64,000 nt of DNA from Nigrospora sphaerica (lineage: Eukaryota; Ascomycota; Sordariomycetes; Amphisphaeriales; Apiosporaceae): positions 186,001 through 250,000 of the forward strand of contig JAGVVL010000021.1 of the NCBI GenBank assembly GCA_018287875.1, given 5' to 3'. The position numbers and the translations under genes are program-made. The first letter of the stretch is position 1. Every line of letters begins with the position of its first letter. Under the pieces are notes generated by a model. It was not told the origin of the DNA. It saw nothing but the letters and a program-made list of their open reading frames with translations, and did no database searches. Shown here one piece after another: positions 1-64,000 of the stretch.

Positions 1-331
1 TGGCGCTGGGAAGCCCAGTGGGTAGCTTTCCGCCTCCAAAGCCATCCAAAAGGCCGGATGACTTGCCCTCAATGTTCATGAGGAGGTTATCATGGGTCAG
101 ATCAAGCTTTTGAGTGGGGATAGTCAGTTGGTGCAACCAGATGAATAAGGTAGACACGGAATTCTTACAAAATTCTTGGCATGGCACACATTGTGCTGAT
201 CGTTGTCACTGAGAACGGCCCGCTTGACGTTTGTGGGGTTCAAGGAGTTGGTAAGGCTCTGGGTAAGGCACACAATATCGTGGATGTGTTGGAAAAGGTC
301 CTATATTGCCGAAAGTTAGCCGAGTTAACTG
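1..331. other. No supported gene; possible minus-strand coding relic at 1-180
   Basis: The minus strand of about 1-180 reads open in one frame and includes a His-Asp-Asn-Leu-Leu-Met string that loosely resembles the catalytic loop of fungal kinase-like proteins, but it runs off the window and is closed by stops upstream. I cannot assign a function. The remaining bases up to the secreted-protein gene look like its 3' flank. Confidence 0.2.
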
Positions 332-706
332 TTATGCATTCAAGTAAAGGGTGCCTACGCTGGCTTTTTGGTTGTTGTCAGCAGTGCCACGGAGGAGGGT
401 CGATCCGTTCAAGGCCAGAGAGGAGATGTCACCAAAGGCACTGGTAATATCGCCGACGTTATCTAGAATGCCACCGACGATACCACCGTTGTTGTTGTCG
501 CTGTCGTAGTTACCATAACCGTAGTCGCCGCCGTTGTTGTTGTTACCATAACCGTAGTTGCCGCCGTTGTTGTTGTTACCATAACCGTAGTTGCCGCCGC
601 CGTTGTGGTTGCCACAGTCGAAATCGAAGGCCTCTGTTTGGGCAAGAGCTACGGGCGCCATGGTGGCGGCAGTGGCAGCCATAATGATGATAGTCTTGGA
701 GAACAT
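332..706 (-). CDS. Small secreted Gly/Asn/Tyr-rich repeat protein
   Basis: A 124-residue protein if translated from the ATG at 706; the frame also opens at 763, but starting at 706 places a clean signal peptide (Met-Phe-Ser-Lys, a hydrophobic Ile/Met/Ala stretch, then Ala-Leu-Ala-Gln) at the N terminus. Residues about 30-70 contain three near-identical copies of an 11-13 residue unit built from Asn-Tyr-Gly-Tyr-Gly followed by an Asn run and Gly-Gly. The C-terminal third is a normal-composition segment with two Ile-Gly/Leu-Asp motifs and no cysteine beyond the one after the signal peptide. It is predicted to be exported; wall association or effector-like roles are guesses. The repeat nucleotides are almost identical between units, suggesting recent expansion or slippage. 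No intron is needed. I do not recognise the family. Confidence 0.6.
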   Translation of the reverse strand: MFSKTIIIMAATAATMAPVALAQTEAFDFDCGNHNGGGNYGYGNNNNGGNYGYGNNNNGGDYGYGNYDSDNNNGGIVGGILDNVGDITSAFGDISSLALNGSTLLRGTADNNQKASVGTLYLNA

Positions 707-984
707 TTTAATGCTTGACGCTTGAATGAGTCGAAGAAGAAAGCCTGAGATGAGCGAGATCAAAATCTGGGTACTCTAGATGATTGTAATGATAATTAAA
801 AGAAGATAAAGGACGAGGAGAGGTTAGGTTGTGGTGATAGTGGCAAGTTAGAGTGAATGGTATCATAGGGAAAACACTTCGAATTAACGTACCCCACATG
901 CGAGTGCCACACCCAAGCGAATGCCACACCGCTCCAGCTAGACGCGTCTACCTCATTACAACACGTATTTCCCAACAACACAGC

Positions 985-2590
985 ATGCGGCGAAAGAGTG
1001 ACGAGAACAACATAATCCTAGCCTGCCAGGCTATGGAAAAAGATCCCAAGCTAAGCGCTAGGCCGCCGCAGCGGTGTATAATGTTGATTTCAGTACACTT
1101 TGTCGCCGGCGGCGCGGTCAATCGTCACGACAAGATTCTAGGACTAACTCACGAAAACTTACGGATCTAGAAGAAAGGACGATAGTGCAATACGTCCTTG
1201 ACCTCGATGCACGCGCATTCCCCCCAGGCTCGTTGGGGTGGAAGCAATGGCAAATCAGCTACTACGCGACCGTGACGCGCCACCCGTCGGAAAGAACTGG
1301 ATGTCAAACTTCGTAAAGCGACAACCACAGCTCCAGACGCGTTTCTTTCGCAAGTACGATTATAAGAGAGCCCAATGCGAAGATCCAGACGCGTTAAAAG
1401 CGTGGTTTCGGCTTGTACGGAACATCGTCGCCAAGTATGGCGTGCACGACGCCGATGTTTACAATTTCGACGAGACTGGTTTCATGATGGGTATTATCTC
1501 CACCGGCATGGTGGTGACCAACTCTGGAAAATGCGAAAGACCTAAAGCCGTTCAGCAAGGGAACCGAGAATGGGTCACGGTTATCCAAGGCGTCAATTCC
1601 CAAGGCTGGGCGATCCCGCCATACATCATTGTCGCTGGCAAATTTCACCTCGCTTCGTGGTACGAAGACAGCAAACTACCGAAGGATTGGCGCATCGCGG
1701 TAAGCGATAACGGCTGGACGACAAATGAGAGAGGCCTAGAATGGATTCAGCACTTCGACCAGCATACCAGAGGGCGTACGAAAGGGATTTATCGTCTTCT
1801 TATTCTCGACGGCCACGAGAGTCATCATTCAACCGAGTTCGAACTCTACTGCCAGGAAAACAAGATCATCACCTTATGCATGCCTGCTCACTCATCCCAT
1901 CTCCTTCAGCCACTCGATGTCGGTTGCTTTGGCCCGCTAAAGAAAGCCTACGGTCGGCAGATCGAGGTTTTAATGCGGAGGCATGTCACCCACATAACGA
2001 AGGCCGATTTCTTTCCGGCCTTCTGTAGGGCATTCAAGGACGCCTTTACGACTCAAAACATACAAGGGGTTTCCGCGGGGCTGGACTTGTCCCTATGGAC
2101 CCAGAAAGCGTGATCGCAAAGCTGGATGTGAAGCTGCGTACGCCAACACCGCCCGAGTCGATCCCGGAGCTGCCCCTACCTTGGATGTCTAAAACCCCCG
2201 ACAACCCGGTTGAGACGGTATCGCAGACACAGTATATCAAAAACCGAATCTCCCGCCATCAGAACAGCTCACCGACATCGATTTATCGATCTATTGACCA
2301 GCTCGCGAAAGGGACACAGGGGATTATGCACCAGGTCGCGCTCCTTCGGTCAGAGGTACAAGACCTTCGTCAAGCTAATGAGATGCTGAGTAAGCGTCGC
2401 AGAGCTAAAAAGACACGTTTACGTCAAGGAGGCTCCCTTACTTTACAAGAGGGACAAGATCTTATAGCTCCCGACAGATCTCGGAAGCAACAAGAGGAGG
2501 AAGAGGATGGAAGTTGTATCGTTGTCGGAGGGGTTCAGCCTAGGAAACAGCAGTGTAGGCGATGCGGAAATAAGGGACATAATCCAGAGG
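985..2590 (+). pseudogene. Fot1/pogo-type DDE transposase, copy A (frameshifted)
   Basis: Transposase of the Tc1-mariner/pogo superfamily, Fot1-like, which moves a DNA element by cut and paste at TA. Reading starts near the ATG at 985 with a psq-like HTH (degraded), changes frame near 1050-1240 (CENP-B-like HTH), then stays open from 1238 to 2113 over the DDE core: Asn-Phe-Asp-Glu-Thr-Gly (first D), Leu-Asp-Gly-His-Glu-Ser-His (second D) and Gln-Pro-Leu-Asp-Val-Gly-Cys-Phe-Gly (third D), spaced DD35D. Another shift near 2095 leads to a basic coiled-coil tail and a Cys-x2-Cys-x4-His zinc-knuckle start at about 2550-2580 that is broken before its last cysteine. At least three frameshifts make it non-functional. 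No terminal inverted repeats were found. It is a diverged paralogue of the copy at 31585-33440, whose tail has the complete knuckle. Confidence 0.85.
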
Positions 2591-2599
2591 CCGAGCTCG

Positions 2600-2900
2600 A
2601 GCTATTGCCAGGCGACACAAAGACGCGCCTGCCTTATGGCGGGAAGGCGAGAGGCAGAAAACTACGACACCATTCTGGGGTCCATGTCGGTAGAACAGCG
2701 GAAGGCACCGTCTCCGTCGCCCGCGTGGGAACCAGGAAAATATAGCAGCGAGAATCGGTCGCCGTGGGTGTTCTCGGCCGAAAAGAGGAGGAGGACGCGG
2801 AGGGATTCGACAGCGTTGGTCTCCGGGGGCGGTCGCCTGATTCCTCCAATGGGGAAGACATACGGCCATTGCCCACGACACTGACGCCGCGAATCCGCGC
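2600..2900 (+). pseudogene. Nuclease-kinase family gene fragment (linker region)
   Basis: Relic of the same family as the gene at 54806-56778. The segment encodes, with changes of frame, the Asp-Glu-Arg-Arg-like/Asn-Tyr-Asp-Thr-Ile-Leu-Gly-Ser-Met helix, the Glu-Gln-Arg-Lys-Ala-Pro stretch, the Trp-Glu-Pro-x-x-Tyr-Ser-Ser-Glu motif, a basic Lys-Arg-Arg-Arg-Thr-Arg run and the start of the Pro-Asp-Ser-Ser acidic patch. This matches about 55590-55830. Neither the upstream nuclease nor the downstream kinase is present. It directly abuts the broken zinc knuckle of the transposase at 985-2590, so the two were joined by recombination or insertion. Confidence 0.6.
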
Positions 2901-3440
2901 TTTCGTGTTAGCGGGCCCTTCACACAACGCCGTAAGCAGCCACTCCACGTTCGCGAGCGGCCTCTTGAGCTCTTGGTTTTCTCTTCGAAGTATCTGGATT
3001 AGAGACTCTCCAGGATTAGCGTTAAAGACGCATCGCGCATTAACCCTGCGACAGACTTGGCAGGCTGGCCTTTGGCCATCACACTATAAAATGAGCCTGC
3101 GGCTTCCATCATTAAACATTGAAGGGGTTGGCGACAAACTTTGACCTTTTTCGTGTGATACCGACTAAAAGCCTAGGGGCCGTGTGTATTTAAGTAGTGG
3201 AAGCGCTCTCCAACTCTCGATCCACCGTTGCCCTAAGCTTCTCGAAGGATTGGGCTATAGTCAACGGTCGGTTGTCTCTGTACCGCCAAGTATTGCTTTG
3301 CGGACCAAAATCTCGTCAACTATTATTTTCTTGGTGCACACCACATAGGTATGGCGAGCCATAGACGTCCAGGCCGCCCCATCAATGGCCTCATCTTGGT
3401 GCGGCAGTGCCGTCACGAGAGCCAACAGCCGTTCCTTTCA
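2901..3440. other. Intergenic, nothing recognised
   Basis: Short open frames only; no motif, intron pattern or repeat that I can support on either strand. Confidence 0.5.
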
Positions 3441-6060
3441 CTATTTTCCCAGGGAGTAGAGCGCGTTCAACATCGTCCAACACCACAATGCCGTGGCATC
3501 AACGTCTTTTAGATCCTCAATCCAATCAATGTAGAGAGACGTGGTCTTCTTGGCGTCTATGTCGAACCGCTCTCCCAGTTGCGTCGCGCGGATGCGTATG
3601 AGAATCGGGACCTGCTGGGAAAGGTGCAGTATAATCAGGTTTACCAGAAGGTTCTGCGACCAACAGAACAAGCAGGGCACCAGTCGCTTCTGGTCCCGTA
3701 CAGGAGAGATAGTGATGGGCCAAAGGACTGAGGCGCCTGTATTAGCATGATAGCGCAAGATAAGGAAGCAACCCAAAGGGGTGCCGCGCCTTGACTGCTT
3801 ACGGATACTCTCAAGGGCGATAGCAACACCCTCGACATCTTTGTGGGTCATGCTTTCAGGATAGTGAAGCGCCTTGTACAAATATGGCCGGTGAACGAGA
3901 TACCTCACGTAGTAATACCTGGTCCGGAGTATGGCCAACTGAATATCGCCGGCAGCTGTGTAAATTTTGAGGTCGGCCGTAAAAACGTCGCTGTTGGACA
4001 GGCCTGAAATGGGCGACGAAAAGGCTGGCTTTGCTAGAGTCGACGTGTTCTCACCGTGGTCTTCTTGCCAGCAGAGATAAGACGGCAGCATCCCGCGCCA
4101 CTGATCGAGCTGCATAGACAGCTGTTTGATAGTCACTGCCAACGCCTGTGTCTCTATGGTCCTGGGTACTTCGTGGTTCTGTTAGTGCCAAGTGGCGGTG
4201 GATGGGCCCAAAATACCAGGGGTACCTCTCCAAGCCAGGCCCCAAGACAACACAACATACCCTCGCTCAAGGTCGTGTGGAACTCGACCAATAGCCTGCG
4301 AAGCGCTATCTGGGACGCAAAGTGCTCCCGTGAATGCGAGGTTTGGCGCCCTACGTAGTCGTCTTCAGAGAAGGAACTGACGCTGAAATCCGGTAAGCCA
4401 ACAAGACTCTCAAACTTGTCCAGCCCTGTAAGGGGAATATCAAACTCGAGGTTTAGATAGCTGCCCAAGGGGTTAGTCGCCGCTGGCATAGGGTAGCGAG
4501 GGAGCGGTACGTTTCCATCATGCTGCAGTGCCAGAACAGCCTGCGAATGAGATCGGCACGGTGCGATGTTAGTTCCTCTGGGTGGCTGTCGTGGTTGGTT
4601 GACGCAATTAGTCAAGAAGAACCGACCGCCGAGAAGGGGGAACCTAGGAGGATCACTTGCCTTGTCAGCAGCGCCTGGCATGCCAGCGATGCCGAAACCG
4701 TCATACGCCAGAAGTCCTATGCCCCGCGAGTTAGCTAAGGACATGTCCAAGGCGAGATAACTGGGGTCTAGATGCGTACCGTGTGGCAACAACAGCTTTG
4801 GTAATAGAGACTCCACCGGGGGTCAGTCGAAGTGTTGATTTCTGCTGTAGGCAGACAGAGGGAGGGGGAAAGGAGAGCAGGTGGGTGGTGGCTTACGAGG
4901 CTAGTGCAAGGACCTGCACATTTTCAATACTGCATTGCGTGAGACAAAATCCTAGCCGGCTTCTCGCTTGGTTAAAGAGGGCGAGCCCCGGAGGCCGCTC
5001 CAGCGTGCCGCCCTTTACACCGCTTCGCTGGGTCAAAGGATTCCCTTGAATGCCAGCTATGGCAACTTCGCCCAGTGCCATGACCAGAAAGGCAAGCGTT
5101 GCGTTGGTGCCCTCGCTGAACCCGCTGCTTGCCACGGAAGAAAGTGTTTCGGTTTGGAACAGATCGCGGTCCATGATGGGATAGAGGCGGTTGAAAGTGT
5201 CAAAGTATGCCTTGCTAAAGTGATGTACGCCCTCCCAGTTCATCGAAAACGACGCCAGACGCAGATTGCCAGAGGGGTGGTTAGTTTCCAGCACGCCATT
5301 AAGCGAATGCGTCCCGTCCGTACCCAGGACGCTGCCGACCGTATCCACGGGCAGGGAGATGACACGGGCGTGTAGGCCTAGGATCACCGCCGGTCCGTTC
5401 TCTTTCAAGAGAGGCGCCAGGTTTACGCCGGGGTGCTTGGAGGACTCCAATGTTTTTTGTAAAAGGGCCAGGAAAGCACTTTGTAGGCTGCCGAGGCATA
5501 CACGTAGTGCGTTTGGTGGGAGGGGCCCGTCGCTGCCGCCGGGGTTTGCCCATCGGTGGGTGCTACCCACGCCCTGGAGTGAGCCGAGTCCGGGGCATAC
5601 GACGACTCGGCCAGTATGGCTTTCTGGCAAGGCTCGAGGCCGGTAAGGGGCAATGCGCCGCGAAGGTTGATGCTATTGACCTTTCCATCGAGATTTCGGA
5701 CGTCTCCTTCGAGATTCTTGATGCGATCTAATATCTCCACAAGAATCTTATCCTTCCTGTCGGTTGTCAGCTCATGGCTCACGGGGTTGATGGCCACCAC
5801 CTCGCGTCGCGTCACGTCGCGTCATGCGTAGCGGGCATGACTGCTGTCCCAGGGTCCTCGCTTACTTGGTGGGTTGGGGCTCGCGGTATCTGCACTCAAG
5901 CTACGGCCGTTAACGGATTGCATTGGACCGAGAGGGGGAACCGTGTCGCACATTCATGCGCTGACAGGCGATGCACTTGGGGCGGTCCTCGGAGCATCGT
6001 TGTTTCCTCTGTTGTGGTCCGTCAAGATCAGTCGGGGCTCGAAGGAGAGGTGGACGTTTA
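3441..6060 (-). pseudogene. Zn2Cys6 fungal transcription factor, decayed
   Basis: Successive minus-strand frames read as one fungal-specific regulator. At about 5950-6030 lies a partial binuclear zinc cluster (Arg-Lys-Gln-Arg-Cys-Ser-Glu-Asp-Arg-Pro-Lys-Cys-Ile-Ala-Cys-Gln) whose first two cysteines are missing. Then come a Lys/Asp/Leu coiled-coil dimerisation segment (about 5700-5770), a linker and the middle homology region: the Tyr-Phe-Asp-Thr-Phe-Asn-x-Leu-Tyr-Pro-Ile-Met-Asp motif near 5180 and the Arg-Tyr-Tyr-Tyr-Val-Arg-Tyr-Leu-Val-His-Arg-Pro motif near 3900. The stop is at 3441. At least four frame changes interrupt it; one or two could be unrecognised introns (for example around 4830-4900), but the loss of zinc ligands argues for a pseudogene. 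Such factors activate metabolic genes; the target is unknown. Confidence 0.7.
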
Positions 6061-6575
6061 GCTTACTGCTCGGCAGTTCTCGCACTGTTAAATAAAGTTA
6101 GCTATCTGGCCCTGTCGACTATGTCTACACTTGACGCGGACCGCAGAGCACTTGGGGGCAAGCAAGAAATCCGGTGTTCCTCCTTCCCCCACTTCCGGGT
6201 CGCCTCCGTCTGAACGCGGTGCCGCACCACAAGGTGCTCGCCGGGTTAGGTCGATCACCAGGGCTAAGGCGTGACTTACGGCTTGAGCGGCGATGGCCCT
6301 CTCTCTGTCCGGTTGTTGGAAGAAGGGTTTGCCGGGCCAGCGGAGCTTGATTCTTTCGGGAGAGGCTCGGTATTCATTTTTCATAAAGCGCAGATGAGGC
6401 CGTGGCACGTATGGTGAACTGGCAACACTCAATACGTAACAACTTGGCAATGGGCTGGTTATGTCTCGGGGCGTCCAGCTAGGCGTTTGGCAAAGAAGCG
6501 GGGAATGGCTCCGGCGCTGGACCAATAGGGCTAGGTTGGACGGCCCCCTTCGATTATCCAACGCGCAGCAACTGG
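6061..6575. other. Intergenic / LINE 5' flank, nothing recognised
   Basis: No gene supported. The right-hand part may be the 5' untranslated region of the LINE that follows, whose exact 5' end I cannot place. Confidence 0.4.
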
Positions 6576-6579
6576 GGAG

Positions 6580-7881
6580 CTGAGGTGGCGCGAAGACGCG
6601 ACCAAGGCGGCCCGTGCCGAGGAATCAATTGTGGTGGGGTCGCCAAGCTCAAACGCGACGACCATCGCGAAGCCCGCCACGGTGGCCAGCAGACGATCAA
6701 ACCGCGCGACGAAGCCGACAGCCAAAATCTAAGAGAAAGCGAACCGAGACGCAGAAGACGGTGGAGAAGCCGGGACACCCGAACCGACCGAGAAGAGCCG
6801 CGATGGCGGCGCCGCTAGGACGTACCTCCAGAAGATCCTGGAGCTCGTCGCGCACTCCCGAACCGAGATCCAAGACTTGAAGCAGATGGTGGTTGCCCAG
6901 AGCGACACGATCCAGGAGATAAACCAACGATACGAAGCGTCGCAGAACGAGAGCCGGCAGCTCTCGAGCGAGCTACAGCGAATTTGAAAACAATTAGAGG
7001 ACATTTAGAACAGCCCGGCCCTCCACGCCAGCGCCCAGACCAGCCCTCAAGCATCGTACGCGGAGATCGCGCGAACGCCGCCGACGAGCCAGCCCAGCAA
7101 CGTCCGCACCCTTAGCTCGATGAACACGATACCAGCTTCGTTCACCGACACATTGTACTGCACTATTGATACATCCCACCTGGGAGACGACGAACGAGCC
7201 AACGTCTCAGCCGGTACGGTCCTAAATGCCATCGAGAAGGAGATCCGAGCAATGGAGGGGCACAAAGAGTGGCGATGCCGCGCGGTCATGACGGACCCTA
7301 GGAAGCCGCAACAGATCAAGATTATCTGCCGCGACGAAACTGAGCACCAACTGGTGAAGCGAACCGCGGAGATGACAGCCATCCCTGGGGCGCGCGTGTT
7401 ACGAGACGAACTGTATCCGATTAATGTGGATAGCGTGAAGCGCACGGCGGTCCTGGACGAAAACGACCAGCTACGAGCTGGCGCGGCCGAAGCGTTTGGG
7501 CAAGAGAACGAAACAACGGTGGCCAAAATCGTGTGGCTAAGCAAGGACAACATGAATGCATACGGCTCGATGGTCGTCTACCTAATGAAGGCGGCCGACG
7601 CCCGTCGATTCCTAAATGAGGGTTTCTTCCACGCCGGAGGCGAATCGGGCTACACCCGAGCATTCGAGCGGCGCAACCGGCCGGAGCAGTGCTACAACTG
7701 CCAGCAGGTCGGACACAAGGCCTTCCAATGCAAGAACGCGCAGACCTGTGGACGATGCGCGAAGCAGGGCCACAGTCATCGCGGTTGCGAAGAGCCCGTA
7801 CTGAAGTGCGTCCCATGCGGAGGCCCACATGAATCGTTCAGCCGGAACTGTCCGAAGCTCTACCCAACACGACATGAGTAA
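6580..7881 (+). pseudogene. LINE-A ORF1 (Gag-like, zinc knuckles)
   Basis: Nucleic-acid-binding ORF1 protein of a Tad-like LINE. One frame runs from about 6580 to the TAA at 7879-7881, with in-frame stops TAA at 6730, TGA at 6985 and TAG at 7006. A Glu/Gln/Leu-rich coiled coil occupies about 6830-7010. After 7120 the frame is clean: an RRM-like core, then at about 7690-7860 three zinc knuckles starting Cys-Tyr-Asn-Cys-Gln-Gln-Val-Gly-His, ending in a Cys-x2-Cys-Gly-Gly-Pro-His motif. All three stops can be explained by C-to-T change from CAA, CGA and CAG. ORF2 begins at 7874, overlapping the ORF1 stop by 8 bases. Confidence 0.8.
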
Positions 7882-8246
7882 AACGTGTCGCATGATCCAA
7901 TACAACGTAAGGAAGCAAGGACCAGTGCTGGACAGCCTCATGAACGACGAAACGATACGGGACGCAACATTTATAGCGATACAAGAACCACACGCGAGGA
8001 AGATTCAGGGACGGATCCTCACGACACCTATGGGGCACCAGGAATGGGTCAGAATGACCCCGACCCTATGCCGAGAGGGACGACGGGCCATCCGGAGCAT
8101 GCTCTAAATCAACAAACATGTGGAGGTGGAGCAGGTCCCCATTTCCTCTCCCGATTTAACGGCAGCGATCATACGGCTCGCCGAGCGAACGATCCTGGTG
8201 GTGTCTGCCTATGTGCCGGTGGTGGAGGTTCAGGCGCTTAAAGACA
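6580..8246 (+). mobile_element. Non-LTR retrotransposon (LINE-A), 3'-truncated
   Basis: Contains the Gag-like ORF1 and only the first part of the endonuclease of ORF2; the rest, including reverse transcriptase, is absent because an LTR starts at 8247. The endonuclease part reads from 7874, with Ile-Gln-Glu-Pro-His at about 7980 and a later Val-Val-Ser-Ala-Tyr-Val-Pro motif near 8200, interrupted by a stop near 8105. Tad/I-like placement rests on the zinc-knuckle ORF1 and the apurinic-type endonuclease. Confidence 0.8.
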
Positions 8247-8421
8247 TGTCGCACTGAAGGGGGCCGTGGGAAGCGAAAGGTTCAAGGTTATCCATTAGAA
8301 AGGACAAAAGAAAGGGCCAGACATGGCAGATTATATACTCGTAGCTGGGGATCGCTCCCCACATGATCCATAGGGCCTACTGTAGTTCACAGTAGCTCCT
8401 CACGTGACCTGATAGGCGAAA
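8247..8421 (-). repeat. Old solo LTR, left part (remainder at 15619-15642)
   Basis: Begins with TGTCGCACTGAAGG and is clearly homologous to the 199-bp LTRs at 8422 and 15415 but carries several substitutions and a one-base insertion. Its missing last 24 bases (CTAGTGATAGCC...GCCAC) lie at 15619-15642, on the far side of the young copia element. The younger element therefore inserted into an older LTR of its own family. No target duplication around the old LTR could be seen. Confidence 0.85.
8417..8421. repeat. Target-site duplication, left (CGAAA)
   Basis: CGAAA here and at 15614-15618 flank the copia element exactly at its TG...CA ends, a 5-bp duplication typical of copia integration. Confidence 0.9.
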
Positions 8422-8620
8422 TGTCGCACTGAAGGAGGCGTGGGAAGCGAAAGGTTCAAGGTTATCCATTAGAAAGGACAAAAGAAAGTGCCAGAGATGG
8501 CAGACTATATACTCGTAGCTGGGGACCGCTCCCCACATGCTCCATAGGACCTACTGCAGGTACCAGTAGCTCCTCACGTGATCTCAGGGGCGAAACTAGT
8601 GATAGCCTCATATTGCCACA
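8422..8620 (-). repeat. Copia 3' LTR
   Basis: 199 bp, TGTCGC...GCCACA on the plus strand, identical by eye to the LTR at 15415-15613. The polypurine tract abuts its inner end. Confidence 0.95.
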
Positions 8621-8629
8621 CACCCCCTC
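8621..8629 (-). other. Polypurine tract of the copia element
   Basis: On the minus strand the bases next to the 3' LTR read GAGGGGGTG, a short purine run in the position expected for plus-strand DNA priming. Confidence 0.6.
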
Positions 8630-9097
8630 AGCGGACGTTCCATCGTTCGCTGACCCTCTGTTGGCCTCCTTTAGCTGCTTGTGCCGGTTCCCATGCGAGG
8701 GTTTAATTGTCCCTGCAGTTTTGGCTCGGTTAGTAGCTTGCCAGTCGTCCTGCAGAGCGTCAGTTGCGGTTCGATTGTCCTTAAGGTGAGGACAATGGCC
8801 AGTCCTCCCAGGCGACATCATTATTCGAGATGCTATTGTTCGCGCTGGGTATTGAGCCTCAGAGGCTGCAGACAGCATTAATAGCTGGAGTCTGTCGCTG
8901 GCTGCGCCCGCGTTCCTGTTTCTTTTCTTATCCATCCCTAGATCGTCGTGCGTCTCCCCATCTGTTGTCTCGCCAGCTTCGTTGGCGACGGTGATGCTGA
9001 CTGTCGCTCGTGAAGCCTTCTCGCGTGCGCGCACACACACACACATCCACCTCGCTGGTCGAGGTCTCTCCCATCCGACGCCATCACCACCACCACC

Positions 9098-10047
9098 ATG
9101 TCCGCCGGTCAGTATCTTCTCAGGACTTCTCCACAGCCGCCACTGACATCGTGTAGCTGTTTTGTCCTCTTCCGGTGGTCTGCCTCCTGGCGACGGCGGT
9201 GCAGGTAAGCCCCTGGCCGCGGCCATGAGAAGGAGCGCGTGGAGGTCCCCTCCAGCAGCGACGACGAGTCCGACTCGGAGATCGCGCGCGCCAGGGAGCT
9301 CCTGCGCCGTCACAACAAGAAGAAGCGTGCTGCCAAGGCTGCCGGCAAGCTCGACAAGCTCGCCGAGCGACGTTCCGAGGCCGCCCTGCGGCGCACCAAG
9401 GGGCTGCTCGCTTCACTCCGTGCGAGCAGTGCACGCTGTCGCTCCTGCGGGGCCCTCGTGGCCACTGCCATGGCACTGCTCTCGCAGGCAGCTCCCGGTG
9501 CTTTGATTGTGTACGCCATAATCACACGTATGTGGTCTCTCCTCTCAAGCTATAGACTTGGTGTTGACGTCTTCTGTAGCTGCAGAGAGCTCCCGGAGGC
9601 TGCGCGAGCTCCGGCTCGTCACCTCTTTCGGGCCTTTTTGCGCCCTGCAGATCAGTACCGCCAAGTGAGTGCCTTGACTATTGTCGCTCTGGATCCGTGC
9701 TGACAAGTTATAGGCGCTGGTCGATAATCTTCGCGCCACCGTGCGCATGCTTCTGGAGATCGCCAACATGGGCGACCACCATTCGTTGTCCGGTGTCGCT
9801 TCTGCCGCCCCCGCTGACGCTCCTCCCCTTCCCCGGAGCCGGACACGCCGTCCGAGAGCACCCTTCGGGGCCGAAAGAAGATCAGCAAGAAGGGCAAGAA
9901 GGAAAGGGCGTCGCTTCTGTCGACGTTGGCGCCGCCTCCGTCGCTCACGAGGAGGCACGGGAGGCTAGCGAGTCGCTGGCCGACATCCTGGCCGACCTGT
10001 CGGACCTCGTGAGCGACGAGGTCGAGGGCGGCGAGGAGGAGGAGTAG
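9098..10047 (+). pseudogene. Intron-bearing passenger gene antisense inside the copia element
   Basis: Lies between pol and the 3' LTR, opposite to the retroelement. A CA/CT-rich leader and a good context (CACCACCATGTCC) precede the ATG at 9098. Three segments have textbook fungal intron form on the plus strand: 9108-9156 (GTCAGT, CACTGAC, GTAG; 49 nt), 9528-9579 (GTATGT, TTGAC, GTAG; 52 nt) and 9665-9713 (GTGAGT, GCTGAC, ATAG; 49 nt). The product would be a Ser/Gly N terminus, an acidic Ser-Ser-Asp-Asp-Glu patch, a Lys/Arg/Ala-rich helix (9290-9400), a Cys-Arg-Ser-Cys-Gly pair with a hydrophobic helix (9435-9527), an Arg/Leu-rich segment, and a Lys-rich then strongly acidic C terminus ending in Glu residues at 10047. 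Single-base shifts near 9225, 9664 and 9840 break the frame. I do not recognise the family. The introns would not be removed from the sense retroelement RNA, which explains how they persist. Confidence 0.65.
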
Positions 10048-10193
10048 AGGTGTAAGGCCTGTGGGGCGAAAGCCCGGATATCTTTTATTGTTTCGCCCGT
10101 CAGGGCTGATACCCAGTGTTGCTTTGCACGTTTTGCCCGCCGCTGGTCGGTCAGGGGGTGTCCCAGCTGGCTGGGCCCCGGAATTGAACCGTC

Positions 10194-13100
10194 TTAACTT
10201 CTAACAGCCTTCTCCTGCTTCTCCGTTACCTGTCGTATGTCTTGTAGGTTAAGAAGGGTCCTGAAGTGCTCAAACTTTGCCCTGCTTAGGTTCTTTGTCA
10301 ATCCGTCGGCTGGCATGTCCTTTGTGGCAAGATACGTCAGTTGGAACGCTCCTCGAGCGTATTCCTGGCGCAGCCATAGGTTGTGGATGTCCACATGGCG
10401 TAGCTTGGTAGATATCCTTTCGCTGCTACCGATCACGAGGCGAATCGTCTGCTGGTTATCGCAGGCTATGCTGAACGGAGTGTCCAAGACCAATTGGATA
10501 TCTCTGAAAAGGCGCTTCAGGGCTACCGTTTCCTTTGCTGCCTCACTGAGGGCCAGTAACTCGGCTTCAGTGGTAGAGGTGGTCACCGTAGCTTGTCGGC
10601 TTGCTTTCCAAACGACTGGTCCTCCGAATAGCTGGATGAGGTATCCCTGAGACGACTTCCTGGTGTCTAGATCGTCTGCGAAGGATGCGTCCGTCGAAAT
10701 CGCTATGGCTTGAGGAGCCGTCTGGTGTATCAATGGCTTCCCGTAGCGTATGGACACGAATCTCGTGCTATAGGCGTAGCGAATACACCAATCTGCCGCG
10801 TCTAAATGGTCTTGAGAGGGATTCGTCAGATGTCGAGATAGCTGCGAGGCTGCGTATGCCAAGTCCGGTCTGACCATAATAGCGCTGTAGAGGATGCTTC
10901 CGACGCGCTCCTGAAAAGCCTGAATCCTGTGCTTCGGAGCCACCCCCGAGTGCGTCTTGAGTGGCATCTGCGGAAGCGGCGTCGCTGGGGTTCTCCCTTG
11001 GTGAAGATTGAAGCGTTTGGCGACCTTCTCGAGATAGGCGTCGTGGCATAGCCAAAGGAGACCGTCTTGTAGCTCGCGAACGACCCTAACACCAAGGTAG
11101 TAGTTGACTTCGCCTTGGTCCTTCAGCTCATACGCTCTTTTCAGCGCTTCAATGAGTCTTAGGGCTTCGTCTCGCTTGTCAGGCCTGTTACAGACGAGAA
11201 AGTCATCCACGTAGAACACCACAAGGATGGTGCGCTCCTTATTGTGGTATAGGCATGGTTCCTCTGGAGAGGACCGAAGCCCGAGCTTCTCGAGGGTGCT
11301 TGAGAAGTCCCTGAACCATAGAAGAGGCGATTCTCGTAGCCCGTAAAGAGCCCTGAGAAGACGTAGGACGTAGCCCTCTCTCTCGTAGCCTGGTGGATAC
11401 TCCACGTAGATAGGCTCCGCGTCCTTGCTGAAAAGTGCGTTGAGAAAGGCGTTAACCACATCGAACTGTCGTACCTCATATCCGAAGCGCGCCACGATAG
11501 CCATCATGATCCTGAACGACCTGGCAGCTAGAGTAGCTGCGTAGGTGCTCTCAAGAGTGTTGACCATCTGCTTGTCGCCTCTAACGACGATCCTTGCCTT
11601 ACATCGCAGGTGAACGTTATTCTCGTCATACTTGTCGGTGAAAACCCACTTTAAGGGCAGTGTGAAGAGGCCTGGCGTGCGACGTGCTGGTTTCCAGATC
11701 CCCATCTCGTCTGCCTTCTTGATCTCGAGCTTCGTAGCGTTCCTGAAGTCCTCTCCCCTGGGATGAGTAGCTAATTCACGCCAGGAGCGTGGTGGTGAAG
11801 ATAGAGTTCTCCCTTCTTCTTTGGAATCGCTCTCTGTTGCTCTTGATGACCGACACGCCGTAAAGATGCGCGCGTGAACAGTCCTGTGGAGAGAGTCCCC
11901 GTTCTGGAGGACATCTTTCCCTGTGAGGAACGTCCCGAGGAGCGCATTGAGGTGATTAGTCTCCTGCACTTGTATCTCCTCGGGGGTGTATTGGACCGCT
12001 AGGAATGAGTTCTGCGTCCCGTCCCTCCTAATCCTGACTCTCCCGCTCCTCCTCAGTACTGTATCTGCTGAGGGGGTTGGCCGTGCGCGAGGTCTGCGGA
12101 CTCTCTGAGGCTGTTCCCTCTGAGGTCCCTCTGACTCTGGTAGAGCCACTGTGATCGAATCGAGGATCCGATCCTGGTCTGGTGTAGCCCTTGAGGGCGC
12201 TTCGTCAGCTATTCCCTGGCTTACACCTCCACTAGTCGCAGTTGATGGGACTTGTGGATCGCTGGCACCCTCTCCTGTAGTCCCAGGTCCTGGTGTGGAC
12301 TCAGGTGTGAGGGGTGCAGCATGCGCATTCAGTCCGCCAGGCTCATGAGCACCTGACGAGCCTTCAGGAGCGACATCCACCCCCGAGTTCTTGTCGACTG
12401 GTCCCTCGGGAGCGTTGCCTTCCCCTAAGTTCCCAAGGTGAGCTTCTTGGGAGCTTTCAGGACGCAATGCTGTACCGACAATGTCATCTAGCTCCTCGAG
12501 CCTGTTCCAGAGCTGCAGTGTTTCATTTGTGAAGCCTGTCTCGCTCAAAGGGATGTCTCCTGGCTCAACCTGTAGGTACTCTAGCGCCTCAGGGTCCAGC
12601 CGTTCTGACTCTCCTCCCTTATAGAACTGCGTTTCGTCGAATGTGACGTCTCGCGTCTGAATGACCTTGCCGTGCTTTGGCAACCAGATTCTGTAGATAT
12701 TGCTAGCGGCATAGCCTACCAGATATCCTATCTGTGCCCTGTTTTGAACCTTGAACGCTCTGCGGTCTGCCCCAGCGGCGCGTCTTTGGTGAAGGGCGAA
12801 AGCCTTGCATCCGAAGACGTATATACCGCTCCAGTCCGGTCGGAGGTCTGCCTGAGCCTCTCGCAGCTCCTGAGGGCTGTAGTGCGTCTGATTGAGAGAG
12901 AACCATTCGTCTAGCACCTCATTAGGGCTTCGGAAGCGCTGCGACTGAGCTGGGCTCATGTTGATGAGCTTCGTCGCAGCGGTGGTTGACTCTGGCCATA
13001 GCACCTCAGGGAGGCTGGCATGCGATAGCATTTTCAGGGATCGAACAATTATCTCCTGACCAGCTCTCTCAGGGCCTCCGTTCGGCTCGTGTGTGTATGG

Positions 13101-13829
13101 GGGTGAGGTCTGAATCTCTATCCCTTCAGAATCTGCCCAGCGCTCGTATTCGGTCATGCCGTTGATCGCTATCACGCCCTTCTCCCCGTCGTGCTTTAGA
13201 ACACAGAGGTGAAGGTTGTAGCGTCTCAGGACATGCCTCTCGAAGCTTCTGATGATCTTGAATAGCTGGGTATGGCTCTTCGAGGGCGTCGGAAAGGACC
13301 AAAGCTTGCCGCTGTAGTCGTCCTTCAGTACCAGTAGCCACTGGGAACCGTCGTATCCTCTGGGAAAATCGAACAAGTCCCAGAGGACCTTAAAGAACGG
13401 TCTTGAGGCTCTTTCCGTAGGCCGTCGACTGACAACCTTACTGTCATGCGCCAGTCTGCAGACCTCACAGGTCCCCATGGGTTCACCCGCGATACCAACG
13501 TTCTTGCTTCGTTCTGGAAGCATCCTCAGAGCCGTCACACCAAGATGTCCAGTCCTGGCGTGCCACATAGCCTCTGAGTCCTTTCTCACTGCCGGTTTCT
13601 TAACCTGCACATAGCCCGTAGGGGCTCTTCTCACGACTGCAAACGATCGAATCGTTCCTGGCTGTGCTGAGGGGGTTGTGGAGCGATAGAGTAGGAGGAA
13701 TAAAGGGGCTTGTATTCCATGAAGACTAGGTTGCCTATTCTTTGTAACTGCCGCACCACAGCACTGTTCGTGAGCGAACCGACCCTCAGTGTGCAGTCCT
13801 TGCCGCAGTACCAGACACTTGCGTCGCAT
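10194..13829 (-). CDS. pol: Copia Pol: integrase, reverse transcriptase, RNase H
   Basis: A single open frame of 1211 codons. Near the N terminus is the GAG-pre-integrase zinc motif (Trp-His-x-Arg-Thr-Gly-His-Leu-Gly ... Cys-Glu-Val-Cys), then an integrase core (Asp-Asp-Tyr-Ser-Gly at about 13310; Glu-Pro-Asn-Gly-Gly near 13080). A Ser/Pro/Glu-rich spacer follows at 12600-11900. Reverse transcriptase has Gln-Phe-Asp-Val-Val-Asn-Ala-Phe-Leu-Asn (about 11450) and Val-Phe-Tyr-Val-Asp-Asp (about 11210). RNase H has Ser-Thr-Asp-Ala-Ser-Phe (about 10690), Ser-Thr-Thr-Glu-Ala-Glu (about 10560) and Ala-Cys-Asp-Asn-Gln (about 10460). The integrase-before-RT order identifies Ty1/copia. The first ~65 codons overlap gag-protease in another frame; the real junction with protease is probably near 13640-13700. 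Copying of element RNA and integration occur in virus-like particles and the nucleus. Confidence 0.93.
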   Translation of the reverse strand: MRRKCLVLRQGLHTEGRFAHEQCCGAAVTKNRQPSLHGIQAPLFLLLYRSTTPSAQPGTIRSFAVVRRAPTGYVQVKKPAVRKDSEAMWHARTGHLGVTALRMLPERSKNVGIAGEPMGTCEVCRLAHDSKVVSRRPTERASRPFFKVLWDLFDFPRGYDGSQWLLVLKDDYSGKLWSFPTPSKSHTQLFKIIRSFERHVLRRYNLHLCVLKHDGEKGVIAINGMTEYERWADSEGIEIQTSPPYTHEPNGGPERAGQEIIVRSLKMLSHASLPEVLWPESTTAATKLINMSPAQSQRFRSPNEVLDEWFSLNQTHYSPQELREAQADLRPDWSGIYVFGCKAFALHQRRAAGADRRAFKVQNRAQIGYLVGYAASNIYRIWLPKHGKVIQTRDVTFDETQFYKGGESERLDPEALEYLQVEPGDIPLSETGFTNETLQLWNRLEELDDIVGTALRPESSQEAHLGNLGEGNAPEGPVDKNSGVDVAPEGSSGAHEPGGLNAHAAPLTPESTPGPGTTGEGASDPQVPSTATSGGVSQGIADEAPSRATPDQDRILDSITVALPESEGPQREQPQRVRRPRARPTPSADTVLRRSGRVRIRRDGTQNSFLAVQYTPEEIQVQETNHLNALLGTFLTGKDVLQNGDSLHRTVHARIFTACRSSRATESDSKEEGRTLSSPPRSWRELATHPRGEDFRNATKLEIKKADEMGIWKPARRTPGLFTLPLKWVFTDKYDENNVHLRCKARIVVRGDKQMVNTLESTYAATLAARSFRIMMAIVARFGYEVRQFDVVNAFLNALFSKDAEPIYVEYPPGYEREGYVLRLLRALYGLRESPLLWFRDFSSTLEKLGLRSSPEEPCLYHNKERTILVVFYVDDFLVCNRPDKRDEALRLIEALKRAYELKDQGEVNYYLGVRVVRELQDGLLWLCHDAYLEKVAKRFNLHQGRTPATPLPQMPLKTHSGVAPKHRIQAFQERVGSILYSAIMVRPDLAYAASQLSRHLTNPSQDHLDAADWCIRYAYSTRFVSIRYGKPLIHQTAPQAIAISTDASFADDLDTRKSSQGYLIQLFGGPVVWKASRQATVTTSTTEAELLALSEAAKETVALKRLFRDIQLVLDTPFSIACDNQQTIRLVIGSSERISTKLRHVDIHNLWLRQEYARGAFQLTYLATKDMPADGLTKNLSRAKFEHFRTLLNLQDIRQVTEKQEKAVRS

Positions 13830-15255
13830 AGCAGGGACTCCGAGATGATATTGGTGTGGAAACCCTCGACCAAGTCCACGTTGCGTAGCGTGAGGTCCAG
13901 CTTGACACCACCAACACCAAGGAGTGCCCCCTTAATGACGCGTGTGCCGGTGCCTGTGATGCTAAAGGCCGAAGACCCGGCCTCCACCACCCTCCCAGGA
14001 GGTGCCGGAACGAAGGATCCCTCCTGAAGCATGGAGATGTCGTTCACAATGTGAGATGACCCGCAACTGTCGACGACCGTGGATTGCGATAGCGTGTGAG
14101 GGCCCGTAAGCGACGCTACTGCCAGGTTGATGTGCGTATCCATCTGGAATAGCCTTGGATTGATGCCAACAGCTGAGACGTGACTCGTGAGTCCAGCCGA
14201 GGAGTTGTTGGTCCATCCTAGCTTGTCGAGCTCATTTCTGAGCGACTTCCACTTGTTGTCCTTCAGGCGCTCGAGGATCTTCCTGACCTCCGACTGTGGA
14301 ATTGGGTTGAAGGCCCTACCGTCTCTGAGGGGGCCTGCAGAGCCCCTGACGGCGTATTCCAGTCTTCTGCAATCTGTGGGCCTCCACTTATGAGGCCATC
14401 TTAGATTGCAAGGGCACTTTGACTTTCCGCTAGCTGACGAGGAGTCTTGGTCTGCGATGCCGGTTCCGCCTAGCGTTGCGAACGATCGTTGTTTAGCTCC
14501 TGGTAGCGTCCCAGAACTGACTTGCTCCATGAAGATGGCGCTCAGCTCGATTAGCTTCAGGGGCTCCTTGCCAGTGACTTCATCTGCAACGAAGTCGTCT
14601 AGTCGGTTCTGGGCCCACTGGGGAGCGAGTCGCTCCCCGATGGCCTTGAGGAATGTTTTGGCGGCCAGGTTGCCCTCCACCTCTGGTATCTTGTGGTTCT
14701 TGGCCAGCGCATAGGCGGCTGTGAACTCCTGATGCCATGCTTCTGGAGCGACACCGCCTTTTGAAGCGCTTGCCAGGACCGCTTGGTAGCGTTCGCGAAC
14801 AGCTGTCTTGATAGAGGTGTCCGAGGGCTCGTACTGTTTCTTTAGCTCCTTGAGGACGTTCTGGAGCGACTTCTTCGTGTCTGGGCTTTCATCGATACGG
14901 CTGTGAGCAGCCCAGAGATACTCCTTCCTGACAGTGTTCTTGACCCACTGACTGAGAGCGATGTAGTGCTGTTGGAGAGCGTTCCAGTCGTTGATCATGG
15001 CGGAGTACGTCCTTAGTTCGCGTGCGTACGTGCGATCTGCAGCGTCAAGAGCTTTCGTGTCGTTCGTCTCGCTCTCTGGAGGGGCTCTGTAGATAGGCAT
15101 CTCAGGGGGTTCAGGAGGTATTCAGAGGTTGAGGCTTCAGGATCGATGTATGTCCAGATGCGTCGCTCCTCAGCGGCCATGCGAAGCTCATTGTACCATT
15201 CAGGCCAGTCGTATCTTGTGACAAGAGCGACCCGTTGGATCCTAAAGTCGGCCAT
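13631..15255 (-). CDS. gag: Copia Gag-protease (one internal frameshift)
   Basis: Structural Gag and protease. The best start is the ATG at 15255 (Met-Ala-Asp-Phe-Arg-Ile), giving about 45 residues with a Trp-Pro-Glu-Trp-Tyr-Asn-Glu-Leu motif; the frame then shifts near 15125 into the long frame 15100-13631 (489 codons). The latter holds a helical UBN2/Gag-like region (Tyr-Leu-Trp-Ala-Ala-His; Leu-Lys-Lys-Gln-Tyr) and a short basic linker where I see no CCHC knuckle, then the aspartic protease site Val-Val-Asp-Ser-Cys-Gly-Ser-Ser-His-Ile at about 14050-14080. Most copia proteases have Asp-Ser-Gly-Ala there, so Asp-Ser-Cys-Gly is unusual. The C-terminal 66 codons overlap pol in a different frame. 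The two frame changes could be damage, base-calling errors or programmed shifting; I see no classic slippery heptamer. Confidence 0.8.
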
Positions 15256-15403
15256 GGTGGACGTAGCTTGCCAGGCTGGCTGGACTGCTTTAGGGGATTT
15301 GAAAAGAGTTGGACAGTGAGAAAGGGGGTATAAGGTGATTTCCACGCTCTTCAGGCGTCCTGCGCAGCGTCTCTATTGTGAAGTAGAGGTATGCATGCAA
15401 GCC

Positions 15404-15414
15404 GGGCTCATAAC
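15404..15414 (-). other. Primer binding site matching the initiator tRNA-Met anticodon loop
   Basis: Immediately inside the 5' LTR the plus strand reads GGGCTCATAAC, equal to the anticodon stem-loop of eukaryotic initiator tRNA-Met, so the element RNA has its complement. Drosophila copia and several fungal copia elements prime with a 5' half of this tRNA cut in the anticodon loop; the adjacency to the LTR supports the same here. Confidence 0.8.
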
Positions 15415-15613
15415 TGTCGCACTGAAGGAGGCGTGGGAAGCGAAAGGTTCAAGGTTATCCATTAGAAAGGACAAAAGAAAGTGCCAGAGATGGCAGACTA
15501 TATACTCGTAGCTGGGGACCGCTCCCCACATGCTCCATAGGACCTACTGCAGGTACCAGTAGCTCCTCACGTGATCTCAGGGGCGAAACTAGTGATAGCC
15601 TCATATTGCCACA
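15415..15613 (-). repeat. Copia 5' LTR
   Basis: 199 bp with TG...CA ends, identical by eye to the LTR at 8422-8620. As the upstream LTR of a minus-strand element it should drive transcription leftward. It is followed on the right by CGAAA at 15614-15618, the second copy of the target duplication. Confidence 0.95.
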
Positions 15614-15618
15614 CGAAA

Positions 15619-15642
15619 CTAGTGATAGCCTCATATTGCCAC
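15619..15642 (-). repeat. Old solo LTR, right part
   Basis: Completes the LTR interrupted after 8421; its sequence repeats the last 24 bases of the young LTR, with GCCACC instead of GCCACA at the end. Confidence 0.8.
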
Positions 15643-15744
15643 CTTTTTTATTTACAGGTGAAGCTGTTGGTGATTTGCAGGATGGCGATTCTTTGTTGGA
15701 GGCCTAAGTCTGGGTTGGCCCCAGTGGCGGGTGTTGAACTAACC

Positions 15745-17750
15745 CTATATTCCGGAGTCCTCCTGCTGGAGAGCCACAGCTTCTTGATGCGCCTTCCACG
15801 CGTCACAATTACCCTCCAGAGCTTGGGTGTCGATGAGGTCCACCATGTCCTCTCGCCGCTCCACAAATTGCAAGCCGAAACCCTCGGTGGTGTGCCAGCC
15901 GATGTGGCAATGCATGAGCCAGGTGCCGGGGTTGTCGGTCTGGAAGGCGAGGACCAGGTAGCCGGCGCCGTTAAGGACGGCCGTGTCGCGTCGAGGCGGG
16001 TTCTGCAGGTTCAGCTCAACGCGGTTGCTGTCGTAGGCGCCCCAGCCCTGGGCAATGACAAAGAAGTCGTGGCCGTGCAGGTGGATTGGGTGCGAAACAG
16101 CCAAGTCCGTGTCGATGGCCAGGTAGACCCACTCCTCGCGACCGACCTCCAGCACTGCGTTCGACATCGCGAAGGCCGCCGTCTCATTTCGCGACACCTG
16201 CAGGAGTGTTGGGTTGCTCCACTCCACGAGCATTGTCGTCGAGTTCAAGAACCACCGGAACAGACTGTTCTCGTTGATGCCCGCCGACGCCGTCTCCGTG
16301 TTGGTCCAAGTCGCGCCGCCAACCGTCATACTGTGGTGCGGAACTAATAACCAAGCTTCCATATCCTCGCAACTATCGATGAAGTCCTGCCCGGTAGTGT
16401 TCGGGATGTCAACGGAGCCTGTGTAGGAGATGATGCCTGGAGGAGGGTGTATTAGCAGACCGCAGATGTGGAGGAGTAATAGATCCCTGGGGGTTGCTCG
16501 TAACTCACCAAGGACGTTGTCGGCGTTGTCATTGTCACTGCAGGCGGACTGCGGATACGCCCGAAGCCAAAAGTTGTCGGCAACCGAAGCCTGATCAGCC
16601 GCCACAATAACATCGTATCGTTGGCCTATCACCACTGTTAACTCTGAGCCAGACCGCCTTTAGGGTAATAAGACTCGTACCCATGCCAATGCTAATGACG
16701 TCGGCCGTAAATGGCGTTACTGGAACGAAGTCGGCAGCGATCACAGTCATGGTGTGGTTATCAATGGTGAACTTGAAGTGCGTGTCGATAGCCGAGTTGA
16801 CCAGGCGGAGCCGATACGAAGTTCCCGCCTTCCATGTCGTGTTCCACCGGTGGCCCATCTCGTCATGGAAACCGTAGACGTTTGTACCGTTAATGAGGCC
16901 GTTGTCGAGCGTGGGAGGACCGCTGAGTTGCGCATCGTAGTACAGCGCGTCAGCAGTCTGGTGCGTCCAGTCACTAAGGATCATGACGCCCATATCCTCG
17001 TCGTAGTTTGCTGTTGCTGGGCCGTTGATCACGATGCCGCCATACACGCCCTGCCATGCCTGCAGAGCAAAGTGTGAATGCCACCAAGACGATCCGTACT
17101 GGAGCGCTCGCCAGGTATATGTGATAGAAGACCCGGGCGGTGTAGGACACTGTGTTACAGACACGACACCATCGTTTTGGTTGGTGAAATTCTGTCGGAC
17201 TCCATGGAAGTGAATACTGGTGCCGTTTGTACTTGTTAGGGAATTGGTGACGTGGACCACCACTGTATCGCCTATTAAACGAGTTAGGCATGTCCAATCT
17301 TACACTGCACACGCAAAACACGAGCCAAAGGGATAAAGCGAATGTAGCTCAATGTTCAAATAAGTGTGAAAACAGCGCGACGAGGGCGTGGTAACCAGTG
17401 AGCTCAAAGGAGCAGCTGTGGTTTTGGTAAGTTGTGCTCACCCCAGTCAGCAAAGATGGTTGGCCCAGGGATCTCCCCATTTACAGCCATCGCCAGCCTT
17501 TTGAACCCATCGAGAGAAACGGTGATGTCGGTCAGCTCGAAATGGTACTCTCGAACTACCCCGGTATCAGGGGCTGTTGTGGTGTAGTCTGTGTCGATGC
17601 TGTAGTCACACCATTCTGAGCGAGTGGACGGCGTGTTCCCTACACATGCTTGACGTGAGGCGAGAAAGTGAGGGGTATCTTGAGAAGAGGGGATTGCAAA
17701 GGCACGGTCGCCAGCGACAGAAATGAAATAACCCACGCAAAGCGGTTCAT
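15745..17750 (-). pseudogene. Laccase-like multicopper oxidase (one N-terminal frameshift)
   Basis: Secreted copper enzyme that oxidises phenols while reducing oxygen to water. Exons on the minus strand: 17750-17442, 17271-16681, 16634-16509 and 16436-15745; introns of 170, 46 and 72 nt have GTGAGC, GTACGA and GTGAGT donors. The ATG at 17750 gives a good signal peptide (Met-Asn-Arg-Phe-Ala-Trp-Val-Ile-Ser), but this frame closes near 17645, while the mature protein follows in the frame that also opens at 17736. One single-base shift between about 17720 and 17650 therefore breaks the gene. All four copper motifs are present: His-Phe-His-Gly (17201-17212), Trp-Trp-His-Ser-His-Phe (about 17080), His-Pro-Ile-His-Leu-His-Gly-His (about 16075) and His-Cys-His-Ile-Gly-Trp-His (about 15905), with Phe at the predicted axial position. 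If the indel is a base-calling error the enzyme is probably functional. Confidence 0.88.
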
Positions 17751-18723
17751 CTTGTGGCGTTTTGTGTGTTCACGTAGAACGGAATGAACGTCGCGGGTGC
17801 AGGTTGAGGTGCACCATTTAGTCTATAATGCTATTTGTACATACTGAAACGTTCCTGTTTGTAAACAAGCCTCTATACGAGACTCGAGAAATTCTCTCGT
17901 ATGCTGGCTTCCTGCTCTGTCCTCCTCTCACCACTCGATACGAGATTCGAGTGTTCACCGGGGCAGTGCAAATCAGTGGGCCAGGTAAAGGGCTTATGAT
18001 ACCGTTGTAGCGGTGAGTTTTGGAGACAGCTAGAGAGCCAGTGTCAGTTACTACTAGCACTTCCTTGGCGATTCGATATACATACAGTATAAGTGTTTGA
18101 ACAATTCACTCTAATTCCACCTCACGGCAATGAATGTCTGTTGCAGATCCACCCGAACGGACCGCATAATAAATACCAGACCCACAGACGCTGGAATTCG
18201 CGGCTTAAGGCGGGCAGGCGAGCAGCCGGAGACTAGTCGTATGGTTTGGACTAGATTAAGAGTTCGACCTAGCCCTGGCGCCATTACTTGGACCAGGGAT
18301 GACTAGCTCGACTAGTACTGTCTTTAACGAGGCGCGTCCAACATCTAAGCTGTAGCTTAATGAATGCGTAAGTGGGTCAGCAGAGGACCCTGAGGAAGGG
18401 GCAGAGAGCGGAGAAATACTGACTGAATCGAAACACCCATTGCCGCTTTGATCGCACAAGGTGCCATGTATATATCATATCGTGGCGATCTGTGCGCTCT
18501 TAGTGAAATGACCGCATGAAGTGTCAGGAGGCTCTCCGACTTTTGACATCGGTATCTTGTCAGCTATTGTCGCATTGACCAACGGCACACCAGTCCCAGT
18601 TTCTGCGGTGCCTTTCCCAAGGTCTTACGACTAGTATTATATTCACGTAGCTGCCACGCTCTTGTTACTTTCACGCGACCATATCTCTCAATTTCCTTTT
18701 TCTGCATCTCGATCTTCGCCACG
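17751..18723. other. Intergenic between laccase and secreted-protein gene
   Basis: Likely holds the two divergent promoters. A short inverted repeat (ATACGAGA ... TCTCGTAT) sits at about 17874-17901. No gene is supported. Confidence 0.5.
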
Positions 18724-19403
18724 ATGCTACTGCCGCTTCTAGTCACCACTGCCTCTTTTGTCCTCCCGACAGCATGCGAAGCTTTGGGGGCAAGAGCCAA
18801 GGCCGTCGTGGACGCGACGTTATATGCATACGGCACGGGTGGCATCGGCGGACTTCCGATCTTGAACATCAACGGTAGGCAGCCCTGCTTCAAGCCAATA
18901 CCTTGATTGGCCTGTGTCGGGACTTAATACGTGTGCCTAGGATCCGCATATATCAGTAAAGAGCCAAATGATAGCCCGGTCTCAAATGTCCACCAGGTGC
19001 GCTGTACGTACTTCAGCCTGTCCTCGATGAGCTCGCGCCACTTCCCAACGATACGATCCAAGCACCGACTAACCCACGCCTGCTGGCAGTCACCTTCGCG
19101 GACGGCACCCTCACGGCACTCACCGACAACAAAGAGCTGTTGGTTGCGGTCCCCGCCTCAGGAGACGTCCAATTCACGAGTGATCACAACGACGCGGCCC
19201 TGATAACGACGGGCTTTGGTTGGTACGGCCAGTCGCTGTACGTCAGCAGTGCTGACGGTCAATTGCAACTCCTCTTTGGTGCAGAACCTGTGGAAGAAGC
19301 GGGTGTCTACCGAATCGGCTGGAACGTTAGTGGGGCGGTGCCATTGGACATCAGATATAACCAGCCATCGGGCCAGAGAAAGCCCTTCGAAAGCTATTAT
19401 TAA
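18724..19403 (+). CDS. Secreted protein of unknown family, three exons, intact
   Basis: Exons 18724-18874, 18941-19003 and 19090-19403 join in frame to 175 residues; introns of 66 nt (GTAGGC...CTAG) and 86 nt (GTACGT...GCAG). I chose the GTACGT donor at 19004 over GTGCGC at 18996 because only it keeps the frame. The N terminus (Met-Leu-Leu-Pro-Leu-Leu-Val-Thr-Thr then Ala-Cys-Glu-Ala) is a signal peptide. The mature part starts with a Gly-rich Gly-Thr-Gly-Gly-Ile-Gly-Gly-Leu-Pro motif and continues as a likely beta-rich domain (Gly-Phe-Gly-Trp-Tyr-Gly; Ile-Gly-Trp-Asn-Val-Ser). Only one cysteine, near the signal peptide. The family resembles hypothetical secreted proteins of ascomycetes; no function is known to me. 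It is one of the few undamaged genes here and lies beside the LINE at 19670. Confidence 0.75.
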
Positions 19404-19669
19404 AGCATAATTTTGCCAGCGGTTACTTGCGGGTTAACAAATCGACCCGATACACACCCGTGGACCCAAAACTGCGTGCTTTCCCCCTACGCCACCGACC
19501 CACGCTGTACACGTGTTCGATTCTGGGGTCATTCGTGGCATCTCAATTGATGATCTGAAGTTATTCTCTCTCCGATCCCCGCTGTAGGCTAGTGGAGTGC
19601 GACTCCAGTTTTACGCAGTTCTTTGCTTCTGCCGCCTGGCGCACAGCTGTCAGGCAGTACATCTGACAC
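19404..19669. other. 3' flank of the secreted-protein gene
   Basis: No gene supported; ends at the ATT-repeat tail of the LINE. Confidence 0.4.
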
Positions 19670-19698
19670 TTATTATTATTATTATTATTATTATTATT
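19670..19698 (-). repeat. (AAT)n 3' tail of LINE-B
   Basis: An uninterrupted ATT/AAT trinucleotide run at the 3' end of the LINE, in the position of its tail. Confidence 0.75.
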
Positions 19699-19870
19699 CT
19701 TACACCTAGCGACCTATTTAGGCCATGAGGACCCCCTGCGTATCTGAGCCTAGGAAAACCGTTCCGGGCTGACGTCCGGCCGGATGAAAAACCTAGGTTC
19801 CGCTGCGTCGCACCGCTTCTATCTGCTCTCTGACCTGCTATACCGAGATCGGGCTCAGCGTGCCCGCTTC

Positions 19871-22800
19871 CTAGCTGATAAGCTGATTTGCCAGCTGGAA
19901 CATGCCCAGCCTGCCCGAACGGAGTAGCCATCTCGCTATAATCCCTGCTTTCCCGGGGGTGTCGAGCATCCTGTCCGTGTCTATCGGTTCTCCTAGAGCT
20001 TGGACGAGATGATCTCGTCTTCCTCTCTCTCTTGGGCAGAAAACGAGGATATGCCGGACGGTCTCCCTGCCTTGACCGCAGACGCACCAGGGGCTGTCGA
20101 AGCCTGGGACCCTACGCTTAAAAAGGAAGTCTCGCAGCCCAATCTTGCCAGTCCTCGCTTGAACGAGGATGGAGCTCTCCGCCTTATGGAGTCCCTTATG
20201 GAACTTGAGGACGTGCTTGTCTGGCGGCATCTTAGTTGCTGCCGGGGCTCGTGCTGTTCGATTTTGCTGCGTTTGTTGCCATCTTTGGAACCAGTCTCTC
20301 TCCTCAGCCTTGTGTGCTGAGTCTCCAGCTAGCCATTCGTCTAGCCACCTCTTACGATTGGGAGCGTCGGGGCCTTTCAGTCTGCGCCGGCGAGTCGGTC
20401 TTGTTAGGATCCATCTAGCTGCGCTATCGCATCTCGCTTGGATGAGTGATGCGATACGCGGCTGTTGGAGCCTCTCTTCCGATGCCGCCACCCTTCTGTT
20501 GAGCCACGTGTCTAAGGGGGACACGTAAGCTTCCGTTTCTAGTACTGCGGTGGCCGTGGCTTTGAAAGCTCCTGTGACTTTTCGGAGGCACTCTGTCTGG
20601 ACGTCGTTGAGTGCCTTGGCTCTATTTTTCGAGATTTGGCGGTGCCACTCTGAAGCTCCATAGCCTATCGCAGACCGTACGACGGCTGTATAGACTTGGC
20701 GGGCTCGCTGGAGAGACGCGCCCCATGTCGAGCCGGCTATCCGGTCTAGAGCATAGACCTGCGTCGCCATCTTCTTCGATATCGACTGGATGTGGACGTC
20801 CCAGCGGAGATGTTTATCCACCTGGATGCCAAGGACGCGGCAGGAGTCTTCTGGTTCGATTTCGTGACCTTCTAAGGCTATCTTTGTGTCCGGACCTTTC
20901 CGTCTTCGAGAGAAGTGGACTAGGTGATATTTCTGGACTGCAAAGGTCATGCCGTGGCTGACTGCCCATTCTTTGCAGACCCTATGAGCGGCTTCCAGCC
21001 GCTCGCAGGTCTGCTCGGGGTTTAAGCCGAAGCCCACGAGGTTTGTGTCGTCTGCGAAGGCTATAGTGGCTATCCCTGGTACGGCGCGAAGAGCCTTATA
21101 GAGACCGGCTGTATAGAGGCAGAAGAGGATAGGCGATAGGGGTGAGCCCTGCGGGACGCCTGCCGGGACTGGGATCTCGTCCGATTCCTGGCCGTCGAAG
21201 AATAGCGTCGTGGACCGGTTAGATAGGAAGCTTCGGATCCAGTTGATAGTCCATATAGGGACCCTTAGCGCTCGCAGGTTAGCGAGAAGCCTTCCATGGT
21301 CGACCGAGTCGAAAGCGCCCGAAATATCCAGCGATAGAAGGCTTGCTGCGCCTCCATGTTTCCAGGCTGTGCGGACTAGGTCCGTTAGCAACCGCAAGGC
21401 CGTTTCCGTGGAGCGGCCTTTCCGGTTGCCCATCTGTTCGTCCGGGAGCAGTCCGTTCTCTTCGGCAAAGCTAGCTAGCCGTTGCGCTAGTAGGCTCTCG
21501 ATCGCTTTCTCTATAGTGTTAAGCAGCGCGATAGGTCTCCATCCGCCGGCTTGGTGGTACTCGTTTGGCTGCTTTCCTGGCTTCCGGAGGATAACAGAGG
21601 GGCTTTCCTAGGCGTTTAAGGAATCCGTTCGGAAGCTGGTCTGGTCCAGGTGCCTTCCACTGGCCTGCCTTAGTAAGGACGTCTTGGACTTGTTCTGCTG
21701 TGACCTTGCCGTCCATATCGAGAGGCGCTGCGAGCCGGCTCGTTGTTCGGAAGCCGGTGTACGTAGCCTTAGGGAGGGATAGAACCTCTCTCGAAAGGCC
21801 TCTGCTTTCTCCTTATGGGTCGTTGCTTCGCCTCGCGGTGTGTAGAGCGTAGGGACGGCTGGAGGTAGCGGCGGCGCGGCTCCTTCGGTTCTGGCCCATC
21901 TCGCGATGTTCCAGACGCCAGCTGGCTGGCTAGAGGCCTCGTGAAGCATGCCTCTCCAGGTCGCTGTCTTTGCGGTGCGGATCGTTTTCTTTTTCGTAAG
22001 GGATGCTTGCCGAAGGGCTCGCCAGGCTGCGTCTGTCCTGTCGGATAGCCATGCTCGCTGGGCTCGTCTCTCCTCCTCTATAGCTCTTTTTATATCGTGG
22101 TTCCACCAGGCCTTGCCTCTCCCCTTAGAGTGGCGGAGGGGGCAACTAGGTCGGCTATCCGTGTTAGCTCCTTAGTTAACGTCTCGGTGTAGCTATCGAT
22201 TTCTTCTGGTGTCTCGAGTTGCCCTGGCTGTGGTAGGTATGCCGCCTCTGCCTTCGCTTGGTCGTAGTCAGCTGTTTTCCAGCTGCGTCGTAGCCTGTCT
22301 TGGCGGTCTATACGGGGTCCAGCCACGCGTATCACCTGAGGAGGTGATCGGATCCTGCGTATGGTGCGTATCCGTCATAGGCGACCCGGAGATCGTCTGT
22401 GGCCCAGGCTAGGTCGATCGTAGAGTCTGCGCATCCTTTTCGTGTCCATGTCGGTGTTCCAGGGGGTGATCAGCTGGAGTCTCCAGGATTCTGCTAGCTG
22501 GAGCAGCTTATCAGCTGCCCTATGGGGTCGGACGTTGTATCCTCCCCAGACGGGGTGGTGGACGTTGAAGTCTCCCACGAGGACTGTTCGTCTTGGCTGG
22601 GGTTCGTCATGGAGGGCTTCGATAGCGGGCAGGTCCGATCTGCTGGTGGACCCAGGGGAGGCGAGTATATGCAGACAACCGTTATGGGACCGTCTGGTAG
22701 TTAGATTGTGATGCGACACTTATCTGGCTGCGCATCGTATGTCCACTGCGCTGGGGTGTACTTCTTGTTAACATAGATGCATGCCCTACCTCCCTCGGTT

Positions 22801-22976
22801 GCGTAGAGTAGGTAGTATGGAGAGGATCTCGGGCAGTAGGTGGTCGGCATGTTTGGGTTTCGCCAGGGCTCTTGAATAGCTAGGATGTCGTACTCTTCGG
22901 AGATGGCATCGACTACCGGGATCTGTGCTTTCTTGCTTTTCTGCGTGTTCCAGTGTAGGATCCTTAGCGCTGTCAT
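19871..22976 (-). pseudogene. LINE-B ORF2: endonuclease and reverse transcriptase
   Basis: Begins at the ATG at 22976 with an apurinic-type endonuclease (Leu-His-Trp-Asn-Thr-Gln-Lys-Ser-Lys; Ala-Ile-Gln-Glu-Pro-Trp at about 22875). A TAA at 22701-22703 stands where Gln is expected, and the frame shifts before the Leu-Val-Gly-Asp-Phe-Asn-Val motif at about 22570. More shifts follow between 22375 and 21433. From 21433 to 19871 the frame is open for 520 residues: reverse transcriptase with Leu-Asp-Ile-Ser-Gly-Ala-Phe-Asp (about 21320), Gly-Val-Pro-Gln-Gly-Ser (about 21145) and Ala-Phe-Ala-Asp-Asp-Thr (about 21050), then a C-terminal Cys-Val-Cys-Gly ... His ... Cys zinc motif. I see no RNase H domain between them, unlike the LINE at 41309-45736. 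Confidence 0.88.
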
Positions 22977-22995
22977 GGTCGAGCGTGGATGCTGT

Positions 22996-24328
22996 TCAGT
23001 GTTGACTCCGGTGTTTCGACGTCCATGTTGTCTGTCTCTTCGTGGGTTCTGCTGCGGGCTCTGCCAGTGCTTCTAGTACGGCAGCTGGTTGCTCGACGCT
23101 TCCGCGGCTGTACTGTCTGCCAGTCCTCGGCTGTTGGCTTAGGGGTTCTTGCGAGGGCAGTGCGAATCCTTTCGGTCTCGTGATATAAGTAGCCTTGGCG
23201 ATCTGGACCTGCTCCTGGCGGACTGGACACTCCTTAGACCACGCAGTGTGTGGTCCTCGGCATGCTGGACAGCAGTACCGACTCTTATCCTCGGCTTCTG
23301 GGCATTCTTTGTCGTCATGCTTTGTTGAAGAGCAGAGCCCGCACCTACGTGCGTGGCGGCAGACACGGGCGATATGTCCATAGCGGTAGCAGTGGTAGCA
23401 CTGCTTAAGCTGGGCTCCTTCGGCGAAGGGCTCGCATGGATAGTAGCTATACTGCCAAATAAGGCCGTCTCGGCATAGCTGTTCCGCTTGTTGAACCGTG
23501 GGTACTGCAATATATAGGGCCGTGACCTTCCTAGACGAGGTCTTAGCGTTGCGAGGGAGCTTGGCCTCTAGGACGTCGATAGGGCCGCCGGGCTGGTTCC
23601 GGAGTTGGACTCCTAGCTGCCCTTGGTTCGTCTCTATAGCCTCCTTGTTGATGCCATGGGCCACCACCAGGATCTTTCTCTTCTGGATAGAGGCGTTCTC
23701 TCCGAAGGCCTCGGTGGTCCAGGCCCGGTCAGTTTCCAGCTGTCGCTTCTCTTCTGCTGTCTTGCAGGTAATAGCATAGTCTCCGCTGGGAAGCTTCCGT
23801 GCGGCTATTGCTGTTTCTTTATCTGTTGCTGCGTTAACTTTACGCACGATCTCTTCGTAGGTGCGGCCTTCAGTTCCTGCGGCCTTGACCGTTACCTCCC
23901 GTTCGTGTCGAGGAGGCAGAGTCTTGGCTACCTGGGGGCCCTGGGCGCTGGGGCTGCGGTAAGGGCTGTAGCGGCTGCAGCGTACGTCTTAGGAGCTTTG
24001 ATTTCCTTATAGACAGCTTGTAGCGTGTTCTCGATAGCATTGATACGTCTTTCGACGCTGGGCTGGCTGTTCGATTCCTTAGCCGCTATCTCTAGGACTG
24101 GAATGGCAGCTTGAACTGCTGCGGCTAACGCCGCAATGTTGACTTCACCAGCTAGGAAGCGTTTGAAGTCGTCTATAGTGCTGCGTATATCCTCTGGACT
24201 GCGTCCAGGTGCTGTAATGCTGTCTGGCGATGGTGTTCTTGAGTCCGGAGGTGACGGCTCGGGGGTGGGGCGGGCCTATGGCGGCTCCCACCACCCGCGC
24301 TTTGCCTCGAGGGTGGTGAATCGACCAT
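22996..24328 (-). pseudogene. LINE-B ORF1 (Gag-like)
   Basis: Probable start at the ATG at 24328; the frame fails near 24170 and is recovered at about 23900 (Val-Lys-Ala-Ala-Gly-Thr-Glu-Gly-Arg-Thr-Tyr-Glu, a sequence style common in Tad-like ORF1). The clean part 23847-22996 has an RNA-binding core and three zinc knuckles beginning Cys-Tyr-His-Cys-Tyr-Arg-Tyr-Gly-His at about 23400, ending with Cys-Arg-Gly-Pro-His. ORF2 starts 20 bases downstream. Confidence 0.8.
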
Positions 24329-24506
24329 TTCTAGGCTAAATGAAGCCCTAGGAACAGTTTCCGGGCTATCCGGTAGCTTATAGAGTCGTGGTTGTGAAGT
24401 TATCGCTGTGTGGGGTCGGTTTCGAAAAGTTTTTCCTCCGCCTTTTATCAAGCTTTAGTATATAGTCTGCCATGTCTGGGATCTTTCCTTGCGTTAGTTT
24501 CCTTGA

Positions 24507-24770
24507 ATGAACAACCTTGAAGTCCGTTTCTATCCTGCCAGCGCCGCTGTGGCGCGACATCTAGGCAGCAACCCCGGTGCGAACGACCTGATAATCGAGG
24601 TCGTCACATCCTTGCATAAATGCATGGAGCTCTGCAGTACCATCACGTCCTTCGAGTGCGTTCAAGCAGTCCTTGGACTGGACAACAAGAAATGCTACCT
24701 GAGAAAGGCCGGCAATACCGTCGTCCCTACCGCGTCTACCGGAAGTTACTACACCGCCCAGCAACTGTGA
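24507..24770 (+). pseudogene. Possible PAN/apple-like domain fragment
   Basis: An 87-codon frame with cysteine spacing Cys-x3-Cys ... Cys ... Cys and the string Lys-Lys-Cys-Tyr-Leu-Arg-Lys-Ala, which resembles the end of fungal PAN/apple-like modules (carbohydrate or protein binding in secreted proteins). No signal peptide or upstream exon is visible, and the LINE 5' end lies only 80 bases upstream, so this may be the 3' end of a gene broken by that insertion. Assignment is tentative. Confidence 0.35.
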
Positions 24771-24779
24771 TTGAGTCGC

Positions 24780-25242
24780 GACACAGAAGGAAATCTAGGG
24801 GCTATGGCCCTTCGTGACATGGGATGATTTCTGTATTCTTTGCTTTATTGTTAATCTGGCCTGGGTATAGGTTTTCGTCTTGCAGCAGGTTTCCTATCAC
24901 CAACTTACGAATGTAGAGGTCTCTTGTTTTAATAAAGTCGGCGACACCTGTTACGACCGTTGCGCTAACGTGCATTTGTGACCTGGCAGACGCAGATAGC
25001 TGCGGCGCAACGAACCCAGCTACCCCGCCTCAAGAAAACACCGCCACAAAGCGACGCCACGACACCAACCCCTGGGAAGGGCTAGAATTCAACGGCGCAG
25101 ATGCATAAGTATTTAGCGTATAAGACACCATTAGGGTTAAACCTCTTTTAGCGACAGCAGTATTGACATTGATCCGCAGACCGTCGCTTTAGGCGAGACA
25201 CTAGCTAGCAGTTCAACACTACTCTCCCTCGCTCATCTCGAC
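24780..25242. other. Intergenic
   Basis: No gene or repeat supported. Confidence 0.4.
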
Positions 25243-26836
25243 CTAAGTAGTAAAGGGGACATAGAGGGTCCCATCGCGGTCTGCGGCCTCTTTGAGCTTA
25301 CGGTTCTCACGCACCAGCTGCCACTTCATAAACAGGATGCAGGCGATGGTGGAGGCGCTGAAAGCAGCCATAATGAGCATGGCCATAAGGTAACGAGGGC
25401 CGTCGCTCTGTGGAAAGAAGTAGGGTGAGACGAGGTTACCAAAGAAGGAGAAGACGTTACAGAAGGCGATGCCGGCGGCGCGCTTCTCGGGGTGCGTCCC
25501 ATTGTCGTGGCGATCCAGGTGGCCAGCAGCGGGTTGGCTGTGAAGCTGCCGCCGATGTACATGAAGCTGGCAAAGTAGCGGGCGCCGTTGTGCATCGTGG
25601 AAGCCGAGATGATGTAGGCGACCAGTGTGATCACCATGGGGATCGTCATATGCCAGCCACGCTCGCGGCGGCGATCGCTGGACCAGGCGGCCAGCATGGC
25701 GGTGGCGGCAGTGAGGAAATAGGGCGGGCACGTCAGCAGGACCGTCATGATGCGCGAGCCCATGCCGAGGCCGGCGACGATGGTGGGGTAGAAGTTGTTG
25801 AAGCCGAAGGCGCAAGAGATGCTGGCGCCCAGCAGACAAAAGGTCCAGGCCTTGGCGTCGGTCACGACGAGGCGCAGGCCGTGAAGGACCGACTCGCGAG
25901 CGCGGGGCTCCGACACGCGGTCGGCGGCGACACGGGCGATGGCGACGCGGCGCAGGTCGGCCGACAGCCAGCGGGTGCCGGCGCCCTTTTCGGAGGTCGG
26001 AAAGTCCGGGATGAAGAAGGGGCCCAGCAAGGCGAAAAGACGCCGCTGGCGGCCTCAATAATGAAGAGCCACTGCCAGCCGGCGAGACCCATGGCGCCCT
26101 CGAGGTTGGAGAAGACGGCGGCGGCGATGAGGCCCGAGCAGCCCATGGCGATGCAGAGGGCGGCGTAGAGCGACGTGATGCGCCGCGCCAGCTCAGCCCG
26201 CGTGTACCACGACGACATGACGTAGACGGCGCCGGGGAAGAAGGGTGCCTCACAAAGCCCCAGCAGGAAACGCACCGCCAGCAACTGCCCGTGGTTCTGC
26301 GCCGCCGCCGTGCACGCCGACAGGATCGACCAGAGAATCGCGCACCCCGAGAGGTATAGCCCCGGCCGGATCCGCGTCAGCAGCATGTTGGACGGGATCT
26401 GGCCGATCATGTAGCCCGCCGTCAGCGTCGTGATGGCCGAGTTGAAGTCGGTGCCCTCGAGGCCCAGGTCCTGCTCGAACGAGCTGAGCCGCGCTTGGCT
26501 GTCATTATTCACGTCAGCGAAGCCATCATCCGAGGGGGTTTCCTCGTACGCAATGTTGTTCCGGTCCAGATAGTTATGAAAGTACAAGATCCACACAATC
26601 GGCATAAAGGTGATGTCCAGCCGGCGCACGAGCTGCCGCTGCTTGGCTTCAATATCCGGATCGTGCAGCGCCTCAAGCGCGGTGAGTGGCGTCCCGTCCT
26701 CTTTGGTCTCGCCCTTGGCCTCCTCGTCGACCGAGATGACGGGCTTGAAGTCATCGTTTCTCCTATCTGATGTCGCAGGCCGCCTCGTGTCGTCGCCCCC
26801 GGCAGATCCGTGCTCGGCCGCTTGCAAAGGACCCAT
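25243..26836 (-). pseudogene. MFS permease, allantoate/nicotinate (ACS) family, two single-base frameshifts
   Basis: Twelve-helix plasma-membrane permease of the anion:cation symporter family (relatives import nicotinate, allantoate and other organic anions). From the ATG at 26836: an acidic cytoplasmic N terminus of ~70 residues, then Tyr-Leu-Asp-Arg-Asn-Asn-Ile-Ala (family signature after helix 1, about 26560), Gly-Gln-Ile-Pro-Ser-Asn-Met, Arg-Phe-Leu-Leu-Gly-Leu-Cys-Glu-Ala, and Gly-Trp-Gln-Trp-Leu-Phe-Ile-Ile-Glu (about 26065). The frame shifts near 26040 (one base missing beside a T run) and near 25500 (one base missing in Asn-Gly-Thr-His-Pro-Glu-Lys-Arg-Ala-Ala-Gly). Helices and motifs on both sides are well preserved, so either very recent loss or base-calling error. 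Stop at 25243. No introns needed. Confidence 0.85.
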
Positions 26837-26839
26837 GAC

Positions 26840-27539
26840 GGACAGAAGCGATTGCTGGTCTGTTGATGAGGCTTTAACACGCGAGTTGGTGCAGATGAGC
26901 TAGCAATTTCAAGGCTACGCTTAATGAAATGATGGAATGAACAAATGGGTGCCTCTCTTTTCGTCTCCCCTCGGTCGTCTTATACTCGAAGCCAGGCTAC
27001 TATAACGGGTCCATCTGCTGGGTTCGTCAGGATAGAGTGAAAGAAGCTGGGGAATCTCCTCCTGCCGCCTTGCCAAGAGCTGGGGAATTCCCGATGCCAA
27101 GGCGTGAGAGTCCAAAAGTCTAGAGATGACCAGGATTCCCCGCGGGGTTTGCGGCGGTACAAAAGGCCCTTCGGGGTCGTGCCGGTGCTTACCCTGGAAA
27201 CGGTGCATGTCTATACCAGGGGCGATTTGTTGCTCCTCGGCGCGTCGGTACCATTGTTGCGACTACGCGGGCAGCGGGGTAGCAGCATCGGACCTGGGCC
27301 GTCCATTAGACAAGGGCCGCCCGTCGGAGAAGGGCCGCTCAACGGGAAATGACCGAGACAGCCACGGTGAAGACTGCGGGCAAAGTGGTATGGCCAAGCA
27401 CTGGCGCCTTCGAATTCAGGTGGGGAGGCCAAGCTTTATACTTGGCTGCTGGGCAAGCGGGGTCGGTGGTGCCGGAATCCCGAGCAGATTTCGATGGGCT
27501 CGTCGCCGTGCTACGCCGCCCGCTTAGATTCGATAGGAG
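26840..27539. other. Intergenic; promoter side of the ACS permease
   Basis: Only short open frames. The segment 27280-27350 is rich in GGGCCG and similar G/C blocks. No gene supported. Confidence 0.4.
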
Positions 27540-28465
27540 CTATAAGTAGTTAACGGGTATAAATCGTAAGAACGAGACGATGCATGATCTCTTGTTCGTC
27601 CCCGGAATCGGTTCCAGTCGCGACCAGGGTACGCTTACTGGCTCGATGCCAGTTTGCGCAAGAACTTCGTCTCGTAAGAGTGTGTCGGTCTCGAATGTCT
27701 CGCCAAAGACGTTGGAGAGTTGCGTCGGGCAGCCGGGAACTACGTAGTTCACCCACGTGACCGGGACCTCGACTGTGCTAGCTCGGAGGCTTCGTTCTAG
27801 TCCTTCTTTCTTTCGGAGGAGAACCTCCCTCGTTTCTTTATTTCTCGGACGGACAGCAACGCCCGTCGCCGTATGATGGACATCGGGAACGTCCACTAGA
27901 GATAGGTCGAGGGTCTTGCATACGGCTTGTCTCAGGGCGAAGTTATATTGGGCATGTGCCCTGTTTCGGTGTTCCTCTGGGATCCTCACGAGAACCCGGA
28001 GGTCCTCTCGTTGACTTGCTTGCTGGGTCCGCTTGTTTGCACCGTCTTGAGGCGGTGGCTTCTGTCCCCCTCCGGCGATTTCGGCCCAGGTGCGCGTGTG
28101 GGCCCAGAGGGACTCCACACGGGTCGGGCCGCCTTCCGGTAGGGGGCGCTCGTTCGGGCGGGGGCTGGTCGCGTCCCCGATCTTGGCCTGTAGGGACGCT
28201 GTGAAGCCTTCCGTAATCTCCGCGGCTAGTTCCTTGTCTTCGTCGCGGTATTCTTCGATAATGCTGTCTAGGGCGCGGGCGATCTTCGTGAGCACCGATC
28301 GTCGGGTGTTGTGTCGCTTGTCCATATCGCCCAGGATCGGGGCCAGTGCGTCCGAGGCCGGATGGTGTGCTTGCGCTGTAGTCTGCAGCGCGGCTTCTTC
28401 CGGCGTCGAAGCTTCTCGAGTGTCGTCGACCTTCCTTCGGTTTCGCAGTGAACCGTTCGCAGGGA
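27540..28465 (-). pseudogene. LINE ORF1 fragment (LINE-C)
   Basis: A 261-codon frame from 28325 that stays open upstream to about 28465. It has a basic N terminus, the Thr-Trp-Ala-Glu-Ile-Ala-Gly motif, Leu-Arg-Val-Leu-Val-Arg-Ile-Pro-Glu-Glu-His-Arg and Trp-Val-Asn-Tyr-Val-Val-Pro-Gly-Cys-Pro, all typical of fungal LINE Gag-like ORF1. The zinc knuckles and ORF2 are missing because the fragment ends at 27540 by an early stop. Confidence 0.65.
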
Positions 28466-28586
28466 CCTCATTCTACCCCGTTCGCTTCCTCTTGTGAGTA
28501 TAAGTGGGGGAGCTTCTTCAAGGTGGTCGGGGGATCGTTTCCCGTCATCACCTCATCGGTGGTGTCCTCACGAGGAGGTGAAGCCA

Positions 28587-29447
28587 TCACGATGATGGTC
28601 CCAGAGTCCATCTGGCCTCTGGGTTGGCGTTGAGGCGCCGTTGGAGGGTTGTTAAGGATTTGGCAATAAATAGCAGGCTGACACTAACAGTAGGTGCCAG
28701 AAAAGAATAATCAGGAAGGAAGGTTTGAGCCAGCCTGTGAGGCCACAAAAGACCAGTTCTCGAAGTCATCCTCGTCGACTTGGGAGGTGAACCACTGCTG
28801 CTGAACGCTCTTCCCCTTGAAGATGACGAGAGGAGGCAGCACACGGCCGGTGGCAGAGATAGCCTCAAGGAGGTCGTCCATTCGCCTATCCCGGTGTCCA
28901 TCGCGAAGACCTCCGTGAGCGCAGACGGCCTGACGACCAGGGGATTATCTCCAAGGCCTATCTGAGGGCCAACCTCATCGAAGTTCCATGTGTGCTCCGG
29001 AGGGACCTTCGTCACGTCCTCCAGGTCCAGCCTGGAGAAGAACTCCTCGATATTCTCGCGAGACGCGCCGTTAACGCGTTTGTAGTCAATAGAGGTGGAC
29101 GCCATAGTCTTGACCTGCGGCCAACGCCTGAAGAAACGGAGATGCCAGAATTTTCCGATGATGCGGTCGCCTCCAGAGGCCTTAACCAACGTCTGCGCAT
29201 ATAGACGAAAACGGCTATGCGGAGGAGGCCAATCAAGGCGCGCCTGGGTCAGCACCCACTTAGTAAGGGCGTACTCTAAGGTTGGCGATAGGTTCTGGCG
29301 ATGCACCTGAGCGTTGGGCTTCAAGGGACGGCCCAGAATCCTCCTTCTGATGCTTTCCTGGAGATATTGAACTGTCTAGAGGCCTCGCGGATGGATAGGC
29401 CTCCTGAGACTTCCTTGAGCGCTGCCGCCAGCGGCAGTACTTCCATA
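28587..29447 (-). pseudogene. Pogo-like transposase relic (copy C)
   Basis: The ATG at 29447 opens a psq HTH (Ala-Leu-Lys-Glu-Val-Ser-Gly-Gly-Leu-Ser-Ile-Arg-Glu-Ala), which shifts frame near 29325 into a CENP-B-type HTH (Leu-Ser-Pro-Thr-Leu-Glu ... Trp-Val-Leu-Thr-Gln-Ala; Pro-Pro-Pro-His-Ser-Arg-Phe) and the start of the catalytic core (Trp-Asn-Phe-Asp-Glu-Val-Gly, with Val replacing the usual Thr). A further frame change near 28880 destroys the rest. It belongs to a different pogo subfamily from the copies at 985 and 31585 and resembles the fragment at 50269-50502. Confidence 0.75.
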
Positions 29448-29449
29448 TA

Positions 29450-30022
29450 AAGAATAGCTGGTATCAAACGAAAGAGAAAAATAAAGAATCGCTGCCCCTC
29501 AACACCAAGATCTCACAATATCCAGTCATCCATCTATTTGCATTTGAAGGTATCTATCTCATCCAATTTTGGTGGTAGAAACAGTGGTGCGGTGATGGTG
29601 CGGTGCGCTGAGGGGGCTCGAGCTTACCATTCTTTTTTGGGGGTTCCGGCTGCAGCTGATAACATGCAAAGCAACCCGCCTAACTTGTTCAGACCTAGTC
29701 AGTAACTGAAAGCTATAATACTATTCGACGATACGACATAGATATCCGCTCCGCCGTCGGGTCCGACGCCGACGGCGCAGGTATATCAGCGCCAAGCGGT
29801 TAATCCGATGCGCGAAATAGTGCAGGTTAGAAATTTGATTTCGCCATACCTCGGTGACAATTGCGTGATTAGAGGGGTATAGTAGATGTATAGTGTCCCT
29901 AACCATATAACAACCAACAAATAACGTAGGCACGCTCGAAATAACTAGATGAATAGCCACGGCTCGTCTCTCGATGCAGAAACCATCGAAGCACAAAGGA
30001 CTATCCCCCTCACGGCGCTAAT
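29450..30022. other. Intergenic; promoter side of the intact permease
   Basis: A purine/GGTG-rich stretch (29580-29620) and a CGACGCCGACGGCG palindrome-like patch near 29765 are present; no gene supported. Confidence 0.4.
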
Positions 30023-31528
30023 ATGTCGTCGGCCTCGAACGATGAGAGCTACAAGGGCCTCGGCAAATTCATCCCCTACTTTCGGAATCCCGAGAACGTC
30101 CTCCGCGCGAAACTCGACAGCTTTCTGCTCTCGTGGATGTTCATCGCGGGAATCATGAAAGAGATGGACCAGAGCGCGACGACGCAGGCCTACGTCTCGG
30201 GCATGCGCGAGGACCTGCAGCTGTGGGGCAACGAGCTGAACTGGTTCCAGACGTACTTCTCTATCGCCTACGCCCTCTGCCTCGTCCCGTCGCAGCTGGC
30301 TCAGACGAAGCTGCGGCCTTCGCTATGGCTACCCTCGGCCGAGATCGCCTGGGGGCTCCTGACGCTCTTCACGTACCGTGCTCGGAGCGCTACCACAGTT
30401 TACGTGCTGCGCTTCTTCCTCGGCGCCCTGGCGGCCACGTCGTGGCCCGGCATCACGTCGCTCATCATGACGTGGTACACCCCGCGCGAGCTCGCCCTGC
30501 GCCTCGCCATCTTCAACGTCTCCGACGTCGCCGGCGCCATGTTCCTCGGCGTCGTCCAGTCCGAGCTCTACGTCCACATGAACAGTGTCCGCGGCCTGGC
30601 CGGCTGGCAGTGGCTGTTCATCGTGTCCGGCGCCGTCACCATCCTGCTTGGCCTGCTCGGCTACTTGGTCATCCCCGACGCTCCGGGGCACACGCGCGCC
30701 GTGTGGCTTTCGGCCCGCGAGAAACAGCTCGCCGGCGAGAGGCTCCAGGCCGCCGGCACCACGGGCGCGCGCATCGTCCCGTGGCGTGTGTTGCGAAGCA
30801 AGTGTGCCCGGCTCCTGCGCGACCCCCTCACCTACCTCTTCATCGCCGCCTTTGCTTTCAACGCCTGGTCGGCGCGCGCCAACGCGTACATTCTCCTCTA
30901 CCTGCAGGGCGTCACCGACGCGGCGGGCCGCGCCCTGTACACTACGCAGCAAGTTAACCTTCTCCCGCTGGGCGGCTATGCGATACAGATGGTCACCAAT
31001 ATTGGCATCAATGCTCTGGGTGACTGGAAGGGCTGGCGCTGGCCCATCTTCGTGGCCTCTGGCCTTGTTCAGTTGGCTGCCTGCAGCATTCTGAGCGGCT
31101 GGCCCGGCTCGCATGCCGTCATTATGTTTGCCTATGCTTTAACGTATACGACTAGCGCGGGCGGGCCGGCCCTCATCGCCTGGCTGACAGAGCTCCTGCG
31201 CGCCGAGCCGGAAGCTCGCTCCATCATCGTTGGCATGAGCGTAACAGTCGTCTACGTCGGCCATGCTACGATCCCTTTGGGTGCATGGCGCGTCGTTGAA
31301 AGTCCGCGCTACCCCATTGGATTCCCCCTGTCCATTGGCCTTGTTGCTGCTGCCATTTCTGTCGTGTTGACAATGCGATTCTGGCTTCTTGGAAGAACTC
31401 CGGATATACAGCGCGTGGGATACGGAGACAGCGGAGGCACGTCAGCGTCCACGGTGGAGGAGGAAGACAGCAACGGACCGAAAACGTGTTCACAGATTGA
31501 TAGGAAGGACGCCGTAGATGCAGTGTAA
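30023..31528 (+). CDS. MFS permease, pantothenate/allantoate-type (Liz1/Fen2-like)
   Basis: Intact, intronless, 501 residues, the usual size for this group. Asp-Gln-Ser-Ala-Thr-Thr-Gln-Ala-Tyr-Val-Ser-Gly-Met follows helix 1; Gly-Asn-Glu-Leu-Asn-Trp-Phe-Gln-Thr-Tyr-Phe-Ser and Leu-Val-Pro-Ser-Gln-Leu match helix 2 of the pantothenate-transporter-like ACS subgroup; Arg-Phe-Phe-Leu-Gly-Ala-Leu and Gly-Trp-Gln-Trp-Leu-Phe-Ile also fit. Twelve hydrophobic helices and an acidic Ser/Thr tail. It would import a small organic acid or vitamin across the plasma membrane; the exact substrate cannot be read from sequence. Codon use is strongly GC-ending, unlike the decayed surroundings, suggesting maintained selection. 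A Fot1-type element sits 55 bp beyond its stop. Confidence 0.9.
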   Translation: MSSASNDESYKGLGKFIPYFRNPENVLRAKLDSFLLSWMFIAGIMKEMDQSATTQAYVSGMREDLQLWGNELNWFQTYFSIAYALCLVPSQLAQTKLRPSLWLPSAEIAWGLLTLFTYRARSATTVYVLRFFLGALAATSWPGITSLIMTWYTPRELALRLAIFNVSDVAGAMFLGVVQSELYVHMNSVRGLAGWQWLFIVSGAVTILLGLLGYLVIPDAPGHTRAVWLSAREKQLAGERLQAAGTTGARIVPWRVLRSKCARLLRDPLTYLFIAAFAFNAWSARANAYILLYLQGVTDAAGRALYTTQQVNLLPLGGYAIQMVTNIGINALGDWKGWRWPIFVASGLVQLAACSILSGWPGSHAVIMFAYALTYTTSAGGPALIAWLTELLRAEPEARSIIVGMSVTVVYVGHATIPLGAWRVVESPRYPIGFPLSIGLVAAAISVVLTMRFWLLGRTPDIQRVGYGDSGGTSASTVEEEDSNGPKTCSQIDRKDAVDAV

Positions 31529-31584
31529 GATGTAGAGGGAGAGGGAGCAGAACCGTATAATAGCTCATAAATAAATTTACCATA

Positions 31585-31629
31585 ACGTAGATGTCATATC
31601 AGCCGGACAGTCAGATCAGCCGGACACTT
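31585..31629 (+). repeat. Left terminal inverted repeat of copy B
   Basis: Starts ACGTAGATGTCATATC. Contains two copies of ATCAGCCGGACA spaced 17 bases apart, likely paired transposase binding sites. Confidence 0.95.
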
Positions 31630-31682
31630 CCCACTAATTTCCACTATCTTAACTTTACCGTTACATAACTCCACCACGAATT

Positions 31683-33334
31683 ATGGCAAAGCCTTCAAAC
31701 GAGTCTCAGATTACGCTAGCGGTCCAAGCGATTCAAGAAGACCCAAAATTATCCGTCCGACGCGCTGCATCCATCTTTAATGTCCCTCGATCGACCCTCT
31801 TCGACAGAATGAAAGGCATACGTGCCGTACAGGATACCCGATCGGTCCGCCATCGATTAACGGAATTAGAAGAGAATGTGATTGTCACATATGTAATTGA
31901 CCTCGATTCGCAAGGGTTTGCTCCCGGATTCCAGATGTGGAAGATATGGCCAATGTTATTCTTGCGACGCGTCACGCGTCACGCGTTGGGATGCGCTGGG
32001 CCTCGAACTTCATCAAGCGACAACCACGACTAAAGACGCGTTTATCTCGTGCATACGACTATTAGAGGGCCCTCTGCGAGGATCCTGAAAAGATCGCGGC
32101 TTGGTTCGAGCTTTTCCATAATACGAGGGTCAAGAACGGCATTCTCGACGAGGATCTGTACAACTTCGACGAGACCGGCTTCATGATGGGCCAGATCGCG
32201 TCCTCGATGGTTGTTACAGGCGCCGATCGCGACGGAAAACGCAAGAAGATCCAGCCGGGTAATCGGGAATGGGTTACCGCCATCCAGGGCGTGTGTGCGG
32301 ACGGCTGGTGTGTCCCGCCGTTTATAGCGGTAAAGGCAAAACCCATCTCGCGAACTGGTACACCGACAGCACCCTACCACGCGACTGGGTAATCAAACCT
32401 ACCTCGAATGATGGACCAATAACGAGACAGGCCTGGAATAGATTCGGCATTTCGATAAACACACTGCCACGCGCACAAAGGGACCATATCGGATGCTAGT
32501 CATCGATGGGCACAAGAGCCACGTTTCGGCCGAATTCCAGGCTTTCTGCAAAGAGAAGAACATCATCACGGTCTCTATGCCTCCGCACTCGTCGCATCTT
32601 CTCCAGCCCCTTGACGTTGGGTGTTTTGGTCCATTGAAGCGGGCGTACGGTCGCGAGATCGAAGGGCTCATAAAATCGCACGTGAATCATATCACGAAGG
32701 CCGAGTTCCTAATCGCCTTTCAGGCGGCGTTTTCCAAGGTTTTCACACCTAACAATGTTAAAGCCGGATTCAAAGGGGCCGGTTTAGTCCCTATAAACCC
32801 GGAACAGGTCATATCGAAACTAGATGCCAAGTTATCGACGCCTTCGCCGACCGGGAGCCTCCCGACCGCGACCATCCCATGGGCCTCTCAGACGCCACAC
32901 AACCCGACCGAGGCGACTTCGCAGACTGATTATATTAAAAGTCGAGTCCGACGTCACTAGGAAGCTCTCCGACACCGATTCTATCGGCAGTTGACCAGAT
33001 TGCGAAGGGTACGATGGCGATAATGCACGAGAATGCCCTTTTAAGAGCCGAGGTCCGTACCCTTCGAGAGGCGAATAGCAGCCTTGCAAAACGTCGCAGA
33101 GCAAAGAAAACACGTGTAAGGCAAGGGGGTACACTTGGTATCGGCGAGGGACAAGACCTTTTAGACCAGAAGGACCTAGATAGACAGTTAGGGGACGAAA
33201 CGCGTGCGAGTAGTAGTCGTGCGAGGAGGGCGCAACCACGCGAAAGGCGCTGTGGCACCTGCAGAAACACCGGTCATAATGCGCGCACTTGTGAGATAGT
33301 TGTAGAGGCGTCTGGAGATTCGGATTCGGATTAG
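31683..33334 (+). pseudogene. Fot1-type transposase of copy B
   Basis: Starts at the ATG at 31683 with a psq HTH (Val-Arg-Arg-Ala-Ala-Ser-Ile-Phe-Asn-Val-Pro-Arg-Ser-Thr-Leu) and a CENP-B HTH. The frame is broken near 31950, has a TAG at 32063-32065, and shifts again near 32330 and 32420-32460. The DDE residues are all visible: Asn-Phe-Asp-Glu-Thr-Gly (32160-32180), Val-Ile-Asp-Gly-His-Lys-Ser-His (about 32500) and Gln-Pro-Leu-Asp-Val-Gly (about 32610), spaced DD35D. The C-terminal part (frame shift near 32960) has a coiled coil and a complete Cys-x2-Cys-x4-His-x4-Cys knuckle at 33250-33290, ending in Ser-Asp at 33334. Not functional. Confidence 0.88.
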
Positions 33335-33395
33335 ATTAGATTGATTTAAGGCGTTGTGGTTGCGTAATTGATTGATTTGTCGCGAAGGTGCCGAT

Positions 33396-33438
33396 AAGTG
33401 TCCGGCTGATCTGACTGTCCGGCTGATATGACATCTAC

Positions 33439-33440
<2 letters not shown>
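33396..33440 (-). repeat. Right terminal inverted repeat of copy B
   Basis: Exact reverse complement of 31585-31629, followed by TA. Confidence 0.95.

Positions 33441-33488
<48 letters not shown>
33441..33488 (+). repeat. (TAA)n microsatellite
   Basis: About 15 perfect TAA units, beginning at the TA duplicated by the transposon. It borders the LINE fragment on its right, but its orientation is opposite to that expected for the tail of that minus-strand fragment. Confidence 0.85.
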
Positions 33489-33489
<1 letters not shown>

Positions 33490-34030
33490 CGTTACCTCCC
33501 GTTTGTGTCGAGGAGGCAGAGTCTTAGCTACTTGGGGGCCCCAGGCGCTGTGGCGGCGGTAGGGGCAGTAGCAGCTACAGCATACGTCTTAAGAGCTTTA
33601 ATCTCCTTATAGATAGCCTGTAGCGTGTTCTCGATAGTATTGATACGTCTTTCGACGCTAAGCTGGTTGTCTGATTCCTTAGCCGCCGTCTCTAGGACCG
33701 GAATAGCGGCTTAAACTGCTGTAGCTAAGGCCGTAATGTTGACTTCACTAGCTAGGAAGCGTTTGAAGTCGTCTATGGTGCTGCGTATATCCTCTGGACT
33801 GCGTCTAGGTGCTGTGATACTGTTTGGCGATGGTGTTCTTGAGTCCAGAGGTGACGGCTCGGGGGTGGGGCGGGCCTATGGCGGCTCCCACCACCCGCGC
33901 TTTGCCTCGAGGGTGGTGAATCGACCATTTCTAAGCTAAATAAAGCCCTAGGAACAGTTTCCGGGCTATCCGGTAGCTTATAGAGTCGTGGTTGTGAAGT
34001 TATCGCTGTGTGGGGTCGGTTTCGAAAAGG
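33489..34030 (-). mobile_element. LINE-B 5'-end fragment (second copy)
   Basis: Collinear with 23889-24428 and around nine-tenths identical by eye, covering the 5' end and first part of ORF1 only. Both copies end at the same right-hand point (TTCGAAAAG), which defines the 5' terminus of the family. Everything downstream of the ORF1 start is missing. Confidence 0.85.
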
Positions 34031-34036
34031 TTTTTT

Positions 34037-34243
34037 TTGCCCGCAAGTAGGTGTTCCTTGCTTCCTATCTGTGCTGCGTCGCAAAGCTTTGACGTCATTG
34101 AAAACCTGATACAAGCAGCTGAACCTCCGCCTTTTGCCATAGACGAAATCTAGCACGTGGTTATATTCTTTTGAGCAGCCAAGCCCAGGAAATATTACAT
34201 GCCCCGCTTTGTTTTCCAATTGGCCCTTGAAGTGACGCTGCAT
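34037..34243 (-). pseudogene. Unidentified coding fragment
   Basis: The minus strand has a well-composed reading frame (Gly-His-Val-Ile-Phe-Pro-Gly-Leu-Gly-Cys; Cys-Leu-Tyr-Gln-Val-Phe-Asn-Asp-Val) directly abutting the 5' end of the LINE fragment. It looks like part of a real protein cut by that insertion, but I do not recognise it. Confidence 0.3.
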
Positions 34244-34459
34244 GTATACTTGTGGCGTCTTATGCCAGGCGGATAAAATAGCAATACCACAGCCACGTAT
34301 CCCTTAATCGAACTCTTTTATATATCTAGAGGACGGTAAACAATGTCAAGGTTACAGCGAATAGCATAGAATCAAAAAGTGAGTGTATTGCGTGTCCTCC
34401 AGTCAACAAAACCACGCTTGCATGTAGCCGAGCTTCCACTCTCTCGTCAGAATCCACTT

Positions 34460-36566
34460 TTAGAACATGGCCAGTGCCTTGACGCGCCGGTCTGCGAGTA
34501 GCCACAGCCGGTCCGCAGGGATCTTTCCTCCATCCTTTAGGCTGAGGAGCTGGGCGCTCTTCACCAGGTTCTTGATTTCTCGTCCGTTTAGGTGGAGCTG
34601 TGAAAGCTTCTGCAACAAGTCCTCGTCAACTTCGACGCGGTCCTTTCCGATACGGTCGATAAAGTTCTTCCAGATTTGGTACCGGGACTCGTTGTCAAGA
34701 TCCGGAAACGGGAGAAATAGATCGACTCGTGATTGGAAGGCGTGGTCAATACTAGAGATTCTGTTCGTTGTCAAAAACACAATGCCTTGATAGTACTCCA
34801 GTCTAGTAAGAAAGACTAGACGAGGTATGTTAGTAAAATGTCTCGTGACCGTTACAATGATTTCTTACCGGATACAAGCTCGTTTCTAGCGAGATTATCA
34901 TCCGTCCGAGCACCTAGGAAGATGTCGGCTTCATCAAGCAGAAGCATAGCACCCCACAAAGTGCAAAGTTCTAGAGCACGGTCTAGGTTCTCTTCAACGA
35001 CCCCAGGCTCGGTACCAAGTTCGCCAGCGCTCATAAAGTAGAGCGGCGCCCGCGAACGCTCAGATACAGCCTCGGCGGTGAACGTTTTACCGACGCCGGG
35101 CGGACCGAACATCAGGATAATCAGGCCACGCCCTTTATCAGTAATGAAGTCGTCGAACTTGTTGTTACTCAATAAAGCCTTATTCTCAACAAAGGCCCAA
35201 GCGAGGTACTTTTCGCCACCGGGGAAACAAGCTTCTCGAAAGCTTCATCGTTCCAAACAACGTCGGTCAGTTGATCAATCTGGACTTCGCACCACTCCTT
35301 GGACTTGAGATCAAAGGCCTTCATCCAAGGAGTTGCCAACAGGCATTGCTCCTCAGTCAACGATGTGAAGTCTTCGGTCCGTCCATTGGCCGTCGAATCC
35401 TCGTTGGCAGAAACGGCCGTGAATTCATCCACGGGCACAGAGGCTGTCGATAGCCCATCATCCGAGGGTTCGTACTCTACATCAGAAGCAGAATCGGCGT
35501 GCTCGGAGGGAGGGGTAGAAGAGTGGCTTGCGGAGGCTGGGGGTGCGTGGTTGTCGTTGGTGTCACTGGAGTTCCCGATGTCTCCACTCTGGGCATTGAG
35601 TGGCTTTAGGGATGGTTTGACCATGTTGCAGCTTCGGTAGTAGGCATGAGCATCGATACAAACTTTGCCTGAGATTGGTTGCAAAATCTTCTGGTCTTTT
35701 TCGAGTAGCACTTTGGTACTGGCACAGTGCATGAGGTGATACCCACGCAGGCGTTCGAACATGCGCCCGCGCTTGATGAAGTGAGCTCGGCTCGTCTCCG
35801 GGTCTGGAAGAAAAGAGACCGGAAACAGTGGTAAATCCTTAGTTCTTCTGAGGCCTTTGAAAAAGTTGATCTTGAAAACCGTGTTGGCGAAACCGGCGGA
35901 TTCCCCGTTCCAGTCCACATACTCCACCCCGATCTCCCACCATGGCTTGCTGCCACTGGTCTTTTCTCGGTACCAAATGACTCTGCAAACTGCTTGAATA
36001 CCAAAGAACCGCGTGACGACCAAGCATTGAGGTGGAAAGATCTGCCACACGTTTTGATAGGCGACCTTCCCAGTCGACATAGTGTGTTCTAGAAAGGCCA
36101 CAGATGGTCCGACGATGGGCGTGAGGAATTTGAGGAAGGCATTTGCGGCTGCTTTGAGTGCCACAGCCGTTGACGGGGCTGTACTGGGGAAGTTTTTCAA
36201 TTCCTTCCATCTGTGAACAAGAGGTCTGAATGGCGGAGCGAATGCCCAGCCATCGAGATCCATATCCAGGTCCTGATAGTTTTGTAGGACCTGGGCGAGG
36301 ACTTCTCGCATGGTGGGGTCGTTGACAGTGAAGCCTGTAGTAACCCAGCGTCCATCATGGGACTCATGGTGGTGCACAAGAGCACATTGGGCTTCTTGCT
36401 GTTGCAGGTGGTCTTCCTCGTCGCTGACTGAGGGGAAGGCACTCCAGCGCGTGGGGCAGTCCGGATACAGGCAACGATGCTTGTACCTTACAGCGACAAC
36501 ATCCGGACCGGAATAGCGATTAGATGGCTCGAAGTCAAAAAGGGATCGTACAGTAGGAGGTTCCAT
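34460..36566 (-). pseudogene. AAA ATPase with N-terminal DUF7025-like domain (one frameshift)
   Basis: Fungal AAA+ ATPase of unknown substrate. ATG at 36566 (a further in-frame ATG at 36602 is less likely). The first ~330 residues match the DUF7025 style (Phe-Glu-Pro-Ser-Asn-Arg-Tyr; Trp-Tyr-Arg-Glu-Lys; Gly-Arg-Met-Phe-Glu-Arg-Leu-Arg-Gly-Tyr), then a Ser/Asp/Glu-rich linker. The frame breaks at about 35224, where a run of four C seems to lack one base, and resumes in the next frame for the ATPase: Gly-Pro-Pro-Gly-Val-Gly-Lys-Thr (Walker A, about 35080-35103) and Leu-Leu-Leu-Asp-Glu-Ala-Asp (Walker B, about 34940). An intron at 34816-34868 (GTAAGA, ACTAAC, CTAG; 53 nt) leads to the sensor and arginine-finger region (Phe-Leu-Thr-Thr-Asn-Arg; Phe-Gln-Ser-Arg-Val-Asp-Leu) and the lid, ending at 34460. 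All catalytic motifs are intact, so a base-calling error is possible. Confidence 0.85.
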
Positions 36567-36569
36567 GAT

Positions 36570-37680
36570 GCTGTATTCCCGCCTGCAGCGTAGTAAGCGC
36601 ACCTGATATCGATTCCGGGTTGTATTAATGTAATACTAAAGCAGTAAAACAATAGGATGCAATGTCTGGGTAGCGAACGGGTATAAAACGATCGTGACAA
36701 GTACACATTAGAGTAACTCTATTCTGCTCAGCTGCAGGATCAAGCCACCTCGCGCTCACGTAGTACCTTGATGTGATCATTTGACTATACGGCGCATTAG
36801 CTGGGTAATCGACCGCAGACTGTGCAACCAAACGTCTGCTGTGACTGCATTATCTTCCTGTAAGCCAAGCAACTGATTGCGAGTAGTTATTGGGGCCTGT
36901 TGTAGCCTGCCGCCTCTTGTGAGCCAATAATTATTGTGAGCGATACGCCTGGCGCCTTGGCAGGCGCGTAGAATCTTGGGGTTTCCGTTTCGGCCAATGA
37001 GACGCGTCCGAAATGTTGAGGATGGGAACACCACAATCCACGTCTGGTTCCATATCCTCCCGGGTCTCGCACTGAAAGGCAATAAGTCATGCCACCGGCC
37101 AATATGGATATGCTCAGCCTATCTCGTATTCATTGAGGATGTGAACACCGCGATGCATGCCAAGATCCAATATCGAAAGTATCTTGGATTGGGGCCAATG
37201 AGTCATGTCCAGCAGGCTCTATATTTGGAGCGGATAAAATGTGGCAGTTCTTTAATCAATACAACACCCCGCTCGGCTCAGCGTAAGTCGTCCGTCTTTC
37301 CTTACGCGTCCCTATCACACGATTGAACTGTTGTTCGATGCATGCCAATCACCGACACGTCAGTCATATTCTCCGCATGCCAAGCACCGACACGTCAGTC
37401 ACATTCTCCGCATGCAATGAACCTGTTCATCTACGGGATAATTGAAATGTCTGCCAGGGAGGGGTTACTGCGTGTGGAGAATGAGTCGTTAAGGTGCCGC
37501 GAAGGGCATGATCACCGCTTCTAACTCCCCACCCTCCTGTTTCTTTCGTTATGGTTATCACTCGGACGTAACCGAGTTTCCTGCATAGTATGCTCGTATT
37601 GCTCAGAGTCCCTTCTTAAAGAAAGACGTTGAGCAGAACGGGACAGCATCGCTCTTTTGATTCATTATCGCTCTCCCAGG
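36570..37680. other. Intergenic between AAA ATPase and HET region
   Basis: No gene supported. Contains the 35-bp tandem duplication listed separately. Confidence 0.5.
37340..37409. repeat. Two tandem 35-bp repeats
   Basis: Units 37340-37374 and 37375-37409 share GCATGCCAA, CACCGACACGTCAGTCA and ATTCTCC and differ at two or three positions; a third GCATGC follows. Confidence 0.85.
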
Positions 37681-37783
37681 CCATCGCAATGGGCAAGAAG
37701 GAGCAAGAAATGGATATACTACACCAAGAAGGCAAAGGGGGGAGACGCCACGTTTACGAACGGGGTGAACCGCCTGAGGCTCC

Positions 37784-38260
37784 ATGCGACGAGAAGCCGG
37801 AGGGTGGGAAGAAGGCATCAAAAAAATGGAAGCCAGTGAGTACACTTTGAAGCCACTTCACGACGCAGAGGTGTCACTTCTTCTGGTGAATTTCGTTCTT
37901 GCCCGTATCCAGCTTGCTAATATTCACGTCAAGACACCCAGCGCGAAATACCGGCAGCACATCGTCGCAAACAATGCAGCGTTGCCGAATGATCTAAGGA
38001 GAATTTTAGGGGTTCCTAACAGTGCATTCGGATATGAAGAGCGCGAAACCAACACCAAGCAGATTTCTTCGAAGCAGTTAGGAGGTTCAGCGTATGAACA
38101 GACAGCTAAGCATATAGGAGACCACAAGTCATCCAAACAGCGACGAGCAAAGCAAGGTAAGGACACGTCTCCTAGTATGGAATGCAAGACGGATGACAGG
38201 AATTATTACTCCCATGGTGGCCTCTTAAAGCTGAATCGAATGTATAGCTTCGACGTCTAA
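37784..38260 (+). CDS. Hypothetical protein upstream of the HET gene
   Basis: A 158-codon frame with a basic, Lys/Ser-rich C-terminal half. A different frame from the ATG at 37689 is also rich in Lys/Gly/Glu and ends at a possible GTGAGT donor at 37835. Neither has a recognisable domain, and they overlap. It ends 17 bases before the HET start and could be leader or an unrecognised exon. Confidence 0.25.
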   Translation: MRREAGGWEEGIKKMEASEYTLKPLHDAEVSLLLVNFVLARIQLANIHVKTPSAKYRQHIVANNAALPNDLRRILGVPNSAFGYEERETNTKQISSKQLGGSAYEQTAKHIGDHKSSKQRRAKQGKDTSPSMECKTDDRNYYSHGGLLKLNRMYSFDV

Positions 38261-38276
38261 CACACTCGAATCAGAG

Positions 38277-40706
38277 ATGCAACCTTGCTCGGAGGGAAAT
38301 CGTGTTCACATTACCCACAATAGAGAGGCTCATACAAAGCATGGAGAAAGCGACTCCCATAAACCGGAGCTACCCAAAGAAACCACAGCTATCTACAAGC
38401 CCCTACCTCAAGATGGGAAGAATCTCATCCGCGTACTGTCAATTCTGCCATTCGCGACAAGTTCGTCAGAGCGACCTCCAGTATCTTGTATCCTGGAGGA
38501 GGTCGACCTTGGTGCCTGGAACCCGGCATATCTGACTTTCCGCAACATGCTCCCAGATTGCAAACGAGGTAGAGACCTCGGGGCCTGCCGCGATCGATAC
38601 GCCCTGTGGGATATCTACAATACTCAGCAAGAAAAAGGTCAACTCGAGGAGCTAATCACGCCCAACGAGATCCCCACGCACCTACCTTTCGCCGGCCGCT
38701 TCGACCTACCCTTGGAAAGACTAGAAGGGCTCCACGACCGCTACGACTGGGGAGACTTCTTGGCACTGAGCTACGTTTGGGGTGACCAGAGTCAGAAGAA
38801 GACCATCCTTCTAAACAATACTCCTTTTGAGGTCGGCGAGAGTCTCTTCAACGCCTTGATCCGCCTCGGCTCCTCATTTGAGGTTCGGTCGAGGGGATTG
38901 AAAGTATGGATCGACGCGATTTGTATCAATCAGCAAGACACATGTGAGCGAGAGATCCAGGTACAGAAGATGGACATGATCTACTCCGAGGCCCTCGCCG
39001 TAAGGGCATGGCTAGGACATCCACCAACCGGGATCGCCACTGAGCTTATTAAGTTCAGATCAATCCTGGACCATGCTTCGGGCTTCAACGGAAAGCCAGG
39101 TACAGATGTGCGCGACATACATCTGCATATCCAAGTGTTGAGTATAAAAGCAGTAATCGACAGTTTGACGGAGGACGAGGACACCATGTACTCGACCTGT
39201 TCCGTTATCGAGGCGATCTTTAGCCACCCGTACTGGGAGAGGCTCTGGATCACCCAGGAAGTTTCACTGGCATCTTCACTCCTATTTTGGTACGGAGACT
39301 TTGGTTTCACTACACCAGAGCTGCTGGCCTTTCAAAGGGTTGAGTGGAGCAGAGCCGACAAATCCATATCCCGTCTCCTGCGCCGCATCGGAGGTATGCG
39401 GTTGACTACAATTTTCCACCATGTCATGTCAGCTACGACCAGACTATTCGGACTCCGAGGAGGGGGCATTGACAACATCCTTGAGGAGGCAAGTCAGGAC
39501 GAACTTGTGGCACGATGCATTCAATATGCCAGGACTTCCCAAGCGACGGACCTCCGAGACAAGGTGTACGGACTCTATGCACTGATACCCCGTGCTATTT
39601 CTGCGCACATCGTTCCCAATTATCACCCATGTTTCACTTGGAGGGACTCTTGGGTCATGCTCACCAAGGCATGCTATCAGCATGGTGGAAATCTTAATCT
39701 TTTGGCGAGAACAGCAGGTTACTTGACAGTCCAGGCCGACACACCGACTTGGGCATTCGATCTCACGTGTCAAGATATGCGAAAGCTTTCAGCAGCTACA
39801 CACGGGTCTCTGGTCTCTGAGGAACAACAACCCGAAGATCTACTACCGAATCCTCACTCTCGTGCGAGCAATGGGCCATTTGCTACCGACTTCGGCCTCC
39901 AGTCGTCAATATCATTCTCGAAAGACAATCGTGTCATGCAATGCCATGGCGTTTTTGTTGACAGAGTCGGAAATATGACACGAATTACAGCTGCAGGGTA
40001 TATCGCAATCGAGCACCCGCTCCCCCTCACTGCTGTTGTCCCAAAGCGAGATGGAGTGGGGAAAGCTTGCCTTGATCCACGATTGTCTCTGGCACGCGCG
40101 TTATTATGCGACCCTCATTACGAATTTTCTCATGGCGCATCATTGCTAGATGTTCCTTGGTTCAGTCCCGAAGAGTTACAGGCGACACCTATTCGATTAG
40201 GAGATGGAGAAGTGTTTCACAGTACCCCGATGAGCGCAAATGGTGGTGCTGTCTTGCGCCAGGTGGCTTTCGTCCATCAATCCAGTTGGTACGACGTCTT
40301 GTCGCAGGAGGAAGGCATTCGTGAATGTTTCGAACGGGTTCTTCATAACAACGAGTTTTTTCAGCTTTCAGGGAAGCCTTTACGGGATTACTTCGCTACC
40401 GAGAAGGAAGAGGTCTGCAAAACCTGGGTGCAGCGACGACAGACCATACTTGCTACGTTATATTCGCTTATAGCTCAGCGTCTCTTCGAGACACAGAATG
40501 GGCTTATAGGTATTGTGACGAAGTTTGCGCTGCCCAACGACAGGATTGCTGTGCTGTTTGGGTGCGACATGCCAATGGTGTTGCGGCCGAAGAATAATGG
40601 GTATGAAGTGATTGGCAGTTGCTTCGTCGATGGATTGATGAACGGGGAGGCAGCAGAAGGAATCAAGCGGGGTGACTTCATACAGGAGACAATATTTCTT
40701 TATTGA
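38277..40706 (+). CDS. HET-domain protein (heterokaryon incompatibility type)
   Basis: Intact, single-exon, 809 residues. The HET domain spans about residues 160-325: Ala-Leu-Ser-Tyr-Val-Trp-Gly-Asp (block 1, about 38768), Trp-Ile-Asp-Ala-Ile-Cys-Ile-Asn-Gln-Gln (block 2, about 38910) with Gln-Val-Gln-Lys-Met-Asp-Met-Ile-Tyr, and Tyr-Trp-Glu-Arg-Leu-Trp-Ile-Thr-Gln-Glu-Val (block 3, about 39232). A long C-terminal part holds Asp-Leu-Arg-Asp-Lys-Val-Tyr-Gly-Leu and a terminal Gly-Ser-Cys-Phe-Val-Asp-Gly-Leu-Met-Asn-Gly-Glu motif usual in large fungal HET proteins. Members with this domain can trigger programmed cell death when incompatible strains fuse; whether this one does is unknown. No NACHT or repeat domain is present. 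The complete frame in a region full of relics suggests selection. Confidence 0.93.
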   Translation: MQPCSEGNRVHITHNREAHTKHGESDSHKPELPKETTAIYKPLPQDGKNLIRVLSILPFATSSSERPPVSCILEEVDLGAWNPAYLTFRNMLPDCKRGRDLGACRDRYALWDIYNTQQEKGQLEELITPNEIPTHLPFAGRFDLPLERLEGLHDRYDWGDFLALSYVWGDQSQKKTILLNNTPFEVGESLFNALIRLGSSFEVRSRGLKVWIDAICINQQDTCEREIQVQKMDMIYSEALAVRAWLGHPPTGIATELIKFRSILDHASGFNGKPGTDVRDIHLHIQVLSIKAVIDSLTEDEDTMYSTCSVIEAIFSHPYWERLWITQEVSLASSLLFWYGDFGFTTPELLAFQRVEWSRADKSISRLLRRIGGMRLTTIFHHVMSATTRLFGLRGGGIDNILEEASQDELVARCIQYARTSQATDLRDKVYGLYALIPRAISAHIVPNYHPCFTWRDSWVMLTKACYQHGGNLNLLARTAGYLTVQADTPTWAFDLTCQDMRKLSAATHGSLVSEEQQPEDLLPNPHSRASNGPFATDFGLQSSISFSKDNRVMQCHGVFVDRVGNMTRITAAGYIAIEHPLPLTAVVPKRDGVGKACLDPRLSLARALLCDPHYEFSHGASLLDVPWFSPEELQATPIRLGDGEVFHSTPMSANGGAVLRQVAFVHQSSWYDVLSQEEGIRECFERVLHNNEFFQLSGKPLRDYFATEKEEVCKTWVQRRQTILATLYSLIAQRLFETQNGLIGIVTKFALPNDRIAVLFGCDMPMVLRPKNNGYEVIGSCFVDGLMNGEAAEGIKRGDFIQETIFLY

Positions 40707-40796
40707 GCGAGCTATCAACAGATTTGGTTCAAAATGTGTTTTTTGCCGAGGTCCCTAAACGGAGCAGACCCTTTTAGGGCTCGGTTAGGTAGTTAT

Positions 40797-41308
40797 TGTT
40801 ACGACCCAAAAGATCAAGCCAAGAAAAGTGGCTCAGCACCGCACTAGCCACCCAAGGACCTCCCCAGCCACAAAGGAAACTATTGACAAAGGAAAGGCAA
40901 CCATGGGAACATTGCCCAGGCAAGAGAACTATTGCCAAGACCAGGAAGATTTCCTAATTGGGACAGGAGGTCACGTGATGGATATGAGGATCGCAAGCTA
41001 TCCAAGCTATCCACAGGGGTGGATATGTAGGATCACCAGCTATCCAACATATCCACGGTATCAAGTGAGGGAATGACTTGGTATATAAGTCAGAAGGATT
41101 TCCTAGTTAAACAGTCATTACCTCAGTGATCAATCTAAGCATCTATCTCACCCATAGATGGGAGTAATCTCCTAACGACCTATTGTGAAGTTCAGACCAG
41201 TTACCCAGTCACGCACCCTCAGTTATCAGTTACCCTACGACCAGTGTTCAAGCTAGACAGACGCTTTCTGTCCCTGATTGTACAAACCCTACGTCACGCA
41301 GTACTTAG
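40797..41308 (+). repeat. LTR-like sequence, left part, interrupted by a LINE
   Basis: Starts TGTTACGACCC and includes a TATA-like box (GGTATATAAGTCAG, about 41080) followed by a CT/CAGT-rich stretch, as in many fungal LTRs. The sequence appears to resume after the LINE, at 45753, and may end at ACA at 45892. No coding region or second LTR is present and no flanking duplication was found, so the limits are tentative. Confidence 0.45.
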
Positions 41309-44300
41309 TTAGTTAGTTAGTTATATTTAACGCTATTTAATAGGCTTGCTAGGCCTTCACACCCGTAGTGTATATAGCGCGCTAGGGACCGTTTGATAAC
41401 GCCTAGCGTGTCTATCCTCCAGTATCGTGCACTGGGTAGGCGTTCTATGTATAGGCCGTTCCCGTTGCCACCGCCAGTTATGGTCGTGTCCGGTGAGAGT
41501 ATCAAAGGGGGGCGATCCGCGAGGGCCGTCCCCGTGCCAATACCTAGCCGCCGAGTATCGGGGTGATATCCTTCATGCTTTAACGAGCGTGCTTGTAGGG
41601 GTTACGGGAGTGTAGTAGAGACCCCTTTCGAGGTGTGCTATCCCGGTTGTCGGTGGCTAGAGGCCGAAGTTGGCAGCTCGCTGCCTCTCTAGGTTAGGGC
41701 AGATTATTTCGAACTTCGTTATACGAATAAAGGCCTCGAACTCTTTCGGTGACACTAGTAGTAGAACAGACAAACCCCAGATGAAGGGAGTCTGGTGGAA
41801 AGACGCGGTCGTAAGGTCGATCCGAACGGAGTGATTGCGTGCCCTTATATCAGATACCACAATCAAGGACGTGTGGATAGTCTTGATCAAGGGTCACAGC
41901 AAGTGAGGAGGTAAAGATTGAGGTTCAAAATCAAGAGCAAAGGGGGTGTGTATTCATGAAGCATGGTGGTCAAGAGGTTGAATTGTGTTGTGTGTGTCTG
42001 TATCTCATAGCTAACTGCGAACGGTTGAAAGTTCCTATTTAAAGTGCATTGGCTTGATCAAAGTTCAAGCCATCATTCCATATCCCCGTCTCGGTAGGTG
42101 TTTCCAGAAAGTCATCGAGCCCATCTGCGTGGCTGGGGGTCTATCGGTGCCGAAGTGGGGCCATAGGTGTCGAAGCCGAATTGTTTTCCGGCAGTGTGTC
42201 ATGTGTTCAGGGGTTTTCTTTCAGCCGCACGAGCATAGGACCCTAGCTTCCGTGTGTCCAAACTTCCTGTGGTACCATTTAAAGTCGCCGTGTCTAGACC
42301 TGGCAGCGAGGAACTGGTGTAAGATGCTTCGTGGCATTGCGGACCACTTTGGGCAGCGTTCGGTAGCCGCCACCTCGAGGTCTGACCAGCGTTTGTGTCT
42401 AGGTCCTTCGGAAGTCCACCAGCGCTGGAAGAGAGTCTTGGAGGCTTCCTTCGCTGTCCGTTTTACGTACGCGATCGTCGGAGGCTGTTCGGGGCCTGGT
42501 GGTGTCATCTCGGTTCCTAGCTTTGCGAGGTGGTCCGCTTCTTCGTTTCCTTGTGCCTTGAAGTGTCCTGGAACCCAGTGTACCATGACCCTTGCCGTCC
42601 GTGCCAGGGCTTGGAACTGGATGAAGGCCTTTTGGGAGCTGTCGGCGGGATTGCCCCGGAGGCAGGCCACCACTGAGGTGTTATCGAGGCAGATGTGTAT
42701 GGGATAGCGTTGCAGGCCGAGCCGGAACGCGCCCTTCAAGCCTGCTAAGGCCCCTTCCGCCTCTGCATCGAAGACCTCGGAAGGTCCTAGCCGTCCCGAG
42801 CCGCATTGCAGCGTGCGCTGGTTCTGGTAGATGACGTACCCCCAGCCTGTGCGCCCTTCGATCTGGGATCCGTCGGTAAAGACTACGACGTCTGTCGGCG
42901 ATAGTTTCTGCCACCACTTCTCCAAGGCCGTAGCTTTCGCCTTCTTCGACATGTCCGCCACCGGTTGTAGGGAGCCAGGTAGGTGTCTCGGGAGCAGGAG
43001 TATCGGCCTATCAGGCTGTCCGTACATCCTATACGCTCGTTGCAAGCGTGTTCGTACCGGTTGGAGGCCATGGGCGCTCTTGCCTCTTTGTCTTAGCCTC
43101 TGCGCTAGTCTCGGGACTAGCGGGTGCGCGGTGTCCACGGAGACTGTCCTGAAGGCCATTCGGTGTCTAGCCTTCTCGAGGGCGACCTCGATCGGGGGGA
43201 GCCCTGCCTCTATAGGGAGGGTGCCGTTCGGGCTCGTCTTCCACACTGGCAGTATGGCCCGGAGGGCCGCGTTCCAGGGCTTTGACAGGGTGTCGATGTT
43301 CCCTTGTTGGCCTGTGCTGACCGTCTGTGGCTTGTTCACAAGCCGGCTCGTGGGTGTCTTCGTCTTACCCGGCCACCACGCCTCTGCCGCGTATAGGAGA
43401 GTTGGGAGCACCACTGTCGAGACCGCCTTACGTATCTGTTGGGAAGGAGGGCCATATTTCGTGTTAGCGAGGTTGCGGATGTGGTTCGCTACCGCTAGGC
43501 CTTTCGCAGCCCTAATAGCAGCGTGTTTTTCAAACTTGAGGCGACTGTCAAACCAGACCCCTAGCCAGCGCATCACTGGCTTGTCGTCTGAGTGTGGGTT
43601 AGTAGGTTCAATCACGAAGTTGTGTCTCTGGACCTCTATAGTAGGTCCCGCGTCCTCCTGCCCGCTAGGGGGTCTTCTCCGGGTGAAATGCATCGCCTCC
43701 GCCTTATCCGGGTCGAAGACTGTCTTATTTTCTAGGCCCCAGTCTAAGAGCTCTCCAACTAGCTCCGTGAGCTGCTTTGTAGTCGCTTCGTGTGTAGGCC
43801 CTTCGCAGCCGATAGCGATGTCGTCCGCGTATCCGAAGTGAGTTTGGCCGGTCTTTGGGAAGGCGTCCGCGATCGACAACATGAAGAGCACCGGCGAGAC
43901 TGGGCTCCCCTGGGGGAGGCCGCACTCCGGATGGAAGCAGTCTGACGTGGCCCCATCTAGGCGCACTCTGGCGCTCCTGTCTGTGCAAAATGAGATCGCC
44001 CAGCGTACTAGGTTCCTTGGCCAGCCTTGTCGTAAGAGGGTAAGTCCAAGTCGGTTTTTCTGGACCGCGTCGAAGGCCCCTTGTACGTCTAGCGTAGCCA
44101 CTGAAAACACTCTCTCCGATTCGAGCGCGTGCTCGATATCGTGAATAAGGCACGCGAGTAGGTCCGTAGCCGATCTCTTAGGCAGGGCGCCGCACTGTTG
44201 GTGGTTGAGGATTCTTTCCCGTAGGGAGATCCGGGCCATGCGTCTCGCTACCAGCCTCTCCAGCCCCTTGCCTAGGCACGAGAGGAGTGCGATGGGCCGC

Positions 44301-45736
44301 CACGACTTTGGGGTCGTGTAGTCTGTTTTTCCGGGCTCATGTAGCATGACGACCTCGGCTGAGCGGAACGCCCGTGGATGGTAGCCTGTCTCAAGGCAGG
44401 CTTGGCATAGGGGGGCAAAGACGGGCCCGATAGCTTTCCATGCGGCTTTCAGTAGCCGCACCGTTAGCCCATCGGTTCCGGGGGAAGTGTTCTTTATGTC
44501 AGTAGTGCATAGCTCGAGTTCCTCGATAGTAACCTCGTCGTTCCACTTAATCGTCCTAAAGGGGACTACGGGCACCTGCAGAGGGTCGGTAACGATGTCG
44601 TCCGTAGGCGAGAAGCGTCGTAGAAGCTTCTCCCCTAATACCTCGCATTTCTCTTTTGCGTCGTCTATCGTGCGCCCGTCGACCACCAGTGGCGGGGGCC
44701 CGCAGGCCGTGCCCAGTTTATGCCAGGCCACGATGCGGTAAAGGTCTTGGTCTGAGGTGGCTCCGTCGATCAGCCCCCGCCAGTATTGTCGCTTAGCTAT
44801 CCGCACAGCAGTCCGGAACGCTTTCTTCTCGGCCCAGGCTTCCGCGAGGCTTGAGGCGCGGACCGCGGCTTTATATAGCCTGTGCTTTATGCCGCAGTCT
44901 TCTGTCCACCAGGGCGCGCTGCCGCCCGGCGGTCCTGGGGCCTTACCGGCGCCTCGGACAGCCGTCTTTATTGTGTCGACTAGGAAGCCAGCCACATCGT
45001 CGATTTCCTCGGGCGTTTTTGTCCTGGGTCTGGGGGCGTGCTTGAGTCCCGCCGTGACCAGTCCTTTGAAGGCTTCGATCTTGTCCTCTGGGACGGTGAA
45101 CCTATGGTGGTCCACCCGGATCCTGCCACCGATGGGGAGCGTGACTCGGAGGGCTGAGTGATCGCTAGGGGCTGTGAGTGTATCGTCCACTATCGAGCTA
45201 GCGAACGGGACATTAGAGAAGGCCAGGTCTAGGGTGTTGCCCCTATCGTGTGTGGCCCTGGCGTATTCTCCAATGAAGGAGAGGCTATGCGCCGCCGCCC
45301 ATGCAGCAGTAGAGCGTCCGGCGCTATTTTCTTCGTTGGGGGTGCAGAACTGCCAGACACTGCTAATAGCGTTGAAGTCCCCTACCACGAGAAATCTGCG
45401 GTTAGGGGGTGTGTATCTGTGGAGTTCGTGGTGCCACTGTGGGTTGCGGCGATCTCGATACATCGTCATGATGGTGTAGCCGTTAATTACCATCCAGATG
45501 GTGAATTTGGTCGGAAAGCATATGAGCTGTTTCGCGTTAAGGGTGCTGTCTTTACGGACGTACATTTGGGCCCTAGGTCTATCTTGCTTATTCGTCCAGT
45601 GGGAGACGGACGAGTAAAGCTTGTAGTGGGCATGTGTTACTGCGAGCGGGCCATGTTGGTCGCTGCCCCATGTCGGTTCGGTCACGCAGACGACGTCCAC
45701 CTTCTGGGAGGCGCATAGTTCTAGGAAAGCCTCGTG
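41309..45736 (-). mobile_element. LINE-D, 5'-truncated, nearly intact ORF2 with RNase H
   Basis: Minus-strand LINE whose 3' tail reads (CTAA)n on its own strand (about 41305-41322). It is flanked by a 16-bp duplication, GTCACGCAGTACTTAG (41293-41308) and GTCACGCAGTATTTAG (45737-45752), one mismatch. ORF1 and the first residues of the endonuclease are missing, typical of incomplete target-primed reverse transcription. Confidence 0.9.
42065..45700 (-). pseudogene. LINE-D ORF2: endonuclease, reverse transcriptase, RNase H, zinc finger
   Basis: Open for 1159 codons from 45700 to a TGA at 42221-42223. The frame continues after that TGA, finishing the C-terminal Cys-Ser-Cys-Gly ... His-Met-Thr-His-Cys zinc motif and stopping at 42065, so one CGA-to-TGA change is the only interior lesion. 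Domains: endonuclease (Glu-Pro-Thr-Trp; Val-Val-Gly-Asp-Phe-Asn-Ala at about 45390; Ser-Asp-His near 45160), reverse transcriptase (Leu-Asp-Val-Gln-Gly-Ala-Phe-Asp about 44090; Leu-Pro-Gln-Gly-Ser about 43915; Gly-Tyr-Ala-Asp-Asp about 43825), and RNase H (Phe-Thr-Asp-Gly-Ser-Gln about 42880; Asp-Ala-Glu-Ala-Glu-Gly about 42770; Asp-Asn-Thr-Ser about 42685; His-Trp-Val-Pro-Gly-His about 42580). The endonuclease N terminus is lost. Confidence 0.93.
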
Positions 45737-45752
45737 GTCACGCAGTATTTAG

Positions 45753-45892
45753 GTATAGCGTTCGTTACACGGAGGTCCGTACCGAGCGGTCTTGACAGAA
45801 CTACATCACGGGACGACTAATCCGTAGCTATTTAAGGATGTCTCAGAGGCTGCCCTGTGCCGGTACGGCCTGTCACGGTCCACCCCGTGACA
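45753..45892 (+). repeat. LTR-like sequence, right part, with terminal inverted repeat motif
   Basis: Continues the sequence interrupted by LINE-D. The end 45871-45892 reads TGTCACGG-TCCACC-CCGTGACA, an 8-bp perfect inverted repeat around a 6-base spacer. It could be the 3' end of the LTR or the edge of a separate element. Confidence 0.4.
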
Positions 45893-45899
45893 CTAAATT

Positions 45900-47039
45900 C
45901 CGGCTTAAAAGCGGTTTAGCTATATTAACCAGCCAGAGACCGGCGGCTTTCCACCCATTCCGGATATTCTGACCGGTAAGGGCGGCTAAACGAGCCTTCT
46001 GATAGCAGGCAAGAAAATTTCGTTTGATAACTACCGTTGAGTCCGTTAACTGAGTTAGAAATCCGAGCTCTTTCCGGTACGCCGATTTTAAAGCGCTGAA
46101 AACGGCTAAATCGAGAGGTTGGAGGATGTGAGAGGTATAAGGGGGTAGAAAAAGAAGGTAAACATAATGAGAGAAGCATTGACACATAAAATCAGTTGTT
46201 ATATGGCTACTATGACCGTCTATAACTAGTAGGCGGTACTCGGAAGTGTCCTTGGGGGCAGTATTTGGGATAAAGACTTTCTCGAGCTACTCGAGCGCTG
46301 TTTAGTCTATAATCCATCCGTTTTCGGTTGCAGTGAACTGCCAGCCTTTAAATTGGCTTAAATCGACCGGGAACCATTGCTGTTGAACCGTCTTGCCCTT
46401 AAAAATGACTAGTGGGGGCAGGGCACGGCCTTGAGCGGAGATCCATTCAATGAAGGACGTCCAAGCACGAGAACCAGGCTGTTTCTTTCGTACGGAGCGT
46501 TTTTCCGAACCTCCAAGTACTAGACCGTTCGATCCAGCACCTTCTAGGAGTCCTGCTTCATCCATGTTGTGGCGGTTAGCTGGCTTTGCCCTCTGGATCT
46601 CCGGCAGCTGAAGATATCGGAACCATGAGCAAATTACCTCGACTAAAGCGCCATTGACACGCTGCGAGTCGATAGACCGGCTCTTCTGGACCCGTACAGC
46701 TGGGTTCCTACGTAGAAAGGCCTGCAGCCACCTCTTTCCGAGTGGCTCGCTGTCGCCCTGAGCCCGGAGGATACGTTTGGCGAACTCCTTAACTTGGGCG
46801 TGTGAAGGCGGAAGCCTTAAGGCAGCTTGGGTCAGGATTCAAGTCGTAAGTGGCTATTCTTGGACTGGCCTGAGCCTCTGTTGGTCTGCGAAGGCTTCGG
46901 GTCTAGGTTGGTGACCTTTAATTCGGCTCTGTAGTGTTGACTTCGGTATACCGTAATCTCGAGAGGTTTGCTTAATTCCACCCCCAGCTGCAATAGCAGC
47001 TAAGGCTTGTCGAAGTTCGGCTTCCGAATACTGCTTCAT
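45900..47039 (-). pseudogene. Pogo-like transposase relic (copy D)
   Basis: From the ATG at 47039: psq HTH (Ile-Lys-Gln-Thr-Ser-Arg-Asp-Tyr-Gly-Ile-Pro-Lys-Ser-Thr-Leu), then a decayed CENP-B HTH (46600-46860), the start of the catalytic domain (Met-Asp-Glu-Ala-Gly, 46565; the usual Asn-Met-Asp-Glu motif) with Phe-Lys-Gly-Lys-Thr, and the C-terminal part near 46150 (Ser-His-Ile-Leu-Gln-Pro-Leu-Asp-Leu-Ala-Val-Phe). Frames change at least four times. Right of the gene, the G-rich string GGGGGCCGAAATGTGGG and its near repeat (47145-47180) may be the element's subterminal repeats. Confidence 0.78.
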
Positions 47040-47199
47040 TTTAAGGAAAAGAATATAGAAACTAAGTTTCGGATAGATTGAAGCAAATTTACGGAAGTAA
47101 ATATGAAAAGTAGTCGAGGGGCTGGAAATTCGGTGGCTGGTTTTTGGGGGGCCGAAATGTGGGGGAGCCGAAATGGGGGTCCTCTAACTTAGCCTCCAT

Positions 47200-48340
47200 T
47201 CTGACTCCCACAGTGGAATCCAGTCCTGGAGGCGGGCCTCCCAAAACGACGCGGCGCTAGGTTTGGGCGCTTTTGTTCCCACCACCTGCTCCGCCTGCCC
47301 CGGCTACCACTTTGCAAGCAGTCACATCACAGAGTTTCTTTCGTCTCGACCGTTTCCCACAGCCCCATGGCCATTCCGGTGCTTGGGACGCAACCTTGTC
47401 ACTTGACTCTGTTAGGACGTACTGTATGTACCCTGCAACAAAGACGAAATGACGAGGTAAACTTCACGGAACCGCGCCAGTCAGGTGCTGAAGCCATTTG
47501 CTTTCCTGTTCCACCGACATTCACCAAGCGTCTCTTCCACTCGATATCTCCCTTCTCTTCCACTCGGTGTCCCGCTGCGTCTCATCCGAGTCCTCGAACG
47601 CTCGCCGTCGACGGATGCGACCGAGAATCAACTGTTCGTCTGGAACACTTGTTGCCATGATCCTTCACAGATCCTCGACGCTATGCATACCCCCGCCAGC
47701 AGCAGCAAGCCCCTGCTCTTTCTGTACGCAACTCTTCTACATCAAAAAAACCTACGCCGACGGACCGCCATTGCCCAGCTACTGAGCCACCTTGCACAGA
47801 TGTGCGTGATTCACAACCTGCAGGGGCAAGTGGTGCCTACGTTGCAAGAGCTTATCAGCGCGCTCGAGTGGCGGAAGGCTGTGAACGACTCGATTGCCGG
47901 GCTCTCCGCCTACGAAGAACCCATGGGACTACGCAGCTGAGTGCATCTGGGGCCTTCTCGTATATGGCTGCCGCCACCTCCCAGAGCGATAGTCAATCCA
48001 CTGATGGTAATGGCAGAGGCTGCCGAGATGTATCGGTCCATGGAGAATTAGGGGGGGGGGGGGGGATGGCTGACATACTACAAAAAAGCTACCAAACAGA
48101 GCGCCAATGCAAGAACAGAGCGTCAGCGCAAGAACAGGGCGTTTTGAAAGGCCGTTACACGTCGAAATCCGGTGGCATCGGTTTCTAGATGTGTGCGATA
48201 GGCATCTTGAGTAGCAAAGTCGTTGAATGTAGTTTACGGTGTTTACTGAACAACCTCCCTTAGCGCCGCCCGCCCGGAAAGGCAATGTGATCCGAGGTGC
48301 TACAGTACGGGCGAGGCAGGGCCCTGGAAGCTGGGAAGAA
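47200..48340. other. No supported gene; poly-G tract at 48051-48065
   Basis: Overlapping frames at 47367-47940 have helix-like composition but no domain and no consistent start. A run of 15 G lies at 48051-48065. Confidence 0.4.
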
Positions 48341-48349
48341 AACTGCACG

Positions 48350-49160
48350 ATATCATTTGACAAGCATTTCAATTCGTCGACAACGTACGTCATGTTCTCG
48401 CGCGCCCGTGTTCCAAGCCTCCCGTAGCCTTCCGTAATCATATGGGAGAGACGAGGCCCAGGCTCGAATGAGGCAATGAGCCGCCCCGTAGTAAATTATC
48501 CTGCACAGGCCCGGACCCTTACTGCGCATGCCGTTCGTGATTGCCATGCGAAGAGCCTCCCGTCCCATCGTCTGGGGGTGGATGATAACCGAGCTTTCGC
48601 TTAGTTTGCCGCCCTCTTGTGCCTCAAGATTTCGGCTCCGCGGGCGTTGGTGTAGTGAGTGATTGCTGCATTTCTTCTTCATCCGATAGATCTGGTGATT
48701 GTGCTCGGGGAACCACCACTGTCGATCCCTCCGCGCTCTCCTTGTCCTTCCTGTCTGGACGGCACACGGCGACTAATCCACCCAGCTGGATATTTCTGGT
48801 TGCCATGCGGGCGAAGAGGCGGTGCCTTACGCTCCTCCACCGACATCGAGCCTAGGATGAACTCGTAGTCTTCCGAACAATTATTCAGGCGCGCCATGGC
48901 CGACCGCCGTTCATCTTGTCCCTGGGGCCGCCTCTGCCCGGAAGGATTCAGAGCCATCAGGCTGAAAGCAAGCATCTGACCGGCCGCTATGCAATGATAA
49001 TCATAATGTGAGTGGGCAAGAATCTGCGCCACCGGCTCAGCCAGTGGACACGCGGGCGTGGTGGGGTCCGATTAGTCCATCTTCAGAAACACCATAGCCC
49101 TCCCTATCGTAATCGCACCGTACTCCCAGTCGCCCTCGACCATGCCGTGACACGGCATGG
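48350..49160 (-). pseudogene. Nuclease-kinase family relic (minus strand)
   Basis: Second relic of the family at 54806-56778. Reading leftward from about 49150 in shifting frames: the Val-Glu-Gly ... Glu-Tyr-Gly ... Ile-Thr segment, Val-Phe-Leu-Lys-Met-Asp-Trp-Ser-Asp-Pro-Thr-Thr, then Gly-Gln-Met-Leu-Ala-Phe-Ser-Leu-Met-Ala-Leu and Gly-Gln-Asp-Glu-Arg-Arg-Ser-Ala-Met (48900-49000), the linker with Ser-Asp-Glu-Glu and Thr-Pro-Thr-Pro-Ala-Glu-Pro (about 48630), and similarity fading near 48490. The nuclease active-site part and the kinase domain are absent. Several stops and frame changes are present. Confidence 0.7.
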
Positions 49161-50240
49161 CACCGACAGGCCTCAAATTGGAGAAGGGAGATCAGCATGT
49201 TCAGCACGAAGAGCTCCACTTTCAGCTTAATGCTGTAAACGACAGGAAGATATGATGTTTCGATAATGAAATAACCCGTGCAGTAAGTCAATATCAGTGA
49301 GATGTCAAGCAAGACTGTTCGAAGCAGGTTACCAAGACTTGTTACGCAACCGTTCTTTAATCCTTTGCCTGGAAGCTGAAAACTGTCGCTGTACTCATCG
49401 AGGCGAGCATTAGCTCAATCATCGTCTCCCATCCTATCAGATCGCTCAGACAGCCTAGCCCTTAGCCACGGCAGGATGGTTCCTACAAACAGTGACTGAA
49501 ATGGGCCCACTAGTCCACTTATTTGAATTTTGATTACGGACTACTATGTCACAATGGTGACGTTATCCATCTCGCTAACCTCAATACACAGTTCCATTGC
49601 TAGACTTCCTGCCGAGGGGGTGCATAAATGGCAAAGGAACAGTGCTTTGTGGCTTTTTGATTGTAGGAGTTAGCGGGTGATGGGACGAACGGGATGAAAT
49701 CGAGTTGAAGGGAAAGAGGTGGACAGATTCGATGTTATGGTAAGCCTTTCCATCGGTACTCCAGCGACTCGTTTACTCTATATTGAGGTCAAACCATGGA
49801 CATTCCTCGTGGTATGGCTGTATGCAGGCTGTTCGCTCCCGACCCATCCTTTGCGTCCGGTAACGGAAAGGGAAGCATGTTAAGCAGCCTTAATTAGGGG
49901 TGCCACCCTACGTTCTGTAAAGTTTAGTCCATTACGTCATGAATACAAAGGAGGCAGTGTGGCATCCCTCTCGCCCTCATCTATTGGATCATCGGCTGAA
50001 AAAGTAAGACTAGCATCCGGTCATTGTCCTTGTGAAGTGAATTGATGACATCGCGGGATAACGGATAGTCGAAACACGGACATAGGTCCCTCGGTACGAA
50101 CACGGCCGGAATCGATCCGCATGACTTTAATAATGATGTAGGGTTCGCGCAGCCGTTCGCACGGTTCGCGCCGGAAGCTCTGTACGAGCCGCCGCTCGGA
50201 AGCACGACGTTTCTAGGTCAACGCTACAACGCCACCTCGA
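49161..50240. other. Intergenic, nothing recognised
   Basis: AT-richer, no sustained open frame, intron pattern or repeat that I can support. Confidence 0.5.
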
Positions 50241-50268
50241 CGGCGGTCAGACTATCCGTGAGGCTCAT

Positions 50269-50502
50269 ATGAAGCAGCAGAACCTATCGCCGACGTCCGA
50301 GCAGCGGTTAGTAAGCTGGGTCCTCACACAGACCAAGTTAGGCTTCGCGCCGCCGCACTCAAGGTTCCATCTCTATGCGGTGAGGCTCTCTAGAGCATCT
50401 GGAGGCCCTCAGACCCTTGGTACACACTGGGTTCGCCGCTTTCTTGGTCGCCATCCAGAGTTGAAGACTGCGCAGCGTACGGTACGACTGGCGGCGCGCT
50501 AA
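50269..50502 (+). pseudogene. Pogo-like transposase fragment (copy E)
   Basis: CENP-B-type HTH only: Asn-Leu-Ser-Pro-Thr-Ser-Glu-Gln-Arg-Leu, Trp-Val-Leu-Thr-Gln-Thr-Lys-Leu-Gly, Pro-Pro-His-Ser-Arg-Phe and Trp-Val-Arg-Arg-Phe-Leu-Gly-Arg-His-Pro. It closely resembles the same region of the relic at 28587-29447. The catalytic domain is missing; a frame at 50512-50700 may come from the C-terminal region of the same transposase, but this is uncertain. Confidence 0.65.
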
Positions 50503-50935
50503 CGCTGCCGCATGCTGCGAACACCGGAACATCTAGTCTTCTGCCGGAAAACGCGGAGGCACCAGGCCTGGTGGCCAAAGTTCGACCCCGAACCGGAAAC
50601 CTTGGTGGAATACTGGCAACGGCTGATACACAGCCCAGAACAGTTTCGACTCTTTGTTTCCTTAACGAAGTACTACGAGGACATTTGCCCATCATCGTCA
50701 AACAGTAGAGGTCACTCTACGCGAGGCAATAGCTATCCAGACAAAGCCAGCGCCGGGAACAAACTCGCATGGAGGGGTGATGGAGACGGTTTGACTAAAA
50801 GATTGCCATTGGGCTCGATATGCGGGGTATCTAGATAGTTAGATAGACTCTCGCACGCCAGATGCCCCCTGGGAGGCGGGACGTTGTCCCAACACGGCGA
50901 TAATACAAAGAAGAAGAATAAGAAGAACGTTTAGG

Positions 50936-51246
50936 GTCCCGATATGGACTATCAACTGGATCCGAAGCTCTTATCTGACCGATCAACAACGCTGTTTTTC
51001 GATGGCCAGGAGTCGGACGAGATCCCGATCCCAGCCGGTGTTCCGCAAGGCTCACCTCTGTCGCCTATTCTCTTCTGCCTCTATACAGCTGGCCTTTATA
51101 AAGCTCTCCGTGCCGTCCCAGGAATAACTGCCATAACCTTCGCAGACGACACGAACCTCCTCAGCTTCGGCCTAGACCCAGAACAGACTTGCGAGCGGCT
51201 GGAAGCCGCCCACAAGGTCTGTAAAGATGGGCGATCAGCCACGGCA
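50936..51246 (+). mobile_element. LINE reverse-transcriptase fragment (LINE-E)
   Basis: About 310 bp encoding reverse transcriptase residues from Ser-Asp-Arg-Ser-Thr-Thr-Leu-Phe-Phe-Asp through Gly-Val-Pro-Gln-Gly-Ser to Thr-Phe-Ala-Asp-Asp-Thr-Asn and the following helix. It is nearly identical at protein level to 21000-21240 of LINE-B but on the opposite strand, and is truncated at both ends. Confidence 0.88.
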
Positions 51247-51294
51247 TGACCTTGATGCATTGGCTGATCTCTAAATCAATCTACTTGATCGTTA

Positions 51295-51831
51295 TTGAAG
51301 GAGGTAAAGTTTTCTCAGGGGTCGAGGAGAAGGGTGGCCGCTGACTTAAGGGGAGTACTAGACTCTGGGTTTCCTCGACTTCTCACAACCCTGCAGGAAT
51401 ACCTCGGGGTTACATCCGAGGCAGCCATCGCAGTCGGCATTTCTAACCTGTCTGTTTTGATTACCTTCCTCGCCGGTTGTATCATCGTCATCACACCACT
51501 CTTCTTCCGGCATCGGAAACTCAAGAGTGAGATGATTCTGGGTGGTACAAACTCGCTTGTCTTGTCAGCAGCGTGCCACGCCCCAGTACCGTTGCTGGAT
51601 TCCCCACAAAGTTTGGGGACTTCTAGGTTGGCAGATTATGACGCGGAGGCATACTTGAGAGATGTGTCCAGGGGTAAAGTTCGCTGGGGTGCGATGGCTC
51701 TCCCCCCTGATACCTTCCAACAACAGGTCGAACCAGAAACCATAGAGAGCCCGGAAACTGTCATGCATCTAGGTTTCGCAGGTCCGGACCAGGTGGTGGA
51801 AGTCCCCCAAAAGGGGCAGCTTTACCTATAG
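51295..51831 (+). pseudogene. C-terminal fragment of a DUF6536-like membrane protein
   Basis: A 178-codon frame with a transmembrane helix (Ser-Val-Leu-Ile-Thr-Phe-Leu-Ala-Gly-Cys-Ile-Ile-Val) followed by Gly-Gly-Thr-Asn-Ser-Leu-Val-Leu-Ser-Ala-Ala-Cys-His and a cytoplasmic tail with Val-Ser-Arg-Gly-Lys-Val-Arg-Trp-Gly. This matches my memory of the C termini of DUF6536 family proteins of ascomycetes. The rest of the protein is missing; the LINE-E fragment lies 50 bp upstream. Confidence 0.55.
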
Positions 51832-53520
51832 GAAGCTATAAGAGGACTAGACTGGTGGACTCGATTTGGACTGCTGTTATCCGACAGAAGGAATGTATCG
51901 TTCGTATGTGCGAATGCGGATGAGCTACAGGTGGATTTAACCTACGACTATATTCTGTTAGTCAGGATTTCTAGTATCTTAAGAAAGGTAACAACGTCGC
52001 CCGTGATAAGCTCAACGCGGATGTAGTTTACACCCAACCCGTTATTCTCGGCTGGGTGGTCGAGGTCATGATGGAAATTCTATTTTCTCGGTTAGGAACT
52101 CTTCGTAAATAGTTTACCCGTATACATAGCTTCGGCCACGGCAACCCCGACGGCGCGTCGGCGCCCGCCACCAGTATCTCGGCGACCAAACAGATACGAA
52201 CCAGAGTACAAGCGTCTTCTGGGATATTATCTGGGACACAATGGAGTGCCCAGCGCCCGACTACGCTATGGCGCTGATTATATGCTGGATCTACCGCGCC
52301 GAGAATACAGTGCGCCGCTTCGTCTCGCTCGACCTAGACTCGAACCGCCCGCTGAGGGACGCGCTGTCGCAGCAGACTATTGTTCCCGCGTTTATAGCCG
52401 CCTGAGGACTTTGGGTGCACCTAGTGCGGCAGCGTTGTATTGGTGCCGCGCGTGCGCCGCGACGAGTCCGAGACGGCCTGTTCAGTTAACGAGGGCGGTG
52501 CGCTTGAGCTGCAGCGATACGTGGCACCGGGGAACGATAACGGCAACTGCTGACGGATGAGGATGGAGGTGGCGGTGCCCGGAAAGCTGGAGCGCATCGT
52601 GTTCCGCAAGACAGCTAATTTCGCGGCCGTCGACGTGACATAGCTCGGCATCCATCGCGCCCGCACCTTGCACCGGGTACTTAGCCAGGTTATGGCGCTT
52701 CTCGAAAGCAAGGAAATCTGTCTAGTTAAAGATATCGTCGAGCATTCAATTGGCAACGTCGATGCCCCATACCCCATCATTGGAGGTCTGGGGGGCCGGA
52801 GCCGCTCGCTCGGGAAATGGCTGGCCGACCACATCGCAAAGAAGCTGCTTATGCAGCATGAGTCATGCTCCCGTGGAACGCATTGTTGAGCCCCCATGCA
52901 CAGCCAGTCCGCAGGCTCACCAACTGCGACATGGTTGACCGGGCGAGGTTGCAGCGCATCCTGAATGAGGCTTTCCGCCGAGGCCCTCCGGCTGGTGCGC
53001 GGCGTCGTCCACGGCTGGCGGCGCGTTGCCGCTCGCATGATATCTGCCGAGGCTCGGCATGTACCTGCTTTACCACCGACGGACCCTGGTCGGTTGGTCG
53101 GAAATAAGCCGGAATTTAGCATCCAACACGAGCACTCGGTATTGTAGACAGAGATGCTGCTCCGGCGTTATCTCTAGTGTCACCTGCCATATCGAGGAAC
53201 CCCCTTCCTCCTGCATTAGGCCCACCAGGCGCCCCGCTTCTGTAGCTACATCACCTAGTCATGCCTGACGGATTGGTCTACCGGGGAATGTCCCTCCGGA
53301 AGCCGAATTCATACGCTTAGGCCGAGTTCCCATTTCGTCAGACGGTTCCCACTGAACTGGCCTAGTAACGAAGGCGTCGGCTAACTATAAAGAATACCCT
53401 CTTCGTAATGTCTTATACTGCCGGCTTGCTCTTTAACCAGACTGGTTCGAAAACGATTCTATCCCTCACTAGGAACCGTCCACCCCCCTACGCACGCCGG
53501 CACCATTGCACCTCGCTACA
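51832..53520. other. Decayed coding-like DNA, not identified
   Basis: The plus strand at 52230-52400 and 52440-52640 shows protein-like frames (Ala-Leu-Ile-Ile-Cys-Trp-Ile-Tyr-Arg-Ala-Glu-Asn; Ala-Val-Pro-Gly-Lys-Leu-Glu-Arg) broken by stops and shifts, suggesting an old gene relic. I cannot name it. 53130-53520 holds the promoter side of the next gene. Confidence 0.35.
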
Positions 53521-53928
53521 ATGAAGGTGTCCACTGCCCTCCTCAACCTGGCCATGGCTGCCACAGCTATCGCCGCTGCCATTGACGTTAGCGCCGCCTC
53601 GGTCCTCACCAAGCGCGTTGACTGCAGCTTCTGGCAGGACGGTATGTGCCTGCCCCCACCCCAACGCTTTGAATAGAACTCCTCCTACTCTTCGCCCCGC
53701 CTCTCACGGGTTGCTACTTTCACATGGAACTTACTGACACTTCCTCGTTATAGATCCCAATGATCCTGGCCGCCTCTGTGTCAAAACCGGCTGTATGTGC
53801 TCACTGCCTTTGCTCCGCCTGCTTCGCTTTGTAGTATCTATACTGACTATAATATGTCAGGCCCTGGTGTTACGTACAAGTCTTGTTGCTCCTACAAGAT
53901 CGATGTTCCGTCCCGTATCTGCCAGTAA
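53521..53928 (+). CDS. Small cysteine-rich secreted peptide with Kex2 site, three exons
   Basis: Exons 53521-53641, 53754-53792 and 53861-53928 join in frame to 75 residues. Introns of 112 and 68 nt both have GTATGT donors, ACTGAC branch sites and TATAG/GTCAG acceptors. The first 20 residues are an Ala/Leu signal peptide; a short propeptide ends with Leu-Thr-Lys-Arg at residue 32, a standard Kex2 cut. The predicted mature peptide has 43 residues and six cysteines spaced C-x13-C-x4-C-x7-CC-x10-C. This looks like a small secreted protein of the effector or antimicrobial type, stabilised by three disulfides; the cysteine order is not that of a classic knottin. No exon alone is long enough to attract notice, so it is easily missed. 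All splice junctions and the frame are intact, in strong contrast to the flanking relics. Function unknown. Confidence 0.85.
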
Positions 53929-54329
53929 GCTACCATCGCGGAGTACTCTACAGGTCAGGCCTCGTACGAGATGAGAGTCGTGTCAGATGGCTGCACTCGG
54001 GGGCTTCTAGTACGGTAGCTATATCATGTGACCAGTGTTGGAAACCATGTGGTGAAGCTTTAGAGATTTATTAGGGAGTTTATTAAGCATGAGAAGTTTT
54101 CCCTAAACCCCTCACTAATTCGGCGCGCGCTATTTCCATCGAGAAAATCGCAATTCTCGAGGCCTAGCACACCGAGACCTCCCGAGATGAAATAGGTGCC
54201 CTCGTGCTGGGTAGCAACGTCTTGTTTCTCGAGTCCGGGATAAGCTGCTCTATAGTGAGGGGCCGTATACGCGCCACTTAGTGTTATGGTCTGGGCTATT
54301 AGTCGTGACAACGTTATGGGGACTGATGC

Positions 54330-54774
54330 TTATAGTCTCGCTGGGGTTTTAGGCAACAACATTGATGTTGACGAGAGCATGGGGTTCAACTGGGGAAAAT
54401 ATGGCATCGCCCGGCACAAAGAGTCGACTGCCAACCCCTAAGAACTGCCGCTGGACGAACTGTGGCGAGGACTGTCCTAATTGGTTCTACCACGTCAAAC
54501 GGGACGACAACAAGTCCCGGATCATGCTATTATGCTGGACACCAGGAGCTGCGCCCGCACCGGCGGCCTAAGCAGCCCGGTCCTGTGCTGTCCGAAGTCC
54601 TCGACGCTGCCCGTCTGTCGATGGTGCACCCACCACAACACAGGCAAGTGCGCTGGCGGCTGTAAGGGTAGGGAAGTCGAGGTCGACTCCATTCAGGCCG
54701 AGTGTCACTCGGGCTCGCAAACGGTGTGCTACAGTTTGACCGAGTCCACAGCACCGTGGGGAGAAGGCCAATAG
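54330..54774 (+). pseudogene. C-terminal relic of a class V (subgroup C-like) chitinase
   Basis: Cysteine-rich frame starting Met-Gly-Phe-Asn-Trp-Gly-Lys-Tyr, then Cys-Arg-Trp-Thr-Asn-Cys-Gly-Glu-Asp-Cys-Pro and Lys-Arg-Asp-Asp (54440-54510); after a frame change near 54535 come Cys-Cys-Pro-Lys-Ser-Ser, Pro-Val-Cys-Arg-Trp-Cys and Gly-Lys-Cys-Ala-Gly-Gly-Cys, as in the region after the GH18 domain of LysM-type fungal chitinases. The GH18 catalytic domain is not present, so it is a fragment. Confidence 0.5.
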
Positions 54775-54805
54775 TCCATTGTATTGATGAGAAGGACGCC
54801 TCGAT

Positions 54806-56778
54806 TTGCCCTCCAGACATTCCGTCTTCGGGGAACGAATCGCACGAAAACGGATTGCCAATGAGAAAGATCTGGAATACTTCCAGCACATTAGTGTGGA
54901 GGACCCAGTGCGGTCGATTGTTGACCACCTCGTCTCCGTAGCCGAGGTCCGGGACGCATTCGACCTCGGGGAGGGGATTATTTTCGAGAACCATCCGAAC
55001 GCCATCAGCGACGTCGCCGAGGAGGTTGTCGACCGCCGTGCTGCTCCGGCGCGGCCTAGCACGCCCGAGCAAGCGCCCATCGACCGGGCCCAACTGCGAC
55101 CCGACCAGATCTGCGTATACCGGCAGGATGAGGGCTCTTCGACCCGACGGGTATTGTTGTACATCAACGAATACAAACCCCCGCACAAAATCACGCCGCA
55201 GCACCTCCGTGCTGGGCTTCGTCCCATGAACATCTACGACGAAGTCGTAAATCGGCCCACGATCCTGACGCGACGATCCGGTGGCGTTATTTCAATATCA
55301 TTCCGAGCGACTGGTCGCAGCCGTCATTACGCAGACCTTCCACTACATGGTCGAGGGCGGCCTGGAGTACGGCGTGATCACGACAGGAGAAACCATCGTG
55401 TTTCTGAAGATGGACTGGTCGGATCCCACCACACTCGCGTACCACCTGGCCGAACCGGCGGCGGAAGTGCTCGCGCACCCGCGTGACGGTTGCTATTGCA
55501 CAGCAGTTGGCCAGATGCTTGCTTTCAGCCTAATGGCTCTGGACCCTGCCGGGGAGAGGCGGTCCCATGGGCAAGACGAGCGGCGGTCGGCCATGAATCG
55601 CCTGAATACCTGGTCGGAAGACTACGAGGCCATCCTAGGGTCAATGCTGGTGGAGAAGCGAAAGGCCCCGCCTTCCTCGCCCGCGTGGGAGCCAGAAACA
55701 TACAGCAGTGAGGATCGGTCGCCGCGGGTCCGTCCAACCAAAAAGAGACGGAGGACGCGGGGGGATTCGACAGTGCTAGCCTCACGAAGACGGTCGCCTG
55801 ATTCCTCCGACGAGGAAGACACACGGTCATCGCCCACGACACCGACGCCCGCTGAGCCGAGGTCCCAAAGTGAAAGAGAGCGGCCGAGCAAACGAAAGCT
55901 TGCCCATCGTCTATCCGATAATGACGGCGCGGGAGGCTCTTCGTGTGGCAACCGTGAACGGAATGCGCAGTATTGTACACAGAAATGCCTTCTTGGACTG
56001 ATCGACCAGGCTCTACTCGATGAGCACTGCCCTAATGTGGCACTCCATCGCGGTCATGGCGATGTAGTCCACCACCCCATCAGCCACAGCGATTTCTTGA
56101 CGCTGCTTCGCAGCCAGCTCGAGCAAACGTTAGACGACGGCATCGAAAAGCTCGACAAGGGCGGAGCGCGGGGCGTCCTCTTCCGCGTGACTCTCACAGC
56201 CTATGGCTATGCCTTTGTTGGGAAGGGCACCGTTCCCGAGTTTATTGAGGATCTCGAACACGAGGCCACGGTCTATGCCCGTCTGCGGTCGTTGCAAGGC
56301 AAGTTTGTGCCCGTTTTTCTCGGAACTGTAGACCTACGTGCGATATCACGTACCTACTACTACGACTTCCGTGTGCGAATCCAGTACATGATGTTTTTGC
56401 CCTGGGGCGGTGACAGCGGGACGTCAGCCGAGGGCGCGGTTAGCGCTGAAGATCTACGCCGGCGATTACTCCATTCGCTCCGCAGCTTGCATGCCTGTGG
56501 AGTCGCCCACCGAGATCGCCGGCCCCCCAATGTGCTACTGAACAGGGAGACGGGGCAGGTTATGATTATTGACTTCGAACGAGCTTTTTTGATGGATCCG
56601 CATCGCCCCCCCCCTTGCGTCGCTGGCGCCGAACAAGCGGAAGCGTAGCGAAGCCAACTGCGGAGCTACTAGCAAAAGAGTGCGTCAAGGTTCTCCGGTA
56701 GGGAAGAGCCAACAATTGATGCGTGACGACAACCAGGCAGCCATGGCGATGTTTGGTGGGCAACCAAGTAGTACTTAA
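54806..56778 (+). pseudogene. PD-(D/E)XK-like nuclease fused to an atypical protein kinase (frameshifted)
   Basis: Large fungal family in which a restriction-like nuclease domain precedes a kinase-like domain. Nuclease part (54806-55480): Asn-Glu-Lys-Asp-Leu-Glu-Tyr-Phe-Gln, Arg-Pro-Asp-Gln-Ile-Cys-Val-Tyr (catalytic Asp), Ile-Asn-Glu-Tyr-Lys-Pro-Pro-His-Lys (Glu-x-Lys), then after a shift near 55270 Phe-Gln-Tyr-His-Ser-Glu-Arg-Leu and Tyr-Gly-Val-Ile-Thr-Thr-Gly-Glu. A basic/acidic linker (55650-55900) and a Cys-x3-Cys ... Cys segment (about 55970-56035) follow. Kinase-like part: His-Arg-Asp-Arg-Arg-Pro-Pro-Asn-Val-Leu (56508) and Ile-Ile-Asp-Phe-Glu-Arg (56571), i.e. Asp-Phe-Glu in place of Asp-Phe-Gly. 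A run of nine C at 56606-56614 throws the frame; with the next frame the basic tail (Pro-Asn-Lys-Arg-Lys-Arg) continues to TAA at 56776-56778. The architecture recalls nuclease-kinase modules of Crinkler-type effectors, which is inference. Confidence 0.78.
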
Positions 56779-58577
56779 TTGAATAAAGCATGTATAACAA
56801 CCACTTGCTCTTCGTCGTAGTTCGTTTCTAATCCGAAACACTCTGGCCTTGACCAAGAGTTGGCGGTGCGTAAGACTGGCCTAATTACTATCCTGACGTA
56901 TGTGGTAACGAACAAGCCAACCTCGCGCTGGCCATAGATAGCGTTTGATGGATTGCGCATGTCTTCTATTCATCCCACCCCAGCGCGGCATCTGCGGAGA
57001 ACGGTTTTCTCCAGTGGATTTCGTTCTGCTAGCTCAGTGTGCCGTTGCGCTCGTACGTCTCTATCTGGCGGCAGTGAGATGGGATTCGGTGGTGTCGACG
57101 TTCACGAGGCAGTAAGCAACTCCAGAGCCGCCGTCGGTACGGTATATGCATTGCCCAGCTGCCGAACAACGACAGCGCGCAATGAGAGCCTACAGGCTTG
57201 TCCTAACTTTCTATGCGCGAAGCCCAGGTTCCAGGAGGGCCCAAGAGAACCTGCTGCGGGGTAGCTCATGGTCCCGTTCGAGCTTCGGCGACGTCTTCCC
57301 CAACTAGAATCTCGGGGCTAAGCTTAAACACGGGCACAGGACGTAAGGTTTCGAAGGATTGAAGAACTTGTCATGATATATTTCGGTTTCTTTTCCATTT
57401 CACTCGGCCGAGCCTCCGCCTACCCTGAAAAATGCTAGGCCTTGTGGATTTCCGGCCGAGAGAGCTCGGGAGGCCGTTCGGTGGACGCCATGTTTCCAGC
57501 TACATCAAATGGCGCCGCTACATAAAGTGCCGATCGCGTAGACAGGAACAGATGCTGCCGGAGTTTCGGCGTGCAGGGGTCACTCGAAGAACTTCAGTCG
57601 TGCTCCGACGCTCTGTTTGACTGCTTTCTCTTGGATCTTAGTCGCCCCCCTCGCCTTGGACCTCCGTGAACCACACATCTCGGCTCTCTCTCGGCCAGCA
57701 CCACCAATGGATTGGACGTGGCCTCAGGAGAGGTGACAGTCGTTTTGCACACACAGAATTTAGATGCGCGGAGCCGTACCGCCCCATAAGCTCCCCGTAG
57801 GCTAGGAGTTCAGTGACCGAACCGTTCACAGCTCTCCGCCACTTGAGTACGTGGATACGCTCCTGCTGCGCCTGGACGAGTTGTCTCTACAGCACATGGG
57901 ATATTCGTAGCTGTGTAATCCTACCTGATCGCTGGGCCATTGCGATCTGGAGGTATATAACCCTTTGACGCAGGCAACATACGTACTATCTAACTGCGCC
58001 GACTGGGGACGTGTTTACGGTGGCGAAATACTGCATGAGAAGGAAGAGAAAAGAACATCGCCTCGGCAGCTGGTCAACCGGCGCTGCTCCGAAAAGCCAA
58101 CATCGTCATGTTATCTTGGTCGCATGGTAGTGATCATATGTATGTGTGCATGCATATAAAGGTATATATTTTTAAAGTAATCAAAGTCAAGTCTCCGAGT
58201 AGCGAAATGGCTATAGGAGGACGAAAAGAGGAGGAGAAAGAAGCGCTGTCTCTCGAGGGCGTGCAAAACAGCAATCGGGCAGGCGAGGCAGTTAGTGCGA
58301 ACGAGCCGAAGCGTCCAAAACCAGAGCAGGGTCGTTTGGGGCGCCAGGGTGGCTACATCACCTCGCCTACAGGGCTGAGCTCCACTGTCGACGCCGGAAT
58401 GGACAGCGGCCAAGGTGGAGCTGAGCCACTTCCGACGCAGCGCGGGATGCGTCGCCTCCAGCCCCCTCTTGCGCAACTTCTCCCACTCCCTACAACGATG
58501 CCCAGACAAGATCAACACTCAGTCGCCTTTTAAGTCCGACACTCGCAACTAATCCAGCATGGGCACCACAAAGAGCA
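56779..58577. other. Intergenic, nothing recognised
   Basis: Several 60-100 codon frames without domain, start context or intron structure. No repeat identified. Confidence 0.45.
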
Positions 58578-58925
58578 TTGTGTCGGCTATCGCACGTCCT
58601 GGAAGCCGATTTCGTCAACCCGAGCGCGACCATGGCCCATAGCAAGGGCCAGAAGGACAAGATTCGGAAGAGCGGCCTGTCTCTCCAGAACAAGACGGTT
58701 AAGCTGGGGAAACACTGTGACGTCTTCAGCGCCCTCGCATACTGGAACCCGACGCATCAAAGGATGGAAACGGTGATGCATCTCCCACACGGCCAGGCAT
58801 TGCCCGACGTGAACAGGCTTGTTTGTGTTCTCTCCAGTGGCCCCGTTCATCGGCCAGTGACTGACAGCAGTAGTTACGCCGGTTGTCGACTAGCGACGCT
58901 CGTTCCCGAGCAGGAGCTCGCGTGA
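58578..58925 (+). CDS. Hypothetical protein, weakly MADS-like
   Basis: A frame of up to 115 codons; from the ATG at 58632 it has Lys-Asp-Lys-Ile-Arg-Lys-Ser-Gly-Leu ... Lys-Leu-Gly-Lys-His-Cys-Asp-Val-Phe, which vaguely recalls the start of fungal MADS-like small proteins (basic helix then Leu-Gly ... Cys-Asp-Val). The DNA-binding signature is not complete. A following frame at 58883-59425 is Asp/Glu/Pro-rich and may be part of the same gene after a frame change. Treat as unassigned. Confidence 0.25.
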   Translation: MCRLSHVLEADFVNPSATMAHSKGQKDKIRKSGLSLQNKTVKLGKHCDVFSALAYWNPTHQRMETVMHLPHGQALPDVNRLVCVLSSGPVHRPVTDSSSYAGCRLATLVPEQELA

Positions 58926-59425
58926 CTCGATCAAGCGCCGCGGCCCAACCAATTGAGCTCGAGCATGAGCGTGTAGTCGACTGTGCCCCGAATACCGACC
59001 ACGAACCAATGGTCGACCCTAATGCGAACACTAATCTCGACATGGACGCCGAGTACGAAACCGACCCCGAATATAGTCCGGGTGCGATAGCTGTTTCAGG
59101 CCCCGTGTCGGCATACGATGACTTTCCCGACGATGAGGGCATCGCCGTGGGTACCGACAACCCCGAAGCAGGCAACAAAAGCTCTTACCACAGAGGCTCG
59201 TACAGCAGCCGCCCATGCAACAAGAGCATAGAGGTAGGCATGACCAGGATTAAAGCTAGGGTTGTCAGAGCACGCGTTGCTAACCATTTCACGCAGAATA
59301 CCAGCCGGCCGTCAGCCAGCCTTCAAGAGCCGCGTCGAGCGATACGACAAACAATGCGACGCCGTCAGTACCACCAAAAGAGTGTGGTCCCGATAACAGA
59401 GGTGGAAGTCTGCGGCCGTGCGTAA

Positions 59426-60700
59426 GTAGAAAACACCGGCGACCGCTGCGACGGCAATGGGTATCGCTTGCGTCCCTCAAGCCGACGGGACGGCAGCGCA
59501 TGGTCGTGGATAGATTCGGTTGCCCAAGGCCACTGGCTGCAGGGTCAGGCCTTCAGAGGAGGGAGACGGGGCTGGCGTGTAGACCCATACAGGCGTGCGA
59601 GGATGGCAGGAGGCCCCGGCTCAGGATGCGACGAGAGCAGGTGGCGAACATTTTAAGCTTGTTCGACGAGCTGGCCACAGGCTTGGGAAACATTTCGTTC
59701 CGGCAGAGGACCATCTCCGAGTAGAAGGTATGACTATGGAACGCTTTGTGCTTTTTGGAGTTAGGTCTCGCCGACTGTATGCTCATGAATGGGTACCACG
59801 TTATGCCACGGACTGCAAGCGCGTGGCTGACGGGTCTCGTGCTGACGATGGTGTACGAAGCCCGCATTTTTCTATCGCGCCCTACAATCACGCTAGTGGC
59901 CCAGTCGTCGAACAGTCGGTGCGGCCGTGGGCTGGATTGTCCATACGACCGATGTTGAAAGATCGGTCGCCTAGTGGGATGTTGGTTTATATTGCTGCCT
60001 AGATGACCACAGAGTTACGGTTTGGCACTGGTACAATACATGATCGGATACGAACAAGATCTCTGTGTGATTCTAATATTCATCTCCATCTCGGCAAGAT
60101 CTCGATGGTCGTTACAGCGACACGGAGATGACCAACGCGCTCGGCGGCCTCGGCTGCACCGTAGCCCTCCTTTCAGCAAGTATACCATCGTCGCCGAAAC
60201 CGAGGTGACCCATATTGTAGGTTCTAAGAGGGAGTCACTAAGGCCTACGGCTGAGCCCACACACCGTCGTCCTGCATATCCTCTTCGCCCCGCGTGGCTA
60301 CCCCCCACTCGAAGACCGCCTTGACCTGCGACAACCAGCCCATGAGCCGTTGCATCTGTTGTTGCAACCTGGTCGCACCGTGTGAGAAAGAAGGAACGAT
60401 GACGGACAATCCAGAACATACATGCGCTCTATCTTTTGCGTGCTCCGGAACACAGAACGGTCAGCTCGGCCCCTTCCTAGGGTTCAGACAACCTACAAAT
60501 TCTGAATGCTGCGAGAATCACCGATTACGGTTAGCGAATGCGACCAACGTGATCGGGTCGACTTACGCCTGGCCACAATGGTCCAGTTCGGCTTCTTGGC
60601 TGCTAAATCGACGCGAAAGTTCGTGGAGCTCGTGCAGGACCATATCGAGTTTCCGGGACACGTCGGTAGCGCCATGGGATGATCTGCATCCCCATCAGCA
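59426..60700. other. No gene supported
   Basis: Overlapping frames on both strands (for example 59595-60002 and 60022-60324) without recognisable domain. Nothing else seen. Confidence 0.4.
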
Positions 60701-60710
60701 TGAAATCCGT

Positions 60711-60998
60711 CTAGGGTGCAGAGATGAGGGAGGGTTCGTACGTGGGCGATGGGCCGAAGGGGTCGTCCCCGAACCTCTCCTCGTACGCTTCCAGCTCGCC
60801 ATCTTCCAGGCCAGTGACGGCCGGCAAAGATATGTGAGGCTGGGAGGGGGGCGCTGGAACAGGATGGGAGGAGGCGGGCATGGGCGCAGACGGAGCAGGC
60901 GGGAAGGTTGAACCCTGGCCCGTGATACCAAAGCCAGCCGAATTGCGAGGGTGTCGCGGACGGCCCTGGTGGTGGCCATTGTACTTCTGGGAGCTCAT
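60711..60998 (-). CDS. Hypothetical Pro/Ser-rich protein
   Basis: A 95-codon frame starting Met-Ser-Ser-Gln-Lys-Tyr-Asn-Gly-His-His, followed by a Pro/Ala/Ser-rich disordered segment and a Leu-Glu-Asp-Gly-Glu-Leu-Glu-Ala-Tyr-Glu-Glu-Arg acidic motif. It looks like the N terminus of a longer nuclear or adaptor protein, possibly with a downstream exon near 60650-60500, but no domain is visible. Confidence 0.35.
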   Translation of the reverse strand: MSSQKYNGHHQGRPRHPRNSAGFGITGQGSTFPPAPSAPMPASSHPVPAPPSQPHISLPAVTGLEDGELEAYEERFGDDPFGPSPTYEPSLISAP

Positions 60999-61199
60999 AT
61001 TGCCTGTGGAAGGGGCTTAGACAGAAGAAACAGAAGTATGACCTGGAAATTCTCCAAGGGTAACAAAAAGTGGCCGGACGGGCGTCTGGTCAAAGATTCA
61101 TATAGGAACCGATTCGGTACATACGCTCATCCTGTGGAGCTGGGTATAGATCAGCCCAGCAAAGATATTCCGTAGGTACCTCCCCAAAGTAATGGTGGG

Positions 61200-63000
61200 A
61201 TACAAGAGAACAGCAAGAACAAGCTAAGAACGGCAGGGCAGAACTACAGCGGAGTATATGTTACCACGGACAGAATCTGCTACGACAGAAGCTGCGCAGA
61301 CAAAGGTTGCACAGGTGAATGCTGCGATGGGGTTAATGTTGGCACAGATAAGAATTGCTACGAACAGAAACTGACAAGGACAGAAGCTGCGACTGAAGAA
61401 GTTGCTACTGAAAGAAGATGTGATGGGGGAGTATTGCCACAGGTAGAAGCTTCGACGGCTGGAAGCTTCACCGGAAAACAGCATAGTATGAAAAAGAGCA
61501 AGTTCAGATAGGACATGCGTCCAGCCATCTCCGGGCCTAAACCTCGCCAATCGCATGCCGGGCGAAAGTGTCGTGAGGGCGCTAGCATCCAGGAGCTTCT
61601 ACAGTGCCGACACTGGAGCAAGGCACAAGGGACGAAACAGACGAAGCAAGAAAAGGGACCGTCGCAGCCCCAGTGCCCTTCAAAACAACCGTCAAGCAGG
61701 ATCCGACGCAGACGGCAGGTGCGAGATGGTACGTTTTGAGCCCAGGACTGAAAGCTGATACAGGCATATGCCCTACGAGTGCCAAACACAGCTGACACAA
61801 CCCACGACCATGCGTCACAACAGATGCGATTCAGACCGGCCACAGCCAACACAGGAGAGCTGTATGTAGCAGGATGGGGAACTAGGGTCAGATGTGGCGT
61901 GGTGTATAAGCAGCATGTGAGCAGGAAACAGACGAGGAAGAAGCGGACGAAGTGGGAACTGGAAGAACCAGTAAGCAGTCGAAGCGGGAAGTAACAACTA
62001 ATCGAAGCAGAAGCGGACGGGGCAGGAAGCAGTGCCCAGACGAAGCAGAACCAGACGAAGCAGAAGAGGACGAGACAGAACCAGACGAGGCAGAATCAGA
62101 CGAAGTAGGAACTGGAAGAAGCAGGAAGCAGGAAGCAGGAAGTGGACGGAGTAGGAAGAGTGGGGTACGCTCAATCCGGTCAGTCCCCATAAGCACCAAC
62201 CATAGCCAAAGAGAGCCAATGAACACGCGGCAGAAGAGGTCCGATACGGAACGGCCACGGCCCTGGAAGAAGCAGCAATCAGCTAAATGCAAGAAGCGGA
62301 CCGAGCAGGAACCAGAGGAAGCAAGAAGTTGCCCGGTCCACGTCTGCCGCTGCCTTTGCAGTACCGGACACAACCCAAAACAGCCAACGAGCATGCGTCA
62401 GAACAGACCCGATCCAGAACGGCCACGGCCCAACCGGGAGGACTGTGTTGGGGTGCAAATCGGAGGCCAAAACAAGGCGCGGAGCGGTACACAAACTGAA
62501 GGCGCGCAAAAAGTAGAAGGAGAGGGAACCGGATGAGGCAGAACCAGACGAAGCAAAAGCAGACGAAGCAAAAGCAGACAAAGCATAATCAGGCAACGCA
62601 GAAGAGTGGAGTACACTAGATTTGGTCCGCGCCTATGAGAGGACGCACGCCCAGACGCTGACCCAGGTCCTATCTGTCGTGATGTGCTGGGAGAGCCAGG
62701 CACAGCTAGAAACAGCGAACGAGCATGCGTTACAATAGAACCGACCCAGAAAGACTGCGGCCCAACCGGCAGGGCCATACGTGGGATAGGATCAAGAGTG
62801 GGCGTCGGACACGGCACGGCCCACAAGCAGACGCGAACAGCAAACCCCGCTGGGTACAAACTCCCAGACGCGGTGCCACGCCCACAATGGCACCCGGCTG
62901 GTGGAGCGCGACGAGCCGAACCGGACACATACACGTTAAGGGAGAAGTCGGTATATGCAGGCTAGCACAGAGAAGGCCATCGACAGAAACAAACAGCGGC
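61200..63000 (+). repeat. Purine-rich diverged repeat array
   Basis: The plus strand is strongly purine-biased, with recurring CAGAAGC and CAGACGAAGCAGA words (61260-61400, 62030-62110, 62534-62590). A longer unit built around AACGAGCATGCGTCAGAACAGACC...GGCCACGGCCCAACCGG recurs with divergence near 61800, 62205, 62378 and 62708. Open frames here are by-products of repeats lacking stops. The origin is unknown: a decayed minisatellite or a repeat-containing element. Confidence 0.6.
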
Positions 63001-63479
63001 ACATATAGCGGCACATAGAGCAACGCATGTAGTTTCACAGACAGGCCCCGCGTCGTAAAAGGTTCCGCTCGTTATTATGTATTATAAGGCGATTAGGACG
63101 GTAATAATCAATCCGTTGCGGCAATAAAAGGGGACGGGAATGGAGGTCAAGGGATTAACCGGTGACGTGGAAATGTAGCGCAACGATGAGGAGAGCACGG
63201 CTACAGACGTACAGATATACAGACATACAGAACACACGGAGAAGTTGCGACCACCCAGTCTAAGCCACACGACGGCTACATGGTCCAAGGTGGAAGCTAC
63301 GCTAAATTGTACGAGGAGAGCCACAGGGGACAAGGAAAGCTACACAGAAGAAAGCTACACGGCACGAAGATGGGTATTATGGTATGAGCAGTGGCACCAA
63401 GCCAAGTATATTGCTGGCTTTCGGACTACCATCAAACTTCCGGGACAGGAGCGACTCCACTACCTCGAGGGGCACAGCC

Positions 63480-63960
63480 TTCCGGCCATACTGCATGTGG
63501 GCCTCAGACAGGAGGTGCTCAACTGTCGTAGCAAGAGATGCTCTGCCGTCATAGACAGGAGTCTCAACCGCCATAGGGAAGGAGATGCTCGACTGTCGTG
63601 GGACAGGAGACCTTAATTGCCATGGACAAGAGATTACGATGTCGTGAATAATAGATCTCGATTATCCTGGCAAGAGATGCTCGACCGTCATGAGACAAGA
63701 GAGCTCGACTGTCTTGGAGGAATGCGCCTCGCCGGAGACGTGAAACCGAGGGAACAAAAATCTCGACCCAGGAAGACATCCGTCGTGGGAAGGAACAAGC
63801 AACACGAGGGTGCGAGACCAAGCGCATTGCAGGAATGACACAATGTTAGGAAGACAACCGGCCGGCAGATCCTGTCGTACCGGGGGGCGAACCTGCCTAC
63901 AGGAGAGTCTCGACTGTAGGGGGAACGCTCGCAAACGCAAGAGAGTCCCGACTGCGACCA
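63480..63960 (+). repeat. Imperfect ~30-40 bp repeats (GAGATGCTCGACTGTCGT type)
   Basis: Words such as GAGATGCTCGAC(T/C)GTC, GACAAGAGA and (C/T)TCGACTGTC recur at irregular 30-60 bp intervals from about 63515 to 63930. It appears to be an old tandem array; it runs toward the window end. No gene supported in 63000-64000. Confidence 0.55.
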
Positions 63961-64000
63961 AGGCCGACCACCAGGAGTATATCGACTGTGTGGCGCGTGG

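Follow-up and report, generated by a model that had tools for sequence, protein, structure and literature searches.

Copia elements in the genome of Nigrospora sphaerica very probably carry a real, conserved gene with several introns in antisense, a reading to which we assign a probability of about 0.93 on the basis of sequence comparison. The copy from which our study started lies in a window of 64,000 nucleotides, the whole stretch of DNA analysed (C11:186001-250000), and the genome searched comprises 51.6 Mb in 33 contigs. Here the gene sits on the plus strand, opposite to pol, between pol and the 3' LTR. We name the family of the window element F1 and two related families F2 and F3 (names set by this analysis); loci numbered with L were taken from the same genome.

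The host element spans positions 8422-15613 of the window on the minus strand and is bounded by a target-site duplication (TSD) of 5 nt, CGAAA, which repeat comparison places at 8417-8421 and 15614-15618. Its 3' LTR (8422-8620, minus strand) and 5' LTR (15415-15613, minus strand) are 199 nt long and identical to each other. A polypurine tract assigned by eye, CTGAGGGGGTG on the minus strand, adjoins the 3' LTR at 8621-8631, and by position the minus-strand stretch adjoining the 5' LTR (15394-15414) is the putative primer-binding side. The pol open frame (10194-13931, minus strand, 1245 aa in this copy) contains the Pfam domains RVT_2 (E 2e-36, aa 758-986) and SH3_retrovirus (aa 364-437, above cut-off), together with gag_pre-integrs (aa 116-161) and rve (aa 181-280), both below their cut-offs. 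The domain order gag_pre-integrs, rve, SH3_retrovirus, RVT_2 is that of copia, and the combination of RVT_2 with upstream integrase-side domains, TG..CA ends of the 199-nt LTRs and a 5-nt TSD (in 11 of 11 copies) characterizes the element as Ty1/copia. With identical LTRs and CGAAA on both sides it is young, as the original prediction had it, and recently active; the LTR ends had to be corrected to those given above. A boundary at 201 nt was dropped, as it yielded a 5-nt TSD in no copy and the 3-nt agreement found there pointed to 199 nt. Among the best 120 of 944 protein-database matches to pol, the named relatives include Colletotrichum, Purpureocillium, Hirsutella and Monosporascus, and other filamentous ascomycetes too, which suggests a filamentous ascomycete, perhaps a Sordariomycete, as host. 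Rfam and tRNA scans of the 64-kb window gave no match.

The surroundings of the insertion are themselves repetitive. A LINE-like element is partly represented at 7009-8247 and includes a plus-strand frame of 290 aa with a CCHC knuckle (7009-7881); it is followed by an older LTR (about 8248-8421), approximately 91% like the LTR of the window element, which directly adjoins the copia element. The LTRs of two copia copies that lack the antisense gene, L042 (C12:23700-26300) and L040, likewise adjoin LINE-like frames, and by eye copia may insert repeatedly into LINE copies in this genome. Probes from 2000-3500 and 22000-23500 of the window matched contig C11 at 151507 and 188000 and at 135006, 171492 and 208000, and contig C28 at 19895 and 56374; the spacing of about 36.5 kb on both contigs suggests a tandem array on C11, and C28 (73.3 kb) amounts to about two such units. 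The copia insertion of the window is present in at least three copies of the unit. The probe from 22000-23500 is itself a dispersed repeat with at least 40 matches.

The antisense gene, all parts of which lie on the plus strand, is preceded by a putative leader and promoter region (8632-9097), in which a CA-repeat and the stretch CTCGCTGGTCGAG are common to F1 and F3; this shared leader and a TATA-like stretch in F2 were recognized by eye, and the region may act as a promoter. The start codon at 9098 stands in the context ACCACCACCATG. Exon 1 (9098-9107) is followed by intron 1 (9108-9156; 49 nt, phase 1, GTCAGT..TAG) and by exon 2 (9157-9527), which encodes an acidic patch, a basic stretch and a Cys/His cluster and is frame-shifted in the window copy. 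Intron 2 (9528-9579; 52 nt, phase 2, GTATGT..TAG) separates it from exon 3 (9580-9664), and intron 3 (9665-9713; 49 nt, phase 0, GTGAGT..TAG) precedes exon 4 (9714-10047), which encodes a Lys-rich and then Glu-rich tail and ends with a stop codon at 10045-10047. Our analysis reproduced the coordinates and splice signals of the opposite-strand gene with its three introns of 49, 52 and 49 nt. The proposal that these introns survive retrotransposition only in this orientation fits the rules of splicing: retrotransposition proceeds from sense RNA, in which the introns read CT..AC and are unspliceable, and therefore they persist.

A DNA search with positions 9000-10100 returned 27 matches in the genome, 16 of them near full length, with identities of 98-100% (12 copies), 93% (three) and 89% (one). 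In 15 of these 16 F1 copies the match extends past the gene deep into pol; in L023 it breaks soon past the pol end. All 11 copies with both LTRs in the retrieved stretch have a perfect 5-nt TSD, and ten of the 11 LTR pairs are free of substitutions (L018 has one substitution, L015 one length difference). The window copy, L010 and L015 have a common TSD and 700-nt flanks that are 99.9-100% identical, and hence represent one insertion that was duplicated; counted once, they leave nine independent insertions among the 11 complete copies. Given this number and the substitution-free LTR pairs, the gene moves with the element. With the exon bounds of the window copy, GT and AG of intron 1 are kept in all 16 copies and those of all three introns in 14; L019 has lost donor 2 and L023 two acceptors. 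The stops and missing splice sites of L023, which is more diverged than any other F1 copy, resemble C-to-T decay and give the impression that RIP acted in the past and spared the recent copies.

As read, a single continuous frame (267 aa) is found only in L018 and L019 among the 16 F1 copies; no stop precedes the end in L011 and L014 either, but part of their reading lies in another frame, and the other 12 are interrupted as they stand. The RT-RNase H stretch of pol next to the gene contains six stops in L018 and ten in L019, and other, younger F1 copies have stop-free pol stretches and a shifted antisense gene; both observations count against an accessory gene. The spliced frame of the window copy is indeed broken by single-base shifts, which the original prediction had put at three, but these are probably length errors of the assembly in homopolymers and not decay. 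In a pairwise comparison of eight of the 11 complete copies, the pairs formed by the window copy, L010 and L015 differ by no substitution; their 7-10 indel events over 7.2 kb mostly concern single bases within homopolymer runs of at least three, and such runs make up 12% of the bases. Between independent insertions there are 1-33 substitutions, yet only 3-13 indels. Because the indels do not scale with divergence, the shifts look like assembly errors, and the broken frame of the window copy therefore says little about the state of the gene.

Homologues are not confined to the family of the window element. Protein searches of the genome gave 93 matches with the product of L018 and 55 with that of L039, and a search with the last 518 aa of pol gave 88 matches (83 of 114 candidates scored). 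Pol of F2 is about 74% and that of F3 79-80% identical to F1; the antisense proteins are 37% (F1-F2) and 47% (F1-F3) identical in amino acids and thus rank like the divergence of pol. F2 comprises 16 loci, at 15 of which pol is listed nearby on the opposite strand, the exception being C1:9245563. F3 comprises six loci (L033-L037 and C10:54045); pol adjoins the gene in L033-L036, is about 2.3 kb away at C10:54045 and was not found at L037, and in L035 and L036 the match covers the later part of the gene only. Full readings of F2 and F3 were made from one locus each: L034 (F3) encodes 282 aa and has introns of 51, 52 and 53 nt, and L039 (F2) encodes 221 aa and has introns of 58 and 54 nt, where the acceptor of intron 3 is the next AG, picked to hold the frame after a nearer AG gave stops. 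Intron phases are 1, 2 and 0 in L018 and L034 and 1 and 0 in L039. Introns 1 and 3 are thus kept in position and phase in all three families. Intron 2 is present in F3 (L034) and exactly absent at all 16 F2 loci, where a match of three bases per residue spans its site.

Both coding stretches are stop-free at nine F2 loci, at one of them from residue 13 on; at C11:813556, one of the nine, the gene stretches accompany an adjoining pol in an open frame of 1793 aa. In L039 and L041, both of F2, about 50 codons remain open past the TAG, with similar sequences, and this open frame is possibly the trace of a longer ancestral protein, of read-through or of a further exon. The search for other copies in the same genome, which the original prediction had put forward, therefore yielded 16 F1 copies as well as F2 and F3 homologues with conserved introns 1 and 3. 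Conservation across copies had been proposed as the mark of an accessory gene, and three families share the gene; retention in most copies and in related families is also a property of the antisense aORF-3R class.

Counts after Nei and Gojobori with Fisher tests revealed constraint on the encoded protein. Exons 1-2 of L018 and L021, which represent two F1 subfamilies and were aligned as DNA, differ by 12 synonymous and five non-synonymous changes (pN/pS 0.15, p=1e-4); for L021-L023 the ratio is 0.38 (p=0.03), and L018-L023 alone is not significant (0.46, p=0.06). Between families, the alignments of which were made on protein and favour the gene frame, and the ratios of which saturation makes rough, the core yields 0.41 for L018-L034 (p=8e-8), 0.58 for L018-L039 (p=2e-6) and 0.66 for L034-L039 (p=0.001), and whole genes yield 0.66-0.76 (p 2e-6 to 2e-4). 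Shifted frames on the same strand, tested in two pairs, gave 1.1-1.9, so that on the gene's own strand non-synonymous changes are short in the gene frame only. Of the three sense-strand frames of the L018-L034 core, two gave 1.1 and 2.1 and one reached 0.55 (p=5e-4); weaker constraint in one sense frame is expected because wobble positions are shared, and coding on the sense strand was rejected on account of stops in all three sense frames of L039 exon 2. L018, L034 and L039 have spliced frames free of stops, which exceeds chance: of 5000 random sequences matched in dinucleotides and length, 19, 24 and 19 were stop-free, counts that do not allow for the choice of introns. An absence of coding constraint had been named among the grounds for abandoning the gene; the substitutions point the other way, and what lies between pol and the 3' LTR on the opposite strand has the properties of a coding gene of the aORF-3R class.

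If the element had captured a host gene and carried it along as a passenger, its introns preserved by the antisense orientation, this would explain why the sequence looks like a normal fungal gene with three introns, and antisense capture is a way in which introns would survive. We regard this explanation as unlikely, as the matches to the L018 and L039 proteins include no intact stand-alone homologue in the genome. The check for such a homologue, by which the original prediction wanted to recognize a captured gene, produced only fragments, isolated loci with stops and one relic: the loci without nearby pol, by a pol list that scored 83 of 114 candidates, are poor, L037 and C1:9245563 carrying stops, and L038 (C13:4067000-4070000), an isolated relative, retains the core only, has one Cys of the cluster changed and is not accompanied by pol within the 3 kb examined. 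Selection over three families is likewise unlike a passenger. An ancient capture of a host gene that became useful later could nevertheless stand at the origin of the antisense gene.

Equally improbable, in our estimation, is that the locus is mainly a non-coding antisense regulator, which pairs with genomic RNA of the sense strand and, via small RNAs, modulates or silences the element. Any genomic sense transcript that extends to the 3' LTR spans the antisense gene completely, so that double-stranded RNA is to be expected, and PMC7264820 discusses a role of this kind in plant elements. However, selection at the protein level and the conservation of intron phases need a translated product, to which a non-coding role may be added.

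The gene is not universal among the copia elements of this genome. In L040 (C7; pol 57% like F1) and L042 (C12:26188; pol 74% like F1) the end of pol is followed within about 0.1 kb by LTR-like sequence, as judged by eye; in these single copies of their families, the antisense protein found no match at E up to 10 in L040 and a best match of only E=0.29 in L042. By this comparison the gene is one that was gained or lost within copia lineages of the genome. Because the examined L040 and L042 copies are without it, the gene is not needed for transposition as such.

The predicted product of about 220-280 aa comprises a basic stretch, a cluster of nine Cys/His residues and a charged tail. The cluster, with the pattern CxxC-x10-HCH-x9-CxxC-x4-H-x-C, is invariant in F1, F2 and F3 (C93, C96, H107, C108, H109, C119, C122, H127 and C129 in L018 numbering). 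We take its second half to resemble the CCHC knuckle of retroviruses, with a final gap that is short; the cluster appears to be of a zinc-binding type, and zinc binding by the protein is thus predicted, whereas the basic stretch RRHNKKKRAAKAAGK could be a nuclear signal. The acidic patch, the basic helix (here a basic stretch) and the Lys-rich, then Glu-rich tail of the original description were retained, but that description rested partly on broken frames and saw a Cys pair with a hydrophobic helix where there are nine Cys/His residues. Pfam and NCBIfam gave nothing above cut-off, PDB nothing credible (best E 0.22 and 0.37), and neither PF04195 (TRP28; E up to 1 and 10) nor a bZIP family (Pfam, E up to 1 and 10) was listed for the protein, which leaves motif resemblance as the basis for a possible role with nucleic acids. 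A single-sequence protein search found no outside relative among 8000 scored candidates; the database does contain fungal proteins (pol had 944 matches), though its word-based method could overlook remote relatives. An alignment-based search found one protein, P0121, on a contig of 1523 bases; at 98% identity to the F2 protein it is by sequence near kin of it and no distant relative. Plasmid sequences, where a fungal gene is hardly to be expected, gave no relative.

The missing family match and the distribution of the gene, which some copia families carry and the copies examined from two further families lack, would also suit a separate small element or viral gene that nested in a copia ancestor and was then kept. 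We consider this very unlikely: no repeat pair of at least 30 nt bounds the gene, LTRs aside, and no relative was confirmed in viral contigs searched with two peptide patterns. That the frame is decayed or due to chance and the introns are chance motifs is scarcely credible on sequence grounds, for although the window copy and most F1 copies are shifted and high G+C makes long open frames common (two other exon-2 frames are open in L018), spliced frames are stop-free in three families, intron 2 is exactly absent from F2 and selection is frame-specific.

We prefer to explain the gene as an accessory that a copia lineage has conserved, and its conservation in three families suggests that the element uses the protein for itself. 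Transcription of an antisense mRNA would start from a promoter in the LTR or from one that lies between the 3' LTR and the ATG; the host spliceosome would splice this mRNA, and it would be translated into the Cys/His protein. This protein would then enter the nucleus, bind nucleic acid and regulate the element's own transcription or integration, as has been suggested for antisense genes in other LTR elements. By analogy and motif, we lean towards such an accessory nuclear regulator that acts on transcription or integration. A comparable case is HBZ, which has a spliced form and is a bZIP protein. An independent HBZ-like strategy in a copia lineage, with a spliced antisense gene and a nuclear Cys/His regulator that signals the presence of established copies and exerts feedback on sense expression, is a tentative and rather doubtful extension; the protein would report established copies because its introns are removable only from RNA transcribed off a nuclear DNA copy.

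HBZ of HTLV-1 is, according to PMC11963269, encoded antisense in a retroelement and its product is nuclear; the antisense position is shared with the gene described here, while the nuclear product is a property of HBZ, no bZIP is listed for our protein, and element class and host differ. A fungal case is brtn, which PMC7264820 describes as antisense to gag-pol, between pol and the 3' LTR of Boty in Botrytis cinerea (Zhao et al. 2011, cited in PMC8365987, PMC4227169 and PMC7264820). By this description it is likewise an extra antisense gene of a fungal LTR element, but Boty is of gypsy type (BcGypsy1 in PMC8365987, with a chromodomain in PMC4227169) and the window element is Ty1/copia. Plant examples of the aORF-3R class are Grande gene23, RIRE2, Retand (TRP28, PF04195) and PvRetro13; PMC7264820 and PMC11963269 report an own promoter and a nuclear product for the Grande gene, and describe plant antisense ORFs as of unknown function with proposed regulatory roles. 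Place, orientation and conservation across copies and families agree with our gene; the differences are that the hosts are plants, Retand is gypsy and PF04195 is not matched. The word "intron" is absent from the main text of both papers. No fungal copia with an intron-bearing antisense gene turned up in the titles and abstract beginnings searched, weak evidence of absence given that subscription papers fall mostly outside them. The original statement that none of this type was known in a fungal copia thus holds for copia as far as these sources go, but an antisense gene of a fungal LTR element is known in the gypsy element Boty. Antisense genes at this place are known from plant elements and Boty, and to these the present case adds a variant with several introns in a fungal copia.

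The antisense accessory gene, known from plants and from Boty, can now be studied in a young fungal copia element whose introns serve as clear markers. One genome holds related families that carry the gene and others that lack it, and intron 2 is missing from one family, so that these can be compared directly. Any spliced read would identify antisense transcription beyond question of strand, and the role of such genes would thereby become testable.
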